A DNA stretch of 64,000 nt from Brevibacillus panacihumi W25 (lineage in GTDB: Bacteria > Bacillota > Bacilli > Brevibacillales > Brevibacillaceae), in NCBI RefSeq assembly GCF_000503775.1, contig NZ_KI629785.1, positions 1,177,501-1,241,500 of the forward strand, in the 5' to 3' direction. The position numbers and the translations under genes were made by a program. Positions 1-64,000 of this stretch are shown here, in pieces; position 1 is the first letter of the stretch; each line of letters begins with the position of its first letter. The notes beneath the pieces are model-generated. The model saw only the letters and a list, made by a program, of their open reading frames with translations. It was not told where the DNA came from and searched no databases.

Positions 1-44
1 CATTTTTGATACTCTGAAGGAAAGGAGTAGAAGGAGGGAAAGCG

Positions 45-230
45 ATGCCTTTGTGGGTATTCCTCGCTCTTGTCATCGGCGGAATTCTGCTTTTCGGCAT
101 GATCTACGACCTGTACACGCGCCGCTCCAAAAAACGGCCACCGTCGCATCACATGAAATACGATCAGGTGTATGCGGAGCAGATGCTGCAGGATACCCGG
201 GATCGGGTGAATGATGTGAAGAATTGGTAA
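45..230 (+). CDS. Small single-pass membrane protein, unknown function
   Basis: A 61-residue protein with an ATG placed about 7 bases after a strong AAGGAGGG ribosome-binding site. Residues 3-23 form one hydrophobic segment, followed by a basic patch (RRSKKR) and a polar tail, so a membrane anchor with the tail in the cytoplasm is likely. It ends shortly before a perfect terminator hairpin and converges with the minus-strand cluster. I do not recognise the family. Confidence 0.6.
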   Translation: MPLWVFLALVIGGILLFGMIYDLYTRRSKKRPPSHHMKYDQVYAEQMLQDTRDRVNDVKNW

Positions 231-260
231 TCTGATCAGAACTTGCTGTCATGCATGCAA

Positions 261-297
261 ACGGCTGCCCGCTACTAACGCTGGGCAGCCGTTCTTT
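261..297. terminator. Convergent intrinsic terminator
   Basis: A perfect 10-bp stem (ACGGCTGCCC at 261-270, GGGCAGCCGT at 283-292) is followed on the plus strand by TCTTTT. It sits between the small plus-strand gene and the end of the minus-strand cluster and could serve both. Confidence 0.75.
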
Positions 298-318
298 TCG
301 CTTTGCGGCTCGGTATGT

Positions 319-561
319 CTAGGAGAAAATAGCCTGCTGTGCCTTGTGCTCATCCTCCCGTTTCACGTAGATGTCGTATTGGACGTGGTCCTCGAGAGGA
401 AAAAATTCACGGTTGTGCCTGCCCCAATCGCTGTGGGTACGGGTACGAAACGATACACCCGCCCCCTCAAGACGATACGCTACACGAAAGTACGCTTCGC
501 TCCCCATCGCCGTGTAGACCAGACATTTATAAGGAGAGAAAAGGCGATCAAACAGGTTCAT
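319..561 (-). CDS. Small protein of unknown function, last gene of the amino-sugar cluster
   Basis: An 80-residue soluble protein. A longer reading from 585 is possible, but the ATG at 561 has an AGGGAGG site just upstream that lies in the stop region of the preceding deacetylase gene, so 561 is preferred. It has no signal peptide or membrane segment. Its C-terminal half is charged (DIYVKREDEHKAQQA). Tight linkage with the upstream gene says it is cotranscribed with the cluster. No family is recognised. Confidence 0.6.
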   Translation of the reverse strand: MNLFDRLFSPYKCLVYTAMGSEAYFRVAYRLEGAGVSFRTRTHSDWGRHNREFFPLEDHVQYDIYVKREDEHKAQQAIFS

Positions 562-574
562 CCCTAAGACCTCC

Positions 575-1318
575 CTAAAAGTCAATCACTGGAATGCTGG
601 CTGGCCTTTTGGGAACGACAGGCTGCCCTGCTGTTCGGACGAGCGTGTAATACTCGTAGCTCCCAATGACGCTGTAATCGCCCTCGATGACACCCGGATA
701 GGCCCGGTTGACGGAATATTCCTGACTGAGATGAGCGCGCAACGCTTCCCCTTTTTGCTGGCGAAAACGCGTGATGTCCACCTTCCCCGTGATCGGGACA
801 GCAGGCTTCGGCCCTTTATCCGGACAATGATCGTAATAATGGGGAATAGATACGTAGTAGAGATCGGGCAGTTCGTCTGCGCCCAAAGCCTGCTCGGCCC
901 GCTCCACCGCCAGCGTGACTGCATGGCAGGTGGCGATATGATCGGGGTGGCCCGTCACACCGTCCGGGGGAAAAGTAATGACGACGCCAGGCTTCCAGTC
1001 GAGGATTACCTCCAAGATCTTCTGCGTCAGCTCTTCCTCATCAACCTCCGCCAGTGTGCCATCCGGATAGCGCAGCATCTCCAGCCTGGTAATCCCCAGC
1101 ACCTTGGCCGCGGCGGCCAGCTCCTGCTCACGATGACGCGCCAACTTCTGGCGGCAGGTAATATCATATGCCCCCGAACGCCCCTTGCAGCCTGACGTGA
1201 TGCAGACCAGGCAGGTCTTTTGCCCGCGCTCCCCGCATAACGCGATCGTTCCGCCGCAAGCAAAGGATTCATCGTCAGGATGCGGAAACACCATCATTAC
1301 TTTTTTCAAAGCAGACAT
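575..1318 (-). CDS. Intracellular PIG-L/LmbE family deacetylase
   Basis: A 247-residue zinc-dependent N-deacetylase of the PIG-L family, whose members remove acetyl groups from GlcNAc-containing molecules such as GlcNAc-inositol, GlcNAc-malate and diacetylchitobiose. The first metal motif PHPDDE is at residues 12-17, and the second, GHPDH, lies mid-protein. There is no signal peptide, so it acts in the cytoplasm. ATG 1318 is preferred over the upstream GTG at 1327 because GAGAGGTG sits 6 bases before it. It follows the kinase gene by about 20 bases. BshB of bacillithiol synthesis belongs to the same family, but the context suggests catabolism, so no symbol is given. Confidence 0.8.
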   Translation of the reverse strand: MSALKKVMMVFPHPDDESFACGGTIALCGERGQKTCLVCITSGCKGRSGAYDITCRQKLARHREQELAAAAKVLGITRLEMLRYPDGTLAEVDEEELTQKILEVILDWKPGVVITFPPDGVTGHPDHIATCHAVTLAVERAEQALGADELPDLYYVSIPHYYDHCPDKGPKPAVPITGKVDITRFRQQKGEALRAHLSQEYSVNRAYPGVIEGDYSVIGSYEYYTLVRTAGQPVVPKRPASIPVIDF

Positions 1319-1337
1319 CTTTAGCACCTCTCACCTG

Positions 1338-2312
1338 TCATGATCGGCGATCCAGGTATGCCCAGCCTTTGGCAATCACACCGTAAATCGGATCGTTTTG
1401 TGCGCCCTCGTAGACGACGCCTGGCGCATAGCGGCTCACCTGTTCCATGACGCTGTTGCGCACACGTTCGTCATTTTGCAGAACACCGCCTTGAAGAATC
1501 ATTTGAAAGGATTTGTCGCGCATCCCGAGCTGCTCGATCACCGCCCTGGCAGCCAGGTACAGCTCCTCTGCGGCCCGCTGCAAGATAGCCGCGGCCACCT
1601 CATCTCCGGAATCCGCCGCCTGACTGACAAGCGGAGACAGCTCGCCGACCTTTTCGATGGAATAATGCGGTCCGTACGTCCAATTGAACAATTCATCCAC
1701 CTGCCGCAATCCTACGTGGGGAAGCAGCATATCCGTAAGAAGCGTTTGCTCCCCTCTGCCATCGGCGGCCTTCAGCACTGCCGTGATCGCCTGTTTGCCG
1801 ATCCAGTAGCCGCTTCCTTCGTCCCCGACGCGATGACCCCAGCCTCCTGCACGAGCCGACTCCTGGGCTTCGTTGACGCCATAGGCGATAGAGCCTGTTC
1901 CTGCAATCACCAGAACGCCCGGTTTGCCACTAGTCGCACCCAGCAAGGCGGCAAATCCGTCATTCTCTACGAGCAAGTGACGGACACGGATGGACAGATT
2001 GGCCAATACCTCGCGGACGATGCCCGTAATCACCTGGCGATCGTATTCCGTGTCCAGTCCGGCGATTCCCATCACGGCACATTCCACTTCCCATACGGTC
2101 GGTGAATCAGCTTCGGCTGCCTGTACCTGGGACAAAGCCTGATGAATCGCCGCTGCCAACTCCCGCGATGCCGCCTCCACGCCGATCCCCTGATAATTGC
2201 AGGATCCGGCTCTGCCACTCCCCAGCTCCCGTCTGGATTCGTCCAGCAGGACAGCCAGGCATTTGGTACCCCCGCCATCGACGGCGAGAAGAGGAATCCG
2301 TACCGCTCTCAT
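1338..2312 (-). CDS. BadF/BadG-type ATPase, probable N-acetylglucosamine-type sugar kinase
   Basis: A 324-residue member of the ASKHA kinase fold. It opens with the phosphate-1 motif LLAVDGGGTKCLAVL and has the adenosine-side motif GVLVIAGTGSIAYG and a GGWGHRVGDEGSGYWIG segment typical of GlcNAc kinases of the BadF family. The expected reaction is ATP-dependent phosphorylation of an amino sugar released inside the cell. The ATG at 2312 overlaps the stop of the lyase gene (ATGA), implying translational coupling; the longer reading frame upstream is rejected. Substrate is inferred from family and from the adjacent deacetylases. Confidence 0.8.
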   Translation of the reverse strand: MRAVRIPLLAVDGGGTKCLAVLLDESRRELGSGRAGSCNYQGIGVEAASRELAAAIHQALSQVQAAEADSPTVWEVECAVMGIAGLDTEYDRQVITGIVREVLANLSIRVRHLLVENDGFAALLGATSGKPGVLVIAGTGSIAYGVNEAQESARAGGWGHRVGDEGSGYWIGKQAITAVLKAADGRGEQTLLTDMLLPHVGLRQVDELFNWTYGPHYSIEKVGELSPLVSQAADSGDEVAAAILQRAAEELYLAARAVIEQLGMRDKSFQMILQGGVLQNDERVRNSVMEQVSRYAPGVVYEGAQNDPIYGVIAKGWAYLDRRS

Positions 2313-3820
2313 CCCCCCACGCTCCATTCGGCTGAGATCTGATCCAACAGCTGCATGGCATCCGCGATCTTTTGTCTCGACTGATTCAGCCAAGCAGCCT
2401 CTTCCTGCAAGCTCGACCTGCGCGCGGCAATTCCCCGTCTGCTCTCATCTGGATTGGGGCCTCCCGGCAAGCTGCGTATGCGTACAAAATGGACAGGATC
2501 GAGTGCTTGCCGCAGTTCTTCTTCGGTGATCAGCAATTCTTTGCCCAGGAGGTCTTTCGCCGCCCGATTTACCAGCTCGAGGCTGATTTGATTCGCGGCC
2601 AGCCCCGCCTGCGAGGCCTCCTTGACCACACGGCTGACAATGTGATGGGAGTTGCGGAACGAAAGGCGATCTGTGCGCACCAGCGTGTCCGCCAATTCGG
2701 TCACAGTAGCAAAGCTGCCGTAAGCCCGCTCCAAAAGCCCGTCCTTGTTTACCTCCATCGTACCGACCACGCAGGCCATCAGCCTGTACATCTGCTCCAG
2801 GACGGACATGCTGCGCCATGCGTATGGCTGCATGTCATCCTCGGTATCGACGATGTCGCCAAACGGCGTATTGTGCATCATCGTCAATACAGTCGTCGCA
2901 TTGCCCGCACTGCTGGACAACAGCGATCGCATATGCTCGAACGAGACCGGATTGCGCTTCTGCGGCATGATGGAACTGATCTGTACATAGGGCGGCGCCA
3001 CCTTCAGCACGCCGAACTCCTGTGTACACCACTGCAGCATGTCCTGAACAACGCGTCCCATATTGATGGCGGCTAGTTGAACGGCTGTCGCCACTTCCCC
3101 CAGGTAATCGGCGCCGCAGACTGCATCATAGGAATTTTCTACCAATTCATCAAATCCCAGCAATTCAGTCATCCGATTCCGGCTGATGGAAAAACCGGAT
3201 GTCGTCAGAGCGGCTGCCCCCATCGGGTTGCGGTTGCACGTCCGGTACGCTTGTCTTAGCCGCTGGATGTCACGGCCCAAAAGATCAGTTGCAGCCAGGA
3301 TGTAATGGGCCATGGTTGTCGGCTGGGCTTGCTGTGTGTGAGTATAGCCGATCATGATCGTCTCGGCATGTTCTTCTGCGAACAACAGCAAATGTTCTTT
3401 CAGATAGAGGGCCGAGGCCAGGGTTACCAAGAGCTTCTCCCGCAGCACCATGCGATAGATGGTAATGCCCATGTCATTGCGGCTTCTCGCCAGATGCAGG
3501 TTACCCGCCACATCCGGGGCCAACTCCAAAAGGCGGCTCTCTACCTGAAAGAACAAGTCCTCAAACTGCCCCGTATACGCACTGCGGCGCAATTCCTCCA
3601 GATCAAGCCCGTTCAGCGCCCGAGCGATTCTTTTCGCTTCATCGTCCGTGATCAGCTCCTGTTCGCGCAGCATGATCAAATGCGCCTTGTTGATCGCCAT
3701 CATCGGGTCAAGCAAATGGTTTTTCGCTTCGTTAAAGGCTGGCTCCAGCACCGCTTCCACGTAGGTTTTTCCCGGGAAGCCTGTTCCCTCTTGCCCAAAA
3801 ATGAGCGCTTTGTAGTCCAT
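2309..3820 (-). CDS. Argininosuccinate lyase-like enzyme of the fumarase/aspartase superfamily
   Basis: A 503-residue protein with the superfamily signature SSIMPQKRNP carrying the catalytic serine loop, an HLARSRND substrate-binding segment near residue 105 and the conserved GYTHTQQAQP stretch. Known members eliminate fumarate from C-N bonds (argininosuccinate, adenylosuccinate, EDDS). It is longer than housekeeping ArgH and has no argG or other arginine gene next to it. Placement between a secreted deacetylase and a sugar kinase suggests it splits a dicarboxylate from an imported conjugate rather than making arginine; this is inference. ATG 3820 follows AGGAGAGGAG. Confidence 0.8.
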   Translation of the reverse strand: MDYKALIFGQEGTGFPGKTYVEAVLEPAFNEAKNHLLDPMMAINKAHLIMLREQELITDDEAKRIARALNGLDLEELRRSAYTGQFEDLFFQVESRLLELAPDVAGNLHLARSRNDMGITIYRMVLREKLLVTLASALYLKEHLLLFAEEHAETIMIGYTHTQQAQPTTMAHYILAATDLLGRDIQRLRQAYRTCNRNPMGAAALTTSGFSISRNRMTELLGFDELVENSYDAVCGADYLGEVATAVQLAAINMGRVVQDMLQWCTQEFGVLKVAPPYVQISSIMPQKRNPVSFEHMRSLLSSSAGNATTVLTMMHNTPFGDIVDTEDDMQPYAWRSMSVLEQMYRLMACVVGTMEVNKDGLLERAYGSFATVTELADTLVRTDRLSFRNSHHIVSRVVKEASQAGLAANQISLELVNRAAKDLLGKELLITEEELRQALDPVHFVRIRSLPGGPNPDESRRGIAARRSSLQEEAAWLNQSRQKIADAMQLLDQISAEWSVGG

Positions 3821-3946
3821 GTTCTCGCATCTCCTCTCCTGCATGTCGACAGCTTGCAAGCCGGGGGAAGGCAATCCGGCTCGATCGCCTCCCACTCCCG
3901 AACTCGCTTTGCTGTACCGTTCCAGCAGGATTCTATCGTTGGTATA

Positions 3947-6484
3947 TTATTGGTGCAGACTTACCATATTGACAAACATCCGGATCGCCCCCGGCACCAG
4001 GGCGGGAATCTCGCGGTACCAGACCAGCGAGCTGTAGGTATAGGTTCCTTTTCCATAGTTGGCTGTCAGGAAGGTTCCGGTATACTCCTTCTCTCCCGGA
4101 TCGCCGTTGCTGATCAGCTCCGTGTAGTCCTTGCCCCACTCAGCCGGATTGTAGGCCGAGCGATCCTGGACCCAATGATTCCAGTCTTCTGCCGTAATCT
4201 TGTTCGGGATGTTGAAAATGGGATGATCAGGCGCCAGCATGGTCACCGGAGAATTCTCGTCCGTCACCCGCCATTGGATTAACGGAGTGCCGATCTTGAT
4301 CGGATAAGGAGCAAGCTCCGGCTTCCACTTGTCCTCCGGCTTATGGTATTGAACGACGAGATTGCCGCCGTTTTCCACGTATTTGAGCAGGCGGTCATTG
4401 CTTGCCAGCAGTTCCGGACGGAAGCCGTAAGCGCGAATCCCCATGACGATGGTATCGTACTGACTCAAGTCGCCGGATTCAATGTCTTTGGCAGACAGAT
4501 TGGTCACGTCGACGCCGAATTGCCGCAGATACTGATCGATGTTGTCAAAACCGCTGGAGACGTAGCCGACCTTCAAGCCCTCCGGCACTTGCAGATCAAA
4601 CGCCTGGATCTTCAACTCCGCAGGCTTGACGAAATAAGTGGTGCCGATATGCGGGTAGCGGATGACCTGCGCCCCGTGACGGCTCTCTTTGCCATTTCCT
4701 CGGGCAACAGCAGTAACCGTGTAGGTGTCCGGCTTGACTGATGCGGACGCCGTCACCGTAAAGGCGACAGACTGTGTCTCACCCTTGGAAGCAAAATCAA
4801 GCGACGCTGCATTCGGTACAACGCTCCAGCCAGCGGGCACCTGCAGCGAGATATTTGTCTTCGCGGCACCCGGCGTATAATTGCGCACGGTGACCTTGAC
4901 CGGAATCGATTCCTTTGGTTTCAACGTATTCAGGACCGTAGCTCCTGGACTAAGCTCCATGGCATAAGGAGGAAGGACCGCTACGGGTTCCGCCGGAGCA
5001 ACTCGACTGGTCGCAGCAGAATTGGCAAAGGTGTACGTTACGTCCGCGCTGACCAGGCTGGCAGCATACGGCTGGAAGAGTTCAGCATTGGCCGGAACAG
5101 TCACCTCGTATGTCGCTGTAGACGTCTGATTGTAGCCCACTGTCTTGAAGCTCGTTTCGCCTTTTGCTTTTGCCTGCCAGCCTTTTGGCAGATTCAGCTT
5201 GACGTCTACCTCGTTCACTGGCGACTGTCCGCCATTGTAGACGGTGACACTCATGTTCGTCTTCTGCCCTGCCACCAGTTCATTCGTCTCCGCCCTTACC
5301 TTGATGACGAGTGACAGCGCTTCTGCACTTGCTTTGTTCAACTGCCCTTCCTTGACCTGAAGCCGATGCAGCAGGTCCTGCTTCACAGCATCGCTCAGCT
5401 TGGAATTTTGGAGATCTGCTATTGTCTGCTGCAAATCAGCTTTCATAGCATGCACAGCTACGGCCACATCCGCAAAACGCGGATAGGCGGCAATCACGTT
5501 GTCAGCGTCCTTCTGCAGCTTTTTCAAGCCGGCAATGATCGGCCCCGAGCCTGGCTGTGTGGTCACTTCCCGTGCGAGGTCGTCAAACGTGAAGGCGATT
5601 CCGTCAAAAAAGCCGGATTCCTGTCCCGTGCCAACGGGTGCTGCCGCGGCTGCTTCCAGCTTGTAGTAGCTGTAGCGCTCCCCCTCGTCGTAGTGGCGTC
5701 CCATGCCCTGGCTCTTGTGCATAAAGCGGGACTCTTCGCCCAATTGCAGGTAGGACGCGCCGTACAGCTCGTCATAGTCCCCGACCGGAATCCGGACGGA
5801 ATACGCGTCCTCCTTGGCTGGCACATAGAGCTTTTTCACCTGCCAGGGAGCAATCCCCTCGCGTGCATGCTGCGGGAAAACATCGGGATTGGCAGCGTCG
5901 GCAAAAGCTTTGACTGTTATGACATTGATGGCGCGATGATGGCCGTGTGTAGAAGGTTCATTCAGGAATGCGGGAATGACGACATCAGGACGCAAGGTGC
6001 GGATCGTGCGGATCAGCCTTTCATACGCTTCCTGCTCTCCCCATTTTTCCAGGGTTTCATCCGGGCTTTTGGAGAAGCCGAAGTCGTAAATCGGGTCATT
6101 GATCTTTTGGCTCAGCATTTCCAGATGGACATTTGTGACCTTGGAAGCCTCTTGCAGCTCCCGTGTGCGGATGATTCCCAATGCGTTGTCCAGCTCGCTG
6201 CCGATCTCGTTTTGTCCCCCTTCGCCGCGATTGGCGATGACACTGTACGTGTCTACCCCCTGACCCAGAGACAAATACGCCAGCATGGCGCTATGCTCGT
6301 CGTCGGGGTGGGCTCCCGTGTTCATCGCACTGGCGATGGTGGTCAGCGGTTTGATCGCCTTCCACAAATCCATGACCCCGCGATCGGCATGCGCGGTCTG
6401 CGGTGCTGCCGGCCATACCAGACTCCCGGCGAGCGCCGCCGCTGTCGCAAGCGAACACAGCTTGGCAAATTTCCCATTCCTCAT
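3947..6484 (-). CDS. Secreted multidomain PIG-L deacetylase with NEW3-like domains
   Basis: An 845-residue exported protein. Residues 1-33 are a signal peptide with a basic start, hydrophobic core and an AHA-type cleavage site. The PIG-L domain follows, with AHPDDE near residue 60 and an HGHH second motif near 180. Residues about 390-640 hold two beta-rich NEW3/CARDB-like domains. The C-terminal ~190 residues (from YDTIVMGIRAYGFRPE) resemble a class I glutamine-amidotransferase-like fold. The ATG is preceded by GGAGGAGAG. Being extracellular and beside an ABC importer, it probably trims the acetylated substrate before uptake. Confidence 0.8.
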   Translation of the reverse strand: MRNGKFAKLCSLATAAALAGSLVWPAAPQTAHADRGVMDLWKAIKPLTTIASAMNTGAHPDDEHSAMLAYLSLGQGVDTYSVIANRGEGGQNEIGSELDNALGIIRTRELQEASKVTNVHLEMLSQKINDPIYDFGFSKSPDETLEKWGEQEAYERLIRTIRTLRPDVVIPAFLNEPSTHGHHRAINVITVKAFADAANPDVFPQHAREGIAPWQVKKLYVPAKEDAYSVRIPVGDYDELYGASYLQLGEESRFMHKSQGMGRHYDEGERYSYYKLEAAAAAPVGTGQESGFFDGIAFTFDDLAREVTTQPGSGPIIAGLKKLQKDADNVIAAYPRFADVAVAVHAMKADLQQTIADLQNSKLSDAVKQDLLHRLQVKEGQLNKASAEALSLVIKVRAETNELVAGQKTNMSVTVYNGGQSPVNEVDVKLNLPKGWQAKAKGETSFKTVGYNQTSTATYEVTVPANAELFQPYAASLVSADVTYTFANSAATSRVAPAEPVAVLPPYAMELSPGATVLNTLKPKESIPVKVTVRNYTPGAAKTNISLQVPAGWSVVPNAASLDFASKGETQSVAFTVTASASVKPDTYTVTAVARGNGKESRHGAQVIRYPHIGTTYFVKPAELKIQAFDLQVPEGLKVGYVSSGFDNIDQYLRQFGVDVTNLSAKDIESGDLSQYDTIVMGIRAYGFRPELLASNDRLLKYVENGGNLVVQYHKPEDKWKPELAPYPIKIGTPLIQWRVTDENSPVTMLAPDHPIFNIPNKITAEDWNHWVQDRSAYNPAEWGKDYTELISNGDPGEKEYTGTFLTANYGKGTYTYSSLVWYREIPALVPGAIRMFVNMVSLHQ

Positions 6485-6597
6485 GAACTCTCCTCCATTC
6501 CCTTTTCAGATTGGATGTATCTCAATCACGGCACGTATGTTGCGGTTCTTGGCTGCCGCCGAGGATTGACCGATGCAAAGGGGGATGAAGCCATTCG

Positions 6598-8325
6598 TTA
6601 CATTGCCGCACTTGCCTTGTCGCCCGTCAATTTGCGCGAGAGGAACAAGACTACGATGATGACGACAATTTGCAGTACGCCATAGGCGCAGGCAGTGCCG
6701 AATTCAAAATTGTACATGCGTTGATAGACCGCTACGGACAAGGGAATCGTCCGCGGTGTAAAGATCAGGATGGAAGCGACGAACTCACCGATACACTGGA
6801 CAAAAGCGAGCAGCGTACCAGCAAGAATTCCGCCCCATGCCATCGGGAAAACCACGCGGCGGAAGCTGTACCACCAGGAGGCCCCGAGATTGCGTGCCGC
6901 TTCCTCCACGGATGGGTCCATCTGCATCAAGGTAGCCGAGGTAGAGCGGAATACCAGCGGCAGATGGCGGACGAAGTAGGCGAGCGGTATGATCCAGAAC
7001 GTCCCGATCAGCACTTGATTGAAGCTGAATACGGTCGGTTCGCTGAAGGCAGCGATCAGGTTGACAGCTACGACGGTGCCGGGCAATGCCCATGGCAGCA
7101 TGATCAGCACATCCATCAAGGTCTTGCCCTTGAAATTGAGGCGCACCATCGCATAGGCGGCGGCTACCCCAAACAGCACGATCCCGATCGAAGCGACAGC
7201 GGACAGCTGCAAGCTGTTGGCGATCGGACGCCATGTCTTGCTGTCTGTAAACAAATCGATATAATGCTCCAGCGTGTACTGCGGAGGCAATATCTGCACC
7301 GTCCAGGTCCCGTCGACAGAGAACGAGATGAGGATAAGGACGAGAATCGGCAGCATCAGAATGATCGTCGCAATAAAGGAGAGGATCATGGTGAGCGTGC
7401 GGCCCGTCTTGCTTTTGATCTCAGTCCGGTGCACGCTGACTCCCTTGCTCAGGTTCTGGTAGTTGCGCGCTCCCTGATACCAGCGCATCAGCAGCAGGAA
7501 CGCAACGGAGACTACAGAGAGAATCGTCGATTGCGCTGCTGCCATATCCAGATCCCCGTTGGTCCGGGACAGGTAGATCTGCATGGTCATGGTCCGGTCG
7601 ATGCCGAAGATGAGCGGCGCGGTGTAGGACGCCATCGAAATCATGAAGACGAGCAACGACGAGGCGACCATCGCCGGCGTCAGCATCGGCAGGATGACAC
7701 GTCTCCAAACCGTAAAGCGATTCGCTCCGAGATTGGCGGCGGCCTCTTCCAGCGAAGGGTCAAGTCCCTTGATCGCTGCGGTCGCCGTCATGAAAAAGTA
7801 GGTATACATGGTAAAAGTATGGACGACCACGACGCCCCAAAAACCTTTGAGCGAAAACGGCACCTGCGCCAGCCCGAACAGCTCCTTGATCGCCCGGGGG
7901 AAGATCCCGCTCTCCCCGTAGAGGAACGTAAAGGACAAGACCCCGATCAAAGGCGGCAAGGCCATCGGAACCAAGGCCAGGACGGAGAGAATCTTGCGTC
8001 CGGGAAACTCGTAGCGCTCCAGCAAAAACGCCATGGTCACTCCGACGATGCCGCAGGTGATGACGCTTAAAACCGATATGTAGATGCTGGTCCACAGAGC
8101 CTCCAGATTGGCCGTGTGCTCCAGACTGAAAAAGCGGATATAGTTCTTCCAGGTAATCTCTTCATCTACGTTGACGCTGGCAAGAAAGGTCTCGTACAGC
8201 GGGTAGATGACATAGGCAAGCAAAATGATAAAGAGCGGCGAAACCAGTACATAGACGAAATAGGGTGAAGCGGTGATCGACCTTCGTCTCGCTGGTGCGG
8301 ATGCCGGCTGTATCTGCGTGCTCAT
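6598..8325 (-). CDS. ABC transporter permease, fused two-domain (FbpB/ThiP type)
   Basis: A 575-residue inner-membrane protein with about 12 membrane helices in two homologous halves. Each half carries an EAA loop (LEEAAANLGANRFTVWRR near 205 and VEEAARNLGASWWYSFRR near 495) that docks on the ATPase. One chain therefore supplies both permease domains. The fused arrangement is typical of importers for ferric ion, thiamine, phosphonate or sugar phosphate. It lies 13 bases downstream of the ATPase gene and belongs to the same operon. Confidence 0.88.
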   Translation of the reverse strand: MSTQIQPASAPARRRSITASPYFVYVLVSPLFIILLAYVIYPLYETFLASVNVDEEITWKNYIRFFSLEHTANLEALWTSIYISVLSVITCGIVGVTMAFLLERYEFPGRKILSVLALVPMALPPLIGVLSFTFLYGESGIFPRAIKELFGLAQVPFSLKGFWGVVVVHTFTMYTYFFMTATAAIKGLDPSLEEAAANLGANRFTVWRRVILPMLTPAMVASSLLVFMISMASYTAPLIFGIDRTMTMQIYLSRTNGDLDMAAAQSTILSVVSVAFLLLMRWYQGARNYQNLSKGVSVHRTEIKSKTGRTLTMILSFIATIILMLPILVLILISFSVDGTWTVQILPPQYTLEHYIDLFTDSKTWRPIANSLQLSAVASIGIVLFGVAAAYAMVRLNFKGKTLMDVLIMLPWALPGTVVAVNLIAAFSEPTVFSFNQVLIGTFWIIPLAYFVRHLPLVFRSTSATLMQMDPSVEEAARNLGASWWYSFRRVVFPMAWGGILAGTLLAFVQCIGEFVASILIFTPRTIPLSVAVYQRMYNFEFGTACAYGVLQIVVIIVVLFLSRKLTGDKASAAM

Positions 8326-8337
8326 CGCTTCTCCTCC

Positions 8338-9414
8338 CTACTCTGTAAAGTAAATGCTTTCTTTGGGGATCTGCAGACGGATCGTCTCTCCCCGCTGTTT
8401 GATAGGTCTCCCGAGATTGATCGACATGCTGCGAAGAGACTCTTCGCCGACACGTGTGACATAGTTGACGCATGCGCCGGTAAACTCCGCCATCTCGACC
8501 GATCCCGTCACGACATTCTCCCCTTCTGTCACCAGACTCTCCTGGATGGATTCCGGGCGAATGGACATCAGGACGCTCTCCCCAGCCGCGATCCGGGCTT
8601 TGGGCGAGGCATTTTGGCGCAATCCGGTCAAAACCTGGCCGGATGCCGTACGGACCTTTACTTCGTCCCCTTCCACGCCGACAATGGTACCGTTCCATAG
8701 ATTGGTCTCCCCGATGAAGGACGCAACAAAGCGATTGACAGGGAAGTGGTAGATTTCATGCGGTGTGCCTACCTGCTGCACCTCTCCGCCCTGCATGACC
8801 ATGATGCGGTCTGACATGGACATCGCTTCGGACTGGTCATGCGTAACGTATATCGTCGTGATGCCCAGCTCCAACTGCAGGCGCTTGATCTCAAATCGAG
8901 TCTCTTCTCGCAGCTTGGCATCCAAATTGGACAGCGGCTCATCCAACAGCAGAATCTGCGGCTCGATGACCAGCGCCCTGGCTAAAGCAACCCGTTGCTG
9001 CTGGCCGCCTGAGAGCTGATCGATCCGGCGCTCTCCATAACCAGTCAACCGAACCAGATCCATGATCCGCTCGACGCGTTCCTTAGCTTCTCCCTTGGCG
9101 ACCCTGCGCACTTGCAAACCAAACGCGATGTTTTCAAAAACGGTCATATGCGGAAACAGCGCATAGTTCTGAAACACCATCCCGGTATTTCGCTTATGTG
9201 GCGGCACAGCCGTCACTTCCTGACTGCCGAAGCGGATGCTGCCTTCTGTCGGGTAATAAAACCCTGCGATCATCCGCAGTGTCGTCGTTTTTCCGCAGCC
9301 ACTCGGACCAAGGAACGTGAAAAATTCGCCTGATTCGATGTGAATGTGGACATCCTCGACCCCTTTTGCCGTGCCAAATCGTTTATGTACATGATCCAGT
9401 GTTACGCTGCTCAT
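8338..9414 (-). CDS. ABC transporter ATP-binding protein with TOBE domain
   Basis: A 358-residue ATPase energising the adjacent fused permease. Walker A is GPSGCGKTT near residue 37, the Q-loop is in MVFQNYALFPHM, the ABC signature is LSGGQQQR, Walker B with catalytic Glu is ILLLDEPLSNLDAKLR and the switch histidine is in YVTHDQSEA. The C-terminal ~120 residues are a TOBE-type regulatory domain as in MalK, PotA and FbpC. The ATG follows a GGAGGAGA site. Confidence 0.9.
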   Translation of the reverse strand: MSSVTLDHVHKRFGTAKGVEDVHIHIESGEFFTFLGPSGCGKTTTLRMIAGFYYPTEGSIRFGSQEVTAVPPHKRNTGMVFQNYALFPHMTVFENIAFGLQVRRVAKGEAKERVERIMDLVRLTGYGERRIDQLSGGQQQRVALARALVIEPQILLLDEPLSNLDAKLREETRFEIKRLQLELGITTIYVTHDQSEAMSMSDRIMVMQGGEVQQVGTPHEIYHFPVNRFVASFIGETNLWNGTIVGVEGDEVKVRTASGQVLTGLRQNASPKARIAAGESVLMSIRPESIQESLVTEGENVVTGSVEMAEFTGACVNYVTRVGEESLRSMSINLGRPIKQRGETIRLQIPKESIYFTE

Positions 9415-9461
9415 CCGATCCTGTCTCCTCCTTCGTGCAAGTCATGGCCAGCCAGACAAGC

Positions 9462-9503
9462 GACGAGACGGAAAGGAATGTTCCTTCCCGCCTGCTGCTC
9501 GTC
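9462..9503. other. Intercistronic hairpin between binding-protein and ATPase genes
   Basis: GACGAG (9462-9467) pairs with CTCGTC (9498-9503), with an inner near-perfect GGAAAGGAA/TTCCTTCC stem. On the transcribed minus strand there is no U-run behind it, so it is more likely a 3' stabiliser of the binding-protein message than a terminator. Such hairpins commonly raise binding-protein levels over the membrane components. Confidence 0.5.
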
Positions 9504-9513
9504 TTTTTTCTTC

Positions 9514-10653
9514 TTACTTCTTGCCTTTGCCCTTGATGTTCTCATCCCAGTACTGCATCCACTCTTTTTCCTTCTCCGCCATAACATCCCAGTCGATGTC
9601 CAATGGCTTGAGCTCCAGCGTTTGCATAAATTCCGGAAGCTGATCCTTGCTGATGTCGCTGCGCGCCGGGAATTGGAAGCGTTCTTTCGCCAACTGGGAA
9701 GCGATCTCAGGACTCATCAAAAATTCCATGAATTTTTTGGCAGCCTCGGTGTTTGGCGCGTTTTTGACGATGGCGATACCATCAACGAGGATAGGAGCAC
9801 CGCTCTTCGGATAGATAAAGTCGTATGGATGGTTGTTTTTCAGGCCCTGGAGGAGGACGTCCTGCAGGTTCCACAGGGAGATGACGCCTTCCTGACGGTC
9901 AAGCTTAAGGTACAGATTCGTCGGGTCTTGCGTGTATTCTTTGGTGTTGGCATCCAGCTTGAGCAGCCACTCATAGCCTTTCTCCGGCGTGTCAGGTCCC
10001 TGACGGTAAATCATTGCGGAGTAAATCGTACGCATGGTTCCGGATGGAAGGACGTTGCGGATGACGATCTTGTCTTTGTATTTCGGATCAAGCAGTTCAT
10101 CCCAATCCTGCGGCGCTTCTTCTTTTTTCAGAGCATCCTTGTTGTACATGATGACTTCTGGCAAAAGCATCTCGCCAATCCAGCGGTACTCCTTGTCTTT
10201 GTAGAGATCTGGAATCTGGTCCGCAAACGTAGGCTTGTAGGATTCCAGAAGCCCTTCATTGGCAGCCGTGCTCAGAGCAGACTGTGTGCCGCCCCACCAG
10301 AAGTCCGCCTGCGGGTTCGCTTTCTCGGCACGGACGCGCTCCAGGATTTGCTGGGCACCCATTTCCAGCGTTTCGACCTCGATATTCGGATATTTTTCGT
10401 TAAATTGCGGCAGGACCACCTCGAAAATGTTTTTGTCCCGCCCGGTGTAGATAACCAGTCTTTCCGGCTCGTTGGACGGTGCTGGCTGTTCACTTGGCTG
10501 CGCGGCAGTCTGTCCGCCGCCTTGTGAGCCTGTGTTGTTCTCGGCAGGCTTTTGTTCCTGTCCGCCGCCCGAGCACGCCGCTACGGCAAGTGCCAGGGAA
10601 CTGGCGAACAGACCCTGCATCCATTTTTTCATCTTTCCTTTTGCTTTGCTCAA
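9514..10653 (-). CDS. ABC transporter substrate-binding lipoprotein (AfuA/FbpA-like)
   Basis: A 379-residue lipoprotein. A basic start and hydrophobic segment lead to a lipobox ending AVAAC (Cys near 27), then a low-complexity linker rich in G, Q, P and E. The mature part is a type 2 periplasmic-binding fold beginning RLVIYTGRDKNIFEVVLPQF. Relatives bind ferric ion, phosphonates or sugar phosphates; the ligand here is unknown. The start is TTG, 6 bases after GGGGGAG. It is the first transporter gene after the ROK regulator. Confidence 0.85.
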   Translation of the reverse strand: MSKAKGKMKKWMQGLFASSLALAVAACSGGGQEQKPAENNTGSQGGGQTAAQPSEQPAPSNEPERLVIYTGRDKNIFEVVLPQFNEKYPNIEVETLEMGAQQILERVRAEKANPQADFWWGGTQSALSTAANEGLLESYKPTFADQIPDLYKDKEYRWIGEMLLPEVIMYNKDALKKEEAPQDWDELLDPKYKDKIVIRNVLPSGTMRTIYSAMIYRQGPDTPEKGYEWLLKLDANTKEYTQDPTNLYLKLDRQEGVISLWNLQDVLLQGLKNNHPYDFIYPKSGAPILVDGIAIVKNAPNTEAAKKFMEFLMSPEIASQLAKERFQFPARSDISKDQLPEFMQTLELKPLDIDWDVMAEKEKEWMQYWDENIKGKGKK

Positions 10654-10675
10654 CGCTTACTCCCCCTTCAGCTTT

Positions 10676-11857
10676 TCACGCTTTGTCCAGCAATCTTGTC
10701 GATGGAAATGCTTCCAAAACGGAATGCACGGCACCGATCAAGCCCGCTTGCTCACCGAGTGTCGCCTTTTTCAGACAAGGCACCTTGGGCACCCACTCGG
10801 TCAGCCATTCTTGAATCTTCTTCACCCCTTCGTCGTCAATATGGACCATCTCTCCACTCAGGATTAAGAGCTCCGGATTCAAGATGCTGACGATGTTGGC
10901 CATTCCATACGCCCAGTGCCGGTATACGTCGTCAAGCAAGGTTTGGGCTTGGACGCTGCCTGCCCTGGCGTGTAGGATGAGCTCTTCTATGACACTCGAC
11001 CCTTCCTGAAGGTCAGAGAGGACTCCCTCGGCCTGTTGCATGATACCGGGTACAGAATAATGGGTCTCAAATACCCCGGAGGCACCGTTGCGGCGATGCT
11101 GCTCGGGACCGATCATCATGAAGCCGATCTCCCCCGCCGCTTCTCTGCTGCCGCGATAGAATTGACCGTCTAAAATAACGCCTGCGCCAATCCCAGTACC
11201 GACGTACATGTAGACAACATGCGAATGTCCGACTCCAACCCCGCGCACATACTCGCCGAGCGTCATCAGATTCACGTCGTTGTCAATGATCACCGGAACG
11301 CCCAATCGCGCTTCCAAGGCTTCCTGGATCGGCGAATCCATCCAGCCCGTACTCGGTGAAAAGCTGACGGTGCCCTGGCCCCGCTGGGTGACGCCTTGCA
11401 ACCCTACGCCCATCCCAAGCAACTGGTCATGTGACATGCCGCTGTCGGCCAATAGTCGCGTCAGACCGGCCACAAGGTCCTCGATGACTCGCTCCCCGTT
11501 GGCAGGCTGATCTAGCCGCTTGCGACATCGCGCCATAAACTCGCCCTTGAGGTTGGCAATGGTCATGTCAAGCGTAGAGCCTTCAAAAATCGCCCCTGCA
11601 ATCGCGTACGCCTGGTAATTGTACTCCAGCAGGATCGGCTTTCTTCCGCCTCTGGAGTCGCCCATCCCTACCTCCTGCAAAAGTCCCTCCTGAATCATTT
11701 CGTCGACCAGGGCAGAGACACATGGACGGCTGAGCTGCGTCTGTTTGGAAATGTCGGCGCGGGATATTTGACCGTGTTGGATCACCTGTTGCAGGACCTC
11801 TTCTTTGTTTAGCTTTTTCACCAGTTTGCTGTTTCCGGTCTTCCTAGGAACTCGCAC
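10676..11857 (-). CDS. ROK-family transcriptional regulator (NagC/XylR type)
   Basis: A 393-residue protein with an N-terminal winged helix-turn-helix (LQQVIQHGQISRADISKQTQLSRPCVSALV, about 18-47) and a ROK sugar-binding domain. The ROK part contains VIIDNDVNLMTLGEY, VYMYVGTGIGAGVILDG and a GEIGFMMIG segment. The usual cysteine-rich zinc loop after this point is missing: the stretch EQHRRNGASGVFETHYS has no Cys. It heads the transporter/deacetylase cluster and should repress it until an amino-sugar ligand is present. The GTG start has only a weak ribosome-binding site. Confidence 0.85.
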   Translation of the reverse strand: MRVPRKTGNSKLVKKLNKEEVLQQVIQHGQISRADISKQTQLSRPCVSALVDEMIQEGLLQEVGMGDSRGGRKPILLEYNYQAYAIAGAIFEGSTLDMTIANLKGEFMARCRKRLDQPANGERVIEDLVAGLTRLLADSGMSHDQLLGMGVGLQGVTQRGQGTVSFSPSTGWMDSPIQEALEARLGVPVIIDNDVNLMTLGEYVRGVGVGHSHVVYMYVGTGIGAGVILDGQFYRGSREAAGEIGFMMIGPEQHRRNGASGVFETHYSVPGIMQQAEGVLSDLQEGSSVIEELILHARAGSVQAQTLLDDVYRHWAYGMANIVSILNPELLILSGEMVHIDDEGVKKIQEWLTEWVPKVPCLKKATLGEQAGLIGAVHSVLEAFPSTRLLDKA

Positions 11858-11880
11858 GCCTGTTCTTTCACCACCAAACT

Positions 11881-11899
11881 GTTAGTTAAACTTACTAAC
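11881..11899. promoter_or_regulatory. Probable ROK regulator operator
   Basis: An inverted repeat, GTTAGT and ACTAAC arms separated by 7 bases, lies about 12 bases downstream of the -10 box of the regulator promoter. XylR-type ROK proteins bind similar TTAGT...ACTAA operators. Binding here would block transcription of the regulator and the cluster behind it. Confidence 0.65.
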
Positions 11900-11911
11900 A
11901 AAGTTATCCAG

Positions 11912-11940
11912 ATTATACCTACTGCTACCAGAATAGTCAA
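11912..11940 (-). promoter_or_regulatory. Sigma-A promoter of the ROK-led cluster
   Basis: On the minus strand TTGACT (11935-11940) and a perfect TATAAT (11912-11917) are separated by 17 bases. The operator lies directly downstream. Confidence 0.75.
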
Positions 11941-11981
11941 ACTATTTATAACTATTACTTTTTTGGCAGTACGCTGTGAAT

Positions 11982-12018
11982 AAAAAAAGACTGAGCGTTA
12001 TCGTCAACGTCTCAGTCT
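11982..12018 (-). terminator. Terminator of the ArAE-family gene
   Basis: On the minus strand AGACTGAG (12018-12011) pairs with CTCAGTCT (11995-11988), with inner ACG/CGT pairing, followed by seven T residues. The hairpin begins in the stop codon region of the gene ending at 12012. Confidence 0.8.
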
Positions 12019-13043
12019 GCACTGTTTTTGGCCATCGCTTCCGGTTTTTTGCTGGTACGATGCCCGTCCCTGTTCTTGCCTAGCTCGTGCTTGATGTACA
12101 AGTAATTCTCCATCTCCCGCAAGAGATAAAACAGAGATGCCCGCGTCTCAAATTCTTCGCGCGACTTGGGCAGCGGCGTTTCCTTGATCTCCTCGTGCAT
12201 CAGCCGCAATTGGTCCAGGAAGCGGTAGGCCGTGTTGCCAGGGTGTACGGAATCGCTCAGCTTGTCCAGAAAATCCGCCATCTGCAAGCCTTGCGGAACT
12301 TGCGAGTTCAACGTCGAGACGATCGGCATCATGCGCTCCAGCAGCTCGAACTGTTTTTCTCGCATGACGAAGTACGAGGTGTACGTATCGTCGCCGCGTC
12401 CCAGGCGGTTTTCCACGTCACGCGAAGCCAGCTTGATCGCCTGAGCCAGCAGGCTGGGCGTCTCAATCAGCTCGTGTCCGTCCCAGTCGCTTTCCCCATT
12501 GCGAAGATAGAAGCTGAATTCCTTGAGAATCTTGCTGAAGTTGCGCTCCACCTTTTCCTGCATTGCCTTCAGTTCTTTTTCCAGACTTGGCATGTAGAGA
12601 TTGACCACCAGCGCAACTCCGACCCCGATTACCAAAAGGGCAAACTCATTGGCGATCAAGGCCAGATCCATCCGCTCCTCTGCGTACAGATGCATCATCA
12701 CGACCATGCAGGTGACAAAGCCTTCCTGAATACGCATACGCACAGCCAGCGGCATGAAAACAAGAATGGTGAACATCAGCGCCAACGGGGTAAAGCCAAA
12801 GATCCAAAATCCAGCGAAGCCGATGCCGATCCCCAGCAGGGTGGCGAGAATCCGGTTGATCGCTGTACGGACGGATTTCTTCACCGTGACTTGAATACAA
12901 AGGATGGTGATGATCCCCGCAGCCGCATAGTACATCAGCCCAAGCTGTTGCGCGATAAAAATCGAGATGGCCGTCCCAATCGCTGTCTTGATGGTACGAT
13001 TTCCTATGCGAAAAGATAAAAAGCTCAGTTCGTTCCCCTCCAA
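12012..13043 (-). CDS. Aromatic acid exporter family protein (ArAE_1/FUSC type)
   Basis: A membrane protein of about 340 residues. The first ~150 residues contain four to six helices (AIGTAISIFIAQQLGLMYYAA onward) and the rest is a helical cytoplasmic domain with a basic tail. This layout matches Bacillus YqjA-like members of the aromatic acid exporter family. The start is unclear: no ATG is available, TTG at 13043 lacks an upstream ribosome-binding site, and the clear GGAGGGG lies inside the frame, 8 bases before a CTG at 13028. A CTG start there is a real possibility. Confidence 0.75.
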   Translation of the reverse strand: MEGNELSFLSFRIGNRTIKTAIGTAISIFIAQQLGLMYYAAAGIITILCIQVTVKKSVRTAINRILATLLGIGIGFAGFWIFGFTPLALMFTILVFMPLAVRMRIQEGFVTCMVVMMHLYAEERMDLALIANEFALLVIGVGVALVVNLYMPSLEKELKAMQEKVERNFSKILKEFSFYLRNGESDWDGHELIETPSLLAQAIKLASRDVENRLGRGDDTYTSYFVMREKQFELLERMMPIVSTLNSQVPQGLQMADFLDKLSDSVHPGNTAYRFLDQLRLMHEEIKETPLPKSREEFETRASLFYLLREMENYLYIKHELGKNRDGHRTSKKPEAMAKNSAD

Positions 13044-13101
13044 AGATGAATTCTGTTATCACTGTACCAAAAACCGGAGGGGAACCAAAGCGAAGAGTTT
13101 G

Positions 13102-15351
13102 TTAATTCTTCTGTTTGCTTTGTTGCAGCTCCAGCATGTCTTTGAGCAACTGGGCCATTTCAGCACGGGTGACAGATGCTTCCGGAGCGAATTTGCCGGC
13201 AGTGGCACCGACGAATTCAATGCCCTCTGCGTGCAGCAACGTCACTGCAGGGACCTGGATTTTTTGCAGATCCGGGTATGCCGGGACAAAAATCTCCGGC
13301 TTGTTCAAAATATCTCCATACCCCAGCAAACGGGCAGCCATATCCGCCAGTTGGGCACGAGTGATCGGCTTGTCGGGCTCAAAGCGTCTTCCTTCTTTGG
13401 CAATCAAGCCTTCCTGGAGGCTTTTCTGGATTACGCCATACAGCGGATGCTTGCTGTCGATGTCATCAAAGCTATAGGGTTTGACCTGCTCCTCACTAAA
13501 ACTGTAGTAGCTTCTGCGGTGAAACTCCATGCGATCCATGGCCCGGGCCATAATTTGCGCCGCTTCCCCGCGCGTCAAAGGCTTGTCCGGCTCCAGCTTG
13601 CCGTCTGTCACGGTCAGCCAGCCGTAGCGCACAGCCAGCTCCAACGCCTCTTTTTGCGGATGATCGCCCACATCCTGCGGTCCTTGGGCTTTGCTTACCT
13701 CCTCAAAGCTGATCCACTTGCCTGACAGCGCATCGACGACCCCCGCATCTCCCACCATGCGGTATACAAGAAATGGCTGCGAGCTCTGCTCCTCCTGGTT
13801 AGCATAGTAGGGGTCAGGCAGGAAGTAGGTCAGAGTCAGCGTTTGGTTTTCCTCTTCCAATTTTTTGGCTGCTTCCTGATCGATCTTTGCTTTTGCCGGT
13901 TGTATTCCTTCCAGCTCGTAAGCATCCGTCCGGATATTCTCCACTTCACCGGTCGTGGCCGATACCTCCACTCGGAAATAGGAGTCTTCCACCGGCACAC
14001 CGTCCTTCAGCCAGCCAAACAACAGCGTATACGCTCCATCTTGTTCCAAGCGCTGCTTGATGTTCATTTCGGACCGCTGCTCCGGATTATAAGCAATCTC
14101 CCCCAATCGGTCAGCGAACAGAGCTTTGACAAGCTGGATGGCGTTCTGCTCGGCTTTCTCCCAAGAGACGGTCTGATCGCTGCTGCCTGCTCCGCCTCTT
14201 CGGATGGGCTGGTAATCGTCTTTTCGATACTCTACCAGTTCGCCGCGATCACCGATGTAAATCCGGAATGACTCCTGGTCTTTTCCTTGGCCCTGCACAG
14301 GCGTATATTCAAAGCCCCAACGCCGTCTTTCCACACCATCCGGACCGCTGGTCGCTCCGCTTCCGCGATTTCCATTCGAGCGATAGCTGCCGGGCAATTT
14401 TTTCACCACCTGATCGGCGATGACCTGTGCCTCCTCTTTGGTGATCAGCTTGTCCGCACTTGCTTTGGCAATGGTATTCCCCAACGGCTGAAGCTTCGCT
14501 TTTTTTGTCGGCTTGCCTGTGTAATTGAGCAATTCGCCACTCATCGCATCGACGAATTGGGGATCGCCAATCTGGTATTTGTAGACGAGCTGATAGTTGG
14601 GGTCATTGTTATAGTTGCCCGTAATCGATGACGTCCTTGTGTAGACCAGCGAAGGCAGCGCCTCTGCGATTTTTTCCTGCGCCTCTTCAAGGCTCAGAGC
14701 CGGTTTGGCCGCTGGCAAAGATCCTTCATACCAAGTCCGGGAGAATTGCAGCACCTCTCCCTTTTCATCCACTACGATATGAAAACCATTTCCAATAAAA
14801 GGAATATCATCTTCTACGCGGGTAAAGGTAAAGGGATGGTGGACAAATGTACTGGAGTAAGCCCGAGAAGCCATTTTGTATTCATTGGCTTCCGACAGCT
14901 TGGCCCGCTCGTCGGCGCTTACGGTTTTCTCGAGGAATTTTGTGGCTGCCTCCAGTGCCGCCTCTTCGCTTACCTTTTGGTCCGCAGAGGCGGTTTCATT
15001 TCCATAGCGTGAATATTGCAGCAATTTCCCTGTCGCCGCATCGAGTGTTACATAGATGCCAGCGTCATTTTTCCCGGTCCAGGACAGGCTCCAGGCAGCG
15101 TTAGGGATGAAGGGGTTGCGTTCAGGCCCTTGATAGGAGGCCCGCTCCAGCTTGAAATCAGCAGGGATGGAAATGTAGTTCTGGACACGGCGGATTGCCT
15201 CTTCCTTGGACAGTTCTTTTCCTTGGCTCTCGGCAGCAAATGCAGCAGGCAAGGCAACTCCGGGCACGCCGGCTGACGGGATCGCAGGTACCAGCAACAT
15301 GGCGGTTGCCAGGCCTGCTGTCAGCCTCCACGATTTTTTCCGCATACTCAC
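13102..15351 (-). CDS. Surface protein with YcdB/YcdC (PepSY-like) repeats and SLH domains
   Basis: About 749 residues. An N-terminal signal peptide (MRKKSWRLTAGLATAMLLVP, cleavage near AFAA) precedes repeated blocks of the type KLSKEEAIRRVQNYI...GKLLQY characteristic of YcdB/YcdC and peptidase-propeptide domains. The C-terminal ~190 residues hold three S-layer homology repeats (LTRGEAAQIMARAM, ITRAQLADMAARLL, VTRAEMAQLLKDML) that bind pyruvylated cell-wall polymer. The GTG at 15351 is preferred because AGGAG is 10 bases upstream; ATG 15345 is an alternative. It is probably a cell-wall-attached protein; substrate unknown. Confidence 0.82.
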   Translation of the reverse strand: MSMRKKSWRLTAGLATAMLLVPAIPSAGVPGVALPAAFAAESQGKELSKEEAIRRVQNYISIPADFKLERASYQGPERNPFIPNAAWSLSWTGKNDAGIYVTLDAATGKLLQYSRYGNETASADQKVSEEAALEAATKFLEKTVSADERAKLSEANEYKMASRAYSSTFVHHPFTFTRVEDDIPFIGNGFHIVVDEKGEVLQFSRTWYEGSLPAAKPALSLEEAQEKIAEALPSLVYTRTSSITGNYNNDPNYQLVYKYQIGDPQFVDAMSGELLNYTGKPTKKAKLQPLGNTIAKASADKLITKEEAQVIADQVVKKLPGSYRSNGNRGSGATSGPDGVERRRWGFEYTPVQGQGKDQESFRIYIGDRGELVEYRKDDYQPIRRGGAGSSDQTVSWEKAEQNAIQLVKALFADRLGEIAYNPEQRSEMNIKQRLEQDGAYTLLFGWLKDGVPVEDSYFRVEVSATTGEVENIRTDAYELEGIQPAKAKIDQEAAKKLEEENQTLTLTYFLPDPYYANQEEQSSQPFLVYRMVGDAGVVDALSGKWISFEEVSKAQGPQDVGDHPQKEALELAVRYGWLTVTDGKLEPDKPLTRGEAAQIMARAMDRMEFHRRSYYSFSEEQVKPYSFDDIDSKHPLYGVIQKSLQEGLIAKEGRRFEPDKPITRAQLADMAARLLGYGDILNKPEIFVPAYPDLQKIQVPAVTLLHAEGIEFVGATAGKFAPEASVTRAEMAQLLKDMLELQQSKQKN

Positions 15352-15437
15352 GGAACGATCACTCCTCTCCAATTTTGGGAATTCCACCCATCTTACCACT
15401 TATGTGAATGTGATTTCAAATTTTCAAAAGAGAGCTA

Positions 15438-15638
15438 CTATCCTAGAGGAAGCTGGACGATCGGTTTGATATGGCGAAGGATGTTCTCTTGTGCTCTCAA
15501 AACGGCTCTTTGCTCTGCTGCCAGGAAGACCGTCATCGCGTCTGGCAGTCCGAAGAGAACAAATGCCACACTCATCGAGACAATCGTGATCTTGCGAGAT
15601 GGAGGCTTCCAGGACGTATATCGCTGTTCCACATGCAC
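15438..15638 (-). CDS. Small membrane protein, unknown function
   Basis: Up to 66 residues from a GTG start; a second GTG two codons later fits the AAAGGAG site better. Residues about 17-40 form a single hydrophobic helix (ITIVSMSVAFVLFGLPDAMTVF), followed by an amphipathic tail rich in charged residues. It lies between the SLH-protein gene and hemQ, behind the hemQ terminator. No family recognised. Confidence 0.5.
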   Translation of the reverse strand: MHVEQRYTSWKPPSRKITIVSMSVAFVLFGLPDAMTVFLAAEQRAVLRAQENILRHIKPIVQLPLG

Positions 15639-15671
15639 TGCGCTCCTTTCGGCAGGACAAGCGCCTGTAAT

Positions 15672-15710
15672 AAAAAATCTGCCATACGGACCCTTCCGCA
15701 GGCAGACTTT
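15672..15710 (-). terminator. hemQ terminator
   Basis: On the minus strand GTCTGCC-TGCGGA pairs with TCCGTA-TGGCAGAT through a 4-base loop and is followed by TTTTTTATT. Confidence 0.85.
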
Positions 15711-15737
15711 TCTTCGTTAGTATCAGCTTGTTTTCTC

Positions 15738-16490
15738 TTACACTTCCAGCAAGGTTGCCAAAGACGCTTGATTCAGCACATTCCCCACCAGGAAGTTGCC
15801 GAACTCGCCGAAGCGCGCGCTCACTTCGTCAAAGCGCATTTCGTAGACGATATGCTTGAATTCCAGTGGATCGTTGGAGAACAGGGTAACGCCCCACTCC
15901 CAATCGTCAAAACCAACGGAGCCGCCGATGATCTGCTTGACTCTTCCGGCGTACTTGCGGCCGATCAAACCGTGGGAGCGCATCATTTCCTGACGCTCCT
16001 GCATGGTCAGCATGTACCAGTTGTCTTGCAGATCCCGTTTTTTGTTCATCGGATAGAAGCAGATATGCTCCCATTTCGGCAGGATCGGATAAAGGCGTTC
16101 ACGTACATGCGGGTTCGCCTTCGGATCTTCTCCCGGATTGTTGACGTAGTTGCTCAGTTCTACGACGGATACGTAAGAATATGGCGCTTCTGTATAAGCG
16201 GCAAAACGCGTTTTATTGAACGCTGTTTTGATCGCATCCAGCTCTTGCAGGGTCGGGCGCAGGAACATGAACACGAGGTCAGCCTTGTGGCCCAGAATGG
16301 AGTAGACAGCCGTGCTTCCTTCCTTCTGCTCCTCGTTTGCCTCCCATGTACTCATCAGGCTTTGCAGCTCGTCCAACGCAGCTTTGCGCTCCTGTTCGGA
16401 CGCTGCTTTCCACTTCTCCCAATTGATGGTGCGGAAATTATGATACGTATACCAACCTTCCAATGTAAGCAACGCTTCGTTCGCGCTCAT
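15738..16490 (-). CDS. hemQ: Hydrogen peroxide-dependent heme synthase (coproheme decarboxylase)
   Basis: A 250-residue chlorite-dismutase-family protein that converts Fe-coproporphyrin III to heme b in the coproporphyrin-dependent pathway of Gram-positives. Visible hallmarks are the EHICFYPMNKKR stretch, SHGLIGRKYAGRV carrying the proximal heme histidine and GFDDWEWGVTLFSNDPLEFKHIVYEMRFDE. Length matches Firmicute HemQ. ATG follows AAAGGAGCTGATTTTCA. It appears monocistronic with its own terminator. Confidence 0.95.
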   Translation of the reverse strand: MSANEALLTLEGWYTYHNFRTINWEKWKAASEQERKAALDELQSLMSTWEANEEQKEGSTAVYSILGHKADLVFMFLRPTLQELDAIKTAFNKTRFAAYTEAPYSYVSVVELSNYVNNPGEDPKANPHVRERLYPILPKWEHICFYPMNKKRDLQDNWYMLTMQERQEMMRSHGLIGRKYAGRVKQIIGGSVGFDDWEWGVTLFSNDPLEFKHIVYEMRFDEVSARFGEFGNFLVGNVLNQASLATLLEV

Positions 16491-16605
16491 TGAAAATCAG
16501 CTCCTTTGAAAAATCTGGATTCCAGATTGCGTCTTTCCCAGTATAGCATAAGGGATTGACAGATATTCGAAACAGATTGGTGAACAAGCGTACCCGTCCG
16601 TCGAT

Positions 16606-17373
16606 TTATTCCGTTTTGGCACGGCCTATTGTAACAGCAGACAAGAGGGAGGCCGCCGGAGCATCCACGATGACTGTCACATCATCGTGCATTTGCAGTA
16701 ACGATGCCGGGACATCCGGTGTCATCTCACCCTCTAGCATGTCTCTTACAGCCTGAGCCTTGGCCTCGCCGCTTGCCAGCAAGACGATTTTTTTCGCACC
16801 GAGAATCGTGGCAATCCCCATCGAAACCGCTTGTGTCGGCACTTCTTCTACCGATTCAAAAAAACGCGCATTGGCCTCGATCGTGCTGGGAGTCAGTTGG
16901 ACCACACGGGTCTTCGATGAGGCAGAAGAGCCGGGTTCATTGAAACCGATGTGACCGTTGGTGCCGATCCCCAACACCTGGATGTCGATCCCCCCCGCTT
17001 CCGCAATGGCCTGCTCGTAGCGTGCACATTCCTGCTCGAGGTCCTGTGCGTCCCCTCGTGGGATGTTCGTACGCTCGGCAGCCATGTCAATCTGCGCGAA
17101 GAGATGCTCCTGCATATACGTCCGGTAGCTCTGCGGGTGTTGGGCGTCCAGCCCTACATATTCATCCAGATTGAAACTCGTCGCCTGCGAAAAGCTGAGA
17201 CCTTCTGTACGATGCATCCGAATCAATTCCTCGTACATGCCAACAGGCGTGCCACCAGTGGCTAACCCGAGCACCAGATCGGGTTTTCTTTTTACCTCCT
17301 GGGCAAAAAGCTGCGCTGCCACCTTGCTCATTTCCTGATACCCTTCAACCAATAACAGCTTCACGTTGCTCAT
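16606..17373 (-). CDS. nagB: Glucosamine-6-phosphate deaminase
   Basis: A 255-residue cytoplasmic enzyme converting glucosamine 6-phosphate to fructose 6-phosphate and ammonia. Motifs include LGLATGGTPVGMYEEL, SFNLDEYVGL, the active-site stretch GIGTNGHIGFNEPGSS and the C-terminal ASGEAKAQAV. It stands alone, without nagA, and could receive glucosamine phosphate from the cluster at 0.3-12 kb, although the two are separated by unrelated genes. Its mRNA leader contains a perfect hairpin (see 17430-17464). Confidence 0.95.
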   Translation of the reverse strand: MSNVKLLLVEGYQEMSKVAAQLFAQEVKRKPDLVLGLATGGTPVGMYEELIRMHRTEGLSFSQATSFNLDEYVGLDAQHPQSYRTYMQEHLFAQIDMAAERTNIPRGDAQDLEQECARYEQAIAEAGGIDIQVLGIGTNGHIGFNEPGSSASSKTRVVQLTPSTIEANARFFESVEEVPTQAVSMGIATILGAKKIVLLASGEAKAQAVRDMLEGEMTPDVPASLLQMHDDVTVIVDAPAASLLSAVTIGRAKTE

Positions 17374-17429
17374 TCACTCCCGCTCTATTTTTCTCTTCCG
17401 ATAATCTCCCGTAAAAGCCCAGATGTGAA

Positions 17430-17464
17430 CAGACGGCTTCATCCTCCAGCGATGAAGCCGTCTG
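17430..17464 (-). promoter_or_regulatory. nagB: Perfect hairpin in the nagB leader
   Basis: A 14-bp perfect inverted repeat (CAGACGGCTTCATC and its complement) with a 7-base loop lies between a TATAAT box at 17500-17505 and the nagB start. No U-run follows, so it is not a classic terminator. It may be a stabiliser or a protein-binding RNA operator. The stretch 17374-17609 otherwise holds nothing I can identify. Confidence 0.5.
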
Positions 17465-17609
17465 CAAAAAGTGGATATGAAAACCAATTGTCTTCCGCCA
17501 TTATACACCAATGGAAGGAAAAACTCCTGTCCGTTTTTCCTACTCCATAACAGCGGACCGGCCGATCCCTTCACCGTATGGGCAAAAGTCTCTTTAGCGT
17601 TCATCATTG

Positions 17610-18329
17610 CTATCTTGGAATCTCGATGTCTCCCTTGCCTACTGTCATCAAATAGTCCAAGTCAATTTTACTATTTACATACATTGTTCCATTTACAGAG
17701 CTCCAGGGAAAGGTTTCATCATTTGTCTGATCATATGAAGTCCAACCCAAAAATATATTTTGTTCGGGAAATTGTTTTGCTGATTCTACTTTGCTGTATG
17801 CATTCATCAATGTTACCCATTCGTCGGACAGTTGCATCGTTCCATAAGATTTTTCTTGAATGGGGACTCTCTTCTCCATTTGTATTCTTGGATAGTAGCG
17901 CTGGATCCCTTCTGCGATACGATATCCTCTGTTTCTAATTAAGTAAAAATGAATAGAACTTAATTGATCTTTCGGGTCAATATTCCACACGAAATAAAAC
18001 GATGAAGGATCGTTTCCATTAAGCTTCCATATCATGGGTTCCCCCTTTGTATCAATCGAGGCAACCTGCCATTTATGATGTTTCCATACCCAATAGCTAA
18101 GACCGTAGTCATCCTTTTTGGATATGAAAGGAACGAATACGTGCCGCTCGTCAATCGGAATTGTATCTTGAATGATACTTGCGGTCGCCTTTGGAAAGAT
18201 TCTATTCATCTCTTCAATCAATTGTTGATTAGGTGGAAAAGGAGCAGGCCTCGAAAAATAGAACCAGTATACAATAATGGATAGCAATATAATGAAAAAT
18301 CCAAGAGACCCTATCTTTTTCTTCGTCAT
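17610..18329 (-). CDS. Membrane-anchored protein of unknown function
   Basis: 239 residues: a basic N-terminus, one hydrophobic helix at about 9-26 and a large polar C-terminal domain presumably outside the cell, with many aromatic and charged residues. Its ATG directly follows the TAA of the upstream gene at 18330, so the two are co-translated. The DNA is clearly AT-richer than the genes on either side. No family recognised. Confidence 0.7.
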   Translation of the reverse strand: MTKKKIGSLGFFIILLSIIVYWFYFSRPAPFPPNQQLIEEMNRIFPKATASIIQDTIPIDERHVFVPFISKKDDYGLSYWVWKHHKWQVASIDTKGEPMIWKLNGNDPSSFYFVWNIDPKDQLSSIHFYLIRNRGYRIAEGIQRYYPRIQMEKRVPIQEKSYGTMQLSDEWVTLMNAYSKVESAKQFPEQNIFLGWTSYDQTNDETFPWSSVNGTMYVNSKIDLDYLMTVGKGDIEIPR

Positions 18330-19043
18330 TTATTCTCCCTCCTCTAATAGTGAATCTTTGGAGCGAAAATAAAGGTCCTTTTTCGGTGTTGATAACAATA
18401 TTCCTTTTCCATCGTCTTCAATATAAATCAATGCATGAAGACCACTACCCCATTTTGATGAGGTACCAATGAGTAGATATGGAAACCGTTCGTTTCTTTT
18501 ACTCGATAAAGAATCCATATAGGTCTCTTTGTACCACTGATCACTATAAATCGCTTCCTGTCTCATTGTATCGAGTTGCTTGCGAAGGCTATCTTTATTT
18601 AGTGACCTGTCTTTCGCTGATGGGTGAATATTGATAATGGAAGCATTCTCAACATTTGAGATATAGACTGATAGGTCGTCTTTGGGGTATATCACATGAT
18701 GGACTGGTAATGTTAGTATGGTTGATGCCAAGAAAATAAAATTCGCCCCAAAGCCTAACCAAGCAAAAGATCGGCAAGTCTGCCACCTTTGGTCTTTCCT
18801 TTTAAAAACAAGATACAAGATCCATACACCAAGAGGTAAAATGGGAAGCTGAACAATTACATCAAACATCCTCCAATTTATTGAAAAGGAAAAAAGACCA
18901 ACGAGTATTATGAGTGGAATCTCCCATACTTTCGGTTTCACCATTTGTTTTTGATAAATTGTATAGGCAAAAAAAATAATAGCAAGCCAGCCTAAAATTA
19001 CAGTAAATATTTCTATGACATTATAATTTGAATGCATCTCCAT
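18330..19043 (-). CDS. Multi-pass membrane protein of unknown function
   Basis: 237 residues from ATG 19043, which follows GGAGG by 6 bases; the longer frame reaching 19139 is rejected. Four hydrophobic helices occupy roughly residues 12-115, followed by an extracellular-looking domain of about 120 residues. It is paired with the downstream anchored protein and shares its AT-rich composition, suggesting joint acquisition. No family recognised. Confidence 0.7.
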   Translation of the reverse strand: MEMHSNYNVIEIFTVILGWLAIIFFAYTIYQKQMVKPKVWEIPLIILVGLFSFSINWRMFDVIVQLPILPLGVWILYLVFKRKDQRWQTCRSFAWLGFGANFIFLASTILTLPVHHVIYPKDDLSVYISNVENASIINIHPSAKDRSLNKDSLRKQLDTMRQEAIYSDQWYKETYMDSLSSKRNERFPYLLIGTSSKWGSGLHALIYIEDDGKGILLSTPKKDLYFRSKDSLLEEGE

Positions 19044-19209
19044 ATGAATCCTCCTTTCTAGGTCTAACCATTTCAATGAGGACTGCCCCATACAGCCCAG
19101 CTTGTCGAACAACGAATCCCGATAGGATTCACAAAACATCTGAATTTCCCTATTTTACCATTTATCTCACTTTTCTCCTATCCCTCAGAGTGAATTCCCT
19201 GAACCGCGC

Positions 19210-19254
19210 AAAAAAAGGCTTTCCTCCACCGGAATCAGTGGAAGAAAGCCTTTT
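19210..19254 (-). terminator. Terminator of the YisL-like gene
   Basis: On the minus strand AAAGGCTTTCTTCCAC pairs with GTGGAGGAAAGCCTTT and is followed by a T-run. Confidence 0.85.
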
Positions 19255-19278
19255 ACCATTACTGCAATCTATGAAGGA

Positions 19279-19632
19279 CTAGGCGATAACCCGATAGCCA
19301 AGCAGAATGACCAAGACCATGACGACAAGCGCTCCGACGAAAAAGCCGGTGCTCGGCTGATTCCTGGAGGCCCGTCCCATCGACATCTCCATGAGCCCGA
19401 AGACCACGATAGCCAGAATCGCCTTCACGTAGTAAAAGACGTCGCTCGCGTGATACCCGAAGAGCAGCCCCGCTCCAGACAAGAGGATAATGACCATCAT
19501 CAATCTTAAAACCATATGTACGATTTTGCCTGCTTTTGCTTTACCCGCCCGGTACAATATGTAGCCAATGATCAACAGAACAAATGCTACTTCCCAACCG
19601 CCAACATGCGATTCTTTTAACATGTTGTACAT
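19279..19632 (-). CDS. yisL: YisL family (DUF1516) membrane protein
   Basis: 117 residues with four hydrophobic helices (GGWEVAFVLLIIGYILYR, VLRLMMVIILLSGAGLLFG, FYYVKAILAIVVFGLMEMSM and GFFVGALVVMVLVILLGYR). The length and helix order match the small YisL family of Bacillales, whose function is unknown. ATG 19632 has GGAG 11 bases upstream and is preferred over an earlier in-frame start at 19656. Confidence 0.75.
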   Translation of the reverse strand: MYNMLKESHVGGWEVAFVLLIIGYILYRAGKAKAGKIVHMVLRLMMVIILLSGAGLLFGYHASDVFYYVKAILAIVVFGLMEMSMGRASRNQPSTGFFVGALVVMVLVILLGYRVIA

Positions 19633-19902
19633 TGCGCATTCAACTCCTACATTCAAGATGGCATGACCCTTTTATTATAGCAGAAGAGGGACTGAAATCC
19701 ATTCACACGAACTCTTGTCATATTTGTGAACCATGATTCATGTGATTCGTTCCCCTTCCCTTCCAACACCTTCATATTCTGGGATATTTTTAGTGACAAC
19801 AAAAATATATTATGATTTTTAGTATGATTGTAGTTTAGGAGGTTTAAAATCAGGGTACTTATTTTCCATCAGCGACAAATTCACATCTGGGAGGAAACAA
19901 AC

Positions 19903-21333
19903 TTGAACGTCCAAAAAAAGATTTTGCTCGGATTCCTTGTCCTTTTGGGCTTCGTCATCGTCAGCGGGGGCTTATCGATTTTTCAAATGAAGCAAATGGG
20001 CGTGAAAGCGGAAGATATTCAGGACAATTGGCTGCCCAGCGTCGTGATGCTGGGTCAGATTAACAAGCTATCTTCAGATACTCCCCGTCTTTTGAACAGC
20101 ATGGGATTGGAAAATGACTCCCGGGAAATGGAGCAAAGAGAGAAGGAAATCCTTCAAACGCTTGAGGAAATCGACAAGCTTTTGCAAGAGTATGAAATGA
20201 CCATCACGGATGAAGAAGCGCAGGAGCGGCAATACTTCGAGGAATTTTCTAAATCTTGGGAAGTGTATAAAAATCAGGTCCCAGCCATGATTACCACTGC
20301 CAAAGGCTCTGACTCCGCCTACATCATCTCCGAACTGAAAAAGACGGTCGCCTCCTGGGAAACCGCGCAAGAAGATCTCGTGAGATTGATTGAGTTCAAC
20401 AAGCAGAGCGCACTTGCTGCGACAGATGAATCCGTCAATGTCTATACAACATCCCTGTACATCCTGATTACGGTGATGTCCATTGCCACTTTGGCCGGGG
20501 TTGCCTTGATCCTCCTCATCATTCGCGATATTCGAAGAGTAGCGAGCAATATTGTGCAATCCTCCCATACCGTAGCCAGCTCGTCCGAAGAAATTACTGC
20601 AAGCATTCAGGAAGTTGCGTCTGGGAGCCAGCATCAAGCCAGCATGGTCAACTCTATCACGGAAATGATCGAGCAGATGGATATCGCGATCAGCCAGATC
20701 TCCGCCAACATCGAAGAAACCAGTACATTGGTCAACCAGACCTCGTCTGCTGCCGAGAATGGCGGACATCTGATGAACAACGCGATGGAGGGCATGCAGG
20801 ACATCTCGAAAAAGGTCCATTACCTGCTGGAAAACTCGCGGAAAATCGACGTGATCGTCACGACGATCAAAGACATTGCCGATCAAACCAAACTGCTGGC
20901 TCTCAACGCTTCGATTGAAGCAGCGCGCGCCGGTGAACATGGGCGCGGTTTTGCCGTCGTAGCAGATTCCGTAGGGAAGCTCGCCAACCAAAGCGGCGAA
21001 GCAACCAAGGAAATCATCCACTTGGTGCAGAGGATGCAGGAAAGTACCCAGGATACCGTGGAAACGGTGCGTTCAGGCAACGAGTTGATCCTGCACGCAG
21101 GCCAATCCTTCACGGAAATTATCGAGTATGTCAAAAACTCTGCTGCGAGAATCACGGAAGTTGCCGCCAGTTGCGAAGAGCAGGCAGCCCAGACAAATGA
21201 AATTCTCCAATCTGCCCAAAATATCGCAGCCGTTACAGAACAAACCTCTGCCAGCACAGAAGAGACGGCTTCCGCCACCGAGGAGCTCTCCAGTATGGCA
21301 GAAAATTTAAATCAGCTCGTCAGCAAATTGTAG
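19903..21333 (+). CDS. Methyl-accepting chemotaxis protein with four-helix-bundle sensor
   Basis: A 476-residue chemoreceptor. A first membrane helix (residues 7-27) and a second near 185-207 bracket an extracellular helical sensor of about 150 residues. No HAMP domain is obvious after [11 protein letters not shown]. The signalling hairpin tip is [36 protein letters not shown]. The start is TTG, 6 bases after GGGAGGAAA. The 246 bases upstream are AT-rich and hold no clear sigma-D promoter. It converges with the YitT gene. Confidence 0.88.
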
Positions 21334-21388
21334 CCCGCTCACCTCAGGAAGAAGGCATCTTGCCTCCTTCCTGTTTTTTAGGCGTTCT

Positions 21389-22258
21389 CTACACAGCGCG
21401 AAAGCCCTCTCCAATCACCTCATGCGCAGGACATAAAATGATGAACGAATCCGGATCAACCGAGCGCACCATCATTTTCAGCTTGCTCACTTCACTTTGG
21501 CTGACTACGGCCATCAACACTTTTCGCTGATCTCCCGTATACCCGCCCGCTGCATCCAGCAAGGTGACTCCTCGATCCAGATCATACAAAATCGTCTCTC
21601 TCAAGGTTTCTGTTTCGTTCGAAATGATGTAGGCGACCTTGGTGGTATTCCAGCCCATCTGGACAATATCAATGGTCTTGCTGGTTACAAACAGAGCTAT
21701 CAAGGCAAAGAGAGCCTTTTCCGCATCGAAAACAATCCCTGCCAGTGCGATCACCATGCCATCAAAAACGGCTACGCTGGCTCCCAGGCTCAGCCCCGAA
21801 TGCTTATGCAAGATTTGCGAAGCGATGGCAAAACCGCCTGTCGAGCCCCTGCCGCGAAACACAATGCCAATCCCCAGCCCGACGCCGATCCCCCCGTATA
21901 TGCTGGCGAGCAGCGTGTTGTTCGTCAGCGGCTGCAAATGGCTCGTCAGCATCACGCACAGCGGCAAAACGACAGAGCCAACTGCTGCTTTCATGGCTGT
22001 CTGCTTGTCCAGCATTTTGATTCCCAGCAGCAGCAAGGGAATATTGATGGCCCACTGGAAGATGGCCGGGGACCAGCCGAACAGGTTGAACAGAATGGTC
22101 GAAAGCCCGGAGACGCCGCCAGAGGCAATCTGGTTGGGATTGAGGAACACATTGAAGCTGGTTGCGAGAACCAGTGAGCCGATTACCAGCATCAGGTACT
22201 CAAGTCCTTTTCTTCGCGGACTGTCGATCGGGATGATTGCTCGTTTTTTTCGTGACAC
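21389..22258 (-). CDS. YitT family (DUF161/DUF2179) membrane protein
   Basis: About 289 residues. Five or six helices (GLEYLMLVIGSLVLATSF onward) contain the family motif FNVFLNPNQIASGGVSGLSTIL, followed by a cytoplasmic DUF2179 domain ending HEVIGEGFRAV. Several paralogues are usual in Bacillus and their transport role is unproven. The GTG at 22258 has AGGAG 8 bases upstream and is preferred to 22267. Confidence 0.85.
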   Translation of the reverse strand: MSRKKRAIIPIDSPRRKGLEYLMLVIGSLVLATSFNVFLNPNQIASGGVSGLSTILFNLFGWSPAIFQWAINIPLLLLGIKMLDKQTAMKAAVGSVVLPLCVMLTSHLQPLTNNTLLASIYGGIGVGLGIGIVFRGRGSTGGFAIASQILHKHSGLSLGASVAVFDGMVIALAGIVFDAEKALFALIALFVTSKTIDIVQMGWNTTKVAYIISNETETLRETILYDLDRGVTLLDAAGGYTGDQRKVLMAVVSQSEVSKLKMMVRSVDPDSFIILCPAHEVIGEGFRAV

Positions 22259-22363
22259 ACACTCCACTCCTGCCTGTTACAAAATCGCCCATAACGTACC
22301 ATATCCTGCTTCAAAAGAAAAGGATTGACGCAGCTCATAAAGAAGATGATAATTAAAATTACA

Positions 22364-22378
22364 TAATAATAATTTTAA
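22364..22378 (+). promoter_or_regulatory. Candidate PerR/Fur box upstream of the Fur-like gene
   Basis: TAATAATAATTTTAA matches the PerR consensus TTATAATNATTATAA at 13 of 15 positions and ends 17 bases before the Fur-like start codon, consistent with autoregulation. Confidence 0.5.
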
Positions 22379-22395
22379 ATAAGAGGTGAGCTGCG

Positions 22396-22692
22396 ATGGA
22401 ACCACAAATCACCAGTGTCACGCAGCAAGTCAAATATTTGGGCAAGCGACTTACTGTACAGCGGAGGGCAGTCTTGCTGCATATGCTCTCCACTCTCGAC
22501 TCCCCGACCGCCAAGGATGTCTACATCTCCCTGAAACGGGAAATGCCCAATATCACACTCTCCACGGTCTACACGGCTTTGCGGTTTTTTGTCAAAATGG
22601 GAATCCTCAAGGAGCATCCTGCCGGACATGCCGCAACGCGCTTTCAATGTATCATTCCCCGATCGGCTCCGATGCTAAAGGAAGTCATGTAA
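22396..22692 (+). CDS. C-terminally truncated Fur/PerR-like regulator
   Basis: A 98-residue protein containing the full winged-helix DNA-binding domain of the Fur family: VKYLGKRLTVQRRAVLLHMLSTLDSPTAKDVY, then recognition helix LSTVYTALRFFVKMGILKE. It stops right after ATRFQC, where PerR and Fur normally continue for about 45 residues with the metal-binding histidines, CxxC pairs and dimerisation domain. None of the three frames downstream restores that part. It lies immediately 5' of katA, the usual PerR target. It may be a DNA-binding remnant, or a deliberate short form. Confidence 0.7.
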   Translation: MEPQITSVTQQVKYLGKRLTVQRRAVLLHMLSTLDSPTAKDVYISLKREMPNITLSTVYTALRFFVKMGILKEHPAGHAATRFQCIIPRSAPMLKEVM

Positions 22693-22695
22693 AAC

Positions 22696-22736
22696 GCGAC
22701 AACAGGTCGTCACTACTCCTTTGGTATGAGTGATGC
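22696..22736 (+). terminator. Hairpin after the truncated Fur-like gene
   Basis: AACAGG-CGTCACT pairs with AGTGATG-CCTGTT, with one bulged T. There is no U-run after it, so termination is uncertain. Confidence 0.4.
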
Positions 22737-22837
22737 CTGTTCTGAATAGGGTATAACAGGAAAGCCAATGTCGCGGAATGTCGTATGAGGGAAATTCTTC
22801 AAAACAGTTTGCTGGTTGCAAAAGCCCAGATACTAAA

Positions 22838-22869
22838 TTATAATAATTATCATATTAAAATAATTATAA
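22838..22869 (+). promoter_or_regulatory. katA: Two tandem PerR boxes upstream of katA
   Basis: TTATAATAATTATCA (22838-22852) matches the PerR consensus TTATAATNATTATAA at 14 of 15 positions counting N, and TTAAAATAATTATAA (22855-22869) matches at 14 of 15. They are two bases apart and 35 bases upstream of the katA start, so peroxide induction through a PerR protein is expected. Confidence 0.75.
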
Positions 22870-22904
22870 ATTAGGTTCGCGCGATGAGAAAGGGGAAGAG
22901 GAGT

Positions 22905-24362
22905 ATGACAGAAAAGAAAAAACTCACAACAGCGGCCGGTGCGCCGGTCGCCAACAACCAGAATTCCATGACGGCTGGCCCTAGAGGCCCGATGCTGCTG
23001 CAGGATGTCTGGTTCTTGGAAAAGCTCGCCCATTTCGACAGGGAAGTCATTCCGGAAAGACGGATGCACGCCAAAGGCTCCGCCGCATACGGTACGTTTA
23101 CGGTAACGCATGATATTACAAAATATTCAAAAGCAAAAATCTTTTCCGAAATCGGAAAGCAGACGGAAATGATCGTGCGCTTCTCCACCGTAGCCGGTGA
23201 ACGCGGTGCGGCCGATGCGGAACGGGATATTCGCGGATTTGCTATGAAATTTTATACGGAAGAAGGAAACTGGGATCTCGTCGGCAACAATACGCCTGTC
23301 TTTTTCATCCGCGACCCGCTGAAATTCCCTGACTTGAACAGAGCCGTCAAACGCGATCCACGCACCAATATGCGCAGCGCGAAGAACAACTGGGACTTCT
23401 GGACATCGTTGCCTGAAGCGCTCCACCAGGTGACGATCGTCATGAGTGATCGCGGAATCCCGGCGTCCTACAGACATATGCACGGATTTGGCAGCCATAC
23501 ATTCAGCATGATCAACGATAAAAATGAACGCTTCTGGGTGAAATTCCACCTGAAATCCCAGCAAGGCATCAAAAACCTGACTGATGAAGAAGCAGCAGAG
23601 CTGATCGGCCAAGACAGGGAGAGCCATCAGGCAGACCTCTACAACAGCATCGAAAAGGGCGATTTCCCGAAATGGACCATGTATATCCAGGTGATGCCGG
23701 AAGCAGATGCGGCGAAAATGCCGTATAACCCGTTTGACCTGACCAAAGTGTGGTACAAAAAGGACTATCCGCTGATCGAAGTCGGTTATTTTGAATTGAA
23801 CCGCAATCCGAACAACTATTTTGCCGAAGTGGAGCAGCTCGCCTTCTCCCCTGCGAACATCGTTCCGGGAATCGGCTTCTCGCCAGACAAAATGCTGCAG
23901 GGCCGCCTGTTCTCCTACGGCGATGCGCAGCGTTACAGACTGGGAGTGAATCATCACCAAATCCCGGTAAACGCGCCGAAGTGTCCATTCCACAGCTATC
24001 ATCGCGACGGCCAAATGCGCGTGGACAACAACGCTGGCTCCACGATTGGCTATGAACCAAACAGCTACGGCGAATGGCAGGACCAGCCTGACTTCAGCGA
24101 GCCGCCACTCGCTCTCGAAGGCGCCGCTGCCCATTGGGATTTCCGTGAAGATGACAACGACTACTACACGCAGCCAGGGCGATTGTTCAATCTGATGAGC
24201 CCTGCGCAGCAGCAGGTATTGTTTGAAAATACGGCTCGTGCCATGGGCGATGCGCCGAAGGAAATCAAGATCAGACATATCAGCAATTGCCTGAAGGCAG
24301 ACCCTGCTTATGGCAAGGGTGTTGCGGCTGCGCTTGGGATTGAGCTGAGTGAAGTGGAATAA
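22905..24362 (+). CDS. katA: Catalase (monofunctional heme type)
   Basis: 485 residues of a small-subunit heme catalase degrading hydrogen peroxide. The active-site region [20 protein letters not shown] carries the essential His, [19 protein letters not shown] carries the essential Asn and [21 protein letters not shown] carries the heme-ligand Tyr. ATG 22905 sits behind GGGGAAGAGG; an ATG seven codons upstream is possible. Two PerR boxes lie in front. It is followed by a 3' flank of unknown content and then a group II intron. Confidence 0.95.
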
Positions 24363-24396
24363 GAGAAATGCCGTTTGATCGGACTAAAGTGGCAGG

Positions 24397-24479
24397 GAGG
24401 AAAAAGGAGAAAACGCTCTAGGATAGTTGGGATCTTCACTTTGGGTCATCCCTGGTCGGCTACACTCCAAAGGCGGAAC
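24397..24479 (+). repeat. Conserved three-block sequence, copy 1 (left of the group II intron)
   Basis: Blocks GAGGAAAAAGGAGAAA (24397-24412), TTGGGATCTT (24427-24436) and AAAGGCGGAAC (24469-24479) recur in the same order on the opposite strand at 26485-26551. The identity of the element is unknown. Confidence 0.55.
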
Positions 24480-24520
24480 CGCGGCCAAAAGCAGCCGACT
24501 TCGAAGAAGTCATTCAAGGT

Positions 24521-26468
24521 GTAGAGTAGAGAACTGACGTTTTCTGGCGACCGTTTGGTCGCCTTACTCCTTTCAGTTCCCCCTCATCAAACCGTACGTG
24601 AGGTTCTCCCTCATACGGCTTTCCGATGTTCTTCTTTCCTTGGCATTCGGTTATCGCGTACGGCAAGCTTCACAAGAATTCCTCTTGTAGCTTTTGCTAT
24701 CTCTCTCATCCGCGCATGTCTCGCTTGTTTATTCCTTTTCTTGTTGTTAAAGAGCACAAGTCTTGTCAGAACATACCAGTCGATGCGACATAACCACTTA
24801 GCTCCTATGGGTGAAAGTGAATAATAATTCTTGAAACCTTGAAGTTTTCGATTCAGCCCTTGTATCAGCTCGTCTAGTGACCAGTACAACTTGTTGCGCG
24901 GTTTGGTATACTCTTTGATTTTCCTTCTCATTTCCTTCATAGCCTTCTTGCTCGGAATGTGTGACATGACGTACATTTTCTTTCCACCCTTGAGAAGAAT
25001 GGGAAATTTTCGATGGTGTAAACCAAGGAAGTCAAAGCCCGTCGTATTGTCCCAGATATTAACCAGTCGAGACTTTTCTTTACTAAGTGTAAGGTCCAGT
25101 TTGTTTAGTACCGCTTTTATGACTTGTATACTTTCCAAAGCGTCTTGTTTCGATCTACACATGATTACAAAATCATCCGCATATCGGATCAGCTTCCCAA
25201 GATGAGTGAATTGCTTCTCCCAAATCGTGTCCATGTAGTCCAAATAAATATTTGCCAACAGTGGAGAGATTACCCCTCCTTGCGGAGTGCCCCATTCGGT
25301 TTCATGAAACTGTACATCTTCCATGACGCCCGCACGGAGCCAGTTCCGAATCAGCTTTAGTATCCTGCGATCAGAAATCCTTTTCTCTACTAGCTTCATG
25401 AGCTTTTCCTGATTAATGTTGTCAAAGTATCCTTTGATGTCTACATCGACTACCCAGGAGGCCGTCCTGCTGGTTTTCTTGATTTGTGTAATCGCCTGGT
25501 GGGCATTTCGTTTGGGACGGAATCCGTATGAGCAATCTTTGAAATCGGCTTCAAAGATAGGCTCAATAACCATCTTGGTTGCCATCTGAACAACACGATC
25601 TCGGATGGTCGGGATACCAAGCGGTCTTTGTTTCCCATCCGCTTTCGGGATGTACGTGCGCCGCACAGGAGATGGATGATATTGCTTACCCTTCAGGTCG
25701 AGATAAATTTCGTTGAGAAATTTACTTTCCCCATACTCCTGAACGATTCTTTCAATTGTCTGTCCATCTATCCCGCCGCTACCTTTATTGGCTCGAACTC
25801 TACGCCACGCTTCCGCAAGAATATCTGGCCGGTACACTTTGTCATACAGAGCATGAAATCGCCGTTTTGGATTTTCCTTGGCACAAAGATATAGGGTTGT
25901 CCAAAGTTGTCGAGCTTTTACATTGGTGTAGTTAGCAAGTTTACTTGCATTCACTCACTCTTACCTCCTTTCAACCCAAGAACAAAGCAGGGTTCCTTCC
26001 CTCCACAAGGTTGTGTTGTCCTTATGTTCAACGGTACTATAAACCCCTCCGACTCCCTCTCTGCCGTCCACCCTTTCGCATGTGCTTATAGGCTTTCGCT
26101 TTACACCCCAACGGGGTGTGCAGAGTAGGGTCTCCCCAGTTCCGTTAACTACTTTCTCAGCGTACCGCTCCCCATACTCCGGGAGGTTCCTTGATGCTGT
26201 CTCCAAGTTCTACACATCGTCCATGGACTTCGCCTGCGGCCACCGGGCTCGTCTCCTCCTTGTCCATCCACTGATGGTCCCTTTAACGAAGCGGCAGGAT
26301 TCACTTTATGTTACGGTCCGCTGATTTGCTCGCTCCCTTACGGGATACTTTGTCACAGGGCTTCAACCTTAGGATCTCTCCACCAGTTGCCTGTCAGCTA
26401 CGAGGCGACTTGGCTCTTACCTCGGTTGGACTTTCACCAACTAGCAATTAACGGCTTGCTGGGCGCGC
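24521..26468 (-). mobile_element. Group II intron (about 1.95 kb) with encoded reverse transcriptase
   Basis: On the minus strand the RNA starts at 26468 with GCGCGCCCAGC, a variant of the usual GUGCG/GUGCGCCCAGC start. Domain I sequence runs to 25955, the reverse transcriptase occupies 24611-25954, and domain V follows at about 24590-24632 with the AGCCGTATGAGGG hairpin and catalytic AGC. Domain VI spans about 24525-24585, its outer arms GAGGGGGAACTGA and TCAGTTCTCTACTC leaving an unpaired A as branch point. The 3' end is placed at CTAC, uncertain by a few bases. All parts look intact, so activity is plausible. Confidence 0.85.
24611..25954 (-). CDS. ltrA: Group II intron reverse transcriptase/maturase
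   Basis: 447 residues. It contains the reverse-transcriptase domain with RT0-RT7 landmarks RRTYIPKADGKQRPLGIPTIRDRVVQ, SYGFRPKRNAHQAI, WVVDVDIKGYFDNI, GTPQGGVISPLLANIYLD and the catalytic LIRYADDFVIMC. A maturase domain X follows (LNRKLQGFKNYYSLSPIGAKW). No HNH endonuclease domain is present after position 400, so the intron probably retargets without second-strand cleavage. The GTG start is 9 bases after AAAGGAGG. Full length with no stop or frameshift. Confidence 0.93.
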   Translation of the reverse strand: MNASKLANYTNVKARQLWTTLYLCAKENPKRRFHALYDKVYRPDILAEAWRRVRANKGSGGIDGQTIERIVQEYGESKFLNEIYLDLKGKQYHPSPVRRTYIPKADGKQRPLGIPTIRDRVVQMATKMVIEPIFEADFKDCSYGFRPKRNAHQAITQIKKTSRTASWVVDVDIKGYFDNINQEKLMKLVEKRISDRRILKLIRNWLRAGVMEDVQFHETEWGTPQGGVISPLLANIYLDYMDTIWEKQFTHLGKLIRYADDFVIMCRSKQDALESIQVIKAVLNKLDLTLSKEKSRLVNIWDNTTGFDFLGLHHRKFPILLKGGKKMYVMSHIPSKKAMKEMRRKIKEYTKPRNKLYWSLDELIQGLNRKLQGFKNYYSLSPIGAKWLCRIDWYVLTRLVLFNNKKRNKQARHARMREIAKATRGILVKLAVRDNRMPRKEEHRKAV

Positions 26469-26484
26469 TGGCCGCTGAGAGCGT

Positions 26485-26551
26485 GTTCCGCCTTTTCCAT
26501 TACGCCTGGGTCAAGATCCCAAATACCTTCGCTTATTTCTCCTTTTTCCTC
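26485..26551 (-). repeat. Conserved three-block sequence, copy 2 (right of the group II intron)
   Basis: On the minus strand the blocks GAGGAAAAAGGAGAAA (26551-26536), TTGGGATCTT (26522-26513) and AAAGGCGGAAC (26495-26485) repeat copy 1, with shorter spacing between the last two blocks. A short reading frame here gives EEKGEISEGIWDLDPGVMEK. Confidence 0.55.
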
Positions 26552-26608
26552 GACCAGCTTTGTCTGGTCATCATGGTTGCATTTTCTGGTTTCTCAAGAA
26601 GACAATTA

Positions 26609-26643
26609 AGGGCACTCAAGAAGATATACTTCCTGAGTGCCCT
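26609..26643 (-). terminator. Terminator of the alpha/beta hydrolase gene
   Basis: GGGCACTCA and TGAGTGCCC arms with additional AGAAG/CTTCC pairing form a stem of about 14 bp. A T-rich stretch follows on the minus strand. Confidence 0.7.
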
Positions 26644-26663
26644 CTTTCATATTTCAATGGAAA

Positions 26664-27485
26664 TCAAGTGTGCTGTTCGAGAAAAGAAAGCAACACACGG
26701 TTGAAGAGCTCCGGCTGGTCCATCGGCGGGATATGGGCAGAGCCTTCGATGACGATTTTTTGTGCTCCTGGAATCCTTTCAGCCAGGACATCGGCAATCT
26801 GCAAGAAATCGGGATAATCCCGATCTCCGGCGATGACGAGGGTTGGGACGTGAATTTCCTCCAGACGCTCGTTTGGCGGAGGTGAAAGTACAGAAAGTCC
26901 TTTTCCGAACTCCGGCAAGGAAAAGGCGTGCTCCGTCATGACTCGGTACCGCTCCCTCGCTTTCCCAGCAGCTTCATTCGCAGGGTACCCAGGACCGTCG
27001 AACCACATCTGGATGGTCATCTCCACCGCTTCCTCGCGTGTCCCCTTTTGGCAGATCTCCTGAAAGCGCTCCGTATCGCGAATCCGTTGCTCGCTGCGCG
27101 GATGCCCCATCAAGCCTGACGAGACCAGAGACAGGCTCTTCACCATTTCGGGATAGGCGAGTGCAAACTCTACCGCTACCATGCCGCCAAACGATAATCC
27201 GACCACATGTGCCTGTTCGACTCCCAAGGCTTGCAAAACTGCTTGCGTATCGTCATACAGGGTGAAGGGGATCTCGGTTGCAGGCGTTCGCCCAAAGCCT
27301 CGGATGTCAAAGCGGATTACCTTGTACGTCTGTGAGAAGTCCTCCACCTGATCGTCCCACAGGCGGGTGTCGAGATTGAAGCCGTGAATCAACAGCAGCG
27401 GCTCTCCTTTGCCCGTCACTTCATAATAAAAACGGGTTCCATTCACATCCAGAAAACCTGACTCTACCGATGGACTGATTTCCAT
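26664..27485 (-). CDS. Alpha/beta hydrolase
   Basis: A 273-residue cytoplasmic alpha/beta-fold hydrolase. The oxyanion-hole motif is LLIHGFN, the nucleophile elbow is VGLSFGG (Ser near 99), the acid is in VIAGDRDYPDF and the catalytic His in GSAHIPPMDQPE. Relatives include 3-oxoadipate enol-lactonase-like and esterase enzymes; the substrate cannot be told. ATG follows AAGAGGTGAT. A minus-strand terminator ends the unit. Confidence 0.85.
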   Translation of the reverse strand: MEISPSVESGFLDVNGTRFYYEVTGKGEPLLLIHGFNLDTRLWDDQVEDFSQTYKVIRFDIRGFGRTPATEIPFTLYDDTQAVLQALGVEQAHVVGLSFGGMVAVEFALAYPEMVKSLSLVSSGLMGHPRSEQRIRDTERFQEICQKGTREEAVEMTIQMWFDGPGYPANEAAGKARERYRVMTEHAFSLPEFGKGLSVLSPPPNERLEEIHVPTLVIAGDRDYPDFLQIADVLAERIPGAQKIVIEGSAHIPPMDQPELFNRVLLSFLEQHT

Positions 27486-27558
27486 TTTTTATCACCTCTT
27501 CACCACTATGTCATGCCTTTCTTCCCGCGTCCAGACGGTTCACAAAATTGAAAAAAAT

Positions 27559-28380
27559 CTACCCAAGCTTCGCGTATTCATAAACTGCTTTGCCGATGCT
27601 GCCGAGCGTATGCAAGGCTTCTTCCGCCTCCACGTCCTGCGACAAAGCGGTGATCGCAAAACAGCGGCCCTGTACGTACAACAGACCTGCGTCATGCTGC
27701 CTTCCCGTATCCCAGCCTGACTTGCAGGCTATCTCCCAGTCTGTCGCAAGCATTTCCTTGCCTATTCCATCATCAGCCACCGGTAAAAGCGAAGGCAAAC
27801 CGTTGCGGAATTGCTGCTTTTTCATGATGTCGACCATCTCTTCACAGGCCTTTGCCGAAAGAAAGCGTCCTGCTCCGAGCCGACTCAGCATGGTTGTGAC
27901 ATCTCGAGCCGTGATCGTATTGTTCCCCGGATTGTCGGCCGGGTAGATCATCAGCTTGCGGACGTATCGACTTTCCTTCATCCCCAACTCGCGCATCGTT
28001 TGCTCGATCCGCTCTTTCCCAACCAGATCGATCAGAATATTGGTAGCGGTGTTGTCGCTTTGGATAATCATCAGGGTTGCCAGCTCGCGAATCGAGAGTC
28101 GCAGTCCGGGAGACAGAGCGAAGAGCATCCCGGAGCCGTGCACCATATCCTCCCGTCTGAGCGCCAGCCGATCTTCGAGGGAAAATTCGCCCTGCCAAGC
28201 AGCAGCAAACACCGCTGCCATAATCGGAACCTTAATGACGCTCTCTGCGATAAAAGACTGATCGGGAAGATGCTCAAAGCAGATGCCTTGTCCTATTTCC
28301 TCGACTACAATTCCCCACGTTCCCTTCGCATCTTCGACAATCTGTGATAGCTGCTTTTTCAATCCCTCTGCCTGTTGCAT
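27559..28380 (-). CDS. Class A beta-lactamase-like serine hydrolase without signal peptide
   Basis: 273 residues of the penicillin-binding-protein/beta-lactamase fold. The catalytic Ser-Lys is in ESVIKVP (SxxK), the second motif is SDN in IIQSDNTATN and the third is KSG in IACKSGWD. No signal peptide or lipobox is present, so the protein should stay in the cytoplasm, unlike true secreted beta-lactamases. Related intracellular members are esterases or act on amides. Resistance is therefore not assumed. ATG follows GAGGGGGGC. Confidence 0.82.
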   Translation of the reverse strand: MQQAEGLKKQLSQIVEDAKGTWGIVVEEIGQGICFEHLPDQSFIAESVIKVPIMAAVFAAAWQGEFSLEDRLALRREDMVHGSGMLFALSPGLRLSIRELATLMIIQSDNTATNILIDLVGKERIEQTMRELGMKESRYVRKLMIYPADNPGNNTITARDVTTMLSRLGAGRFLSAKACEEMVDIMKKQQFRNGLPSLLPVADDGIGKEMLATDWEIACKSGWDTGRQHDAGLLYVQGRCFAITALSQDVEAEEALHTLGSIGKAVYEYAKLG

Positions 28381-28412
28381 GAAGCCCCCCTCTTTCTATA
28401 TGAATTTTTTAC

Positions 28413-28775
28413 CTAGATCGTCGGGAGATCCGACACCGTCCGTTCATTTACCTGGTTTCCGGTATTCAGCGTCGTTTTCGGCTCCAGCAGCAGGACATGA
28501 GCTTCTTCCTCTGCGACTGGCATATGCTCCACACCTTTTGGAACGATGAGAAACTCGCCTTCTTCCAACCAGACATCGCGGTCCCGAAATTTGATCAGCA
28601 GTCTGCCTTTGACTACCAGAAACAGCTCATCTTCATGCTCATGGTGGTGCCAGACGAATTCCCCTTTGAATTTAGCGAGTTTTACATAGGAATCATTGAT
28701 CTCCCCGGCAATTCGCGGGCTCCAGTATTCGTGAAACAGCGAAAATTTTTGCTTCAGATTTACCTTTTCCAACAT
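28413..28775 (-). CDS. Cupin-domain protein
   Basis: A 120-residue single-domain cupin. Metal-binding motif 1 is HHHEHEDELFLVVKGRLLI (residues 43-61) and motif 2 is EGEFLIVPKGVEHMPVA. Small cupins of this form bind a divalent metal and may be sugar or amino-acid isomerases or oxygenases; the role is not determined. ATG follows AAAGGGTG. It is separated from the mhq operon by a strong terminator. Confidence 0.8.
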   Translation of the reverse strand: MLEKVNLKQKFSLFHEYWSPRIAGEINDSYVKLAKFKGEFVWHHHEHEDELFLVVKGRLLIKFRDRDVWLEEGEFLIVPKGVEHMPVAEEEAHVLLLEPKTTLNTGNQVNERTVSDLPTI

Positions 28776-28821
28776 TCGTCACCCTTTCTTACTATTCTTC
28801 CATTATAAACGGACAGCCCAT

Positions 28822-28856
28822 AAAAAAAAGGAACCCTTTGGAAAAAGAGTTCCTTT
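28822..28856 (-). terminator. Terminator of the mhqN-mhqO-mhqD operon
   Basis: On the minus strand AAAGGAACTCTTT pairs with AAAGGGTTCCTTT and is followed by a T-run of eight. Confidence 0.85.
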
Positions 28857-28870
28857 ACATGTAAGCTTGT

Positions 28871-29482
28871 TCATGCGATGAAATTCTTCGCAAACCAGGC
28901 AGCGGACGCCCGCACTTCTCCCTCTGTAAGCTGATGTCCGTACATCTCCCAATGCAGATTTACGGAAGCACCAGCCTCTTCCAAGAGACGCGACAGCTCC
29001 TCTGTCTCTGGCAATGGACAAATCGGGTCGTTTTTGCCTGCTCCGATAAAGATCGGGATTCCAGACAGATCCGGCAAGGAAATTCCTCTGCGCGGGACCA
29101 TCGGATGATAGAGGATCGCTCCTCTCAACGCGTTTTCATAGTGGAAGAGCAGGCTCCCGGCGATATTGGCGCCATTGGAGTAGCCGACCGCCACGATATT
29201 CTCCCGGTCAAACTCGTATTCGGCAGCCGCCTGGTCGAGAAAAGCCTGCAGCTCCTCGGTCCGAAAAATCAGGTCCTGCTCGTCAAATACCCCTTCCGCC
29301 AAGCGTCTGAAGAAACGCGACATCCCATTCTCCAGAACATTTCCACGGACGCTGAGAACGGATGAACCGGGATGAATCATCGGGGCGAGAGACAGCATAT
29401 CGCGTTCGTTGCCGCCCGTTCCATGCAACAGCAGCAAGACGGGAGCTTTTGCATCGCTCCCCTTTTGAAAAAGGTGAATCAT
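28871..29482 (-). CDS. mhqD: Carboxylesterase/phospholipase-type hydrolase, MhqD-like
   Basis: A 203-residue alpha/beta hydrolase with LLLLHGTGGNERD, nucleophile motif AVGYSNGANIAGSL, acid in FIGAGKNDPICP and His in MYGHQLTEGE. It is the third gene of a nitroreductase-dioxygenase-hydrolase operon identical in order to Bacillus subtilis mhqNOD, which is induced by methylhydroquinone and other electrophiles. Its ATG overlaps the mhqO stop by four bases. Confidence 0.85.
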   Translation of the reverse strand: MIHLFQKGSDAKAPVLLLLHGTGGNERDMLSLAPMIHPGSSVLSVRGNVLENGMSRFFRRLAEGVFDEQDLIFRTEELQAFLDQAAAEYEFDRENIVAVGYSNGANIAGSLLFHYENALRGAILYHPMVPRRGISLPDLSGIPIFIGAGKNDPICPLPETEELSRLLEEAGASVNLHWEMYGHQLTEGEVRASAAWFAKNFIA

Positions 29483-30429
29483 GCCCGATCCTCCTCCAAG
29501 ACACGTACTTCAAACGGCAGCAAGCCTTGCTCGATACGGGTCCGATACGGTTCATACCATTCGGGGAGCATCAGTTTTTCTCCCAGGCTCTCCATCGGTT
29601 CATCCAAAGCAAATCCTGGAGGATCTGTAGCGATCTCAAACAAGATTCCGCCGTTCTCACGGAAGTATACCGCATTGAAATACTGGCGGTCGACGATATC
29701 CGTAGGATGCAGACCGTAGCGGCCAACATTCTCCTGCCATTGTCGGTGATCCTGATCATCCTTTGCCCGCCAAGCGATGTGATGAACGGTTCCGGCCCCT
29801 TCCTGCCCGCGTGGCATGGGAGCTGCATTGATATCAATCACATTGCCCAAATCGCCAACGGCACGGAAACGGACCAATCCTTCCTCTTCTGCCACTCTTT
29901 CCATCCCCATCAGATTCTCCAGCACATGCATCGTCTTCTCCGGCTGCAGGCTGTACAGAATGGCTCCGCCAAAGCCTTTGATCGCCTTGTCGGCAGGCAC
30001 GCCACCGAACGACCACTTGCTTGCCGGCCCCTCCTCGCGCTCTACGATTTCCAGCTGCAAGCCGTCTTTGTCTTGGAATTGCAAATACGTTTCACCAAAC
30101 CGCTGAATGCGGTAGTAAGACATCTTGAACTTGCGCAAGCGCTCTTCCCAAAAGGATAATGCCCCCATGGGAACGACAAAGGTGGTATACCCGACCTGCC
30201 CTCCGCCGACCTTGCCCAAGCGTGCCTCCGGCCAAGGAAAGAAGGTCATCGCAGTACCTGGGCTGCCAGCTTCGTTGCCGAAGTACAAGTGATAAACATC
30301 CGGCGCATCAAAATTGATTGTTTTTTTCACCAGACGCAAGCCGAGAAATCCGGCGTAAAAGTCGACGTTTTTTTGCGGATGCGTTACAAAAGCCGTAATG
30401 TGATGTATTCCTGAAGTCTGTTGTTTCAT
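29479..30429 (-). CDS. mhqO: Ring-cleaving extradiol dioxygenase, MhqO-like
   Basis: 316 residues with two vicinal-oxygen-chelate (glyoxalase) modules. The N-terminal module starts GIHHITAFVTHPQKNVDFYAGFLGLRLVKKT and the C-terminal one around GTVHHIAWRAKDDQDHRQW. The metal-binding His residues and final Glu (GGILFEIATDPPGFALDE) are present. The family opens hydroquinone rings for detoxification. Sits between mhqN and mhqD in one operon. Confidence 0.9.
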   Translation of the reverse strand: MKQQTSGIHHITAFVTHPQKNVDFYAGFLGLRLVKKTINFDAPDVYHLYFGNEAGSPGTAMTFFPWPEARLGKVGGGQVGYTTFVVPMGALSFWEERLRKFKMSYYRIQRFGETYLQFQDKDGLQLEIVEREEGPASKWSFGGVPADKAIKGFGGAILYSLQPEKTMHVLENLMGMERVAEEEGLVRFRAVGDLGNVIDINAAPMPRGQEGAGTVHHIAWRAKDDQDHRQWQENVGRYGLHPTDIVDRQYFNAVYFRENGGILFEIATDPPGFALDEPMESLGEKLMLPEWYEPYRTRIEQGLLPFEVRVLEEDRA

Positions 30430-30456
30430 CTTAGTACCAACCTTTCACTATGATTT

Positions 30457-31086
30457 TCACTGAAATGCGTTGTAGCTGACGAACTCTCCTATCGGTTTGC
30501 GATAGCCCCTCACTCGTTGGGAGGAGAGATCCTCCTTGCCGATGGTGATCATCAATACCGGCTCATACGTATCCGGGATGTTTAGGTGTTTGCTTACCTC
30601 TACGGGATCAAACCCGATCATCGGGCAGGTATCCCACCCTTTGTCCTTCGCCGCCAGCATGAACAGCATGGCAGACAAACTGGCATTGCGGATTGCCTCG
30701 TCGTGCAGAAACGATTCGCCTCTGCTTTCATAAAAAGAGGTGACAGAGGATACGGTATGATCATATTCCTGTTTACTGAGAATCCCTAGCTGCAAAAGCC
30801 CCTCGTTCACCTTGCCAACATTCTGATAGGCCATTTTGTTGCCTAATACAAGGATGACAGCAGATGCCGTTTTGACCTTATATTGCCTGTTCGCCGCTTC
30901 AAACATGCGCTCTTTCATCTCCGGAGAATCGACTACAAGATAATGAGTATGCTGGAGATTAAAGGCGGTCGGGGCGAACTTGACATCCGAGAAGATTGCG
31001 TCCAGGTCCTCGCGTGAAATCTTCACATCAGGCAAAAATTTATTCGCTGATCTTCGCATGCGGATGAGGCCGGAAAAGTCGTTCAT
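30457..31086 (-). CDS. mhqN: NAD(P)H nitroreductase/quinone reductase, MhqN-like
   Basis: 209 residues of the FMN-dependent nitroreductase family with the FMN-binding start IRMRRSANKF and downstream ISREDLDAIFSDVKFAPTAFNLQHTHYLVV. It presumably reduces quinones or nitroaromatics. ATG 31086 is preferred over the GTG at 31095 because GAGAGGAAG lies 8 bases before it. It is the first gene after the MhqR-type boxes. Confidence 0.88.
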   Translation of the reverse strand: MNDFSGLIRMRRSANKFLPDVKISREDLDAIFSDVKFAPTAFNLQHTHYLVVDSPEMKERMFEAANRQYKVKTASAVILVLGNKMAYQNVGKVNEGLLQLGILSKQEYDHTVSSVTSFYESRGESFLHDEAIRNASLSAMLFMLAAKDKGWDTCPMIGFDPVEVSKHLNIPDTYEPVLMITIGKEDLSSQRVRGYRKPIGEFVSYNAFQ

Positions 31087-31122
31087 AGACTGCACTTCCT
31101 CTCAAACCAATTCGTTGTTAAT

Positions 31123-31138
31123 ATCTCTAATTTGTGAT
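31123..31138. promoter_or_regulatory. MhqR-type operator, proximal
   Basis: ATCTCTAATTTGTGAT resembles the MhqR inverted repeat (ATCT...AGAT around an AATT core). It lies 37 bases before the mhqN start. Confidence 0.6.
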
Positions 31139-31152
31139 TTCTAACAAAAAAC

Positions 31153-31168
31153 ATCTCAAATTTAAGAT
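31153..31168. promoter_or_regulatory. MhqR-type operator, distal
   Basis: ATCTCAAATTTAAGAT is an inverted repeat of the same form as the proximal box and starts directly next to the -10 element, as expected for a repressor site. Confidence 0.7.
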
Positions 31169-31169
31169 A

Positions 31170-31198
31170 ATTGTATGCCAGACTCTTCCGGTTGTCAA
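31170..31198 (-). promoter_or_regulatory. Sigma-A promoter of the mhq operon
   Basis: Minus-strand TTGACA (31193-31198) and TACAAT (31170-31175) are 17 bases apart; the distal operator abuts the -10 box. Confidence 0.75.
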
Positions 31199-31236
31199 CA
31201 CCTGAAGACATGACGATGCCTGCAAAATAAGAAGAA

Positions 31237-31278
31237 AAAACTCTCAGCCGCGACATAACAGGCAGGCTGAGAGTTTTT
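31237..31278. terminator. Terminator after nadR
   Basis: AAAACTCTCAGCC and GGCTGAGAGTTTT arms enclose a 15-base loop. A- and T-runs on either side let it work in both directions. Confidence 0.8.
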
Positions 31279-31290
31279 CATTACATGATT

Positions 31291-32352
31291 TTATTTCATT
31301 TCATGATTCTTTACGACTGGCCGACCCAGCAGTTCATTGACGTGAACCATCGCCTGCTCGAGACGTTCTTGGTAGTTTCCTGAAATGCTGTGATAACGCA
31401 CTCCAAACTCCTCCAGCAATTCCTTGAGCAGGCGATTGTTCTCTTGCCGCACCTGCTCTTCGCCAAAGGAACGGGTGCCGTCATCGACCCATTCCACATC
31501 CGGCTCCAGAAACAGCCAAAAATCGTATTGCTGCAACCGCGCAATCTCATCCAGAATCGGCTGTCTTTTGCCCACATAGAGCTTGGAAAAATACTGCGTC
31601 ACAATCGCTTCCGTATCGATGAACAGGACCTTGTTGGCTTTGGCCCCCTGGACCTTTTCGTGATATTTGTGTTCAAACGCAATCTCGGGATAATCCTCTG
31701 GAAGCGTAATATCTTCACAGTTGCCCAACCGCTCGTAGTACGTTCGTCCCCACTCCTCCACGTAAGTCGTGTTGTACAGGTTGGCGAGATTGCGTACCAG
31801 CGTGGACTTTCCGCAGCTCTCCGTCCCTACCACGACCACTTTTTTCACAAAGTGGGGCTGGACGATCGCGGGCAGCATGTTCCAATGCTTCAGGACGCCT
31901 TCCTTGCGCAGCATGGAGCCGGAGATGGGGTAGACTTCGCGTTTCGGGTCGATCAGGATGTGCTGTGCATCTGGATATAACTCCCCAAAAATAGGCGTGT
32001 ACGCCGTCTCGGAGCTGAATACCGCATCCAGTGGCTTGCCAATCGCAGCCAGAATTCCTTGGGCGCCGATATGCCAATCTGCCATCTCGCCCGTCTCGGG
32101 CTGGTGGACTGCATGGACGTGAACATGCGGCATGTCTTTCGTCAATTGCGTCCACCAGCGCAAGCGGACCCGCACCGGAATATAAGGGATGCAGCCGTCT
32201 TCACACAGCTTTTGCTCATAGGCTTCGTCATACGTCACGATGACATGCAGTTCATCCACCATGGTCGACGCTCGTATCATCGCATACACATGCCCCATGT
32301 GCGGGCAGGGAAGGAATTTCCCTCCGTACATGCCAACCGTGCCGGGTTTCAT
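31291..32352 (-). CDS. nadR: NadR-type bifunctional NMN adenylyltransferase/ribosylnicotinamide kinase
   Basis: 353 residues. The N-terminal nucleotidyltransferase domain has MYGGKFLPCPHMGHV (GxFxPxHxGH) and ISGSMLRK. The C-terminal kinase domain starts near 168 with Walker A VVVGTESCGKSTL and contains VLFIDTEAIVT and the YDFWLFLEPDVEWVDDGTR segment. It turns nicotinamide riboside into NMN and then NAD. No N-terminal helix-turn-helix repressor domain is present; regulation is supplied by NrtR. The start codon overlaps the pnuC stop by four bases. Confidence 0.9.
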   Translation of the reverse strand: MKPGTVGMYGGKFLPCPHMGHVYAMIRASTMVDELHVIVTYDEAYEQKLCEDGCIPYIPVRVRLRWWTQLTKDMPHVHVHAVHQPETGEMADWHIGAQGILAAIGKPLDAVFSSETAYTPIFGELYPDAQHILIDPKREVYPISGSMLRKEGVLKHWNMLPAIVQPHFVKKVVVVGTESCGKSTLVRNLANLYNTTYVEEWGRTYYERLGNCEDITLPEDYPEIAFEHKYHEKVQGAKANKVLFIDTEAIVTQYFSKLYVGKRQPILDEIARLQQYDFWLFLEPDVEWVDDGTRSFGEEQVRQENNRLLKELLEEFGVRYHSISGNYQERLEQAMVHVNELLGRPVVKNHEMK

Positions 32353-33047
32353 TGGGAGTGCACCTCTTCCTGTTTCTGGACCTTGCTCAATTTAATCCAG
32401 TTGTAATAGCCGTAGATCGAGTTCACGAGGAAAGCGGACCACATGACGACCATGTTCATGTCATTGCCGCCCTGCTTGATCAGTGTCACAACCCACAGCG
32501 AAATGGAGAGGACATTGACCGCGATCCAGAGTGCCCATTGCTCGGCGTATCGCTTCAGCATCAGAATCTGCGCAAGCACCGACAGCACAACAGCGGCTGA
32601 ATCCAATCGAACCTCCTGACCGCCGATGACATGCAACAGCTCAGCGTAGAGAATGCTGCCGACAACCGCGATGAGGATAAGGATCATCCAGCCTTTTTTA
32701 GTCAGGCGCTTGACCGCGACATCTTCTCCCTGAATGCTGGTTTGGGTGCGATGGCGGGACCACATGTACAAGCCGACGAATTGGGCGGGAAAATAAAACA
32801 GACCGTTGAGCATCGCTTCTCCATACAGCGAATAACCGAACGAAATGTATGCGTACGTGCCCGTCTGTATGATCCCGAAGTAGTAATTGGAGATTTTTCC
32901 CTTGGCGACCAAGACCACGCAAAGCATTCCAGATAAAGAAGAAATCAGACCAAGCAACGAATCTTCAAAGGCAAAGAACAGATAAATATTTACGATGGTG
33001 AACAGTACGAGCCAAATCTTTTCAAACAAAGTCCAATCCTTCAACAT
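32349..33047 (-). CDS. pnuC: Nicotinamide riboside transporter PnuC
   Basis: 232 residues, about seven membrane helices, including SNYYFGIIQTGTYAYISFGYSLYGE and the W-rich QWALWIAVNVLSISLWV stretch typical of PnuC carriers. It takes up nicotinamide riboside by facilitated diffusion, trapped by the NadR kinase encoded next. The ATG follows GGGGAGG. It is the middle gene of nrtR-pnuC-nadR. Confidence 0.9.
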   Translation of the reverse strand: MLKDWTLFEKIWLVLFTIVNIYLFFAFEDSLLGLISSLSGMLCVVLVAKGKISNYYFGIIQTGTYAYISFGYSLYGEAMLNGLFYFPAQFVGLYMWSRHRTQTSIQGEDVAVKRLTKKGWMILILIAVVGSILYAELLHVIGGQEVRLDSAAVVLSVLAQILMLKRYAEQWALWIAVNVLSISLWVVTLIKQGGNDMNMVVMWSAFLVNSIYGYYNWIKLSKVQKQEEVHSQ

Positions 33048-33079
33048 CGAAACAACCTCCCCGTTGTTTGCAAATATCG

Positions 33080-33970
33080 TTACAATTCATCGTCCCATGT
33101 CGGATTGTAGCGGTACAGCTTTGACGGACGATGCCCTGCATTGCGGCGGATGTGATTGGTTTCCAGCACCTTATCCGCTACTTTGCGGCGGAAGGCAGCC
33201 GCCAGCAGTTCTTTGCCCAGGATCACTTCAAACACCTGCTGCAAATCAGACAATGTGAAATACTCGGGCAGCAGGTGAAACGCGATGTCGGTGTAATCCA
33301 CCTTGTTGCGCAGCCTTTCCAGCGCATACACAATCATTTTGGCATGGTCGAAAGCGAGGTTGTGCGCTTCCTCGATTTCCTGCACGACCTTGGAGTGTCC
33401 ATGCTCCACGATTTTGGTCGTTTTCACTGTCGCGGTCGCCGCATCCGCGCCGCTGCCCAGGCGCAGCTCCACCCACTTTTCGATCATGAAGCCATTTTCC
33501 GTAACTGTGGTCTTCTTTTGTGTCCAGTGGTCTGAGACGTGGAACCATTTCGCATCCTCCGTCCCTTCTCCCGACTGCAAGGGATAGAGGTCGCTGTTGA
33601 TCAGGGCCATGTAGGAACAGCTGATCACGCGCGTTCGCGGATCTCTGCCAATATCTCCCCACGTGTACAGCTGCTCCAGGTAGACATCCCGAAGACCCGT
33701 CTCTTTTTCCAACACCCGGATCGCAGCTTCATCAATGCTCTCGTGCGCGGAGACAAATCCCCCCGGCAATGCCCACTGCCCCAAAAATGGATGCTCCTTG
33801 CGCTTGATCAAAAGAATTTTCAGCGATTTGTCTGAACGTTTGCGGTAGTTCTCAGACTCCTCCTCCGTGACAGTGAAGAGCAGCATATCCACGGACACGG
33901 AAGGACGTACGTATTGATTGACATCATACTCCTTGAGGAACATTTGCTCCGCAGAATGGTTTTCACTCAT
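33080..33970 (-). CDS. nrtR: NrtR-type Nudix transcriptional regulator of NAD metabolism
   Basis: 296 residues. The N-terminal Nudix domain has GGFVSAHESIDEAAIRVLEKETGL, a degenerate Nudix box: the REXXEE core is replaced by LEKETG, with several catalytic acids kept. The C-terminal winged helix ends RRNAGHRPSKLYRYNP, characteristic of NrtR. These regulators sense ADP-ribose and control NAD salvage and uptake genes. It is autoregulated if it binds the palindrome at 33984-34008. Confidence 0.85.
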   Translation of the reverse strand: MSENHSAEQMFLKEYDVNQYVRPSVSVDMLLFTVTEEESENYRKRSDKSLKILLIKRKEHPFLGQWALPGGFVSAHESIDEAAIRVLEKETGLRDVYLEQLYTWGDIGRDPRTRVISCSYMALINSDLYPLQSGEGTEDAKWFHVSDHWTQKKTTVTENGFMIEKWVELRLGSGADAATATVKTTKIVEHGHSKVVQEIEEAHNLAFDHAKMIVYALERLRNKVDYTDIAFHLLPEYFTLSDLQQVFEVILGKELLAAAFRRKVADKVLETNHIRRNAGHRPSKLYRYNPTWDDEL

Positions 33971-33983
33971 GTTATTACTCCTT

Positions 33984-34008
33984 TGTTATTATCATATTGT
34001 TAATAACA
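33984..34008. promoter_or_regulatory. nrtR: Probable NrtR operator and promoter region
   Basis: TGTTATTA and TAATAACA form a perfect 8-bp inverted repeat with a 9-base spacer, 14 bases before the nrtR start. It overlaps a minus-strand promoter-like TTAACA-17-TGATAA pair. Confidence 0.6.
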
Positions 34009-34057
34009 TTTTGTTAAAATGTTACTGCATGAATTTTCCTTTGTCAATCCGCTTTAT

Positions 34058-34089
34058 GAAAAAAATTCCCCGGAACTTTCCCGGGGAAT
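34058..34089 (-). terminator. Terminator of the aldehyde dehydrogenase gene
   Basis: TTCCCCGG/CCGGGGAA stem with a 6-base loop, followed on the minus strand by TTTTTTTC. Confidence 0.85.
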
Positions 34090-34101
34090 GAATGATCGAT
34101 G

Positions 34102-35556
34102 TTAAAACGGATATTCTCTTGGCTTGGTCTGGACGGAGATCCACTTGACGGTCGTGAACTCATGCAAGGCCCATTCCCCGCCGTAACGGCCCAATCCAGA
34201 AGCTTTTTCGCCGCCAAAGGCAACGATTGGCTCATCATTGACTCCCTGGTCGTTGACGTGGATCATGCCTGTCTCGATCTGTTGCGCTACCTCGACGCCA
34301 TGCTCGATGGACCCTGCATGCACCGCACCGCTCAAGCCGTATTCGCTGTCATTAGCCACCCGAATCGCCTCTTCCTCGCTGTCCACGGCGATGACACCGA
34401 CCACTGGTCCGAAGATTTCCTCCTGGGCGATCGGCATATCGTTGGTTACATGAGAGAGAATCGTTGGCGCGAATACATTTCCTTCCACCTTCCCTTGCAA
34501 GGCGAACTTCGCCCCTGCGGCGATGCTGTCATCGATCAACTTTTGAATCCGCACCACTTGCTTGTTGTTGATCAGCGGGCCGACCACGACATCTGGATTG
34601 CGCGGATCGCCGTAGCGCAGACGGGAAGCCCGCTCTACAAACGCCTGCAGGAATGCGTCGTACACAGGACGTTCGACGATGATCCGGTTTAGCGACATGC
34701 AGATCTGGCCGCTGTTGAGAAATTTGCCGAACGCAGCTGAACCCGCCGCTCTGTCGATGTCTGCATCCTTGAGGACGATCATCACGTTGTTGCCGCCAAG
34801 CTCCAGCGCCACGCGCTTCAGGTGTTTACCACACAGCTCCCCGATGTGGCGTCCTACTGGCGTCGAGCCGGTAAAGGAGATGATGCGCGGGATCGGATGT
34901 TCCACGAAGGCATCTCCGATCTCGGAGCTTTTGCATACGGTCACATTGAGCAGTCCTTTGGGAATCCCGGCATCCTCGAAAAGTTTCCCTAAGAATAGCC
35001 CTCCCGAAATCATGGTTTGCAGATCCGGCTTCAAAACTACTCCATTTCCTGCTCCCAGCGCCGGAGCCAGCGAGCGCATGGTCAAATGAAAGGGAAAGTT
35101 GAACGGACTGATGATCCCGACGACACCTGCAGGTTTGTGGTAGATGCGGTTTTCTTTTCCCGGGATGACCGAAGGCATGATCTTGCCTTGCATGCGGATC
35201 GGAAAGGTAGCGGCTTCCTTGAGAATCCCCAATGCGGCATCCGCCTCGATATTGGCCTTCAACTGGGAGGCGCCGTTTTCCTCGACAAGAATCCGGACGA
35301 TCTCCTCCCGCCTTTCTTTCAGAAGCTCCGCAGCCCGCTCCATGACGGCGGACCGCTGATAGGCATTTACCTGTTCCCATTCCTTCTGCGCTTCCTTGGC
35401 TGCTCTGTACGCTTCGTCGATGTCTTCTTGATTGGCGAGACGAATCTGCGTCAAAACGCTTTGATCGTACGGGTTTTCATCGGTCGCGACTGTCTCGCTT
35501 TTCCCCTCCCGCCACTGTCCAGCGATAAACTGCTTGTTCCATTTTTCAAATGCCAT
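34102..35556 (-). CDS. NAD(P)-dependent aldehyde dehydrogenase
   Basis: 484 residues of the ALDH superfamily. The cofactor-binding stretch is SPFNFPFHLTMRSLAPALGAGNGVVLKP and FTGSTPVGRHI, the general base Glu is in LELGGNN and the catalytic Cys in FLNSGQICMSLNR. It resembles Bacillus YfmT and benzaldehyde/vanillin dehydrogenases. The ATG at 35556 is used; an upstream in-frame TTG is possible. It is monocistronic with its own terminator. Confidence 0.9.
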   Translation of the reverse strand: MAFEKWNKQFIAGQWREGKSETVATDENPYDQSVLTQIRLANQEDIDEAYRAAKEAQKEWEQVNAYQRSAVMERAAELLKERREEIVRILVEENGASQLKANIEADAALGILKEAATFPIRMQGKIMPSVIPGKENRIYHKPAGVVGIISPFNFPFHLTMRSLAPALGAGNGVVLKPDLQTMISGGLFLGKLFEDAGIPKGLLNVTVCKSSEIGDAFVEHPIPRIISFTGSTPVGRHIGELCGKHLKRVALELGGNNVMIVLKDADIDRAAGSAAFGKFLNSGQICMSLNRIIVERPVYDAFLQAFVERASRLRYGDPRNPDVVVGPLINNKQVVRIQKLIDDSIAAGAKFALQGKVEGNVFAPTILSHVTNDMPIAQEEIFGPVVGVIAVDSEEEAIRVANDSEYGLSGAVHAGSIEHGVEVAQQIETGMIHVNDQGVNDEPIVAFGGEKASGLGRYGGEWALHEFTTVKWISVQTKPREYPF

Positions 35557-35669
35557 GTGCAAGAAACACCCCGTCTATTGAATGTAAATGCGTGCTGTAG
35601 CTGCAAACTTCATCTACATTATGGTGCTTATCGCCTTTTTTATCCGCCCCACACGCCCGCCGATTGTAG

Positions 35670-35675
35670 TATAAT
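35670..35675 (+). promoter_or_regulatory. Probable -10 element of the que operon
   Basis: A perfect TATAAT preceded by TAG; the -35 is weak (TTTTTA-like). Transcription from here would include the palindrome and preQ1 riboswitch. Confidence 0.5.
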
Positions 35676-35730
35676 GACGAAGGGCAAGCAGACGCCTGCT
35701 CCACCACACGAAATCCATGCCTAGGCATGG

Positions 35731-35807
35731 GAGAGGTTCGCGAACTCCCTCTATAAAAAACTATTGTGGTAACAGTACCCAAACGGGGTATTGTTTTATT
35801 TGTTTTT
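35731..35807 (+). ncRNA. preQ1-I riboswitch with downstream terminator
   Basis: The aptamer (35731-35765) has the AGAGGTTC...CCCTCT stem and the A-rich tail ATAAAAAACTA of class I preQ1 aptamers, nearly identical to that of Bacillus subtilis queC. It is followed by a terminator at 35771-35807 (AACAGTACCC paired with GGGGTATTGTT, then a T-rich tail). Binding of preQ1 should favour termination and shut off queC-queD-queE-queF. Confidence 0.92.
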
Positions 35808-35863
35808 TATGAGCTTGTTCAAGAACTCTCTTTCTTCCACTTAACCAAAAGGAGATGGAGAGC

Positions 35864-36532
35864 ATGAAAAAGGAGAAAGCCGTCGTTGTATTCAGCGGGG
35901 GTCAGGACAGTACGACCTGCCTCTTCTGGGCCAAACAACAATTCGGCGAAGTAGAAACGATCACGTTCGACTATGGGCAGCGCCACAAGCTGGAGATCGA
36001 ATGCGCCCAGCAGATTGCCCAGGAGCTCGGCGTGAACAACACCGTATTGGACATGAGCCTGTTGAATCAGCTCGCGCCCAATGCCCTCACCCGCACCGAC
36101 ATTGCGATCACTCAGGAAGAAGGTCAGCTCCCGTCTACCTTTGTCGACGGACGCAACCTGCTGTTCCTCTCGTTTGCCGCTGTTTTTGCCAAGCAAAAAG
36201 GCGCACGCCATATCGTGACTGGCGTATGCGAGACGGATTTCAGCGGCTATCCGGACTGCCGCGACGCGTTTATCAAATCGCTCGACGTGACGCTCAACCT
36301 GGCGATGGATTATCCATTCGTGATCCACACGCCGCTGATGTGGCTGAACAAGGCGCAGACGTGGAAGCTCGCTGACGACCTGGGTGCCTTCACCTATATC
36401 CGCGAAAAAACCCTTACCTGCTACAACGGCATCAAAGGAGACGGCTGCGGCGAATGCCCTGCCTGCCACCTGCGAAAAGCCGGACTCGACACCTACCTTT
36501 CCGAAAAAACGGCACAAGGGGCCGATGCCTGA
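35864..36532 (+). CDS. queC: 7-cyano-7-deazaguanine synthase
   Basis: 222 residues of a PP-loop ATPase converting 7-carboxy-7-deazaguanine to preQ0. The PP-loop is [13 protein letters not shown], and the C-terminal zinc site is [14 protein letters not shown] with an upstream Cys in TLTCYNG. The ATG at 35864 lies 9 bases after AAGGAG and is preferred over an ATG overlapping that site at 35855. First gene of the riboswitch-controlled operon. Confidence 0.96.
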
Positions 36533-37020
36533 TGAGCGCCTACTTCGACTTTAAAATCGTGGAGCGCATGCAGACATTAGGCACCGATATCGATCATTCA
36601 CAGCTTCGCTACCACAACAAGCGCGTGATGGTCAGCAAGGAATTTACCTTCGATGCGGCACACCACCTGCACGCCTACGAGGGGAAATGCAAGAACCTGC
36701 ACGGTCACACGTACAAGGTCGTCTTCGGGATCAGTGGATTTCCCGACGAAATCGGGCTGGTCATCGACTTTGGCGACATCAAGGAAATCTGGAAGAAGCA
36801 CATCGAAATCTATCTGGATCACCGCTATCTCAATGAAATGCTCCCCCCGATGAACACCACGGCGGAAAACATGGTCGTTTGGATCTTCGAGCAGATGGAG
36901 CAGCAATTGCAATCCAGCACCTACCGCGACCGATACAAAGGCGCTTGGTTGGAATTCGTCCGCCTGTATGAGACGCCGACCAGCTACGCCGAGGCAAGAC
37001 GGGAGTGGATGGTCGAATGA
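36532..37020 (+). CDS. queD: 6-carboxy-5,6,7,8-tetrahydropterin synthase
   Basis: 162 residues of the T-fold PTPS family. Zinc-binding histidines are in FDAAHHLH and CKNLHGHTYKV, with the catalytic Cys in GKCKNLHGH and DHRYLNEM near 105. It makes CPH4 from dihydroneopterin triphosphate. The protein has an N-terminal extension of about 30 residues over typical QueD. The ATG overlaps the queC stop. Confidence 0.95.
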   Translation: MSAYFDFKIVERMQTLGTDIDHSQLRYHNKRVMVSKEFTFDAAHHLHAYEGKCKNLHGHTYKVVFGISGFPDEIGLVIDFGDIKEIWKKHIEIYLDHRYLNEMLPPMNTTAENMVVWIFEQMEQQLQSSTYRDRYKGAWLEFVRLYETPTSYAEARREWMVE

Positions 37021-37742
37021 GTCAGATTCCTGTTCTGGAAATTTTTGGACCAACCATCCAGGGAGAAGGCATGGTCATCGGGCAAAAGACGATGTTCGTT
37101 CGTACCGCTGGCTGTGATTACCGCTGCTCCTGGTGCGATTCGGCTTTTACCTGGGATGGAACAGCTCGAGACGAGATCAGGCAGATGTCTCCTGAGGCGA
37201 TCTGGGAAGAGCTGTACCGTCTGGGAGCAGACCGCTTTTCTCACGTCACGATTTCTGGCGGCAATCCCGCGCTGATCGAAGGCATCGGTTCGCTGGTATC
37301 GCTTTTGCAAGAAAAAGGGATTCGCACTGCCGTGGAGACGCAAGGCAGCAGATGGCAGGATTGGCTCATGCAGATCGACGATGTGACGATCTCTCCCAAG
37401 CCGCCCAGCTCCGGGATGCAGACTGATTTTGACATGCTGGATCAGATCGTCCATCGCCTTGTCAATGGCGAGCATCAAGGCGTCAGTCTGAAGGTCGTTG
37501 TGTTCGACGACGAGGATTTTGCTTATGCACGCATGATCCACCGTCGCTACCCGCAAGTGCCTTTTTACCTGCAACCAGGCAATAGCGATCTGACCGACGC
37601 CGATACTGAAACACTGCGCGACAAACTGTTGCACTCCTTTGAATGGCTGATTGACCAGGCGATGGCAGCCCCTGACATGAACGATGCCAAGGTGTTGCCG
37701 CAGCTGCACGCCCTGGTCTGGGGCAACAAACGCGGGGTATAA
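37017..37742 (+). CDS. queE: 7-carboxy-7-deazaguanine synthase (radical SAM)
   Basis: 241 residues. The cluster-binding motif CDYRCSWCDS (CX3CX2C) lies near residues 33-42, after EIFGPTIQGEG. TISGGNPAL and VSLKVVVFD are typical of QueE. It rearranges CPH4 to CDG using SAM and magnesium. ATG 37017 overlaps the queD stop (ATGA), indicating coupling. Confidence 0.95.
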   Translation: MSQIPVLEIFGPTIQGEGMVIGQKTMFVRTAGCDYRCSWCDSAFTWDGTARDEIRQMSPEAIWEELYRLGADRFSHVTISGGNPALIEGIGSLVSLLQEKGIRTAVETQGSRWQDWLMQIDDVTISPKPPSSGMQTDFDMLDQIVHRLVNGEHQGVSLKVVVFDDEDFAYARMIHRRYPQVPFYLQPGNSDLTDADTETLRDKLLHSFEWLIDQAMAAPDMNDAKVLPQLHALVWGNKRGV

Positions 37743-37775
37743 CGATAACGAATGAGGAAATGAGGTAGTAACGAA

Positions 37776-38273
37776 ATGGCCAATCAAGAAGAACGAGACT
37801 TGTCTTCACTCACGCTCCTGGGCAACCAGGGAACCACATACAACTACACGTATGATCCAAGTGTATTGGAAACTTTTGACAATAAACATCCGTACCGCGA
37901 CTATTTTGTCAAATTCAACTGCCCGGAATTCACCAGTCTCTGTCCAATTACCGGACAACCCGATTTCGCTACCATCTATATCAGCTACGTTCCGGATATC
38001 AAGATGGTGGAAAGCAAATCGCTCAAGCTGTATCTGTTCAGCTTCCGCAATCATGGAGACTTCCACGAAGATTGCGTCAACATCATTATGAACGACCTGA
38101 TCAAGCTGATGGAGCCGCGCTATATCGAGGTATGGGGCAAATTCACGCCGCGTGGCGGCATCTCCATCGATCCGTACTGCAACTACGGCAAGCCGGGGAC
38201 AAAGTATGAGGAAATGGCGAATTACCGGATGATGAATCACGATCTGTACCCGGAGAAAGTGGATAATCGCTAA
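37776..38273 (+). CDS. queF: NADPH-dependent 7-cyano-7-deazaguanine reductase
   Basis: 165 residues of the unimodular QueF type. It carries the catalytic Cys in [18 protein letters not shown] and the QueF motif [21 protein letters not shown]. It reduces preQ0 to preQ1, the riboswitch ligand, so it closes the feedback loop. It lies 33 bases after queE and ends the operon before a strong terminator. Confidence 0.96.
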
Positions 38274-38304
38274 ACTTTGTATTTTGGAATCTAATTGAAA
38301 ATGT

Positions 38305-38352
38305 AAAGAGGTACTCAGAAACGAAGAAACGTCCCTGAGTACCTCTTTTTTA
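38305..38352 (+). terminator. que operon terminator
   Basis: AAAGAGGTACTCAG and CTGAGTACCTCTTT arms followed by TTTTTTAT. Confidence 0.88.
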
Positions 38353-38365
38353 TTGTATCGAACCT

Positions 38366-38833
38366 TTAGCTCAATCTTTCGTTGTTACTTTGGATATGCA
38401 TGCCGATCGTTGCACCGATAATCCGAACCTTATCGAACACTGTCAGTACTTCTTGGCCAGTCAGCGTGTAGATTTTTCCGGCGTGACCGTCACCGATTAA
38501 TGCGGCTACCCCTACGTCGGCGATGTCGGCAACGTGAATCATAGCGCTGGGCGAGTTACCATAAGGTATTTCGTATCTGGCTCCCTCTTCATTTCGTAGA
38601 AGTAACGGACCGGTGACCTTTAACGTCTCAGCATCAATCACATCTGATGCATGAGTGCTGATGTCCACTCCAGACTCCTACATAACCTGAACAGACCGAG
38701 GGTTCAGACCGTGAGCTTCTAGACCCGCGCTTTTCACCTCGTAACGATCGCCACCCAGCGCTTTCAAAAATCCAACGGCGATCTGGCTGCGGCAAGAGTT
38801 CCCGGTGCAAAGGAATAAAGTATTTGACTGACG
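38366..38833 (-). pseudogene. Chimeric remnant: arsC arsenate reductase 5' part joined to an NmrA/SDR-like 3' part
   Basis: On the minus strand, 38833-38620 reads as thioredoxin-type arsenate reductase: [17 protein letters not shown] with the catalytic P-loop Cys, then [20 protein letters not shown]. An in-frame TAG at 38680-38678 follows, then ESGVDISTHASDVIDAETL. From about 38620 the frame switches without a break to an NAD(P)-binding SDR/NmrA-like tail (SAMIHVADIADVGVAALIGD, KIYTLTGQEVLTVFDKV), ending at 38366. No start codon remains at the 5' end and the ArsC C-terminus with its two redox Cys is gone. Confidence 0.75.
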
Positions 38834-38918
38834 TGGGCGCTAAGCTAACGGGCAGGAGAGTTGAAGAACAAAGAGAATAACTAAGGTTATCAATTTTAGG
38901 ATAGGCGGTGATAAGAAG

Positions 38919-39386
38919 ATGGCTCAAGTAACTCTGAAAAGAATAACTTCTGAAAACTGGAGGGAGGCTCTTGAACTTTCCGTAAATGTTGAGCAACAAG
39001 AATTTGTTGCCGCTATCACACCACCTGTTGCAATTGCTCTTGCCAAGGCGTATATCAGACCAGACGGCAGGATGGTCGAACCTTACGGGATCTACCTTGA
39101 GCAAAATATGGTTGGTTTCTTCAATCTGCACTATACTCCCGATAGCAAAGAAGACTATTGGGTTTTTCATTTTTTCATTGATAAAAGGTTTCAAAGAAGA
39201 GGTTTAGGATCTGCTGCAATGGCGAACTTGATAAAACATATCAAAGAAACCCACCCTTCTTGCCATTGCATTCGCTTGACTGTCCATCCCAAAAACGAGG
39301 CGGGGAAAAGCTTCTATACTAGGCTTGGATTTAGCGATAATAAAATTCTTTCATTTGGTGAACCAACATACTCCATCTACATTTAG
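38919..39386 (+). CDS. GNAT family N-acetyltransferase
   Basis: A 155-residue acetyltransferase. The acetyl-CoA-binding motif A is FIDKRFQRRGLGSAAM (Q/RxxGxG/A) and motif B is NEAGKSFYTRLGFSD. It resembles spermine/spermidine or streptothricin-type acetyltransferases (PaiA/BltD-like); the substrate is unknown. ATG follows AGGCGGTGATAAGAAG. It is AT-richer than the que operon and lies inside decayed ars genes, consistent with acquisition. Confidence 0.82.
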   Translation: MAQVTLKRITSENWREALELSVNVEQQEFVAAITPPVAIALAKAYIRPDGRMVEPYGIYLEQNMVGFFNLHYTPDSKEDYWVFHFFIDKRFQRRGLGSAAMANLIKHIKETHPSCHCIRLTVHPKNEAGKSFYTRLGFSDNKILSFGEPTYSIYI

Positions 39387-39396
39387 GCATACCTTG

Positions 39397-39423
39397 TTCA
39401 ACTAACGCATTACGTTAGTTCAA
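39397..39423. repeat. Inverted repeat directly after the acetyltransferase gene
   Basis: TTCAACTAACG and CGTTAGTTCAA arms, with one mismatched pair, surround CATTA. The first bases GTTCAAC also match the RYYYAAC core of integron attC sites, but the matching GTTRRRY partner is absent. Function unknown; possibly a terminator. Confidence 0.5.
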
Positions 39424-39424
39424 T

Positions 39425-39477
39425 GAAGCAGCGACAGTCTAGGACTTTATTTTCTTGTCCTTGATTGTCGCTGTTTC
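39425..39477. repeat. Long hairpin spanning the 3' end of the truncated arsB
   Basis: GAAGCAGCGACAGTC pairs with GATTGTCGCTGTTTC, including one G-T and one A-C position, with an inner GGAC/GTCC stem. It includes the final codons of the arsB fragment, suggesting the truncation point formed at or beside this repeat. Confidence 0.55.
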
Positions 39478-40172
39478 ACTTCGTGCAGCTAGCATAAAGA
39501 TAATGGCAGCAATCCCTGCCGTGACGGATACCGGAATGGCAATCACTTCATTCAGAAGATAACCTGTCAGCAGAATCCCCAAAATGACCCAGGAGAGTCG
39601 AAAAAGACGAACATCTTTTAGGGCTTCATGAGGCTGTTTTAAAGAAGACAATTCATACTGTTTGGGAATATCATTTTTAAAATATAGATACAAAACGAGT
39701 AAACTTGCACCTAGCGAGAAAAAGTTCGGTACAATCATCCGGGTCGCATACTCAACAAATCCGATATCAAAAAAGTCTGCAGAGACGATGCTGACCAGGT
39801 TGCTCACGATCAATGGCAACGACGTGGTATCCGCGATAAAGCCACTTGCCATGATAAAAGGCAAAATCATTTTATCCGGGAATTTCAGGGCACGTACTTG
39901 TGCAAGAACAATCGGTGTCAGAATCAGTGCCGCACCATCGTTTGCAAAGAAAGCAGCTACAGCTGCTCCCAACAGGACCACATAGACGAACATCCGTCGG
40001 CCATTCCCTCTGGCTAACCTGGCCATGTGCAAGGCGGACCATTCAAAAAATCCGATTTCGTCCAAGATCAGCGAAATCAAAATAATGGCCACAAACCCCA
40101 GCGTTGCATTCCAGACGATTCCCGTTACACAACGTCGGCAAAGCTGACAACGCCAAAAACTAATACCAAACC
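39439..40172 (-). pseudogene. arsB: arsB arsenite efflux pump, frameshifted and truncated at both ends
   Basis: The frame from 40092 to 39439 encodes the ArsB core ([68 protein letters not shown]). Upstream, VVSFADVV and [15 protein letters not shown] are in different frames separated by a one-base loss near 40126 that creates TAA. The first ~35 residues are missing and the protein stops after about 60% of the usual ~430 residues. Eight or so helices remain. It cannot be a working pump. Confidence 0.82.
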
Positions 40173-40198
40173 TTATATCGTTATAACTATATGGTTAT

Positions 40199-42730
40199 TT
40201 AACTCATACACTGTTCGATCTGCAAGCAATCCTTGTCGCAGGTGGCAGGGACCTGCCAATCGGCGAGCATCGCACCGAGTTCCTTCTTTGTGGCAGCATA
40301 GGCCTTTTCGAGTTCGGTGGCGAGCAGCTTGCGACACTCTTCGGCGGACGCTCCGCAATACCGATGTTTCGGTTCGGGAGCCTGGCCCGAATAGAACCGG
40401 ATTTCATCGGCAACTCGGGATAGCCAGGGGCTTGCCGTGTCCGGATTTATGTTCAGCGAAGGCAGATTGTTGGTCTTGCCGGCTCCGTCAAGGATTTCGC
40501 TTCCGAGCTGCGGTTCGAACACGGAGCGCACGAGCGGTTCCCAGAGGCGGTCAAGCAGCGCAATCCCAGGGCCGTGCTCAAGCTTTCCATCGCCGTTGTT
40601 GTCGAGACGCAACCCGTCGACTGCTGCCCAACGATCAGCAAGCTTATATGCCTCCTCTGCTTCCTTGTCTGGAAGCTCACCAACGAATTTGCGGATCAGC
40701 GGGTAGAACTGCTGGGCCTGGAAGTCGGTCACCGCTGCTTTGGTGTGGATTTTGACGAGGTCGGTCAGGGAGATCGGCCCCTTCGCGACTGCATCCAAGG
40801 TTGGTTCCTTCAGCAACTTCACACGGTGGTCGCTGGTTGCGGACCAATATTGATCCTTCATTGGCCAACCAACCGCGGTTGCGTTGTTCCACCCAGCAAT
40901 CACGCCGTCCGGACCGTTGATCGTATGGGGGTACTGGGATTTGGGCGGTGTCTGGAAGGTGTAGCTTGACGGATCGAACCCCTCCCAATCCCACTCGCCA
41001 GTACCCCAGACAGGCAAGTCACGAGCGGCCCCGGGAGCCCGTACCGGCACCAGACCTGCATCGAAGCCGGCGATGTCCTTCGTGTCAACGTACCACCAGC
41101 CGATATTGTAGGCCGTCCCGGTCACCACCTCACCGAAGTCCGCCGCAGACTTGATGACGGAAGGCGAGAACAGCTTGGCATGCGCGACGTAGTCCATTTC
41201 CTCGTGCATGTAATAGGTCCGTGCCTGTGCCAGGGCGACCGGTTTGCCACCGGACATGGCCCGCCCGATGACCGGCCCATGGACGCTGCGCTCGGACGTC
41301 AGGGTGTAGCTTCCGCCGTCTGCAAGCTGCCTGCTCTCGGTTCGGGTCGTGAACGGTAGGCACTTGCCCTTGTAGAGATAGTGGGTGGACTGAATTGTCG
41401 CAGCTTTTCCATCCGGCTCACACAGAACTTCGGCGAAGGTATCGGCCTGATCGGGAGGCAGGATCGTGATCGACCAGGCATAGTTTTCGCCACGTCCCGC
41501 GACATAAGGATAGGGTCCGCTGATTTCCAGAATGCCGCGTGCCTTGAAGTCCGGCGCAACAATGGCGATCTCGGAGTCGAAATTGTGCGGTGTGGCGTAG
41601 CCATCCTGAGGGCCTTGCACGGCCAATGGATGGCCGGTAACGGAGTGCTTGGCGGCCACCAGCAAGGCATTGGAGCGTACCTTCGGAAGCATTGCAAGAT
41701 CCAGATCCAGCGAAGCCTTCTTTTGCCCGACCCGGAGAATTTCCCTCGGCTTATAACTGTCGAGGTCGAGCTTTGCGATCGATGCCGGATTGACCGCCAG
41801 ATCGACACTCTGCACTGCGGGCAGGCTTACTGACGTACGGGCGTTCTGCTTGGACCGGAGATCTTCGTAGACCGACTGCGCCTGGTCGCCGAACTTGGCT
41901 TCGAGCTGCGCCAACAATTGCGCGTTAGCCTCTTCGCCCGCTCTGAGGCCTCCGCCCCAGGAAATATGATTGAACGCTGCCATGGCCATGATGTCGGTTA
42001 CATCCCAACGCTGGGGCTTGATATTGCGATGGACATATTCGAGCGGCAGGAGCGAGGAGTCCGCTTCGATCGCATCGAGATAGGCGTTCAAACCATCAAC
42101 ATAGGCTCGAATGTCTTTCGCCGCCTGTTTGCCCCAATAGCCATACGCCACCTCGAGGCGGTCGAACATCGCCTTATATTCTTCCTTTGAGTAGTCGATC
42201 AGGCGAAAGGTTCGAGCATCGGATTGCAGGTTCATGTCGTTCTCACCGCGCCCAAGAAACTCAGCGCTGCGCGCCCACCATTGTGCTCGAAACTCATCCA
42301 TCTGCCAGAGCCGATCTTGCGCTCTCGCGTAGCCGACGCCGAACATCGCGTCCTCGCGCGTATCGCCCTTGACGTGGGGGACGTTGTGGGTCTTGTCACG
42401 AACGATCTCGACGCCGACTCGCGGCGAAATACGCGACGCCACATCCTGCGCAGGCACCTCAAAGTCGGCTGGCTTGAAGAAATTTGAAAGCTCGTCTTCC
42501 GTGAGGTGATCCAGTGCCTTTGGCAACCCGTCGTACATGTCGCGCTGGCTTTGCGTACCTGGTGGCTCAACCCCTTCTTTGACATAGTTACCACCGTTGC
42601 CGGGAGCGAAGACCCCCTGCACATGAAGGCTGGGATCCGCCGACGCAGTCACGGCTCCTACCATCAAAAAAACGGCCAACGATAAAAGCATCATGCAGGC
42701 ATGCTTGCGTATTCGCCTATTTCCACGCAT
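40199..42730 (-). CDS. Penicillin acylase family protein (Ntn hydrolase, peptidase S45)
   Basis: About 843 residues. Signal peptide RRIRKHACMMLLSLAVFLMVGAVTASA; alpha chain with VEIVRDKTHNVPHVKGDTREDAMFGVGYARAQDRLWQMD; linker; then the autoprocessing site before the nucleophile Ser in VRSNALLVAAKHSVTGHPL (near residue 345), and beta chain with the NYAWSIT and oxyanion-side Asn in AGWNNATAVGW. The enzyme cleaves amide bonds, such as acyl-homoserine lactones or N-acyl amino acids; substrate unknown. Codon use is markedly GC-rich. ATG 42730 is 7 bases after GGGGGA. Confidence 0.88.
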   Translation of the reverse strand: MRGNRRIRKHACMMLLSLAVFLMVGAVTASADPSLHVQGVFAPGNGGNYVKEGVEPPGTQSQRDMYDGLPKALDHLTEDELSNFFKPADFEVPAQDVASRISPRVGVEIVRDKTHNVPHVKGDTREDAMFGVGYARAQDRLWQMDEFRAQWWARSAEFLGRGENDMNLQSDARTFRLIDYSKEEYKAMFDRLEVAYGYWGKQAAKDIRAYVDGLNAYLDAIEADSSLLPLEYVHRNIKPQRWDVTDIMAMAAFNHISWGGGLRAGEEANAQLLAQLEAKFGDQAQSVYEDLRSKQNARTSVSLPAVQSVDLAVNPASIAKLDLDSYKPREILRVGQKKASLDLDLAMLPKVRSNALLVAAKHSVTGHPLAVQGPQDGYATPHNFDSEIAIVAPDFKARGILEISGPYPYVAGRGENYAWSITILPPDQADTFAEVLCEPDGKAATIQSTHYLYKGKCLPFTTRTESRQLADGGSYTLTSERSVHGPVIGRAMSGGKPVALAQARTYYMHEEMDYVAHAKLFSPSVIKSAADFGEVVTGTAYNIGWWYVDTKDIAGFDAGLVPVRAPGAARDLPVWGTGEWDWEGFDPSSYTFQTPPKSQYPHTINGPDGVIAGWNNATAVGWPMKDQYWSATSDHRVKLLKEPTLDAVAKGPISLTDLVKIHTKAAVTDFQAQQFYPLIRKFVGELPDKEAEEAYKLADRWAAVDGLRLDNNGDGKLEHGPGIALLDRLWEPLVRSVFEPQLGSEILDGAGKTNNLPSLNINPDTASPWLSRVADEIRFYSGQAPEPKHRYCGASAEECRKLLATELEKAYAATKKELGAMLADWQVPATCDKDCLQIEQCMS

Positions 42731-42811
42731 TTCCATTCCCCCATCTCTTTTTCTGATTGCGAGAGCCAAGGCAGCAAGTCCGGTACGTCATAGCATCTGC
42801 CGGCGTTGGCG

Positions 42812-44200
42812 TCACTCGGCTGCCACACTTTTCTGTTTGGGTGCAGCCAACGTCAACGTTGTGATGGTGACGAAACTGGCGATCAGCCCGTACACGATTG
42901 GATCAGTCGAGCTGATTCCCTTAACCGCCAAACCGACGAGGATCACCACCGTACTAACCAGAATGGAATAGAACGCCGCTTTGGCTGTCGTCTGTTTCCA
43001 GAAGAATCCCAGGAGGACCGGGAAGAAAATCGCTCCTGACAGCACTGCATAGGCTATATCCAACGCCACCAGCACATCCTGAATCCACACAGCGCAGATG
43101 ATCGTAAACACCCCGATGGTGAAGGTGGTCAGACGAGATACCTTCATGAAGCGCTGTTCGCTCATGTCAGGTGCGAAATATCCCTTGACGATATCGTTGA
43201 CGATCAGCGTGGAAGAAGCAATCAGCGTTCCGGAAGCGGTGGACATCAGGGCAGAAACGACACTGGCCAGAACGATTCCAAGCACACCGCTCGGCAGCGT
43301 TTGCAGTGCCATGCTGGCAAAGGCATTCTGCGGATCGTCCAGATTAGGCAGCACTACGAATGCGCACATGCCGATGATGGAGAGCACGATTGCGTACAGG
43401 AAGCTGTAGACCCCGGCTCCGATCGTTCCGTATCGGGCAATCGTCATGGTGCGGGCGGTGAAAATCCGCTGCCATATATCCTGCGCCACGACCATGCCCA
43501 GACAAAACAACAGGAAATACTGAATAATCGTCTCCAGTCCAACATTGGTAAAGTCAAAATAGTTCGCCGGCACTTTCGCCGCAAGGTTGCTCCAGCCGCC
43601 CGCTTTGGACAGGCTCATCGGCAGCATGATAAAGAAAATACCGATTGTCATGATGACGAATTGCACGATGTCAGTCATTGTTACAGACCACATGCCGCCG
43701 AGAATGGTGTAGAACAGCACGATTCCTCCCCCGACGATCATAGATACCGTCATGTCCCAACCAAGTAGCACGTTCAGGATGGTGCCCATCCCGATTACCT
43801 GCGTCACCGTCACCATCATCGCATAGATTGCGGCCACCAGCGCACTGATCAGGCGTGTCTCCCGGTTAAAGCGGCTTTGCAGCATTTCGCTTACTGTAAG
43901 TACCTTCAGACCGGAAATTTTCTTAGCGAGAAAAATCCCAAGCACAACGATGCCCATCCCCAGCATAAAGACCAGCCAGATGCCGGACATCCCCAGTTGG
44001 TACCCCAGCTTTGTCGTTCCAATCGTGGAAGCGCCTCCAAGTATCACCGCAGCAAGGCAGGCAAGATACATGGTGAAGCCCAGATTGCGCCCCGCTACAA
44101 TGTAATCCTCCGAGGTTTTGGCCCGTCTTGCCCCCAAAATACCAACAAAAATTAAGACAGAAAAATAGAGTATCATGACCAAAATATCAACCGAATGCAT
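42812..44200 (-). CDS. Sodium:solute symporter (SSS family)
   Basis: 462 residues with about 13 membrane helices; hallmarks are the start DILVMILYFSVLIFVGILGARR, AGRNLGFTMYLACLAAVILGGASTIG and SALMSTASGTLIASSTLIVNDIV (sodium-binding helix 8). It lies 88 bases after the agmatinase-family gene on the same strand and probably imports that enzyme's guanidino substrate. ATG follows GGGGGAGCACA. Confidence 0.88.
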   Translation of the reverse strand: MHSVDILVMILYFSVLIFVGILGARRAKTSEDYIVAGRNLGFTMYLACLAAVILGGASTIGTTKLGYQLGMSGIWLVFMLGMGIVVLGIFLAKKISGLKVLTVSEMLQSRFNRETRLISALVAAIYAMMVTVTQVIGMGTILNVLLGWDMTVSMIVGGGIVLFYTILGGMWSVTMTDIVQFVIMTIGIFFIMLPMSLSKAGGWSNLAAKVPANYFDFTNVGLETIIQYFLLFCLGMVVAQDIWQRIFTARTMTIARYGTIGAGVYSFLYAIVLSIIGMCAFVVLPNLDDPQNAFASMALQTLPSGVLGIVLASVVSALMSTASGTLIASSTLIVNDIVKGYFAPDMSEQRFMKVSRLTTFTIGVFTIICAVWIQDVLVALDIAYAVLSGAIFFPVLLGFFWKQTTAKAAFYSILVSTVVILVGLAVKGISSTDPIVYGLIASFVTITTLTLAAPKQKSVAAE

Positions 44201-44288
44201 TGTGCTCCCCCCAAATTATCATAGATAGGTAGGGCTGGGTCCGGCCGATCAACAAGACGGCCCTTCCCTATTTACAACCGTTTTGATG

Positions 44289-45251
44289 CTAGTTGCCGTT
44301 TTGCATCTCTCTCTTTTTCAAGGCAATCAGCGTAATAAATTCATAGACGATGTTGGCAGCTGCCGCAGCGGTAATCTGACCGTGGTCATAGGCAGGCAGC
44401 ACCTCTACCAGATCAAACCCGACGAAGTTAATCCCCGTCAAACCGCGGACGAAAGCAAGCGCATCATCCATGCTGGCACCGGACACTTCAGGCGTTCCTG
44501 TCCCCGGCGCATAGACCGGATCAAGGAAGTCAATGTCAAACGACAGGAACACCGGTCCGTTGCCCACACGCTCGTGAATAATCTCCAGCATCCTCTCGAC
44601 GCCAGCCTTCTTATACTGGTTGGTCGTGTAGACATCCAGTCCCAGATTCCTGGCATCGTCCAAATCCTCGATACCATACAAGCCGCCTCGCATGCCGATC
44701 TGTATGGAGCGGGAGACGTCCAGCAATCCTTCCTCGATAGCACGGCGGAACACGGTGCCATGGTTGTATTTTTTTCCAAAATAACTATCCCACGTATCGG
44801 AGTGGGCATCAAATTGAAGCAGTGCAACCGGTCCGTGCCTGTTGGCGATCACTCTCAGCTCCGCAAGCGTAATCGAATGGTCGCCCCCCAGGACGATCGG
44901 GATGATGCCCTGCTGAACGACTGGTGTCAGTCCTTCTTCCATTTTTTCATAGGTGTCCTGAATGTAACCGGGAACTACCTGAATATCCCCATAATCCACA
45001 CCAGATACGTAGTCAAATACATTGATTGCCTGCTCCGGGTTGTACGGACGCAGCAGAATGGAGAAATCCCGGATTGCCTCCGGGCCGAAACGCGCGCCCG
45101 TTCGAAACGATTGGCCCGAATCAAACGGTACTCCGGTAATCACGAAATCCATATCCTTATCCAATGTCTCAATGAAAGGGAGTCGCATGAAGGTACGGGG
45201 TCCGCAAAAGCGCGGGGATTGAAACGAATCTCTCGGTTGGTACTTACCCAT
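44289..45251 (-). CDS. speB: Agmatinase-family ureohydrolase
   Basis: 320 residues. The two-manganese site is visible: GGDHSITLAEL, LLQFDAHSDTWDSY and SFDIDFLDPVYAPGTGTPEVSG. Family members hydrolyse agmatine, guanidinobutyrate or other guanidino compounds to urea plus an amine. The specificity is not settled by sequence inspection. ATG 45251 follows AGGAGGAAACATC; the longer frame is rejected. It is transcribed from the sigma-54 promoter at 45289-45305, together with the symporter and possibly the acylase. Confidence 0.85.
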   Translation of the reverse strand: MGKYQPRDSFQSPRFCGPRTFMRLPFIETLDKDMDFVITGVPFDSGQSFRTGARFGPEAIRDFSILLRPYNPEQAINVFDYVSGVDYGDIQVVPGYIQDTYEKMEEGLTPVVQQGIIPIVLGGDHSITLAELRVIANRHGPVALLQFDAHSDTWDSYFGKKYNHGTVFRRAIEEGLLDVSRSIQIGMRGGLYGIEDLDDARNLGLDVYTTNQYKKAGVERMLEIIHERVGNGPVFLSFDIDFLDPVYAPGTGTPEVSGASMDDALAFVRGLTGINFVGFDLVEVLPAYDHGQITAAAAANIVYEFITLIALKKREMQNGN

Positions 45252-45288
45252 GATGTTTCCTCCTAATTCAGATTTGAGTAGGTATATC

Positions 45289-45305
45289 AGCAACAACCGT
45301 GCCAA
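45289..45305 (-). promoter_or_regulatory. Sigma-54 (SigL) promoter of the agmatinase-symporter unit
   Basis: On the minus strand TTGGCACGGTTGTTGCT matches the -24/-12 consensus TTGGCACN5TTGCT exactly, 38 bases upstream of the start codon. Such promoters need an enhancer-binding activator, which is not encoded in this window. Confidence 0.85.
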
Positions 45306-45423
45306 AAGTGAAAAGTAAGCGTTTTCAAGAGAAATCGCGATTTTTCACCGTTCATGGTATTCACTGTTGAATAGGATGAAAACAAGAAAGTGCTCCAATA
45401 TAGTGCTTTCACGCTCCCTATAC

Positions 45424-45448
45424 ATCGATGAATACCATATTCATCGAT
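45424..45448. promoter_or_regulatory. Palindromic upstream activator site for the sigma-54 promoter
   Basis: A perfect 11-bp inverted repeat, ATCGATGAATA and its complement, with a CCA spacer, is centred about 130 bases upstream of the -24/-12 promoter, the usual distance for enhancer-binding proteins. A related half-site (ATGGTATTCA and TGAATA) lies at 45354-45372. Confidence 0.65.
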
Positions 45449-45453
45449 ATATA

Positions 45454-45505
45454 AAAAAGGTTACCTTACGCTCAGTCCAATTGATGACTAAACAAAGGTA
45501 AACAG
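45454..45505 (-). terminator. Intrinsic terminator of a short minus-strand transcript
   Basis: On the minus strand TTTACCTT pairs with AAGGTAA and TTTAGTC with GACTGAG, followed by six T residues. It ends a transcript from the small gene at 45515-45604. Confidence 0.55.
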
Positions 45506-45514
45506 TCGCAACTA

Positions 45515-45604
45515 TTAGTTCTCTTCCACTTCCGCTTTCTCCCGCTTGCGAAAGCGACGCACTTTCAACAAATTGCCGCAGCATTTGTAACACACCTGCG
45601 GCAC
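45515..45604 (-). CDS. Candidate 29-residue Cys-rich basic peptide
   Basis: GTG start 5 bases after AAAAAAGG, giving a peptide with a CYKCCGN motif (CxxCC) and a strongly basic middle (KVRRFRKREK). It is followed directly by a terminator-like hairpin. It lies in the 5' region of the sigma/anti-sigma fusion on the opposite strand. Not recognised; coding status is uncertain. Confidence 0.35.
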   Translation of the reverse strand: MPQVCYKCCGNLLKVRRFRKREKAEVEEN

Positions 45605-45724
45605 ATATACCTTTTTTCAAATCTGTAAAAATTTGTTCTTCATATGGTAGAACAGAATGTAAGAAATGATCGGCACGCCCCGTAGTCCTAAGTGAAAGGC
45701 AAAGAAAACATGGGAGGGACATCC

Positions 45725-47137
45725 ATGCACGAGGACCAGGAATGGGTAAACCAGGTCTTGAACGGAAATAAACAAGCCTACGCCCATCTGATTCACAAGT
45801 ACAAGGACAGGATTTATGCATTGCTCCTTCGCATGGTCCGTCATCTTGGCATGTATGTCTCTCCGACATTTGCCTCCTACGTATCCTCCTTCGTCAGTCG
45901 GGTCAGCGGGGACCTTGGACTAAAATTTGCGGCTGAAAACGGCTTCAATACAGCAGTCAATCAATCGGTCAGCGATCAGGGATACACCTTGCGCGTGAAG
46001 GATATCGTCGCCGACTCGGCTCGACTCGTCATCACCTATACGCTGGAGGATGCAAGCGGCAACCCCTTGGACGATCAGTATCTCCACTATTTTGACGGCA
46101 GCAAGATCTATCTGGCTGACAAAGTAGGGAATGTCTTGTCTGAATTGCCGGAGGATCATGAATTGGGACAGGGCTATGGGGACATCACGTTTGTACTCGA
46201 TGAATGGCCGAAAGACGAAGACATCGTCGTCCATTTTGATGTACATGAGATTGGAGTCCGTGACCCTAAACCGGTCAATTTCGCATTGCAGATACCGGTC
46301 AATATTGCAGAAAGCAAACAAGCAGCGACGACGATCCCTGTCCAAAACGTCTTTACATCGCCGCAAGGCATCCGGTTCTCCTTTGATCAGGTCATGTATG
46401 CACCGAGTGCGACGCGCTTCGAGATCACGACATCCGTGACAGACGAATCGTATGAACGAGAGAGACAGCTCGTCCACGAGATGGAAGGGGATGATGCCGA
46501 TTTTACCATGGATGATAGCTACCGCTTTTCGTATCGAATCGTCAATCAGGCAGGCGAAGTGATAGCGGCTTCTGAGCGTGGAGAGGTGAATAGCGGACGT
46601 ACACTCTACTTTTCCCCTACCTATCCAAAAGGGGAAAATGTAAAAACGGGAACCATTCAGTGGAAGACAGCCATCATCCCGGGAGAGCCATCCGAGACGC
46701 TGACCTTTATCCTGGATGAAATCGAGAAAGAAGAGAGAGCCGATTTTGCCATCTCGATCCGTCCTGACACGTTGCTTCAATCTCCTATTTCGAAAACCAA
46801 TGAGGAGACGGGAGATACCTATACGATCAAGGGCCTGAAAAAGGGAATTTATCCCGGAACTAATGAGGAGATCTGGGTCATGACAATCGAAGGGAATCTG
46901 AAGATTTGGGATATGCCATCGTGGATCTTGAGCGACGGAACGGGAAAACGCTATGAAGTGACTCCCGACTATACGACCATGACCGTCAGGCATACCAAAG
47001 AGGGAGAGATTCTGAAACAAAATTTGTTTATCAAGGGAATGGCCTCACCACCTGAGGAGCTGTCCCTGAAGCTGAAGACCTACAAGAAGCGTTACACGAA
47101 TATCGAGTGGAAAGTTCCGATTCCATCTCAAAAATAA
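45725..47137 (+). CDS. In-frame fusion of an ECF sigma factor start to a DUF4179 anti-sigma domain
   Basis: 470 residues. Residues 1-36 (EDQEWVNQVLNGNKQAYAHL, then YKDRIYALLLRMVRH) are region 2.1 of an extracytoplasmic-function sigma factor. Immediately after, VSPTFASYVSSFVSRVSGDL and SVSDQGYTLRVKDIVADSAR begin the DUF4179 extracellular domain of the partner anti-sigma factor, which continues to the end. Missing are sigma regions 2.2-4 and the anti-sigma cytoplasmic domain and membrane helix. A deletion of roughly 1 kb joined the two genes in frame. No signal peptide is left. ATG follows GGGAGG. Confidence 0.82.
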   Translation: MHEDQEWVNQVLNGNKQAYAHLIHKYKDRIYALLLRMVRHLGMYVSPTFASYVSSFVSRVSGDLGLKFAAENGFNTAVNQSVSDQGYTLRVKDIVADSARLVITYTLEDASGNPLDDQYLHYFDGSKIYLADKVGNVLSELPEDHELGQGYGDITFVLDEWPKDEDIVVHFDVHEIGVRDPKPVNFALQIPVNIAESKQAATTIPVQNVFTSPQGIRFSFDQVMYAPSATRFEITTSVTDESYERERQLVHEMEGDDADFTMDDSYRFSYRIVNQAGEVIAASERGEVNSGRTLYFSPTYPKGENVKTGTIQWKTAIIPGEPSETLTFILDEIEKEERADFAISIRPDTLLQSPISKTNEETGDTYTIKGLKKGIYPGTNEEIWVMTIEGNLKIWDMPSWILSDGTGKRYEVTPDYTTMTVRHTKEGEILKQNLFIKGMASPPEELSLKLKTYKKRYTNIEWKVPIPSQK

Positions 47138-47150
47138 TTCCAGCCACTGT

Positions 47151-47178
47151 GGGCATGGTCATCCATGCCCATTTTTTT
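47151..47178 (+). terminator. Terminator after the sigma/anti-sigma fusion
   Basis: Perfect GGGCATGG/CCATGCCC stem, 4-base loop, then ATTTTTTT. Confidence 0.88.
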
Positions 47179-47195
47179 ATCGAGCAGTTTGGTTC

Positions 47196-47420
47196 TCACC
47201 CTTGCTGATCATTGCCTGACGATTGCTTCTTCGCTTTTATGAGAAACATTTCCCGAATAAAAGCCCCGACTGCCATCGATAAGGCAACGATGACGACGAG
47301 GTTCATGACTCGCACAAAGGTATGAGGCGTCAGGATTGCCGTCGCACAACTGGACAAGACCATCAACCCGAAGAGGATCGAGAAAAGGATCAGCTGCTTG
47401 AACGTCGCCTGCTTACTCAT
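47196..47420 (-). CDS. Small two-helix membrane protein, unknown
   Basis: 74 residues with two hydrophobic helices (LILFSILFGLMVLSSCATAIL and VVIVALSMAVGAFI) and a polar C-terminus. It overlaps the end of the preceding gene by eight bases, so it is translationally coupled. It is the last of three linked small membrane genes. Not recognised. Confidence 0.6.
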   Translation of the reverse strand: MSKQATFKQLILFSILFGLMVLSSCATAILTPHTFVRVMNLVVIVALSMAVGAFIREMFLIKAKKQSSGNDQQG

Positions 47421-47598
47421 CCCCTTCCCCCTTGGCGGACAGCTTTTTCAAAATCTTCTTCAAGGTCTCGTTGATAGTCAACAAAGCCATCAGGATAAAG
47501 CCAAGCATGATAAAGGTAATAATCTCTCCCGTAAAGACGGAGACAACCGCCAGAATGACGGCATAAAGAATATGCAAGCCGTTTTTAAAGAACTCCAA
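47413..47598 (-). CDS. Small two-helix membrane protein, unknown
   Basis: 61 residues from a TTG at 47598 placed 10 bases after AAAAGGAG; a longer frame upstream would run through that site. Two hydrophobic helices (GLHILYAVILAVVSVFTG and IITFIMLGFILMALLTI) precede a lysine-rich tail. Middle gene of the small-membrane-protein trio. The arrangement recalls the small membrane genes that follow ECF sigma operons such as sigY, but sequence identity was not established. Confidence 0.55.
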   Translation of the reverse strand: MEFFKNGLHILYAVILAVVSVFTGEIITFIMLGFILMALLTINETLKKILKKLSAKGEGDE

Positions 47599-47682
47599 GT
47601 AAAGCACACTCCTTTTGCTACGATATTGAGAAATTGATGCCATAGAATGAGCCGATTCATCAGGAAGACCATCCGATATGTT

Positions 47683-47805
47683 TTATGATGCCCCCCCGTT
47701 CTTCTCACTCAACCGTTGGACCTCTTTCTCCAAAAAATCAAGCCGCTTGTGAATGCGGTAAAAAATCGGCAAGTAGGCAATTACGACAATGATGAGCCAG
47801 CCCAT
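47683..47805 (-). CDS. 40-residue membrane peptide with short coiled coil
   Basis: ATG 7 bases after AAAGGAGG. One hydrophobic helix (MGWLIIVVIAYLPIFY) is followed by a heptad-like amphipathic segment (HKRLDFLEKEVQRLSEKN). First gene of the trio of small membrane proteins. The strong ribosome-binding site and clean frame argue that it is real. Function unknown. Confidence 0.6.
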   Translation of the reverse strand: MGWLIIVVIAYLPIFYRIHKRLDFLEKEVQRLSEKNGGAS

Positions 47806-47844
47806 TCTGATTTCCTCCTTTCACATTCTGACAGGTTGATACGT

Positions 47845-48312
47845 TTATCTCAAATGGATGCAGAGATTTTCAGTAGCCAGCCTTTGCAGGTCGCGACCGT
47901 CGATTTGGCCTCGCTCCAATTGCTTGTGCGCTATCTCTTGAAAACCATCGCCAAACCAGATCGACCATAATTCTACTAGCTGGCCGTCCGGTATCTTGGT
48001 CTTCGTGTATTCCATCAATTGATTCGTCCATCTCTCATCGAAGTTTCCTTCCAGCCAGTAGATTTTGGGCAATTGGATGTAGAAGTCCAGATCATAGGGC
48101 GGATTCTCGCATCGACCGATCTGTAAGCCGCCCAAATCCGTTTCCTTCTCTGCGTACAAAACCTCTGCTTCGTCGTCCAGCTCCTCCCAAGGGATGGGTC
48201 CTTTTGGCTGAGGATTCATTGTTTTGATATCCTTTACCTTCAGCTTGATGAATCCGCTCAGGTCGATCTCCGCTAGAGGATCGGAAGACGCGATAAAGGT
48301 ATAGCGACTCAT
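47845..48312 (-). CDS. Conserved-looking soluble protein, unknown function
   Basis: 155 residues, acidic, no membrane segment. Aromatic-rich stretches such as PPYDLDFYIQLPKIYWLEGN and LVELWSIWFGDGFQEI suggest a folded cytoplasmic domain. ATG lies 6 bases after GAAAGGGG. It has its own spacing from both neighbours. No family recognised. Confidence 0.65.
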   Translation of the reverse strand: MSRYTFIASSDPLAEIDLSGFIKLKVKDIKTMNPQPKGPIPWEELDDEAEVLYAEKETDLGGLQIGRCENPPYDLDFYIQLPKIYWLEGNFDERWTNQLMEYTKTKIPDGQLVELWSIWFGDGFQEIAHKQLERGQIDGRDLQRLATENLCIHLR

Positions 48313-48345
48313 AGATTGCCCCTTTCGATCATGACATGCACGGTA

Positions 48346-48741
48346 TTAATTCCTTCGATAATCATAGCTTTCATCCGGTACATCCAATTCACGTCCATTA
48401 ATCACGACCGTATCATGATCCAGCCATTCAACCTTCGCCTCATGCTCCCGGTATTGAAAATAGATGTTCCTGGATTTCCCGCTCTGATTGTCGATCAACT
48501 CGCCCAAGGTGGAGAATGAAGTCGTCGCACCTGCATCGGAGAGATATACCTTGACCGTGTATCGTCCGTCTGGTGACTGGTTTTCCGTAAGCAGATCGCC
48601 TTTGGGAATCCGCTCCATATCGAAAAATGCCCAATAGATGCCATAGGCGAAAAAAGCAAGAACAGCGCCTCCCGCTATGGCGAGAGTGCGTAGCACCTTT
48701 CTTTTGGTAGCTCGTATCTCCTGATCTGGGAAACTGTCCAT
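48346..48741 (-). CDS. DUF5412-like membrane-anchored protein
   Basis: About 131 residues: a cytoplasmic start, one membrane helix (TLAIAGGAVLAFFAYGIYWAFF) and an extracellular beta-rich part with SPDGRYTVKVYLSDAGATTS, as in DUF5412 proteins of Bacillales. ATG 48741 is 6 bases after AGGAG; an ATG two codons earlier is also possible and the longer frame to 48957 is rejected. Function unknown. Confidence 0.65.
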   Translation of the reverse strand: MDSFPDQEIRATKRKVLRTLAIAGGAVLAFFAYGIYWAFFDMERIPKGDLLTENQSPDGRYTVKVYLSDAGATTSFSTLGELIDNQSGKSRNIYFQYREHEAKVEWLDHDTVVINGRELDVPDESYDYRRN

Positions 48742-48876
48742 ATCCATCTCCTGGTCACCTGCTTTTCTTTCCCCTTTTAAGGGAAATCTCTGTGCGAATG
48801 GGGCATATTCCCAAGCGTTTATATGGTACCATGGAAAAAGCCTACTAAACTCATTCTCGACGCGAGGTGACTTTCC

Positions 48877-49050
48877 GTGAGTCAATTTGAAGCCGGCACC
48901 TTTATTGCCTATCTGGCGTTTTCGATCTTTTTTCTCGTCGCCTACAAGCTGCAGCAAATCTCCTTGTTCGCATTAATCATGCTGCTGGTGGCTACAGCCG
49001 TTGGCATCGGCATTTTCTATCTTTTGATCATGCAGTACTGGTACGCCTAG
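48877..49050 (+). CDS. Small two-helix membrane protein, unknown
   Basis: 57 residues from a GTG that follows GAGGTGA by 6 bases. Two hydrophobic helices (GTFIAYLAFSIFFLVAYKL and LFALIMLLVATAVGIGIFYL) make up nearly the whole protein. It is divergent from the DUF5412 gene and converges with the WG-repeat gene. Not recognised. Confidence 0.6.
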   Translation: MSQFEAGTFIAYLAFSIFFLVAYKLQQISLFALIMLLVATAVGIGIFYLLIMQYWYA

Positions 49051-49058
49051 CTGCCTGC

Positions 49059-51311
49059 CTATTTAGTGACGCGATTGGTTTTAAACAGCTCTTTTCCCTG
49101 TGCGTCCAGATAGCCGAAATGCTGTTTGGTGGTGAAGACAAACGGCGGAGATGCGACTTCTTCACTCCTGACCTGCAAAAAGATGTGATCGGTAGCCCGA
49201 ATGGATTCATACACGAGTGGAGTCATCGGGCTCAACTCGATCGAAAGAAGGCCGTACAGCCCGCTCTTCTGATCTTGCATGAGGATCGCGCGATTTTTTT
49301 CCCCGTAGTTTTCGACCACCTGCATGGAGCGGTAGTTGCCACTTGTCTTGCGCTGCAAACTCGATGAGTAAGCATCCCATCCGCCCTCGCTCTCAACCAG
49401 TACGCCATCCAGGTAAGGGAATGTCTGGATGCTGACAGCCCCCTCCAGCTTGATCATCCCCTGTTCTTTCGTGTCCACCCACAAGTCTTGTTTTCCATCT
49501 GTTCTCGTCAAAACCAGGAGTGTTTGATCTTTCATCATCCGTGCCTGTATATCCCGGTACACAAAAGGAGTAAGGGCCGTTAGCTGATCATCTTCCAGCT
49601 TCACCAATGCCCACCCGCTCTGATTCGCTTTTTTGCCGATGCTGTAGACCGCATTGTTCATCTTGACCAGTACAACAGGCATTCCTTCCTGTGAATCTTC
49701 CTTGACACGCACCTTGATCTCATTGGTGATCAGCTGGCCTACTGCTGTGTATAAATCTGCCTCGTCTTTACCTGCATCCAGTCCTATTACCAAGTCGGCG
49801 GCATTGTCATAATACAGAGCACGGCTGTAACTCTTGCCAATCTGCTGGTCCGTCTTCCGATCGATCAAGACCAGTTTCTTGTCAGATGTTTCTGATGTAC
49901 GAAGCTGATCGGTCAAGTGGCGCTGAAACTCCTTGCCCGGATCAGCTGGATTTCCGTCATAACCGTAGTAGAGCGTTGTTCCATCAGGTTCGCTCACTTT
50001 TACTTTTCCGTCCTGCTGTTCGTAGTGAATCACCCGGTTTTCCTGCGGCGGCAAAAGCAGGCCCTTTCTCTCCGAATACAGCCCGATCTTCTTTCCATCC
50101 TGTATGCTGAGCATGCTGTAGCTGCCGCCAATCGTCGTCAACGTGTCAAACCAGAATTGCGGTTCCTGCATGGGCAGCTCGTAGCCAGGCAGGAGTCCTT
50201 TCTTCCCGTCTTGACGGACGAGCAGGCGAGCTGCTGGTGGGCCTTCCACCCGTGGATATTGGAACGGAATGACGACTTCTCCGCCAACCTTTACAACTCC
50301 GTACAGACCTGTTTTCAGATCTTGCCCCAGAACATGGTCTCCGTGAACGATCTCTGCACCCGGCCTGAAGGAATACGACCAAGCTTTGTCTGCAGCATGG
50401 TACGTGACAGTCTGTCCGTCTTTGGTGCTGTATACTTCCTTGGTGCCGGATTCAATCCCGACGTCGCTAAAGCGCGGTTCAGCCAGCATTTTGCCGTTTC
50501 GCCACAGCCCGATGCCTGTCTCGCTTTCCACTTGCACATACCCGTGGTTCCAGAAGGCAAGCTTTTTGTATTTCGGTTCCAGCACGTAGTTGCCGTTGCT
50601 GTCTACCAGTCCCTCTTTGCCAGCTACCCGCACTCGGATGTAGGCGGACTTCGCTCCATCCTGCGGGAGATGCTCCGCTTTTTTCAGCGAAAATTTGGGC
50701 TGCATCGTGACAGGATCGTACAGAGTGAGCTGGTCGGCTGTACTGGCAATGGCGTAGCGCATCCGTTTTTCTTCTCCAGCATCATCTGCTACCTTGTACA
50801 GATCGACGAAGGAAATCTTGCCTGCGAACAGCGGCAGCAACACCTTGCCGGACGGAGCCAGCATCATCGTCTGCTCTCCGCCCATCACCACCACATCGGG
50901 GTATGCATCCGATAAAAAGTAGGTGTGGGCTCCAACGAATTTTTTCTGGGAAAGCTGTTGTGTTGCCAGGTCCAGGTATTGGAACCATCCGCCTTTTTGC
51001 ACGATGGCGATGTTTCCGTCAGGCTTTATCTCTACCGAATCCCATGCAGCAGGGATAATCGTTTTGCCTGTCTTGGCATCCAGGATCCCCTTTTTTCCTG
51101 CTGCTGTGACGACCACATAACGCGGGTATTGCTCGATGCTATCATAAATCGGTGGAGTGACTACCTTTTCTCCATTGGTAAAACCGATTTTTTCGTTGTC
51201 CATGACATATGGCTGGATCGTGGGAAATGCCGCCGCATGTACGGGAATAGCCGCTGCCTGTACGAGCAGCAGGGCTGCCACACCGATCCTGGTGATGCTT
51301 CTCATCATCAT
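49059..51311 (-). CDS. Secreted WG-repeat (KWG) protein
   Basis: About 750 residues. A signal peptide (SITRIGVAALLLVQAAAIPVHA) is followed by successive ~30-residue WG units such as GKKGILDAKTGKTIIPAAWDSVE, GKEGLVDSNGNYVLEPKYKK and TGLYGVVKVGGEVVIPFQYP, which likely form a beta-propeller-like surface. Start ATG 51311 is one of three consecutive ATGs, 6 bases after GGAGG. Probably a cell-surface binding protein; partner unknown. Confidence 0.8.
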   Translation of the reverse strand: MMMRSITRIGVAALLLVQAAAIPVHAAAFPTIQPYVMDNEKIGFTNGEKVVTPPIYDSIEQYPRYVVVTAAGKKGILDAKTGKTIIPAAWDSVEIKPDGNIAIVQKGGWFQYLDLATQQLSQKKFVGAHTYFLSDAYPDVVVMGGEQTMMLAPSGKVLLPLFAGKISFVDLYKVADDAGEEKRMRYAIASTADQLTLYDPVTMQPKFSLKKAEHLPQDGAKSAYIRVRVAGKEGLVDSNGNYVLEPKYKKLAFWNHGYVQVESETGIGLWRNGKMLAEPRFSDVGIESGTKEVYSTKDGQTVTYHAADKAWSYSFRPGAEIVHGDHVLGQDLKTGLYGVVKVGGEVVIPFQYPRVEGPPAARLLVRQDGKKGLLPGYELPMQEPQFWFDTLTTIGGSYSMLSIQDGKKIGLYSERKGLLLPPQENRVIHYEQQDGKVKVSEPDGTTLYYGYDGNPADPGKEFQRHLTDQLRTSETSDKKLVLIDRKTDQQIGKSYSRALYYDNAADLVIGLDAGKDEADLYTAVGQLITNEIKVRVKEDSQEGMPVVLVKMNNAVYSIGKKANQSGWALVKLEDDQLTALTPFVYRDIQARMMKDQTLLVLTRTDGKQDLWVDTKEQGMIKLEGAVSIQTFPYLDGVLVESEGGWDAYSSSLQRKTSGNYRSMQVVENYGEKNRAILMQDQKSGLYGLLSIELSPMTPLVYESIRATDHIFLQVRSEEVASPPFVFTTKQHFGYLDAQGKELFKTNRVTK

Positions 51312-51376
51312 CTTGTTCCTCCATCTCGTTGAATCTGCCATACTTTTCAGACGCTGCGAGGAGGGAAAGGTTTCAT

Positions 51377-51535
51377 CTATCGTGTTTCTTTGATGCGATA
51401 CCCATACGGATACGCTTCTCGGTACCCGAGCTTTTCATAAAGTCGTCGGGCCGGCAAATTATCTAAGATGACCAGTAAATGGGAGGCCAAGCGTTCATGG
51501 ACAGTTCCTCTAGTTCTGCAATCACGGACATCATC
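51377..51535 (-). pseudogene. Remnant of a GNAT acetyltransferase (C-terminal part only)
   Basis: On the minus strand the frame reads HERLASHLLVILDNLPARRL then YEKLGYREAYPYGYRIKETR before a stop at 51377, a typical GNAT C-terminus (NxxARRLYEKLGF). No start codon or motif A remains, and the frame begins at the stop codon of the adjacent DinB gene. Another frame of the same stretch gives VREAEMMSVIAELEELSMNA, like a GNAT N-terminus, so an internal deletion with frameshift is possible. Confidence 0.6.
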
Positions 51536-51550
51536 TCCGCTTCTCTCACG

Positions 51551-52036
51551 CTACAACCCCTGCTGCTTCCGGATCGTAACCATTTGCCCCAGGTGATACG
51601 TATTGTGCGTCGTCAGACAGGATAAGGCCTCCCACCAAGTGCAGGACGGATCAAAGGGCAAAGGTTCATCCATTTTGGAGTCGTCACATCCGTTCAACTC
51701 GCGCTTCCATTCATTCATCACAGAGTCAAAGCGTTCGATTAGCGATCTCCACGCTTCTTCCTCTTCTCCCTCGGCCGTCATTACGGAAAAGGTGGCCTCA
51801 TTGGATTCCAGATTTTCTACCGATTCCTGTCGATAGCGGTGCAGCCATCTTTCATTCCAGAACGTCAGGTGGGCTAGCAACTCCCAGATGGAATGCTGCC
51901 CTTCGCCTTTCCATTTCGCTTGTTCCGCCGTGAGTCCCTGCACTACCTCAAGCACAGGCGGATACCAACCCTTTTCCTTGTGAAACAAAGCAATCTGCTC
52001 GACAAAAATTTGGCTCTTTTTACTCATCCTCCGCAT
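51551..52036 (-). CDS. DinB family protein
   Basis: 161 residues with the four-helix DinB/YfiT fold. The metal-binding histidines are in ELLAHLTFWNERW and THNTYHLGQMVTIR, in the pattern expected for DinB-like thiol-dependent S-transferases. Bacillithiol transferases belong here, but the substrate is unknown. Start at 52036 or the ATG at 52027; both are near AAGGGG. Confidence 0.8.
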   Translation of the reverse strand: MRRMSKKSQIFVEQIALFHKEKGWYPPVLEVVQGLTAEQAKWKGEGQHSIWELLAHLTFWNERWLHRYRQESVENLESNEATFSVMTAEGEEEEAWRSLIERFDSVMNEWKRELNGCDDSKMDEPLPFDPSCTWWEALSCLTTHNTYHLGQMVTIRKQQGL

Positions 52037-52095
52037 GTCCCCTTACGTAGTCTTTTTGCGCCATTATACCCTAAACTGGATCAACTGGTGAAAAA

Positions 52096-52151
52096 AAGCC
52101 CCATGCCTGACGGAATAGCGGCTGTGCGACGCTTTCATCAGGATGGGGCTC
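52096..52151 (-). terminator. Terminator of the DUF418 gene
   Basis: On the minus strand AGCCCCATCCTGA pairs with TCAGGCATGGGGCT, one position unpaired, and is followed by seven T residues. Confidence 0.8.
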
Positions 52152-52165
52152 ATCTTATTCCGGCT

Positions 52166-53254
52166 CTAGCCAACTTGCTGCTGTCTCTTCAGGGGAATCA
52201 TCCGACGATAAGTGAACAATCTCCATATCCACTCAAGCGGCCCCATCGTGAAACGGGACAGCCACCATCTGCTGAACAGCATGAGGACAGTGTGGATGCC
52301 TACACTCATGAGTGCGGCAGACAGCATGTCGGTATTGCCTTTTACGCCAAACCCATAGCCAATCAGCAAGACGAGCACCGTCTGAGAGAGGTAATTGGTC
52401 AGGGCCATGCGTCCGTAGGATTTCAACGGCGCAAGCACCTTTTGAGCCGTACGGTTCTGAAGCAATCGCATCAGTGTTGTCACGTACCAGGCAGACATCA
52501 GAAGACCGACGATCGTCGCGGCAATCGTGTAATGCCAGATTTGATTGAGTTCTGCTTCAGTCATTTCGCTATCCACGATTACCATATAGCTGAATGGCAC
52601 GTTTTGCGGAATCAGCTGATATTGCACAACCAAACCAATGACTGTGAGCACCAGCGTGACTCGTTGCAACACGATGATCCGCGGCATGTGCTTGGAGATA
52701 TGCTGAAAAATACCGTACTGCCCAACAGCCAATCCGAGTAGGAACAACGGCAGGATCAGCAATGCCTTCATTCCTGTTGCACCTGCGGCCGCCAACAGCA
52801 CCAATGCGAGGGACAAATTGATTTTTTTGTTCACCCGATAAAACGGAATCAGGAGAAACCCGACGATCGCATACGGAAGCAGCGCCTCACCCGGATGGAA
52901 TTGGCTGTGAATAAAACCAAAGATCAGCAGGGCCAGCAGTCTGCAGATAAACAAGACGAGACTGTTCTCTCCCTTTTCCTTGGCCCTGCTGTAAAAGATG
53001 GTAAACCCTACTCCGAAAAGAAAGGAGAAGATGACCATAAAACGCGACTCTACTCCGAGCTGAAGGATCACATTGATCGCCGCATGGATGCTTCCCGGTT
53101 GCGGATCAGCTACGGACAAGAGCGGCAAAATGTTCACCAATAAAATCCCGATCAATGCGAAACCGCGCAGATAGTCCAAACTATCCATACGTTTGTTCGT
53201 GAGTGCTTTTTCTATGATGATCACTTCCTCCTTGACGTTATTGTGGCCGCTCAC
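52166..53254 (-). CDS. DUF418 family membrane protein
   Basis: Up to 362 residues with about nine membrane helices. The N-terminal motif RMDSLDYLRGFALIGILLVNI and the C-terminal GPLEWIWRLFTY are diagnostic of DUF418/YeiB-like proteins. Start is uncertain: GTG 53254 has a poor ribosome-binding site, while AAGGAGG lies inside the frame just before GTG 53224. Function unknown. Confidence 0.8.
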   Translation of the reverse strand: MSGHNNVKEEVIIIEKALTNKRMDSLDYLRGFALIGILLVNILPLLSVADPQPGSIHAAINVILQLGVESRFMVIFSFLFGVGFTIFYSRAKEKGENSLVLFICRLLALLIFGFIHSQFHPGEALLPYAIVGFLLIPFYRVNKKINLSLALVLLAAAGATGMKALLILPLFLLGLAVGQYGIFQHISKHMPRIIVLQRVTLVLTVIGLVVQYQLIPQNVPFSYMVIVDSEMTEAELNQIWHYTIAATIVGLLMSAWYVTTLMRLLQNRTAQKVLAPLKSYGRMALTNYLSQTVLVLLIGYGFGVKGNTDMLSAALMSVGIHTVLMLFSRWWLSRFTMGPLEWIWRLFTYRRMIPLKRQQQVG

Positions 53255-53363
53255 CCATCACACCGCATTATCCTAACAGGAATACAGGCCATGATTGTAT
53301 CGAAATTCATTACACGCTCATTACATTTTTGTAAGGTGACTTTGGGGCGCAAAACGGCGCAAC

Positions 53364-53392
53364 AAAAAATGACGCCCCGAGAACGAGGCGTC
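53364..53392 (-). terminator. Terminator of the permease gene
   Basis: GACGCC/GGCGTC stem extended by CG pairs, 4-6 base loop, followed on the minus strand by ATTTTTTG. Confidence 0.8.
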
Positions 53393-53413
53393 TAAAAGAT
53401 GTACCATGTACCA

Positions 53414-54841
53414 CTACAGCACCTGGTCGTGCTTGCTATCCTCCGCCAGCCCTGAGCTCTTGGAAGCAGACTTGCTCCAGAGCCAGTAGGCCACGGTGAT
53501 AAAGATCATCCAGGGGACCCCGACGATCAGCGTCATCTGGAATGCATCCGTGAACCAGGTCGTGATCATAATCGCCAGCATCAGTCCCGCTCCGAGCAAG
53601 GTCAGATACGGATACCCGATCATTCGGACGGGGAGTTTGCGTCCACCGGAAGCTTCCCATTTTCGACGGAAGAACAGATGCGTGACGAAGATCATGAACC
53701 AGGTAAACATCGCGCCAAACAAGGAGATGCCCATCATCAGCATGAACGACTGATCTGGTGCAACCGCTTCCAAAACAGCGGCCAACGCAATCCCGATGGT
53801 GGACAGCCACAGGGCAGAGGTAGGCACTCCCTTTTTGCTCAGCGCTCCAAAGCGCTTCGGTGCATAACCAGCCCGCGAGAGAGAGAACATCATCCGTGTC
53901 GTAATGTACAATTGGCTGTTCATCGCGGAAAGAGCCGCGACGAGTACGACGAAGTTCATAATGCCGCCCGCTCCGGGAATCGACAACAGCTCCATGACTT
54001 TTACAAACGGGCTCTTATCCACACCCGCTGCTGTCCAGGGAACAATCGCCAGCATGAGAGAGAGCGTCAAAAGATAGAACACGATCAGTCGGACGACCGT
54101 CGAGCGAAGCGCACGAGGAACAGCCTTCTCCGGCTCCTGTGCTTCCCCTGCCGTCACCGCAATCATTTCGATGCTGAGATAGCTGAACAAAGCGACAATC
54201 ACCGCAACCCACATCCCCCACCAGCCATTCGGCAGGAAACCGCCTTGCTCGGTATAATTGTGAAACCCGATTTCAGGCTGTGTGCTGGTCCCGAATACTA
54301 CGTACGCTCCTAATAAGATAAAAGAAACAATGGCAACAATCTTCACCATGGAGAACCAGTATTCGACGGAACCAAACATTTTGACGCTGGTTGCATTCAC
54401 ATAAATAAGGACGGCAGAAAACAAAACGATCCATAACCAACCGGGGGCATCAGGGAACCAGTACTTCATGTAGACCGCTACTGCCGAGATTTCGGTACCG
54501 ACGGCCGCGACAATACATGCCCAGTAGGAATACCGTACAGCGAACCCCGCCCACGGGTTGATGTAGTGTTCGGCAAAAGCGCCGAACGATCCAGAGGTGG
54601 GATGCGCAACGGTCATCTCTGCAAGACAACCCATTAGCAGAAAAGCAATGACAGCACCTATCGCGTAGCTGATGAGAACACTCGGCCCCGCAAACCCGAT
54701 CGCGAAGCCGCTTCCCAAAAAGAGACCTGTCCCGATCGCGCCACCGATGGCGATCATGGTGAGCTGCCCGGTGGTCAACCCACGGTGCAGCCCTTTTTCG
54801 CGATCCATAATCTTTTGAAACTGATTCGCATCTCCAGCCAT
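53414..54841 (-). CDS. Amino acid permease (APC superfamily, AAT family)
   Basis: 475 residues with 12 membrane helices. The AAT-family start REKGLHRGLTTGQLTMIAIGGAIGTGLFLGSG and AHPTSGSFGAFAEHYINPWAGFAVRYSYW are clear. It lies 24 bases after the kynureninase gene on the same strand, so it may carry an aromatic amino acid such as tryptophan or kynurenine. Specificity is inference from context. Confidence 0.9.
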   Translation of the reverse strand: MAGDANQFQKIMDREKGLHRGLTTGQLTMIAIGGAIGTGLFLGSGFAIGFAGPSVLISYAIGAVIAFLLMGCLAEMTVAHPTSGSFGAFAEHYINPWAGFAVRYSYWACIVAAVGTEISAVAVYMKYWFPDAPGWLWIVLFSAVLIYVNATSVKMFGSVEYWFSMVKIVAIVSFILLGAYVVFGTSTQPEIGFHNYTEQGGFLPNGWWGMWVAVIVALFSYLSIEMIAVTAGEAQEPEKAVPRALRSTVVRLIVFYLLTLSLMLAIVPWTAAGVDKSPFVKVMELLSIPGAGGIMNFVVLVAALSAMNSQLYITTRMMFSLSRAGYAPKRFGALSKKGVPTSALWLSTIGIALAAVLEAVAPDQSFMLMMGISLFGAMFTWFMIFVTHLFFRRKWEASGGRKLPVRMIGYPYLTLLGAGLMLAIMITTWFTDAFQMTLIVGVPWMIFITVAYWLWSKSASKSSGLAEDSKHDQVL

Positions 54842-54865
54842 AAATAACCTCCTCAGTAAGTGGGG

Positions 54866-56152
54866 TTAAGCAACGACTTCTCTGGTGTTTTTAAATTTTT
54901 TGTACTGCTCTTCCTTCATGATTTTCTTCAGAATTTGCACGGCATTCCAGACATCCTCAAACGAGTTGTACAAGGCCACCGGAGCCAGGCGAATGCCGTT
55001 TGGCGCGCGGAAGTCGGGGGTGACGCCGTTTTCCTTGAGCGCTTTGCAGATGCGGATCGCCTCGTCATGCTCCAGGTAGACATGGCCACCGCGACGCTTG
55101 TCTTCCAACGGATTGCCGATTGTAAAGCCCATTCCTTGCAGCTCATGATCGATCAGATCCATCATATAGCGCGTGAGCTGGAGCGACTTTTCCCGAAGCC
55201 GGTCAATGCCCGCCTCCGCAAACAATTCCAGAGAGCCGATCAACGGCGCAATGCTGAGCAGATGCGGTGTTCCCATTTGATACGCACCTGCGTCTTCGGC
55301 CGGCGTCAATTGATGCTCCATGTCAAATTGTTTGTCCTTGCGGGAGCTGAACCAACCTGTCAAGCCGGGAAGACGATGAAAATGCTTCCGGTTAATGTAC
55401 AGGCTCGCTACCCCGCCCGGCCCTGCATTCAGATACTTGTAGTTGCACCAGACTGCGAAATCAACATCCCATTCCGCGAATTCATGCGGCATCGCACCGA
55501 CCGAATGACAGCAGTCAAAGCCGATCAGAATCCCGCGTTGGTGTGCCTCCTGTGTCAAGCGGCGCATATCGAGGATTTGCCCGCTGCGATAATAGACGCT
55601 TGGCAAGACAACCAGCGCGATCTCATCTGTCATCGCGGCGATAATATCTTCTTCCTCAATCAAACGACCGTCGCGGCTTTTCACCCGCACCAGATGCTCC
55701 TGCGGATCGTAGCCTCTCAATCTCAGCTGGCTTTGCAGCACATAGATGTCAGAGGGAAAATTCAGCTCGTCGGCGAGAATTTTCGTTCTGTTTCCAGCTG
55801 GCTGATAAAACGTCGCCACCACCTGATGCAGATTGGTCGTCGTCGAGCCTGTCACAATCACTTCTTCCGGGGAAGCGCCTACGAGCGGAGCCATCTTTTT
55901 TCCCAGACGTTCAGACAGAAAAAACCAAGGCTCATCTCCTTCTGTCCAGCCATTGATCCCGTGCTCCTTCCACGAATCCAGCAAGGCAAGCAAGGACTGT
56001 TCTGCCTTTTTGGATAGCAGCCCCAACGAGTTCCCATCCAGATAGATGGCCCCTTCCTTCAGATAAAACTGACTGCGAAAAGAAGCCAGCTCATCCTGCT
56101 TGTCTCGCTCGATCGCCCATTCGCGTGAAGGATCAAAATGTTGTGCAGCCAA
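54866..56152 (-). CDS. kynU: Kynureninase
   Basis: 428 residues of a PLP fold-type I enzyme that cleaves kynurenine to anthranilate and alanine. Seen are [46 protein letters not shown] and the PLP-lysine motif [20 protein letters not shown]. No kynA or kynB is present beside it, unlike the usual kynBUA operon. Promoter TATAAT at 56199-56204 on the minus strand overlaps a short palindrome; the divergent TetR gene is the likely regulator. Confidence 0.93.
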
Positions 56153-56198
56153 AAAATCATCCCTTTCTTCAAGTATTCATTTTCTGTAAATTAAGAGT

Positions 56199-56228
56199 AT
56201 TATATCAATGATTTCATGTCAATGACAT
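56199..56228 (-). promoter_or_regulatory. kynU: kynU promoter with overlapping palindrome
   Basis: A perfect -10 TATAAT (56199-56204, minus strand) is preceded at 17 bases by TGTCAT, inside the palindrome ATGTCA-A-TGACAT (56216-56228). Repressor binding at this site would cover the -35. Confidence 0.55.
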
Positions 56229-56333
56229 CATGTCGGCGAATGCTTGTCTCGGTTTTCTGGCATTTCCTGTTTTTCTTGTGAGATAATAATATGAGAAAAC
56301 ACCGATTATTCCCGCAAAACGAAAGGAAAGCCT

Positions 56334-56951
56334 ATGAATACGTCCCAAGAGAAAATGCCTGCCCGCAAGCGGCGCTCCCTCGAAACCAGAAAAAGGCTGT
56401 TGGAGGCCGGGCGAGCTCAATTTATCGAAAGCGGTTTTCAAAAAACGACCATCTCCCAGATTATTAAGAGAGCCAATACCGGCTATGGAACGGCTTATGT
56501 CCATTTCAACGGAAAAGACGATCTGCTCATTCATCTCATGGAGGAAGTCATGGTCCAGTTTTACGAGATCGCCGAGCTTCCCTTCACTCCGAAATCCAGA
56601 GAAGAAGCTAATATCATGATCGAAAAGCAGGCTGGACTGTTCCTCGAAATGGCGCATGAAGAACGCCAGATGATGCAGGTGATCGAGGAAGCCATTCGTT
56701 TGTCAGATGAGGTAAACCGCAAATGGAAGGAGATCCGCGAGCGATTTATCAAGGGAATCGAACAGGATATTCGCTACTCCCAAGCCCATGGCCTGGCCCG
56801 GACGGATGTGAACCCCTACCTGATCGCCCAGGGATGGTTCTTTGCCAATGAGATGTACCTTTGGGAAATCGTCAAAAACGAGGATGGCTATCCGGTACAA
56901 GAAATTGCCCGCAATCTCACCGCGATGTATACGGGTGGGTTGTATACCTGA
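56334..56951 (+). CDS. TetR family transcriptional regulator
   Basis: 205 residues. The N-terminal helix-turn-helix is TRKRLLEAGRAQFIESGFQKTTISQIIKRANTGYGTAYVHFNGKDDLLIHLMEEV. The C-terminal ligand domain is helical. It is divergently placed from kynU-permease with a shared 181-base intergenic region containing a palindrome, so it probably controls that pair. Ligand unknown. ATG follows GAAAGGAAAGCCT. Confidence 0.85.
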   Translation: MNTSQEKMPARKRRSLETRKRLLEAGRAQFIESGFQKTTISQIIKRANTGYGTAYVHFNGKDDLLIHLMEEVMVQFYEIAELPFTPKSREEANIMIEKQAGLFLEMAHEERQMMQVIEEAIRLSDEVNRKWKEIRERFIKGIEQDIRYSQAHGLARTDVNPYLIAQGWFFANEMYLWEIVKNEDGYPVQEIARNLTAMYTGGLYT

Positions 56952-56979
56952 TAGATGAAGTGATTCGCGTATAAATCCA

Positions 56980-57014
56980 GGAGCTGATGCCCCTCTGGTC
57001 GAGGAGCACCAGCC
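56980..57014. other. Hairpin between the TetR gene and the small minus-strand gene
   Basis: GCTGATGCCCCTC and GAGGAGCACCAGC arms pair with a few mismatches. No T-run, so termination is doubtful. Confidence 0.35.
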
Positions 57015-57022
57015 CTGCGTAG

Positions 57023-57226
57023 TTAGTGGTCTAGTTGCGACGAGCCATCTGCACCGAATAAATGTCTCAAGACGATGCGACTCATGTCAGTGACGCGCTC
57101 AAATACAAAGGCAACTTGATCATCGTGTGGCTGCAGATAGTAATTTGTGTATCCGAACTGCGTAAGTTCCTGACTAAGCCGCAGAGCATCTTTGACATTT
57201 ACGAAGAAGTACAGATGCTTGGTCAT
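57023..57226 (-). CDS. Small protein of unknown function
   Basis: 67 residues from ATG 57226, 7 bases after AAGGAGGTG; the longer frame starting at 57247 is rejected. Predicted mixed alpha/beta (HLYFFVNVKDALRLSQELTQFGY, then QVAFVFERVTDMSRIVLRHL). Soluble, no membrane segment. Divergent from the SDR gene. Not recognised. Confidence 0.6.
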   Translation of the reverse strand: MTKHLYFFVNVKDALRLSQELTQFGYTNYYLQPHDDQVAFVFERVTDMSRIVLRHLFGADGSSQLDH

Positions 57227-57318
57227 AATAATCACCTCCTTCCGCACCTAAAAGTAGCAGAAGGATCTTGGGACAAAAAACACTCTAAAAAGGAAAATGG
57301 AACTGTAGTGAGGTGAAG

Positions 57319-57332
57319 TCCCCAATTGGGGA
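57319..57332. promoter_or_regulatory. Perfect 14-bp palindrome upstream of the SDR gene
   Basis: TCCCCAATTGGGGA, uninterrupted dyad symmetry, 75 bases before the SDR start, next to AT-rich promoter-like sequence. Likely an operator for an unknown regulator. Confidence 0.5.
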
Positions 57333-57406
57333 TAAATATAAATATCGTGTGAAAACTACCCCTATAACACTGTTCATGGAAGAGAAACAGTCGTAGGGGG
57401 TCTAAG

Positions 57407-58165
57407 ATGTCCTTGAAAGATTTTGAAAACCGAGTTGTTCTGATCACAGGTGGTGCAACCGGAATTGGTCGTGCCACTGCACTTGCTTTTGCAAAGCGTG
57501 GCGCTAAAGTAGTCATTGGGGATGTAAATGAACAAGCGAAAGAAACCGTGGAAATGATCAAACAAGAAGGTGCAGAGGCACTATTCAAGAAAACGGATGT
57601 AACCAGCTCATCCGATGTGAAAAGCTTGATTGATTTTACAGTAGAACAATTTGGTGGTCTAGATCATGCATTTAACAACGCTGGTGTACTGCCTCCAACA
57701 AAAGACTTTGCAGATATGACAGAAGAAGACTTTGACTTTGTTGTCAATGTAGATCTTAAAGGTGTTTTTTATGCGATGAAACATGAACTTGCCTACTTCA
57801 CAACCAAGGGAAAAGGTACGATCGTAAACACAGCCTCCATCGCAGGCATTATAGCGGACCCCGGCATGGCACCCTATGTCGCGGCGAAGCATGGTGTCGT
57901 CGGGTTGACCAAGGCAGCAGGCATCGAGTATATTGCAAAAGGCATTCGTGTCAACGCCATTGCGCCAGGTTTAGTGGAAACGAATATGACAAAAGGCTGG
58001 CTCGAGGATGAAGAAATGAAAAAGGTGGTTACTGCAAATACACCGATAGGCCGTCCTGCAAGACCGGAAGAAATCGCAGGCATGGTGCTGTTCCTCTCTT
58101 CAGATGCGGCCTCCTATGCAGCTGGTCAAACCTTTATCGTGGATGCTGGTCAAACGGCACATTAA
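57407..58165 (+). CDS. Short-chain dehydrogenase/reductase
   Basis: 252 residues of the classical SDR family. The NAD(P)-binding motif is GGATGIGRA (near 15), the structural motif is NNAG in FNNAGVLPP, and the catalytic Ser-Tyr-Lys is in NTASIAGIIADPGMAPYVAAKHG. The C-terminus is the usual PGLVETNM region. Glucose 1-dehydrogenase or 3-oxoacyl-ACP reductase-like; substrate unknown. Its codons are more A/T-rich than the neighbours. It ends before a terminator. Confidence 0.88.
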   Translation: MSLKDFENRVVLITGGATGIGRATALAFAKRGAKVVIGDVNEQAKETVEMIKQEGAEALFKKTDVTSSSDVKSLIDFTVEQFGGLDHAFNNAGVLPPTKDFADMTEEDFDFVVNVDLKGVFYAMKHELAYFTTKGKGTIVNTASIAGIIADPGMAPYVAAKHGVVGLTKAAGIEYIAKGIRVNAIAPGLVETNMTKGWLEDEEMKKVVTANTPIGRPARPEEIAGMVLFLSSDAASYAAGQTFIVDAGQTAH

Positions 58166-58178
58166 CGATCATTGGTCG

Positions 58179-58210
58179 AAAGGCACTCTTTCTTACAAGG
58201 GTGCCTTTTC
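58179..58210 (+). terminator. Terminator of the SDR gene
   Basis: AAAGGCAC and GTGCCTTT arms, 14-base loop, then TTCC; moderate strength. Confidence 0.65.
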
Positions 58211-58291
58211 CTTATCCGAGCAAGTAAAAGCCCGGACACAAAACCGTCTCCAGGCTTCAACAAAATACTGATACTGCTGCTATTGCTTCCG

Positions 58292-59986
58292 CTACATTCC
58301 TTTAAACCATCCCACCGCTTTTCGCAACGACTCTGCCTGCTCCTCCAAAGAACGGGTCGAAGCATTCACTTCCTCGCTTGCCCTCACCTGCATCTGTGTT
58401 GCTGCCACGATCTTGTGGGTCTCGTCTGCTCCGCTTCTCACGACAGCGGCAGTCTGCGCGGATGTGGCGGACAACTGCTCGACGCTCGCGGACAATTCCT
58501 CCGTGACCGCGGATACCTCCTGCACTTGACTGGAAATCTCCCCCATGCCATGCGTAATTTGCATAAAGGCTGATTCCGCATCCTTCATGATGTCTGCACC
58601 CTGGTGTACATCCTCTGCCATCGTGTTCATCGCTTGTACCGCCTGTGCGGCTTCCAGCTGTATATTCTGGATCAATACGGCGATTTGCTTGGCAAAATGA
58701 TTGGAGCGCTCCGCCAGATCCCGCACTTCATCCGCTACGACGGAAAAGCCCCTGCCATGCTCGCCAGCACGCGCTGCTTCGATTGCGGCGTTGAGAGCGA
58801 GCAAATTGGTCTGGGAAGCAATCTGTGTAATCATCTCCACGATCTGCTCGATTTGCTGCGAGCTGTCGCCCAGTTGCTGGATTGCTTTCGCCGATTCGTC
58901 CATCGTCTGTCGAATGGCGCCCATTTGCGAGCTTGCTTGCAGCAACGCGGATATTCCCTGCTTTGCCTCCTGCTCCGCCGTCAGGGAAGCCTCAGCCAAT
59001 GATGAGGTGGATTCTGCCACACGTCCGATCCCGAACGCCATCTCTTCCATCGCCCTGGCGCTTTCCTGCGCACTAGCGGCCGTAGCATCTGTCCCTGCGG
59101 ATATTCCTTGGATCGAAGAAGCGATCTCGTGACTGGCAGCGAGCGTATCCTTGGCGTGTCCGCTCAGTACAGCAGAGGATCTGGCGACATGACTTGCCGC
59201 TTCGTTGACCTGTACAGCAAACTGCTGCAGCTTGGCCCGCATGGCATTGACGTGGTTCGCCAATTCACCGATCTCGTCCCTGTTGCGGATCTTGAGATCT
59301 GCTTGCCCGAGCTCGCCTTGCGTGATCAGCTTGACGGAGCCTGCGACCTGCATCAGGGGATTGCGGATATGACGTGTCAGGAGCACGGAGAGCAGCATGC
59401 TGATCAAGAGCGCCACTGCCATGCTGATCAAGGTTTCCCGTCTCCCCGACTCATGCAGCGCAGCGGCTTGCACGGTAGCATTGGCCGCCCCTTCCTCGCT
59501 CAGGCGAACGAGGTTGGTCAAATATCCGTCCATGACTTGAAACATCGTGTCAGCTTCCCGCATGACATCATTGAGCGAAACACGGCCAGACTGACCCACC
59601 ATTTCTTCATAGGTTGTCAGGTAATTCGCCCATGCCGCTTTCAATGAATGAAAGAACTTCTCCTCATCGGCGGTGAGCGGCGCCTGCTCGTAACGGGCGA
59701 ACTGTTCCTCGACCTGCTGCAGCGTTTGCTGTGCCTGCTCATGAATGAAGAGCTGCTTCCTCTCATCCGTGGTCCCTGCGTATTGAAGCTGCAGCGCAAA
59801 AAAATGCTTGGTTACATATTTGATTTGCATGATCGCCGTCATCTTGGGAATCCAGTTTTCGTTAATTTCCTCTGCCTTGCTGTTGATCTGTTCCTCCGTG
59901 CGCAGCCCCATCCAGCCCAATCCGGCCATGAGCAGCAGCATGCAAAGAAAACCCGCAAACAATTTGGTGCCAACTGTCTGCTTCAT
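58292..59986 (-). CDS. Methyl-accepting chemotaxis protein with four-helix-bundle sensor and HAMP
   Basis: 564 residues. Membrane helices near 9-29 and 190-210 bracket an extracellular helical sensor. HAMP follows ([22 protein letters not shown]). The signalling tip is [39 protein letters not shown] 59986 follows GGGAGGAGG by 8 bases; the longer frame is rejected. Distinct from the receptor at 19.9 kb, which lacks a clear HAMP. Ligand unknown. Confidence 0.9.
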
Positions 59987-60063
59987 CCTGAACGCCTCCT
60001 CCCTTCCATCTGAAAAAGGAGAAAAAGAACCTGACAATACCCGTTGCTTTTTCTCCTGGATGT

Positions 60064-61776
60064 TTACAATGCTTTTCTTGTCGCTTGCTGTTGTGTAGAT
60101 TGGGTGATCTCATCCTCGTTTTGCGGCAGCTGGTAGATTGTTTCCAGCAAATGGCTGACAGCAGCGCGTTCACGCTCGCGATCTGCCTCGCTCCAGCCCA
60201 GCTTCTCACCCATGAGACGAATGACCGTATCTGCTTTGGCGTCTGCTTTTTTCACCTGGAAATAGGTCCAGCCTGTACGCAAGCGCAGGAAGTCGGCTGC
60301 CGTCGCGGTCATCTCTTCTTCGATCGCGTAAGACAATTGGGCATCGAGCAATTCTTCCTCCGTCCGCTTCTGCCCCGCAGCCGCTTCACTCAATCGCTCG
60401 TAGATGCGCAAGGTGTTGGTGCCGTACGTATCGATCCATTCTTGAGCGGTTGCTGCATCTACTCCTTTGGCAGTCCCTTTTGCCAGAAGCTCTTTCTTAC
60501 AAGCCTCGTAATCGGTATGTCCCATGCGTTCACCGCCGCTGACCACGATCTGATCGGTCTCGCAAGCGCCGAACTGGCGTCCCGATTGTTTGGAGAGATC
60601 CCCCGCGACGAGGTCGACTACTTTTTCCGCCATTTTGCGGAAGCCTGTCAGCTTGCCGCCGGCAATCGTAATCAATCCGGAATCGGAGATAAAAATCTCA
60701 TCCTTACGCGACAGCTCGGATGGCCCTTTTCCTTCCTCGTAGATGAGTGGACGCAATCCAGCCCAGTGGGAGACGACATCCTTTTCCTTCAGTTTCACCT
60801 CCGGGAACATGGCGTTCACAGCGCGCAGGAGATAGTCGCGGTCTTCCTTGGTCGTGCGCGGCTGGTCGATATCCAGTTGGTAGCTGGTATCGGTCGTGCC
60901 GATATATGTGATGTTGCCGCGCGGAATCACGAAAACCATCCGGCCGTCTGGCGTATCAAAATAGGCGGATTGCGTGACAGGCAGCTTTTCCTTCTCTACG
61001 ACCAGGTGAACGCCTTTGGTCAGATAGAGGCGTTTTCCTTTCAAGGAATTGTCCAGCTTGCGCACACCGTCTACCCACGGACCTGCAGCGTTGACGATTT
61101 TCTTCGCGTAGATGTCATAGGTATTTCCCGTGTTGCGATCCGTCACCTTGACGCCGACAGCTTGACTGCCGCGATAGATGAATTCCGTCATTTTGGCGTA
61201 GTTGACGATCTTTGCTCCTTGCTGCCACGCCGTTTTCATAATGTCCAGGGTCAGGCGGGCATCATCTGTCCGATACTCGTAGTAGTACCCAGCGCCCTTC
61301 AAGCCGTCCTTTTTCAACAACGGCTCATGACGCAGGGCTTCTTCCCTGCTGAGCATTTTCCGCCGTTCTTTTCGCTCCACCCCTGCCAGCCAATCGTAGA
61401 CGTACAAGCCTACCGATGACGCCAGATAGCCGTACGTTCCGCCTTTGTAGATCGGCAAAAGCATCGGAGCTGCGATCACCAGATGCGGAGCATTTTTGTA
61501 CAAAATCGCACGCTCGCGTCCGACTTCCTGCACGAGCTTGACATCTCCCTGCTTCAAATAGCGCAAGCCGCCGTGAATCAGCTTCGTCGACCGGCTGCTG
61601 GTCCCCGATCCGAAGTCATTCTTCTCCAGCAGCCCGACGCGAACCCCACGCAAGCTCGCATCGAGTGCGATCCCTGCTCCTGTGATTCCCCCGCCAATGA
61701 CAAGGAGGTCCAATTCTTTTTCCGCCATGTCAGCCAGGATCGCTGTTCGATTCTTTGCTGAAAAATTTCTGTCCAT
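60064..61776 (-). CDS. glpD: Glycerol-3-phosphate dehydrogenase (aerobic, FAD)
   Basis: 570 residues. The FAD-binding start is [53 protein letters not shown], with conserved [22 protein letters not shown] and the C-terminal helical domain. The membrane-associated enzyme oxidises glycerol 3-phosphate to dihydroxyacetone phosphate, feeding electrons to quinone. Expression is probably controlled by GlpP-mediated antitermination at 61822-61887. ATG follows GGGAGAGCGGAG. Confidence 0.96.
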
Positions 61777-61821
61777 CTCCGCTCTCCCTTTCTCTACAAC
61801 CTGCTATTTTTTTCCAATAAC

Positions 61822-61887
61822 AAAAACCCCCAAAGGAAAAGAGCAACTTGTGCATCTTACAAGTCGCAGCTTCTCCAAAGGGGGTTC
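61822..61887 (-). promoter_or_regulatory. glpD: glpD leader terminator/antiterminator, GlpP target
   Basis: On the minus strand AACCCCC pairs with GGGGGTT, GGAGAAG with CTTTTCC and ACTTGT with ACAAGT, separated by a symmetrical TTT/TTT internal loop, and the hairpin ends in TTTTTGTT. It lies between glpP and glpD, matching the GlpP-dependent leader terminator known in Bacillus subtilis glpD. Confidence 0.85.
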
Positions 61888-61923
61888 TCCTGTTCTCTTC
61901 CCTGTTGAAAACATGCTATGGAA

Positions 61924-62481
61924 TTAAAACCACAATTCACTTGTCCCGACAGACACAGCGAGTGCTCCGGCTGCCAGTGCATCATTGATTTCTTTCTTGG
62001 TGTCGATCAATCCTCCGGCAATGATCGGCAGAGGTGTCAGGTTCGTCATCTCCTGGATGACACGGGGCATCACGCCTGGCATGACCTCGACCGCATCCGG
62101 CAAGGATTGTTCAATCACCTTGATCCCTTTGACCACAGCATTGCGATCGATGAGAAAAATCCGTTGGATGGCCATCAGATTCATCTCTTTCGCTACGCGG
62201 ATCAGATTGCTGCGAGTCGAAATGATCCCCGTCGGTTCAATGTTCTTGGCGACGTAGGCGACCCCGCTTTTATCCGCTGCAATGCCTTCAATAAACTCCA
62301 TGTGCAAGAATACATGCTTTCCGGCTGCCTTGACGCGATCCACCAATTCCTTGATGTTGAAAATCGAGCCAGTGAGCAGAAAGATGATATTCACTTCACT
62401 TTCGAGTGCAGGCTCCAGAAGCTGCTCTTCTTGCACTGCAGCAATAGTCTGGCATTCCACCAGGTCGACGATCGGGTACAT
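61924..62481 (-). CDS. glpP: Glycerol-3-phosphate-responsive antiterminator
   Basis: 185 residues of the GlpP family (TIM-barrel-like RNA-binding regulator). Seen are IFLLTGSIFNIKELVDRVKAAGKHVFLHMEFIEGIAADKSGVAYVAK and PIIAGGLIDTKKEINDALAAGALAVSVG. Glycerol 3-phosphate binding lets it act on the leader of glp messages. ATG follows GGAGGTTAGGGA. It lies just upstream of glpD. Confidence 0.93.
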   Translation of the reverse strand: MYPIVDLVECQTIAAVQEEQLLEPALESEVNIIFLLTGSIFNIKELVDRVKAAGKHVFLHMEFIEGIAADKSGVAYVAKNIEPTGIISTRSNLIRVAKEMNLMAIQRIFLIDRNAVVKGIKVIEQSLPDAVEVMPGVMPRVIQEMTNLTPLPIIAGGLIDTKKEINDALAAGALAVSVGTSELWF

Positions 62482-62531
62482 TCCCTAACCTCCGTTGCTT
62501 TGAGTTCCCGATACCATTATAGCACGATTGG

Positions 62532-63302
62532 TTAGAGGTTCACGATTTCTTTAATGCTATTCAGCACATAGCGTGGACGATGTTCGCTTGTTTCCGCCAT
62601 CTCGGCAGTGCTGATACCCGTCAGGACCAGTACAGAATTCATCCCGGTATCATTGCCCATCTTGATGTCCGTCTCCAAGCGATCTCCGACCATATAGCAA
62701 GCGGAGTAATCCAGCCCGAGATGCTCTACAGCCGCCTCGGCAGCGATAGGAGAAGGCTTGCCAACCACCAGATCGATCGGTTGTCCTGTCGCTCCCTCCA
62801 AAGCACCGATCAGAGCGCCTGTGTCAGGAATCTGCCCATCCTCGAGCGGGCAAGTGCGATCCGGATTGGAGGCAATGACAACCGCTCCGCGAATCGCTGC
62901 CTGATAGAGATCATTGAGACGGTCATACGTAAAGTTGCGGTCCCAGGAAAGCACGACATACTGCACATCCAGCGGATTCTCGCTCATCGTGATGCCGTGT
63001 TCGCGCAGTTCATCGCGGATCGGCTCTTCCCCGATGACCAGCACCTTGTCTGTTGGCTTGCATACTTTTTGCAAATAACGGGCGACGATCAGAGATGAAT
63101 TGAGCACGTCATCCAGACTGGTCGGAATCCCCATCTTTGTCAATTTGTGTGCGTACGATTGCCGGGTCGCAATCGGCTTGTTGGACAGAAAGACTACCTT
63201 GTCCCCTCTGTCGCGCAAGGCTTGGATCGCCTCAACTGCTCCATCGATCAGCTTGTCGCCGAGGTAAACCGTGCCATCCAGATCAAAAATAAATCCCTTC
63301 AT
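62532..63302 (-). CDS. HAD-IIA family phosphatase (NagD/AraL-like)
   Basis: 256 residues. HAD motif I is FIFDLDGTVYLGD, motif II is VVFLSNKP, motif III Lys is in LVVGKPSPIAAEAA and motif IV is MVGDRLETDIKMGNDTG. The large C2 cap between motifs II and III is typical of sugar-phosphate and glycerol-phosphate phosphatases. It lies 37 bases after an ABC permease gene. A phosphorylated substrate imported by that transporter is a plausible target. Confidence 0.88.
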   Translation of the reverse strand: MKGFIFDLDGTVYLGDKLIDGAVEAIQALRDRGDKVVFLSNKPIATRQSYAHKLTKMGIPTSLDDVLNSSLIVARYLQKVCKPTDKVLVIGEEPIRDELREHGITMSENPLDVQYVVLSWDRNFTYDRLNDLYQAAIRGAVVIASNPDRTCPLEDGQIPDTGALIGALEGATGQPIDLVVGKPSPIAAEAAVEHLGLDYSACYMVGDRLETDIKMGNDTGMNSVLVLTGISTAEMAETSEHRPRYVLNSIKEIVNL

Positions 63303-63339
63303 GCTGACTCACTCCTGTCCTATCCAATCCGTCATCCTA

Positions 63340-64000
63340 TTAATAAAGCTGATCCTTCGTGATTTTCTTGGCGATAGCCTGAAGAATGATCACAATCACG
63401 ATAATCAAGATCGCCATCGCACACGCCGTATAATATTCACCGCGCAGCAGGTTTTGGAAGACCGCCAAGCTCATCGGCGCCCAGTCCGTAGGAGCCAAAA
63501 GAATGGAAATACTCGTCTCTTTAATAACGGTGACGAAGACCAGAATCGCACCGGCCGCAATCCCTGGCACCATCAACGGCCCAATGACCGTAAGCGCAGC
63601 AATGAGGTTGGATGCGCCCAGGCTGATAGCCGCTTCTTCGATATCCTTGCGTATCGCCATCATCGAGCTCATCGTCGAACGGATCATATACGGCATCCGG
63701 CGAATCGTATACGCGATGATCAGCAAAATCGCCGTCCCGGTCAGGTGGATCGGAGCTGTGTTAAATGTTTGAATCAGCGCGATCCCCAAGGCAATCCCGG
63801 GAACGATCAGCGGAATCGAGGAAACAAAGTCAAGTCCCCCGGAACCACGACGCACGACAAAGTAAGACACAAAGGTAGAGATGATCACGCTCAGCACCAG
63901 CGTACCTCCGGCCAGCACCATACTGTTCCAGATGTTTTTGCCGGAGATGCTGAAGATCGTTTTGTAGTGATCCAGCGTATACCCGTCCGGCAGCGCATGG
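63340..64000 (-). CDS. ABC transporter permease (FbpB/PotC type), incomplete at window end
   Basis: The visible 219 codons are the C-terminal part; the frame stays open to base 64000 (HALPDGYTLDHYKTIFSISG before the first internal Met), so the true start is outside. Five or six membrane helices and the EAA loop IEEAAISLGASNLIAALTVIGP are visible. Upstream genes of the transporter must lie beyond the window. The substrate is unknown. Confidence 0.9.
   Translation of the reverse strand, partial: HALPDGYTLDHYKTIFSISGKNIWNSMVLAGGTLVLSVIISTFVSYFVVRRGSGGLDFVSSIPLIVPGIALGIALIQTFNTAPIHLTGTAILLIIAYTIRRMPYMIRSTMSSMMAIRKDIEEAAISLGASNLIAALTVIGPLMVPGIAAGAILVFVTVIKETSISILLAPTDWAPMSLAVFQNLLRGEYYTACAMAILIIVIVIILQAIAKKITKDQLY

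Follow-up and report, generated by a model that had tools for sequence, protein, structure and literature searches.

In the soil bacterium Brevibacillus panacihumi W25, a single uninterrupted frame of 470 codons at positions 45725–47137 of the window (the whole 64,000-nucleotide stretch of DNA that was analysed) starts with 40 ECF sigma factor codons and continues into the cognate anti-sigma factor, of which it holds the extracytoplasmic part with DUF4179 and DUF5643. Very probably, this frame results from a recent W25-specific loss-of-function deletion of one sigma/anti-sigma module, which left a cytosolic, probably inert product. Read in this way, the locus shows cleanly, and with an approximate date, how such a module is lost. 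It would be a case of ordinary gene decay and not a new kind of regulator, and would leave the knowledge of sigma/anti-sigma systems unchanged.

Composition of the fused frame

In B. panacihumi JCM 15085, the counterpart of codons 1–40 of the fusion lies in the ECF sigma gene (locus L016, positions 4109–4228 less the start offset); codon 41 is a hybrid, and codons 42–470 correspond to the anti-sigma factor of the same strain. A preliminary description of the window had recognised a sigma/DUF4179 anti-sigma fusion in one open frame, which is confirmed by the comparison with JCM 15085, Pfam and NCBIfam; it had given the sigma part about 36 codons, and here the origin was right, but the count is 40. 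In Pfam, DUF4179 was detected with E = 7.6e-16 and 58.8 bits against a cut-off of 30.1, the match being N-terminally shortened (profile positions 22–93 of 94, with the first 21 missing), and DUF5643 gave a sub-threshold match. The SigW/RpoE N-terminus of NCBIfam covers residues 3–42. An alternative in-frame GTG start at 45692 has no support comparable to that of the ATG at 45725.

Neither the sigma-70 region 2 domain nor the region 4 domain was found in the fusion with Pfam, whereas both were found in the intact ortholog, in line with the earlier claim that the product is unable to work as a sigma factor. The Pfam search also found no cytoplasmic sigma-binding zinc finger (zf-HC2/ZAS) in the fusion. 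The top 19-residue hydropathy is 0.88, in a segment broken by Arg/His, versus 1.59 in the intact anti-sigma factor; by this measure, the fusion has no clearly hydrophobic segment and no single transmembrane helix, and a cryptic membrane anchor or signal sequence, looked for by hydropathy in the hybrid N-terminus, was not found. The loss of export and anchoring signals had thus been read correctly. The proposed absence of sigma regions 2.2–4, the anti-sigma cytoplasmic domain and the membrane helix holds for the sigma factor beyond part of region 2 and for the zinc finger; as for the helix, most of it is gone. The features of the locus are listed in Table 1.

Table 1. Features of the fused sigma/anti-sigma locus of strain W25 (window coordinates)
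Feature	Position	Strand	Basis or remarks
Left edge of JCM 15085 homology	45619..45657		51-bp difference beside promoter -35; upstream, other W25 genes and no divergent DUF4367 gene
Former sigma/anti-sigma operon: promoter-like pair of ECF type, TGTAAG-N18-GTAGT	45658..45686	+	Pattern in orthologous loci
Ribosome-binding site, GGGAGGG region before ATG 45725	45713..45719	+	Sequence; same in L016
Sigma N-terminus, codons 1–40, up to part of region 2	45725..45844	+	Collinear with L016 sigma gene to 4226; NCBIfam
Deletion junction	45845..45847		L016 4227–5020 lost; T at 45846 unmatched; net loss 793 bp
Anti-sigma extracytoplasmic part: DUF4179 without membrane helix, then DUF5643-like, stop codon	45848..47137	+	About 94% identical to JCM 15085; Pfam; fold match 3FBQ
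Rho-independent terminator of the former operon	47149..47180	+	Hairpin and T-run, fold of 47100–47195, z = -3.7

Intact pair in strain JCM 15085 and the deletion

Strain JCM 15085 carries the ECF sigma and anti-sigma genes intact and separate (L016, which is the same place as G016 C18). The sigma ORF spans L016 4073–4669, with the counterpart of the window ATG 45725 near 4106, and encodes both regions 2 and 4; the anti-sigma gene (4656–6311) overlaps it and encodes a weak zf-HC2 with HxxxCxxC, a membrane helix and DUF4179/DUF5643. The pair (L016 4109–6311) is orthologous to the W25 locus, with the same promoter pattern and a DNA identity of about 94% in the retained parts and 92–95% in the flanks; it differs in consisting of two overlapping genes with sigma regions 2 and 4, a zinc finger and a membrane helix, whereas in W25 the gene boundary and its surroundings, 793 bp in all, are gone. 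An intact ortholog in a close relative, together with functional domains lost in W25, is what a unitary pseudogene formed by deletion would show.

In the base-by-base comparison, window position 45845 pairs with L016 4226 and 45847 with L016 5021, and the T at 45846 fits neither side. The net 793 bp missing in W25 comprise the sigma factor after residue 40 through the stop codon and approximately the first 121 anti-sigma residues, and with these the zinc finger and the greater part of the membrane helix. The comparison supports a single simple deletion that brought two neighbouring operon genes into one frame. The preliminary description had proposed such an in-frame joining, with which the intact pair and exact breakpoints agree; its breakpoint at about 45840 is now placed at 45845/45847, and the loss of about 1 kb stands as a loss, with a measured size of 793 bp. 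Short repeats at the breakpoint, for which it had proposed a search, were not found beyond chance: the two breakpoints share no word longer than 5 bp, and none in register. The event would hence be illegitimate and not repeat-mediated, and an assembly collapse over a repeat does not explain it. A search for the lost segment elsewhere in W25 found it absent.

These observations suggest the following course. An illegitimate deletion of 793 bp would have begun inside sigma region 2, run past the sigma stop codon and ended within the anti-sigma membrane helix, most of which would have been lost along with the zinc finger; that the two frames met in phase had a chance of one in three. The resulting 470-residue protein would be cytosolic, without sigma activity, sigma-binding domain or membrane anchor, and its 470 codons would still be intact because the deletion is recent. 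Such a deletion takes the sigma factor and the inhibitory domain together, so no unrestrained sigma factor would be left behind. What remains is an annotatable but probably meaningless hybrid gene, a warning to annotators that a long intact DUF4179 frame is not necessarily a working anti-sigma factor.

Retained expression signals and fold

As described earlier, the ribosome-binding site and the terminator are kept (GGGAGGG before the ATG and a hairpin with a T-run). The promoter-like pair lies 67 nt upstream of the W25 ATG, and the same pattern occurs in all six orthologous loci, 67–74 nt upstream of the sigma start; it is expected in 0.15–0.4% of shuffled 260-bp sequences, the pattern having been picked after inspection. 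ECF systems are usually autoregulated. The lost sigma factor itself probably drove the former operon promoter, and its loss would then have switched this promoter off; low expression of the fusion is therefore to be expected. We infer this autoregulation, as well as the cytosolic location and the absence of function of the fusion product. Just upstream of the promoter -35, at window 45655–45657, W25 is without 51 bp of JCM 15085, including the palindrome ATTTCCATTGGAATGGAAAT.

The AlphaFold2 model, built with seven related sequences, has block mean pLDDT values mostly of 70–94 beyond residue ~80 and low values in the hybrid N-terminus. The sequence search of solved structures returned only weak matches to sigma-factor N-termini. 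The best Foldseek match of the retained domain was 3FBQ (E = 5e-8, 14% sequence identity), the extracellular domain of the Bacillus anthracis anti-sigma factor BAS1627, which belongs to the DUF4179 family (PMC6066255). The 3FBQ protein is membrane-anchored, whereas the W25 fusion lacks an anchor. As modelled, the retained domain is probably still able to fold.

Decay of the neighbourhood

In two other Brevibacillus (L019 and L020), a DUF4367 gene adjoins the sigma gene divergently. In JCM 15085, this gene (L016 2917–3861, minus strand) contains a premature in-frame TAG after the signal-peptide region, and in W25 it is absent. A 7.3-kb segment of W25 (window 38274–45618) stands in place of 3.5 kb of JCM 15085; it carries genes for an acetyltransferase, a transporter, a penicillin-acylase-like protein, a sodium/solute symporter and an agmatinase-like protein, and only a 0.57-kb part of it matches elsewhere in the JCM 15085 genome, at 75%. 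A second W25 deletion, of 589 bp with a 4-bp GGCC microhomology and diverged bases beside it, is located 5.6 kb downstream (window ~51481) and took the greater part of an acetyltransferase gene whose JCM 15085 counterpart (L017 5583–6482) is intact. The broken or absent DUF4367 gene and the 589-bp deletion nearby indicate that the locus is decaying, and the latter also indicates that deletions are frequent in this region and do not single out the sigma locus. At window ~47675–47770, W25 has about 93 bp that JCM 15085 lacks, which points to small deletions in both lineages.

Selection and age of the deletion

The dN/dS of the DUF4179 part, proposed earlier as a check, is 0.12 versus JCM 15085 (428 codons of the anti-sigma part; dS 0.193, dN 0.023), and there is no disabling mutation. 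This value mostly reflects the history before the deletion, though retained use fits it too. In a relative-rate comparison polarised with the closest outgroup, 11 amino-acid changes are private to W25 and 4 to JCM 15085 (p = 0.07, a trend that is not significant); with a more distant outgroup, the counts are 3 and 4, and the excess is gone. The neighbouring control genes have no overall skew of changes toward W25.

With the W25 branch taken as half of dS and the indel rate assumed to be 10% of substitutions, the best fit for the neutral share of the W25 branch is 2–10%, with upper 95% bounds of 11–19%. At best fit, no disabling mutation is found with a probability of 0.15–0.74, compared with about 6e-9 for neutrality along the entire branch. 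The upper bounds make the deletion recent relative to the split of W25 and JCM 15085; with a deletion that recent, within roughly the last 20% of the W25 branch, selection is not needed to explain the intact frame. The preliminary description had left the choice between a very recent event and retained use of the soluble domain, and the former is better supported, by the decaying neighbourhood, the weak amino-acid excess and the age bound.

Alternative explanations

It is unlikely that the fusion is an assembly error in which the draft lost about 0.8 kb and the real W25 pair is intact. Strain W25 is represented by one assembly, a short-read, gap-filled draft of 11 scaffolds (5.5 Mb, scaffold N50 1,760,181 bp) obtained from 100-bp Illumina paired-end and mate-pair reads with SOAPdenovo, SSPACE and GapFiller (PMC3900908), which leaves room for such an error. 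However, the breakpoints offer no shared words in register, the missing DNA is not on another W25 contig, the window contains no N, and a second simple deletion, with diverged bases alongside, lies nearby at 51481. That the W25 frame encodes a working sigma/anti-sigma fusion like IutY or ECF48/52/53 is hardly conceivable. Natural fusions comprise IutY (ECF243), ECF48, ECF52, ECF53 and some ECF36 (PMC8999054), and the literature on fused sigma/anti-sigma proteins yielded functional fusions only. The W25 frame resembles them in placing a sigma N-terminus ahead of anti-sigma sequence in one polypeptide. The known fusions, however, retain the sigma factor and the zinc finger and/or membrane helices (PMC8999054), whereas the W25 fusion retains neither a working sigma part nor an anti-sigma/membrane part: it has no sigma region 4, little of region 2, no zinc finger and no membrane helix, and this domain content refutes a fusion of that type.

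It is very unlikely that selection now maintains the extracytoplasmic-type domain in the cytosol, as a soluble protein that has taken up a new role such as the binding of its former ligand or of another partner. The undamaged frame, the low dN/dS, the retained promoter-like pair, ribosome-binding site and terminator and the predicted folding of the domain would all suit such a role. However, the intact frame is expected from the age bound alone, amino-acid changes are in weak excess, the neighbouring partner gene is lost, the deleted sigma factor was the probable activator, and there is no export or anchor signal. The particular case of an orphaned sensor domain kept as a cytosolic binder, with the retained promoter read by another ECF sigma factor, is highly improbable. 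A recent loss-of-function deletion remains the preferred reading.

Distribution of the fusion and related loci

At the other loci read in W25 and in the genus, sigma and anti-sigma factors are encoded by separate genes. Wide occurrence of the same fusion, which the preliminary description had named as contrary evidence, was not seen: among the matches listed in 39 genomes of the order, it occurs in W25 only. Within these matches, only the window aligns from residue 1; all others start at query residue 32 or later, so the match of no other listed homolog includes the sigma N-terminus. Elsewhere in W25 (L024 779–2284; C5:618787–620016), a DUF4179 anti-sigma gene with a zinc finger stands as an orphan, with no adjoining sigma gene in the 4 kb read; a homolog of it is present in JCM 15085 (G016 C77).
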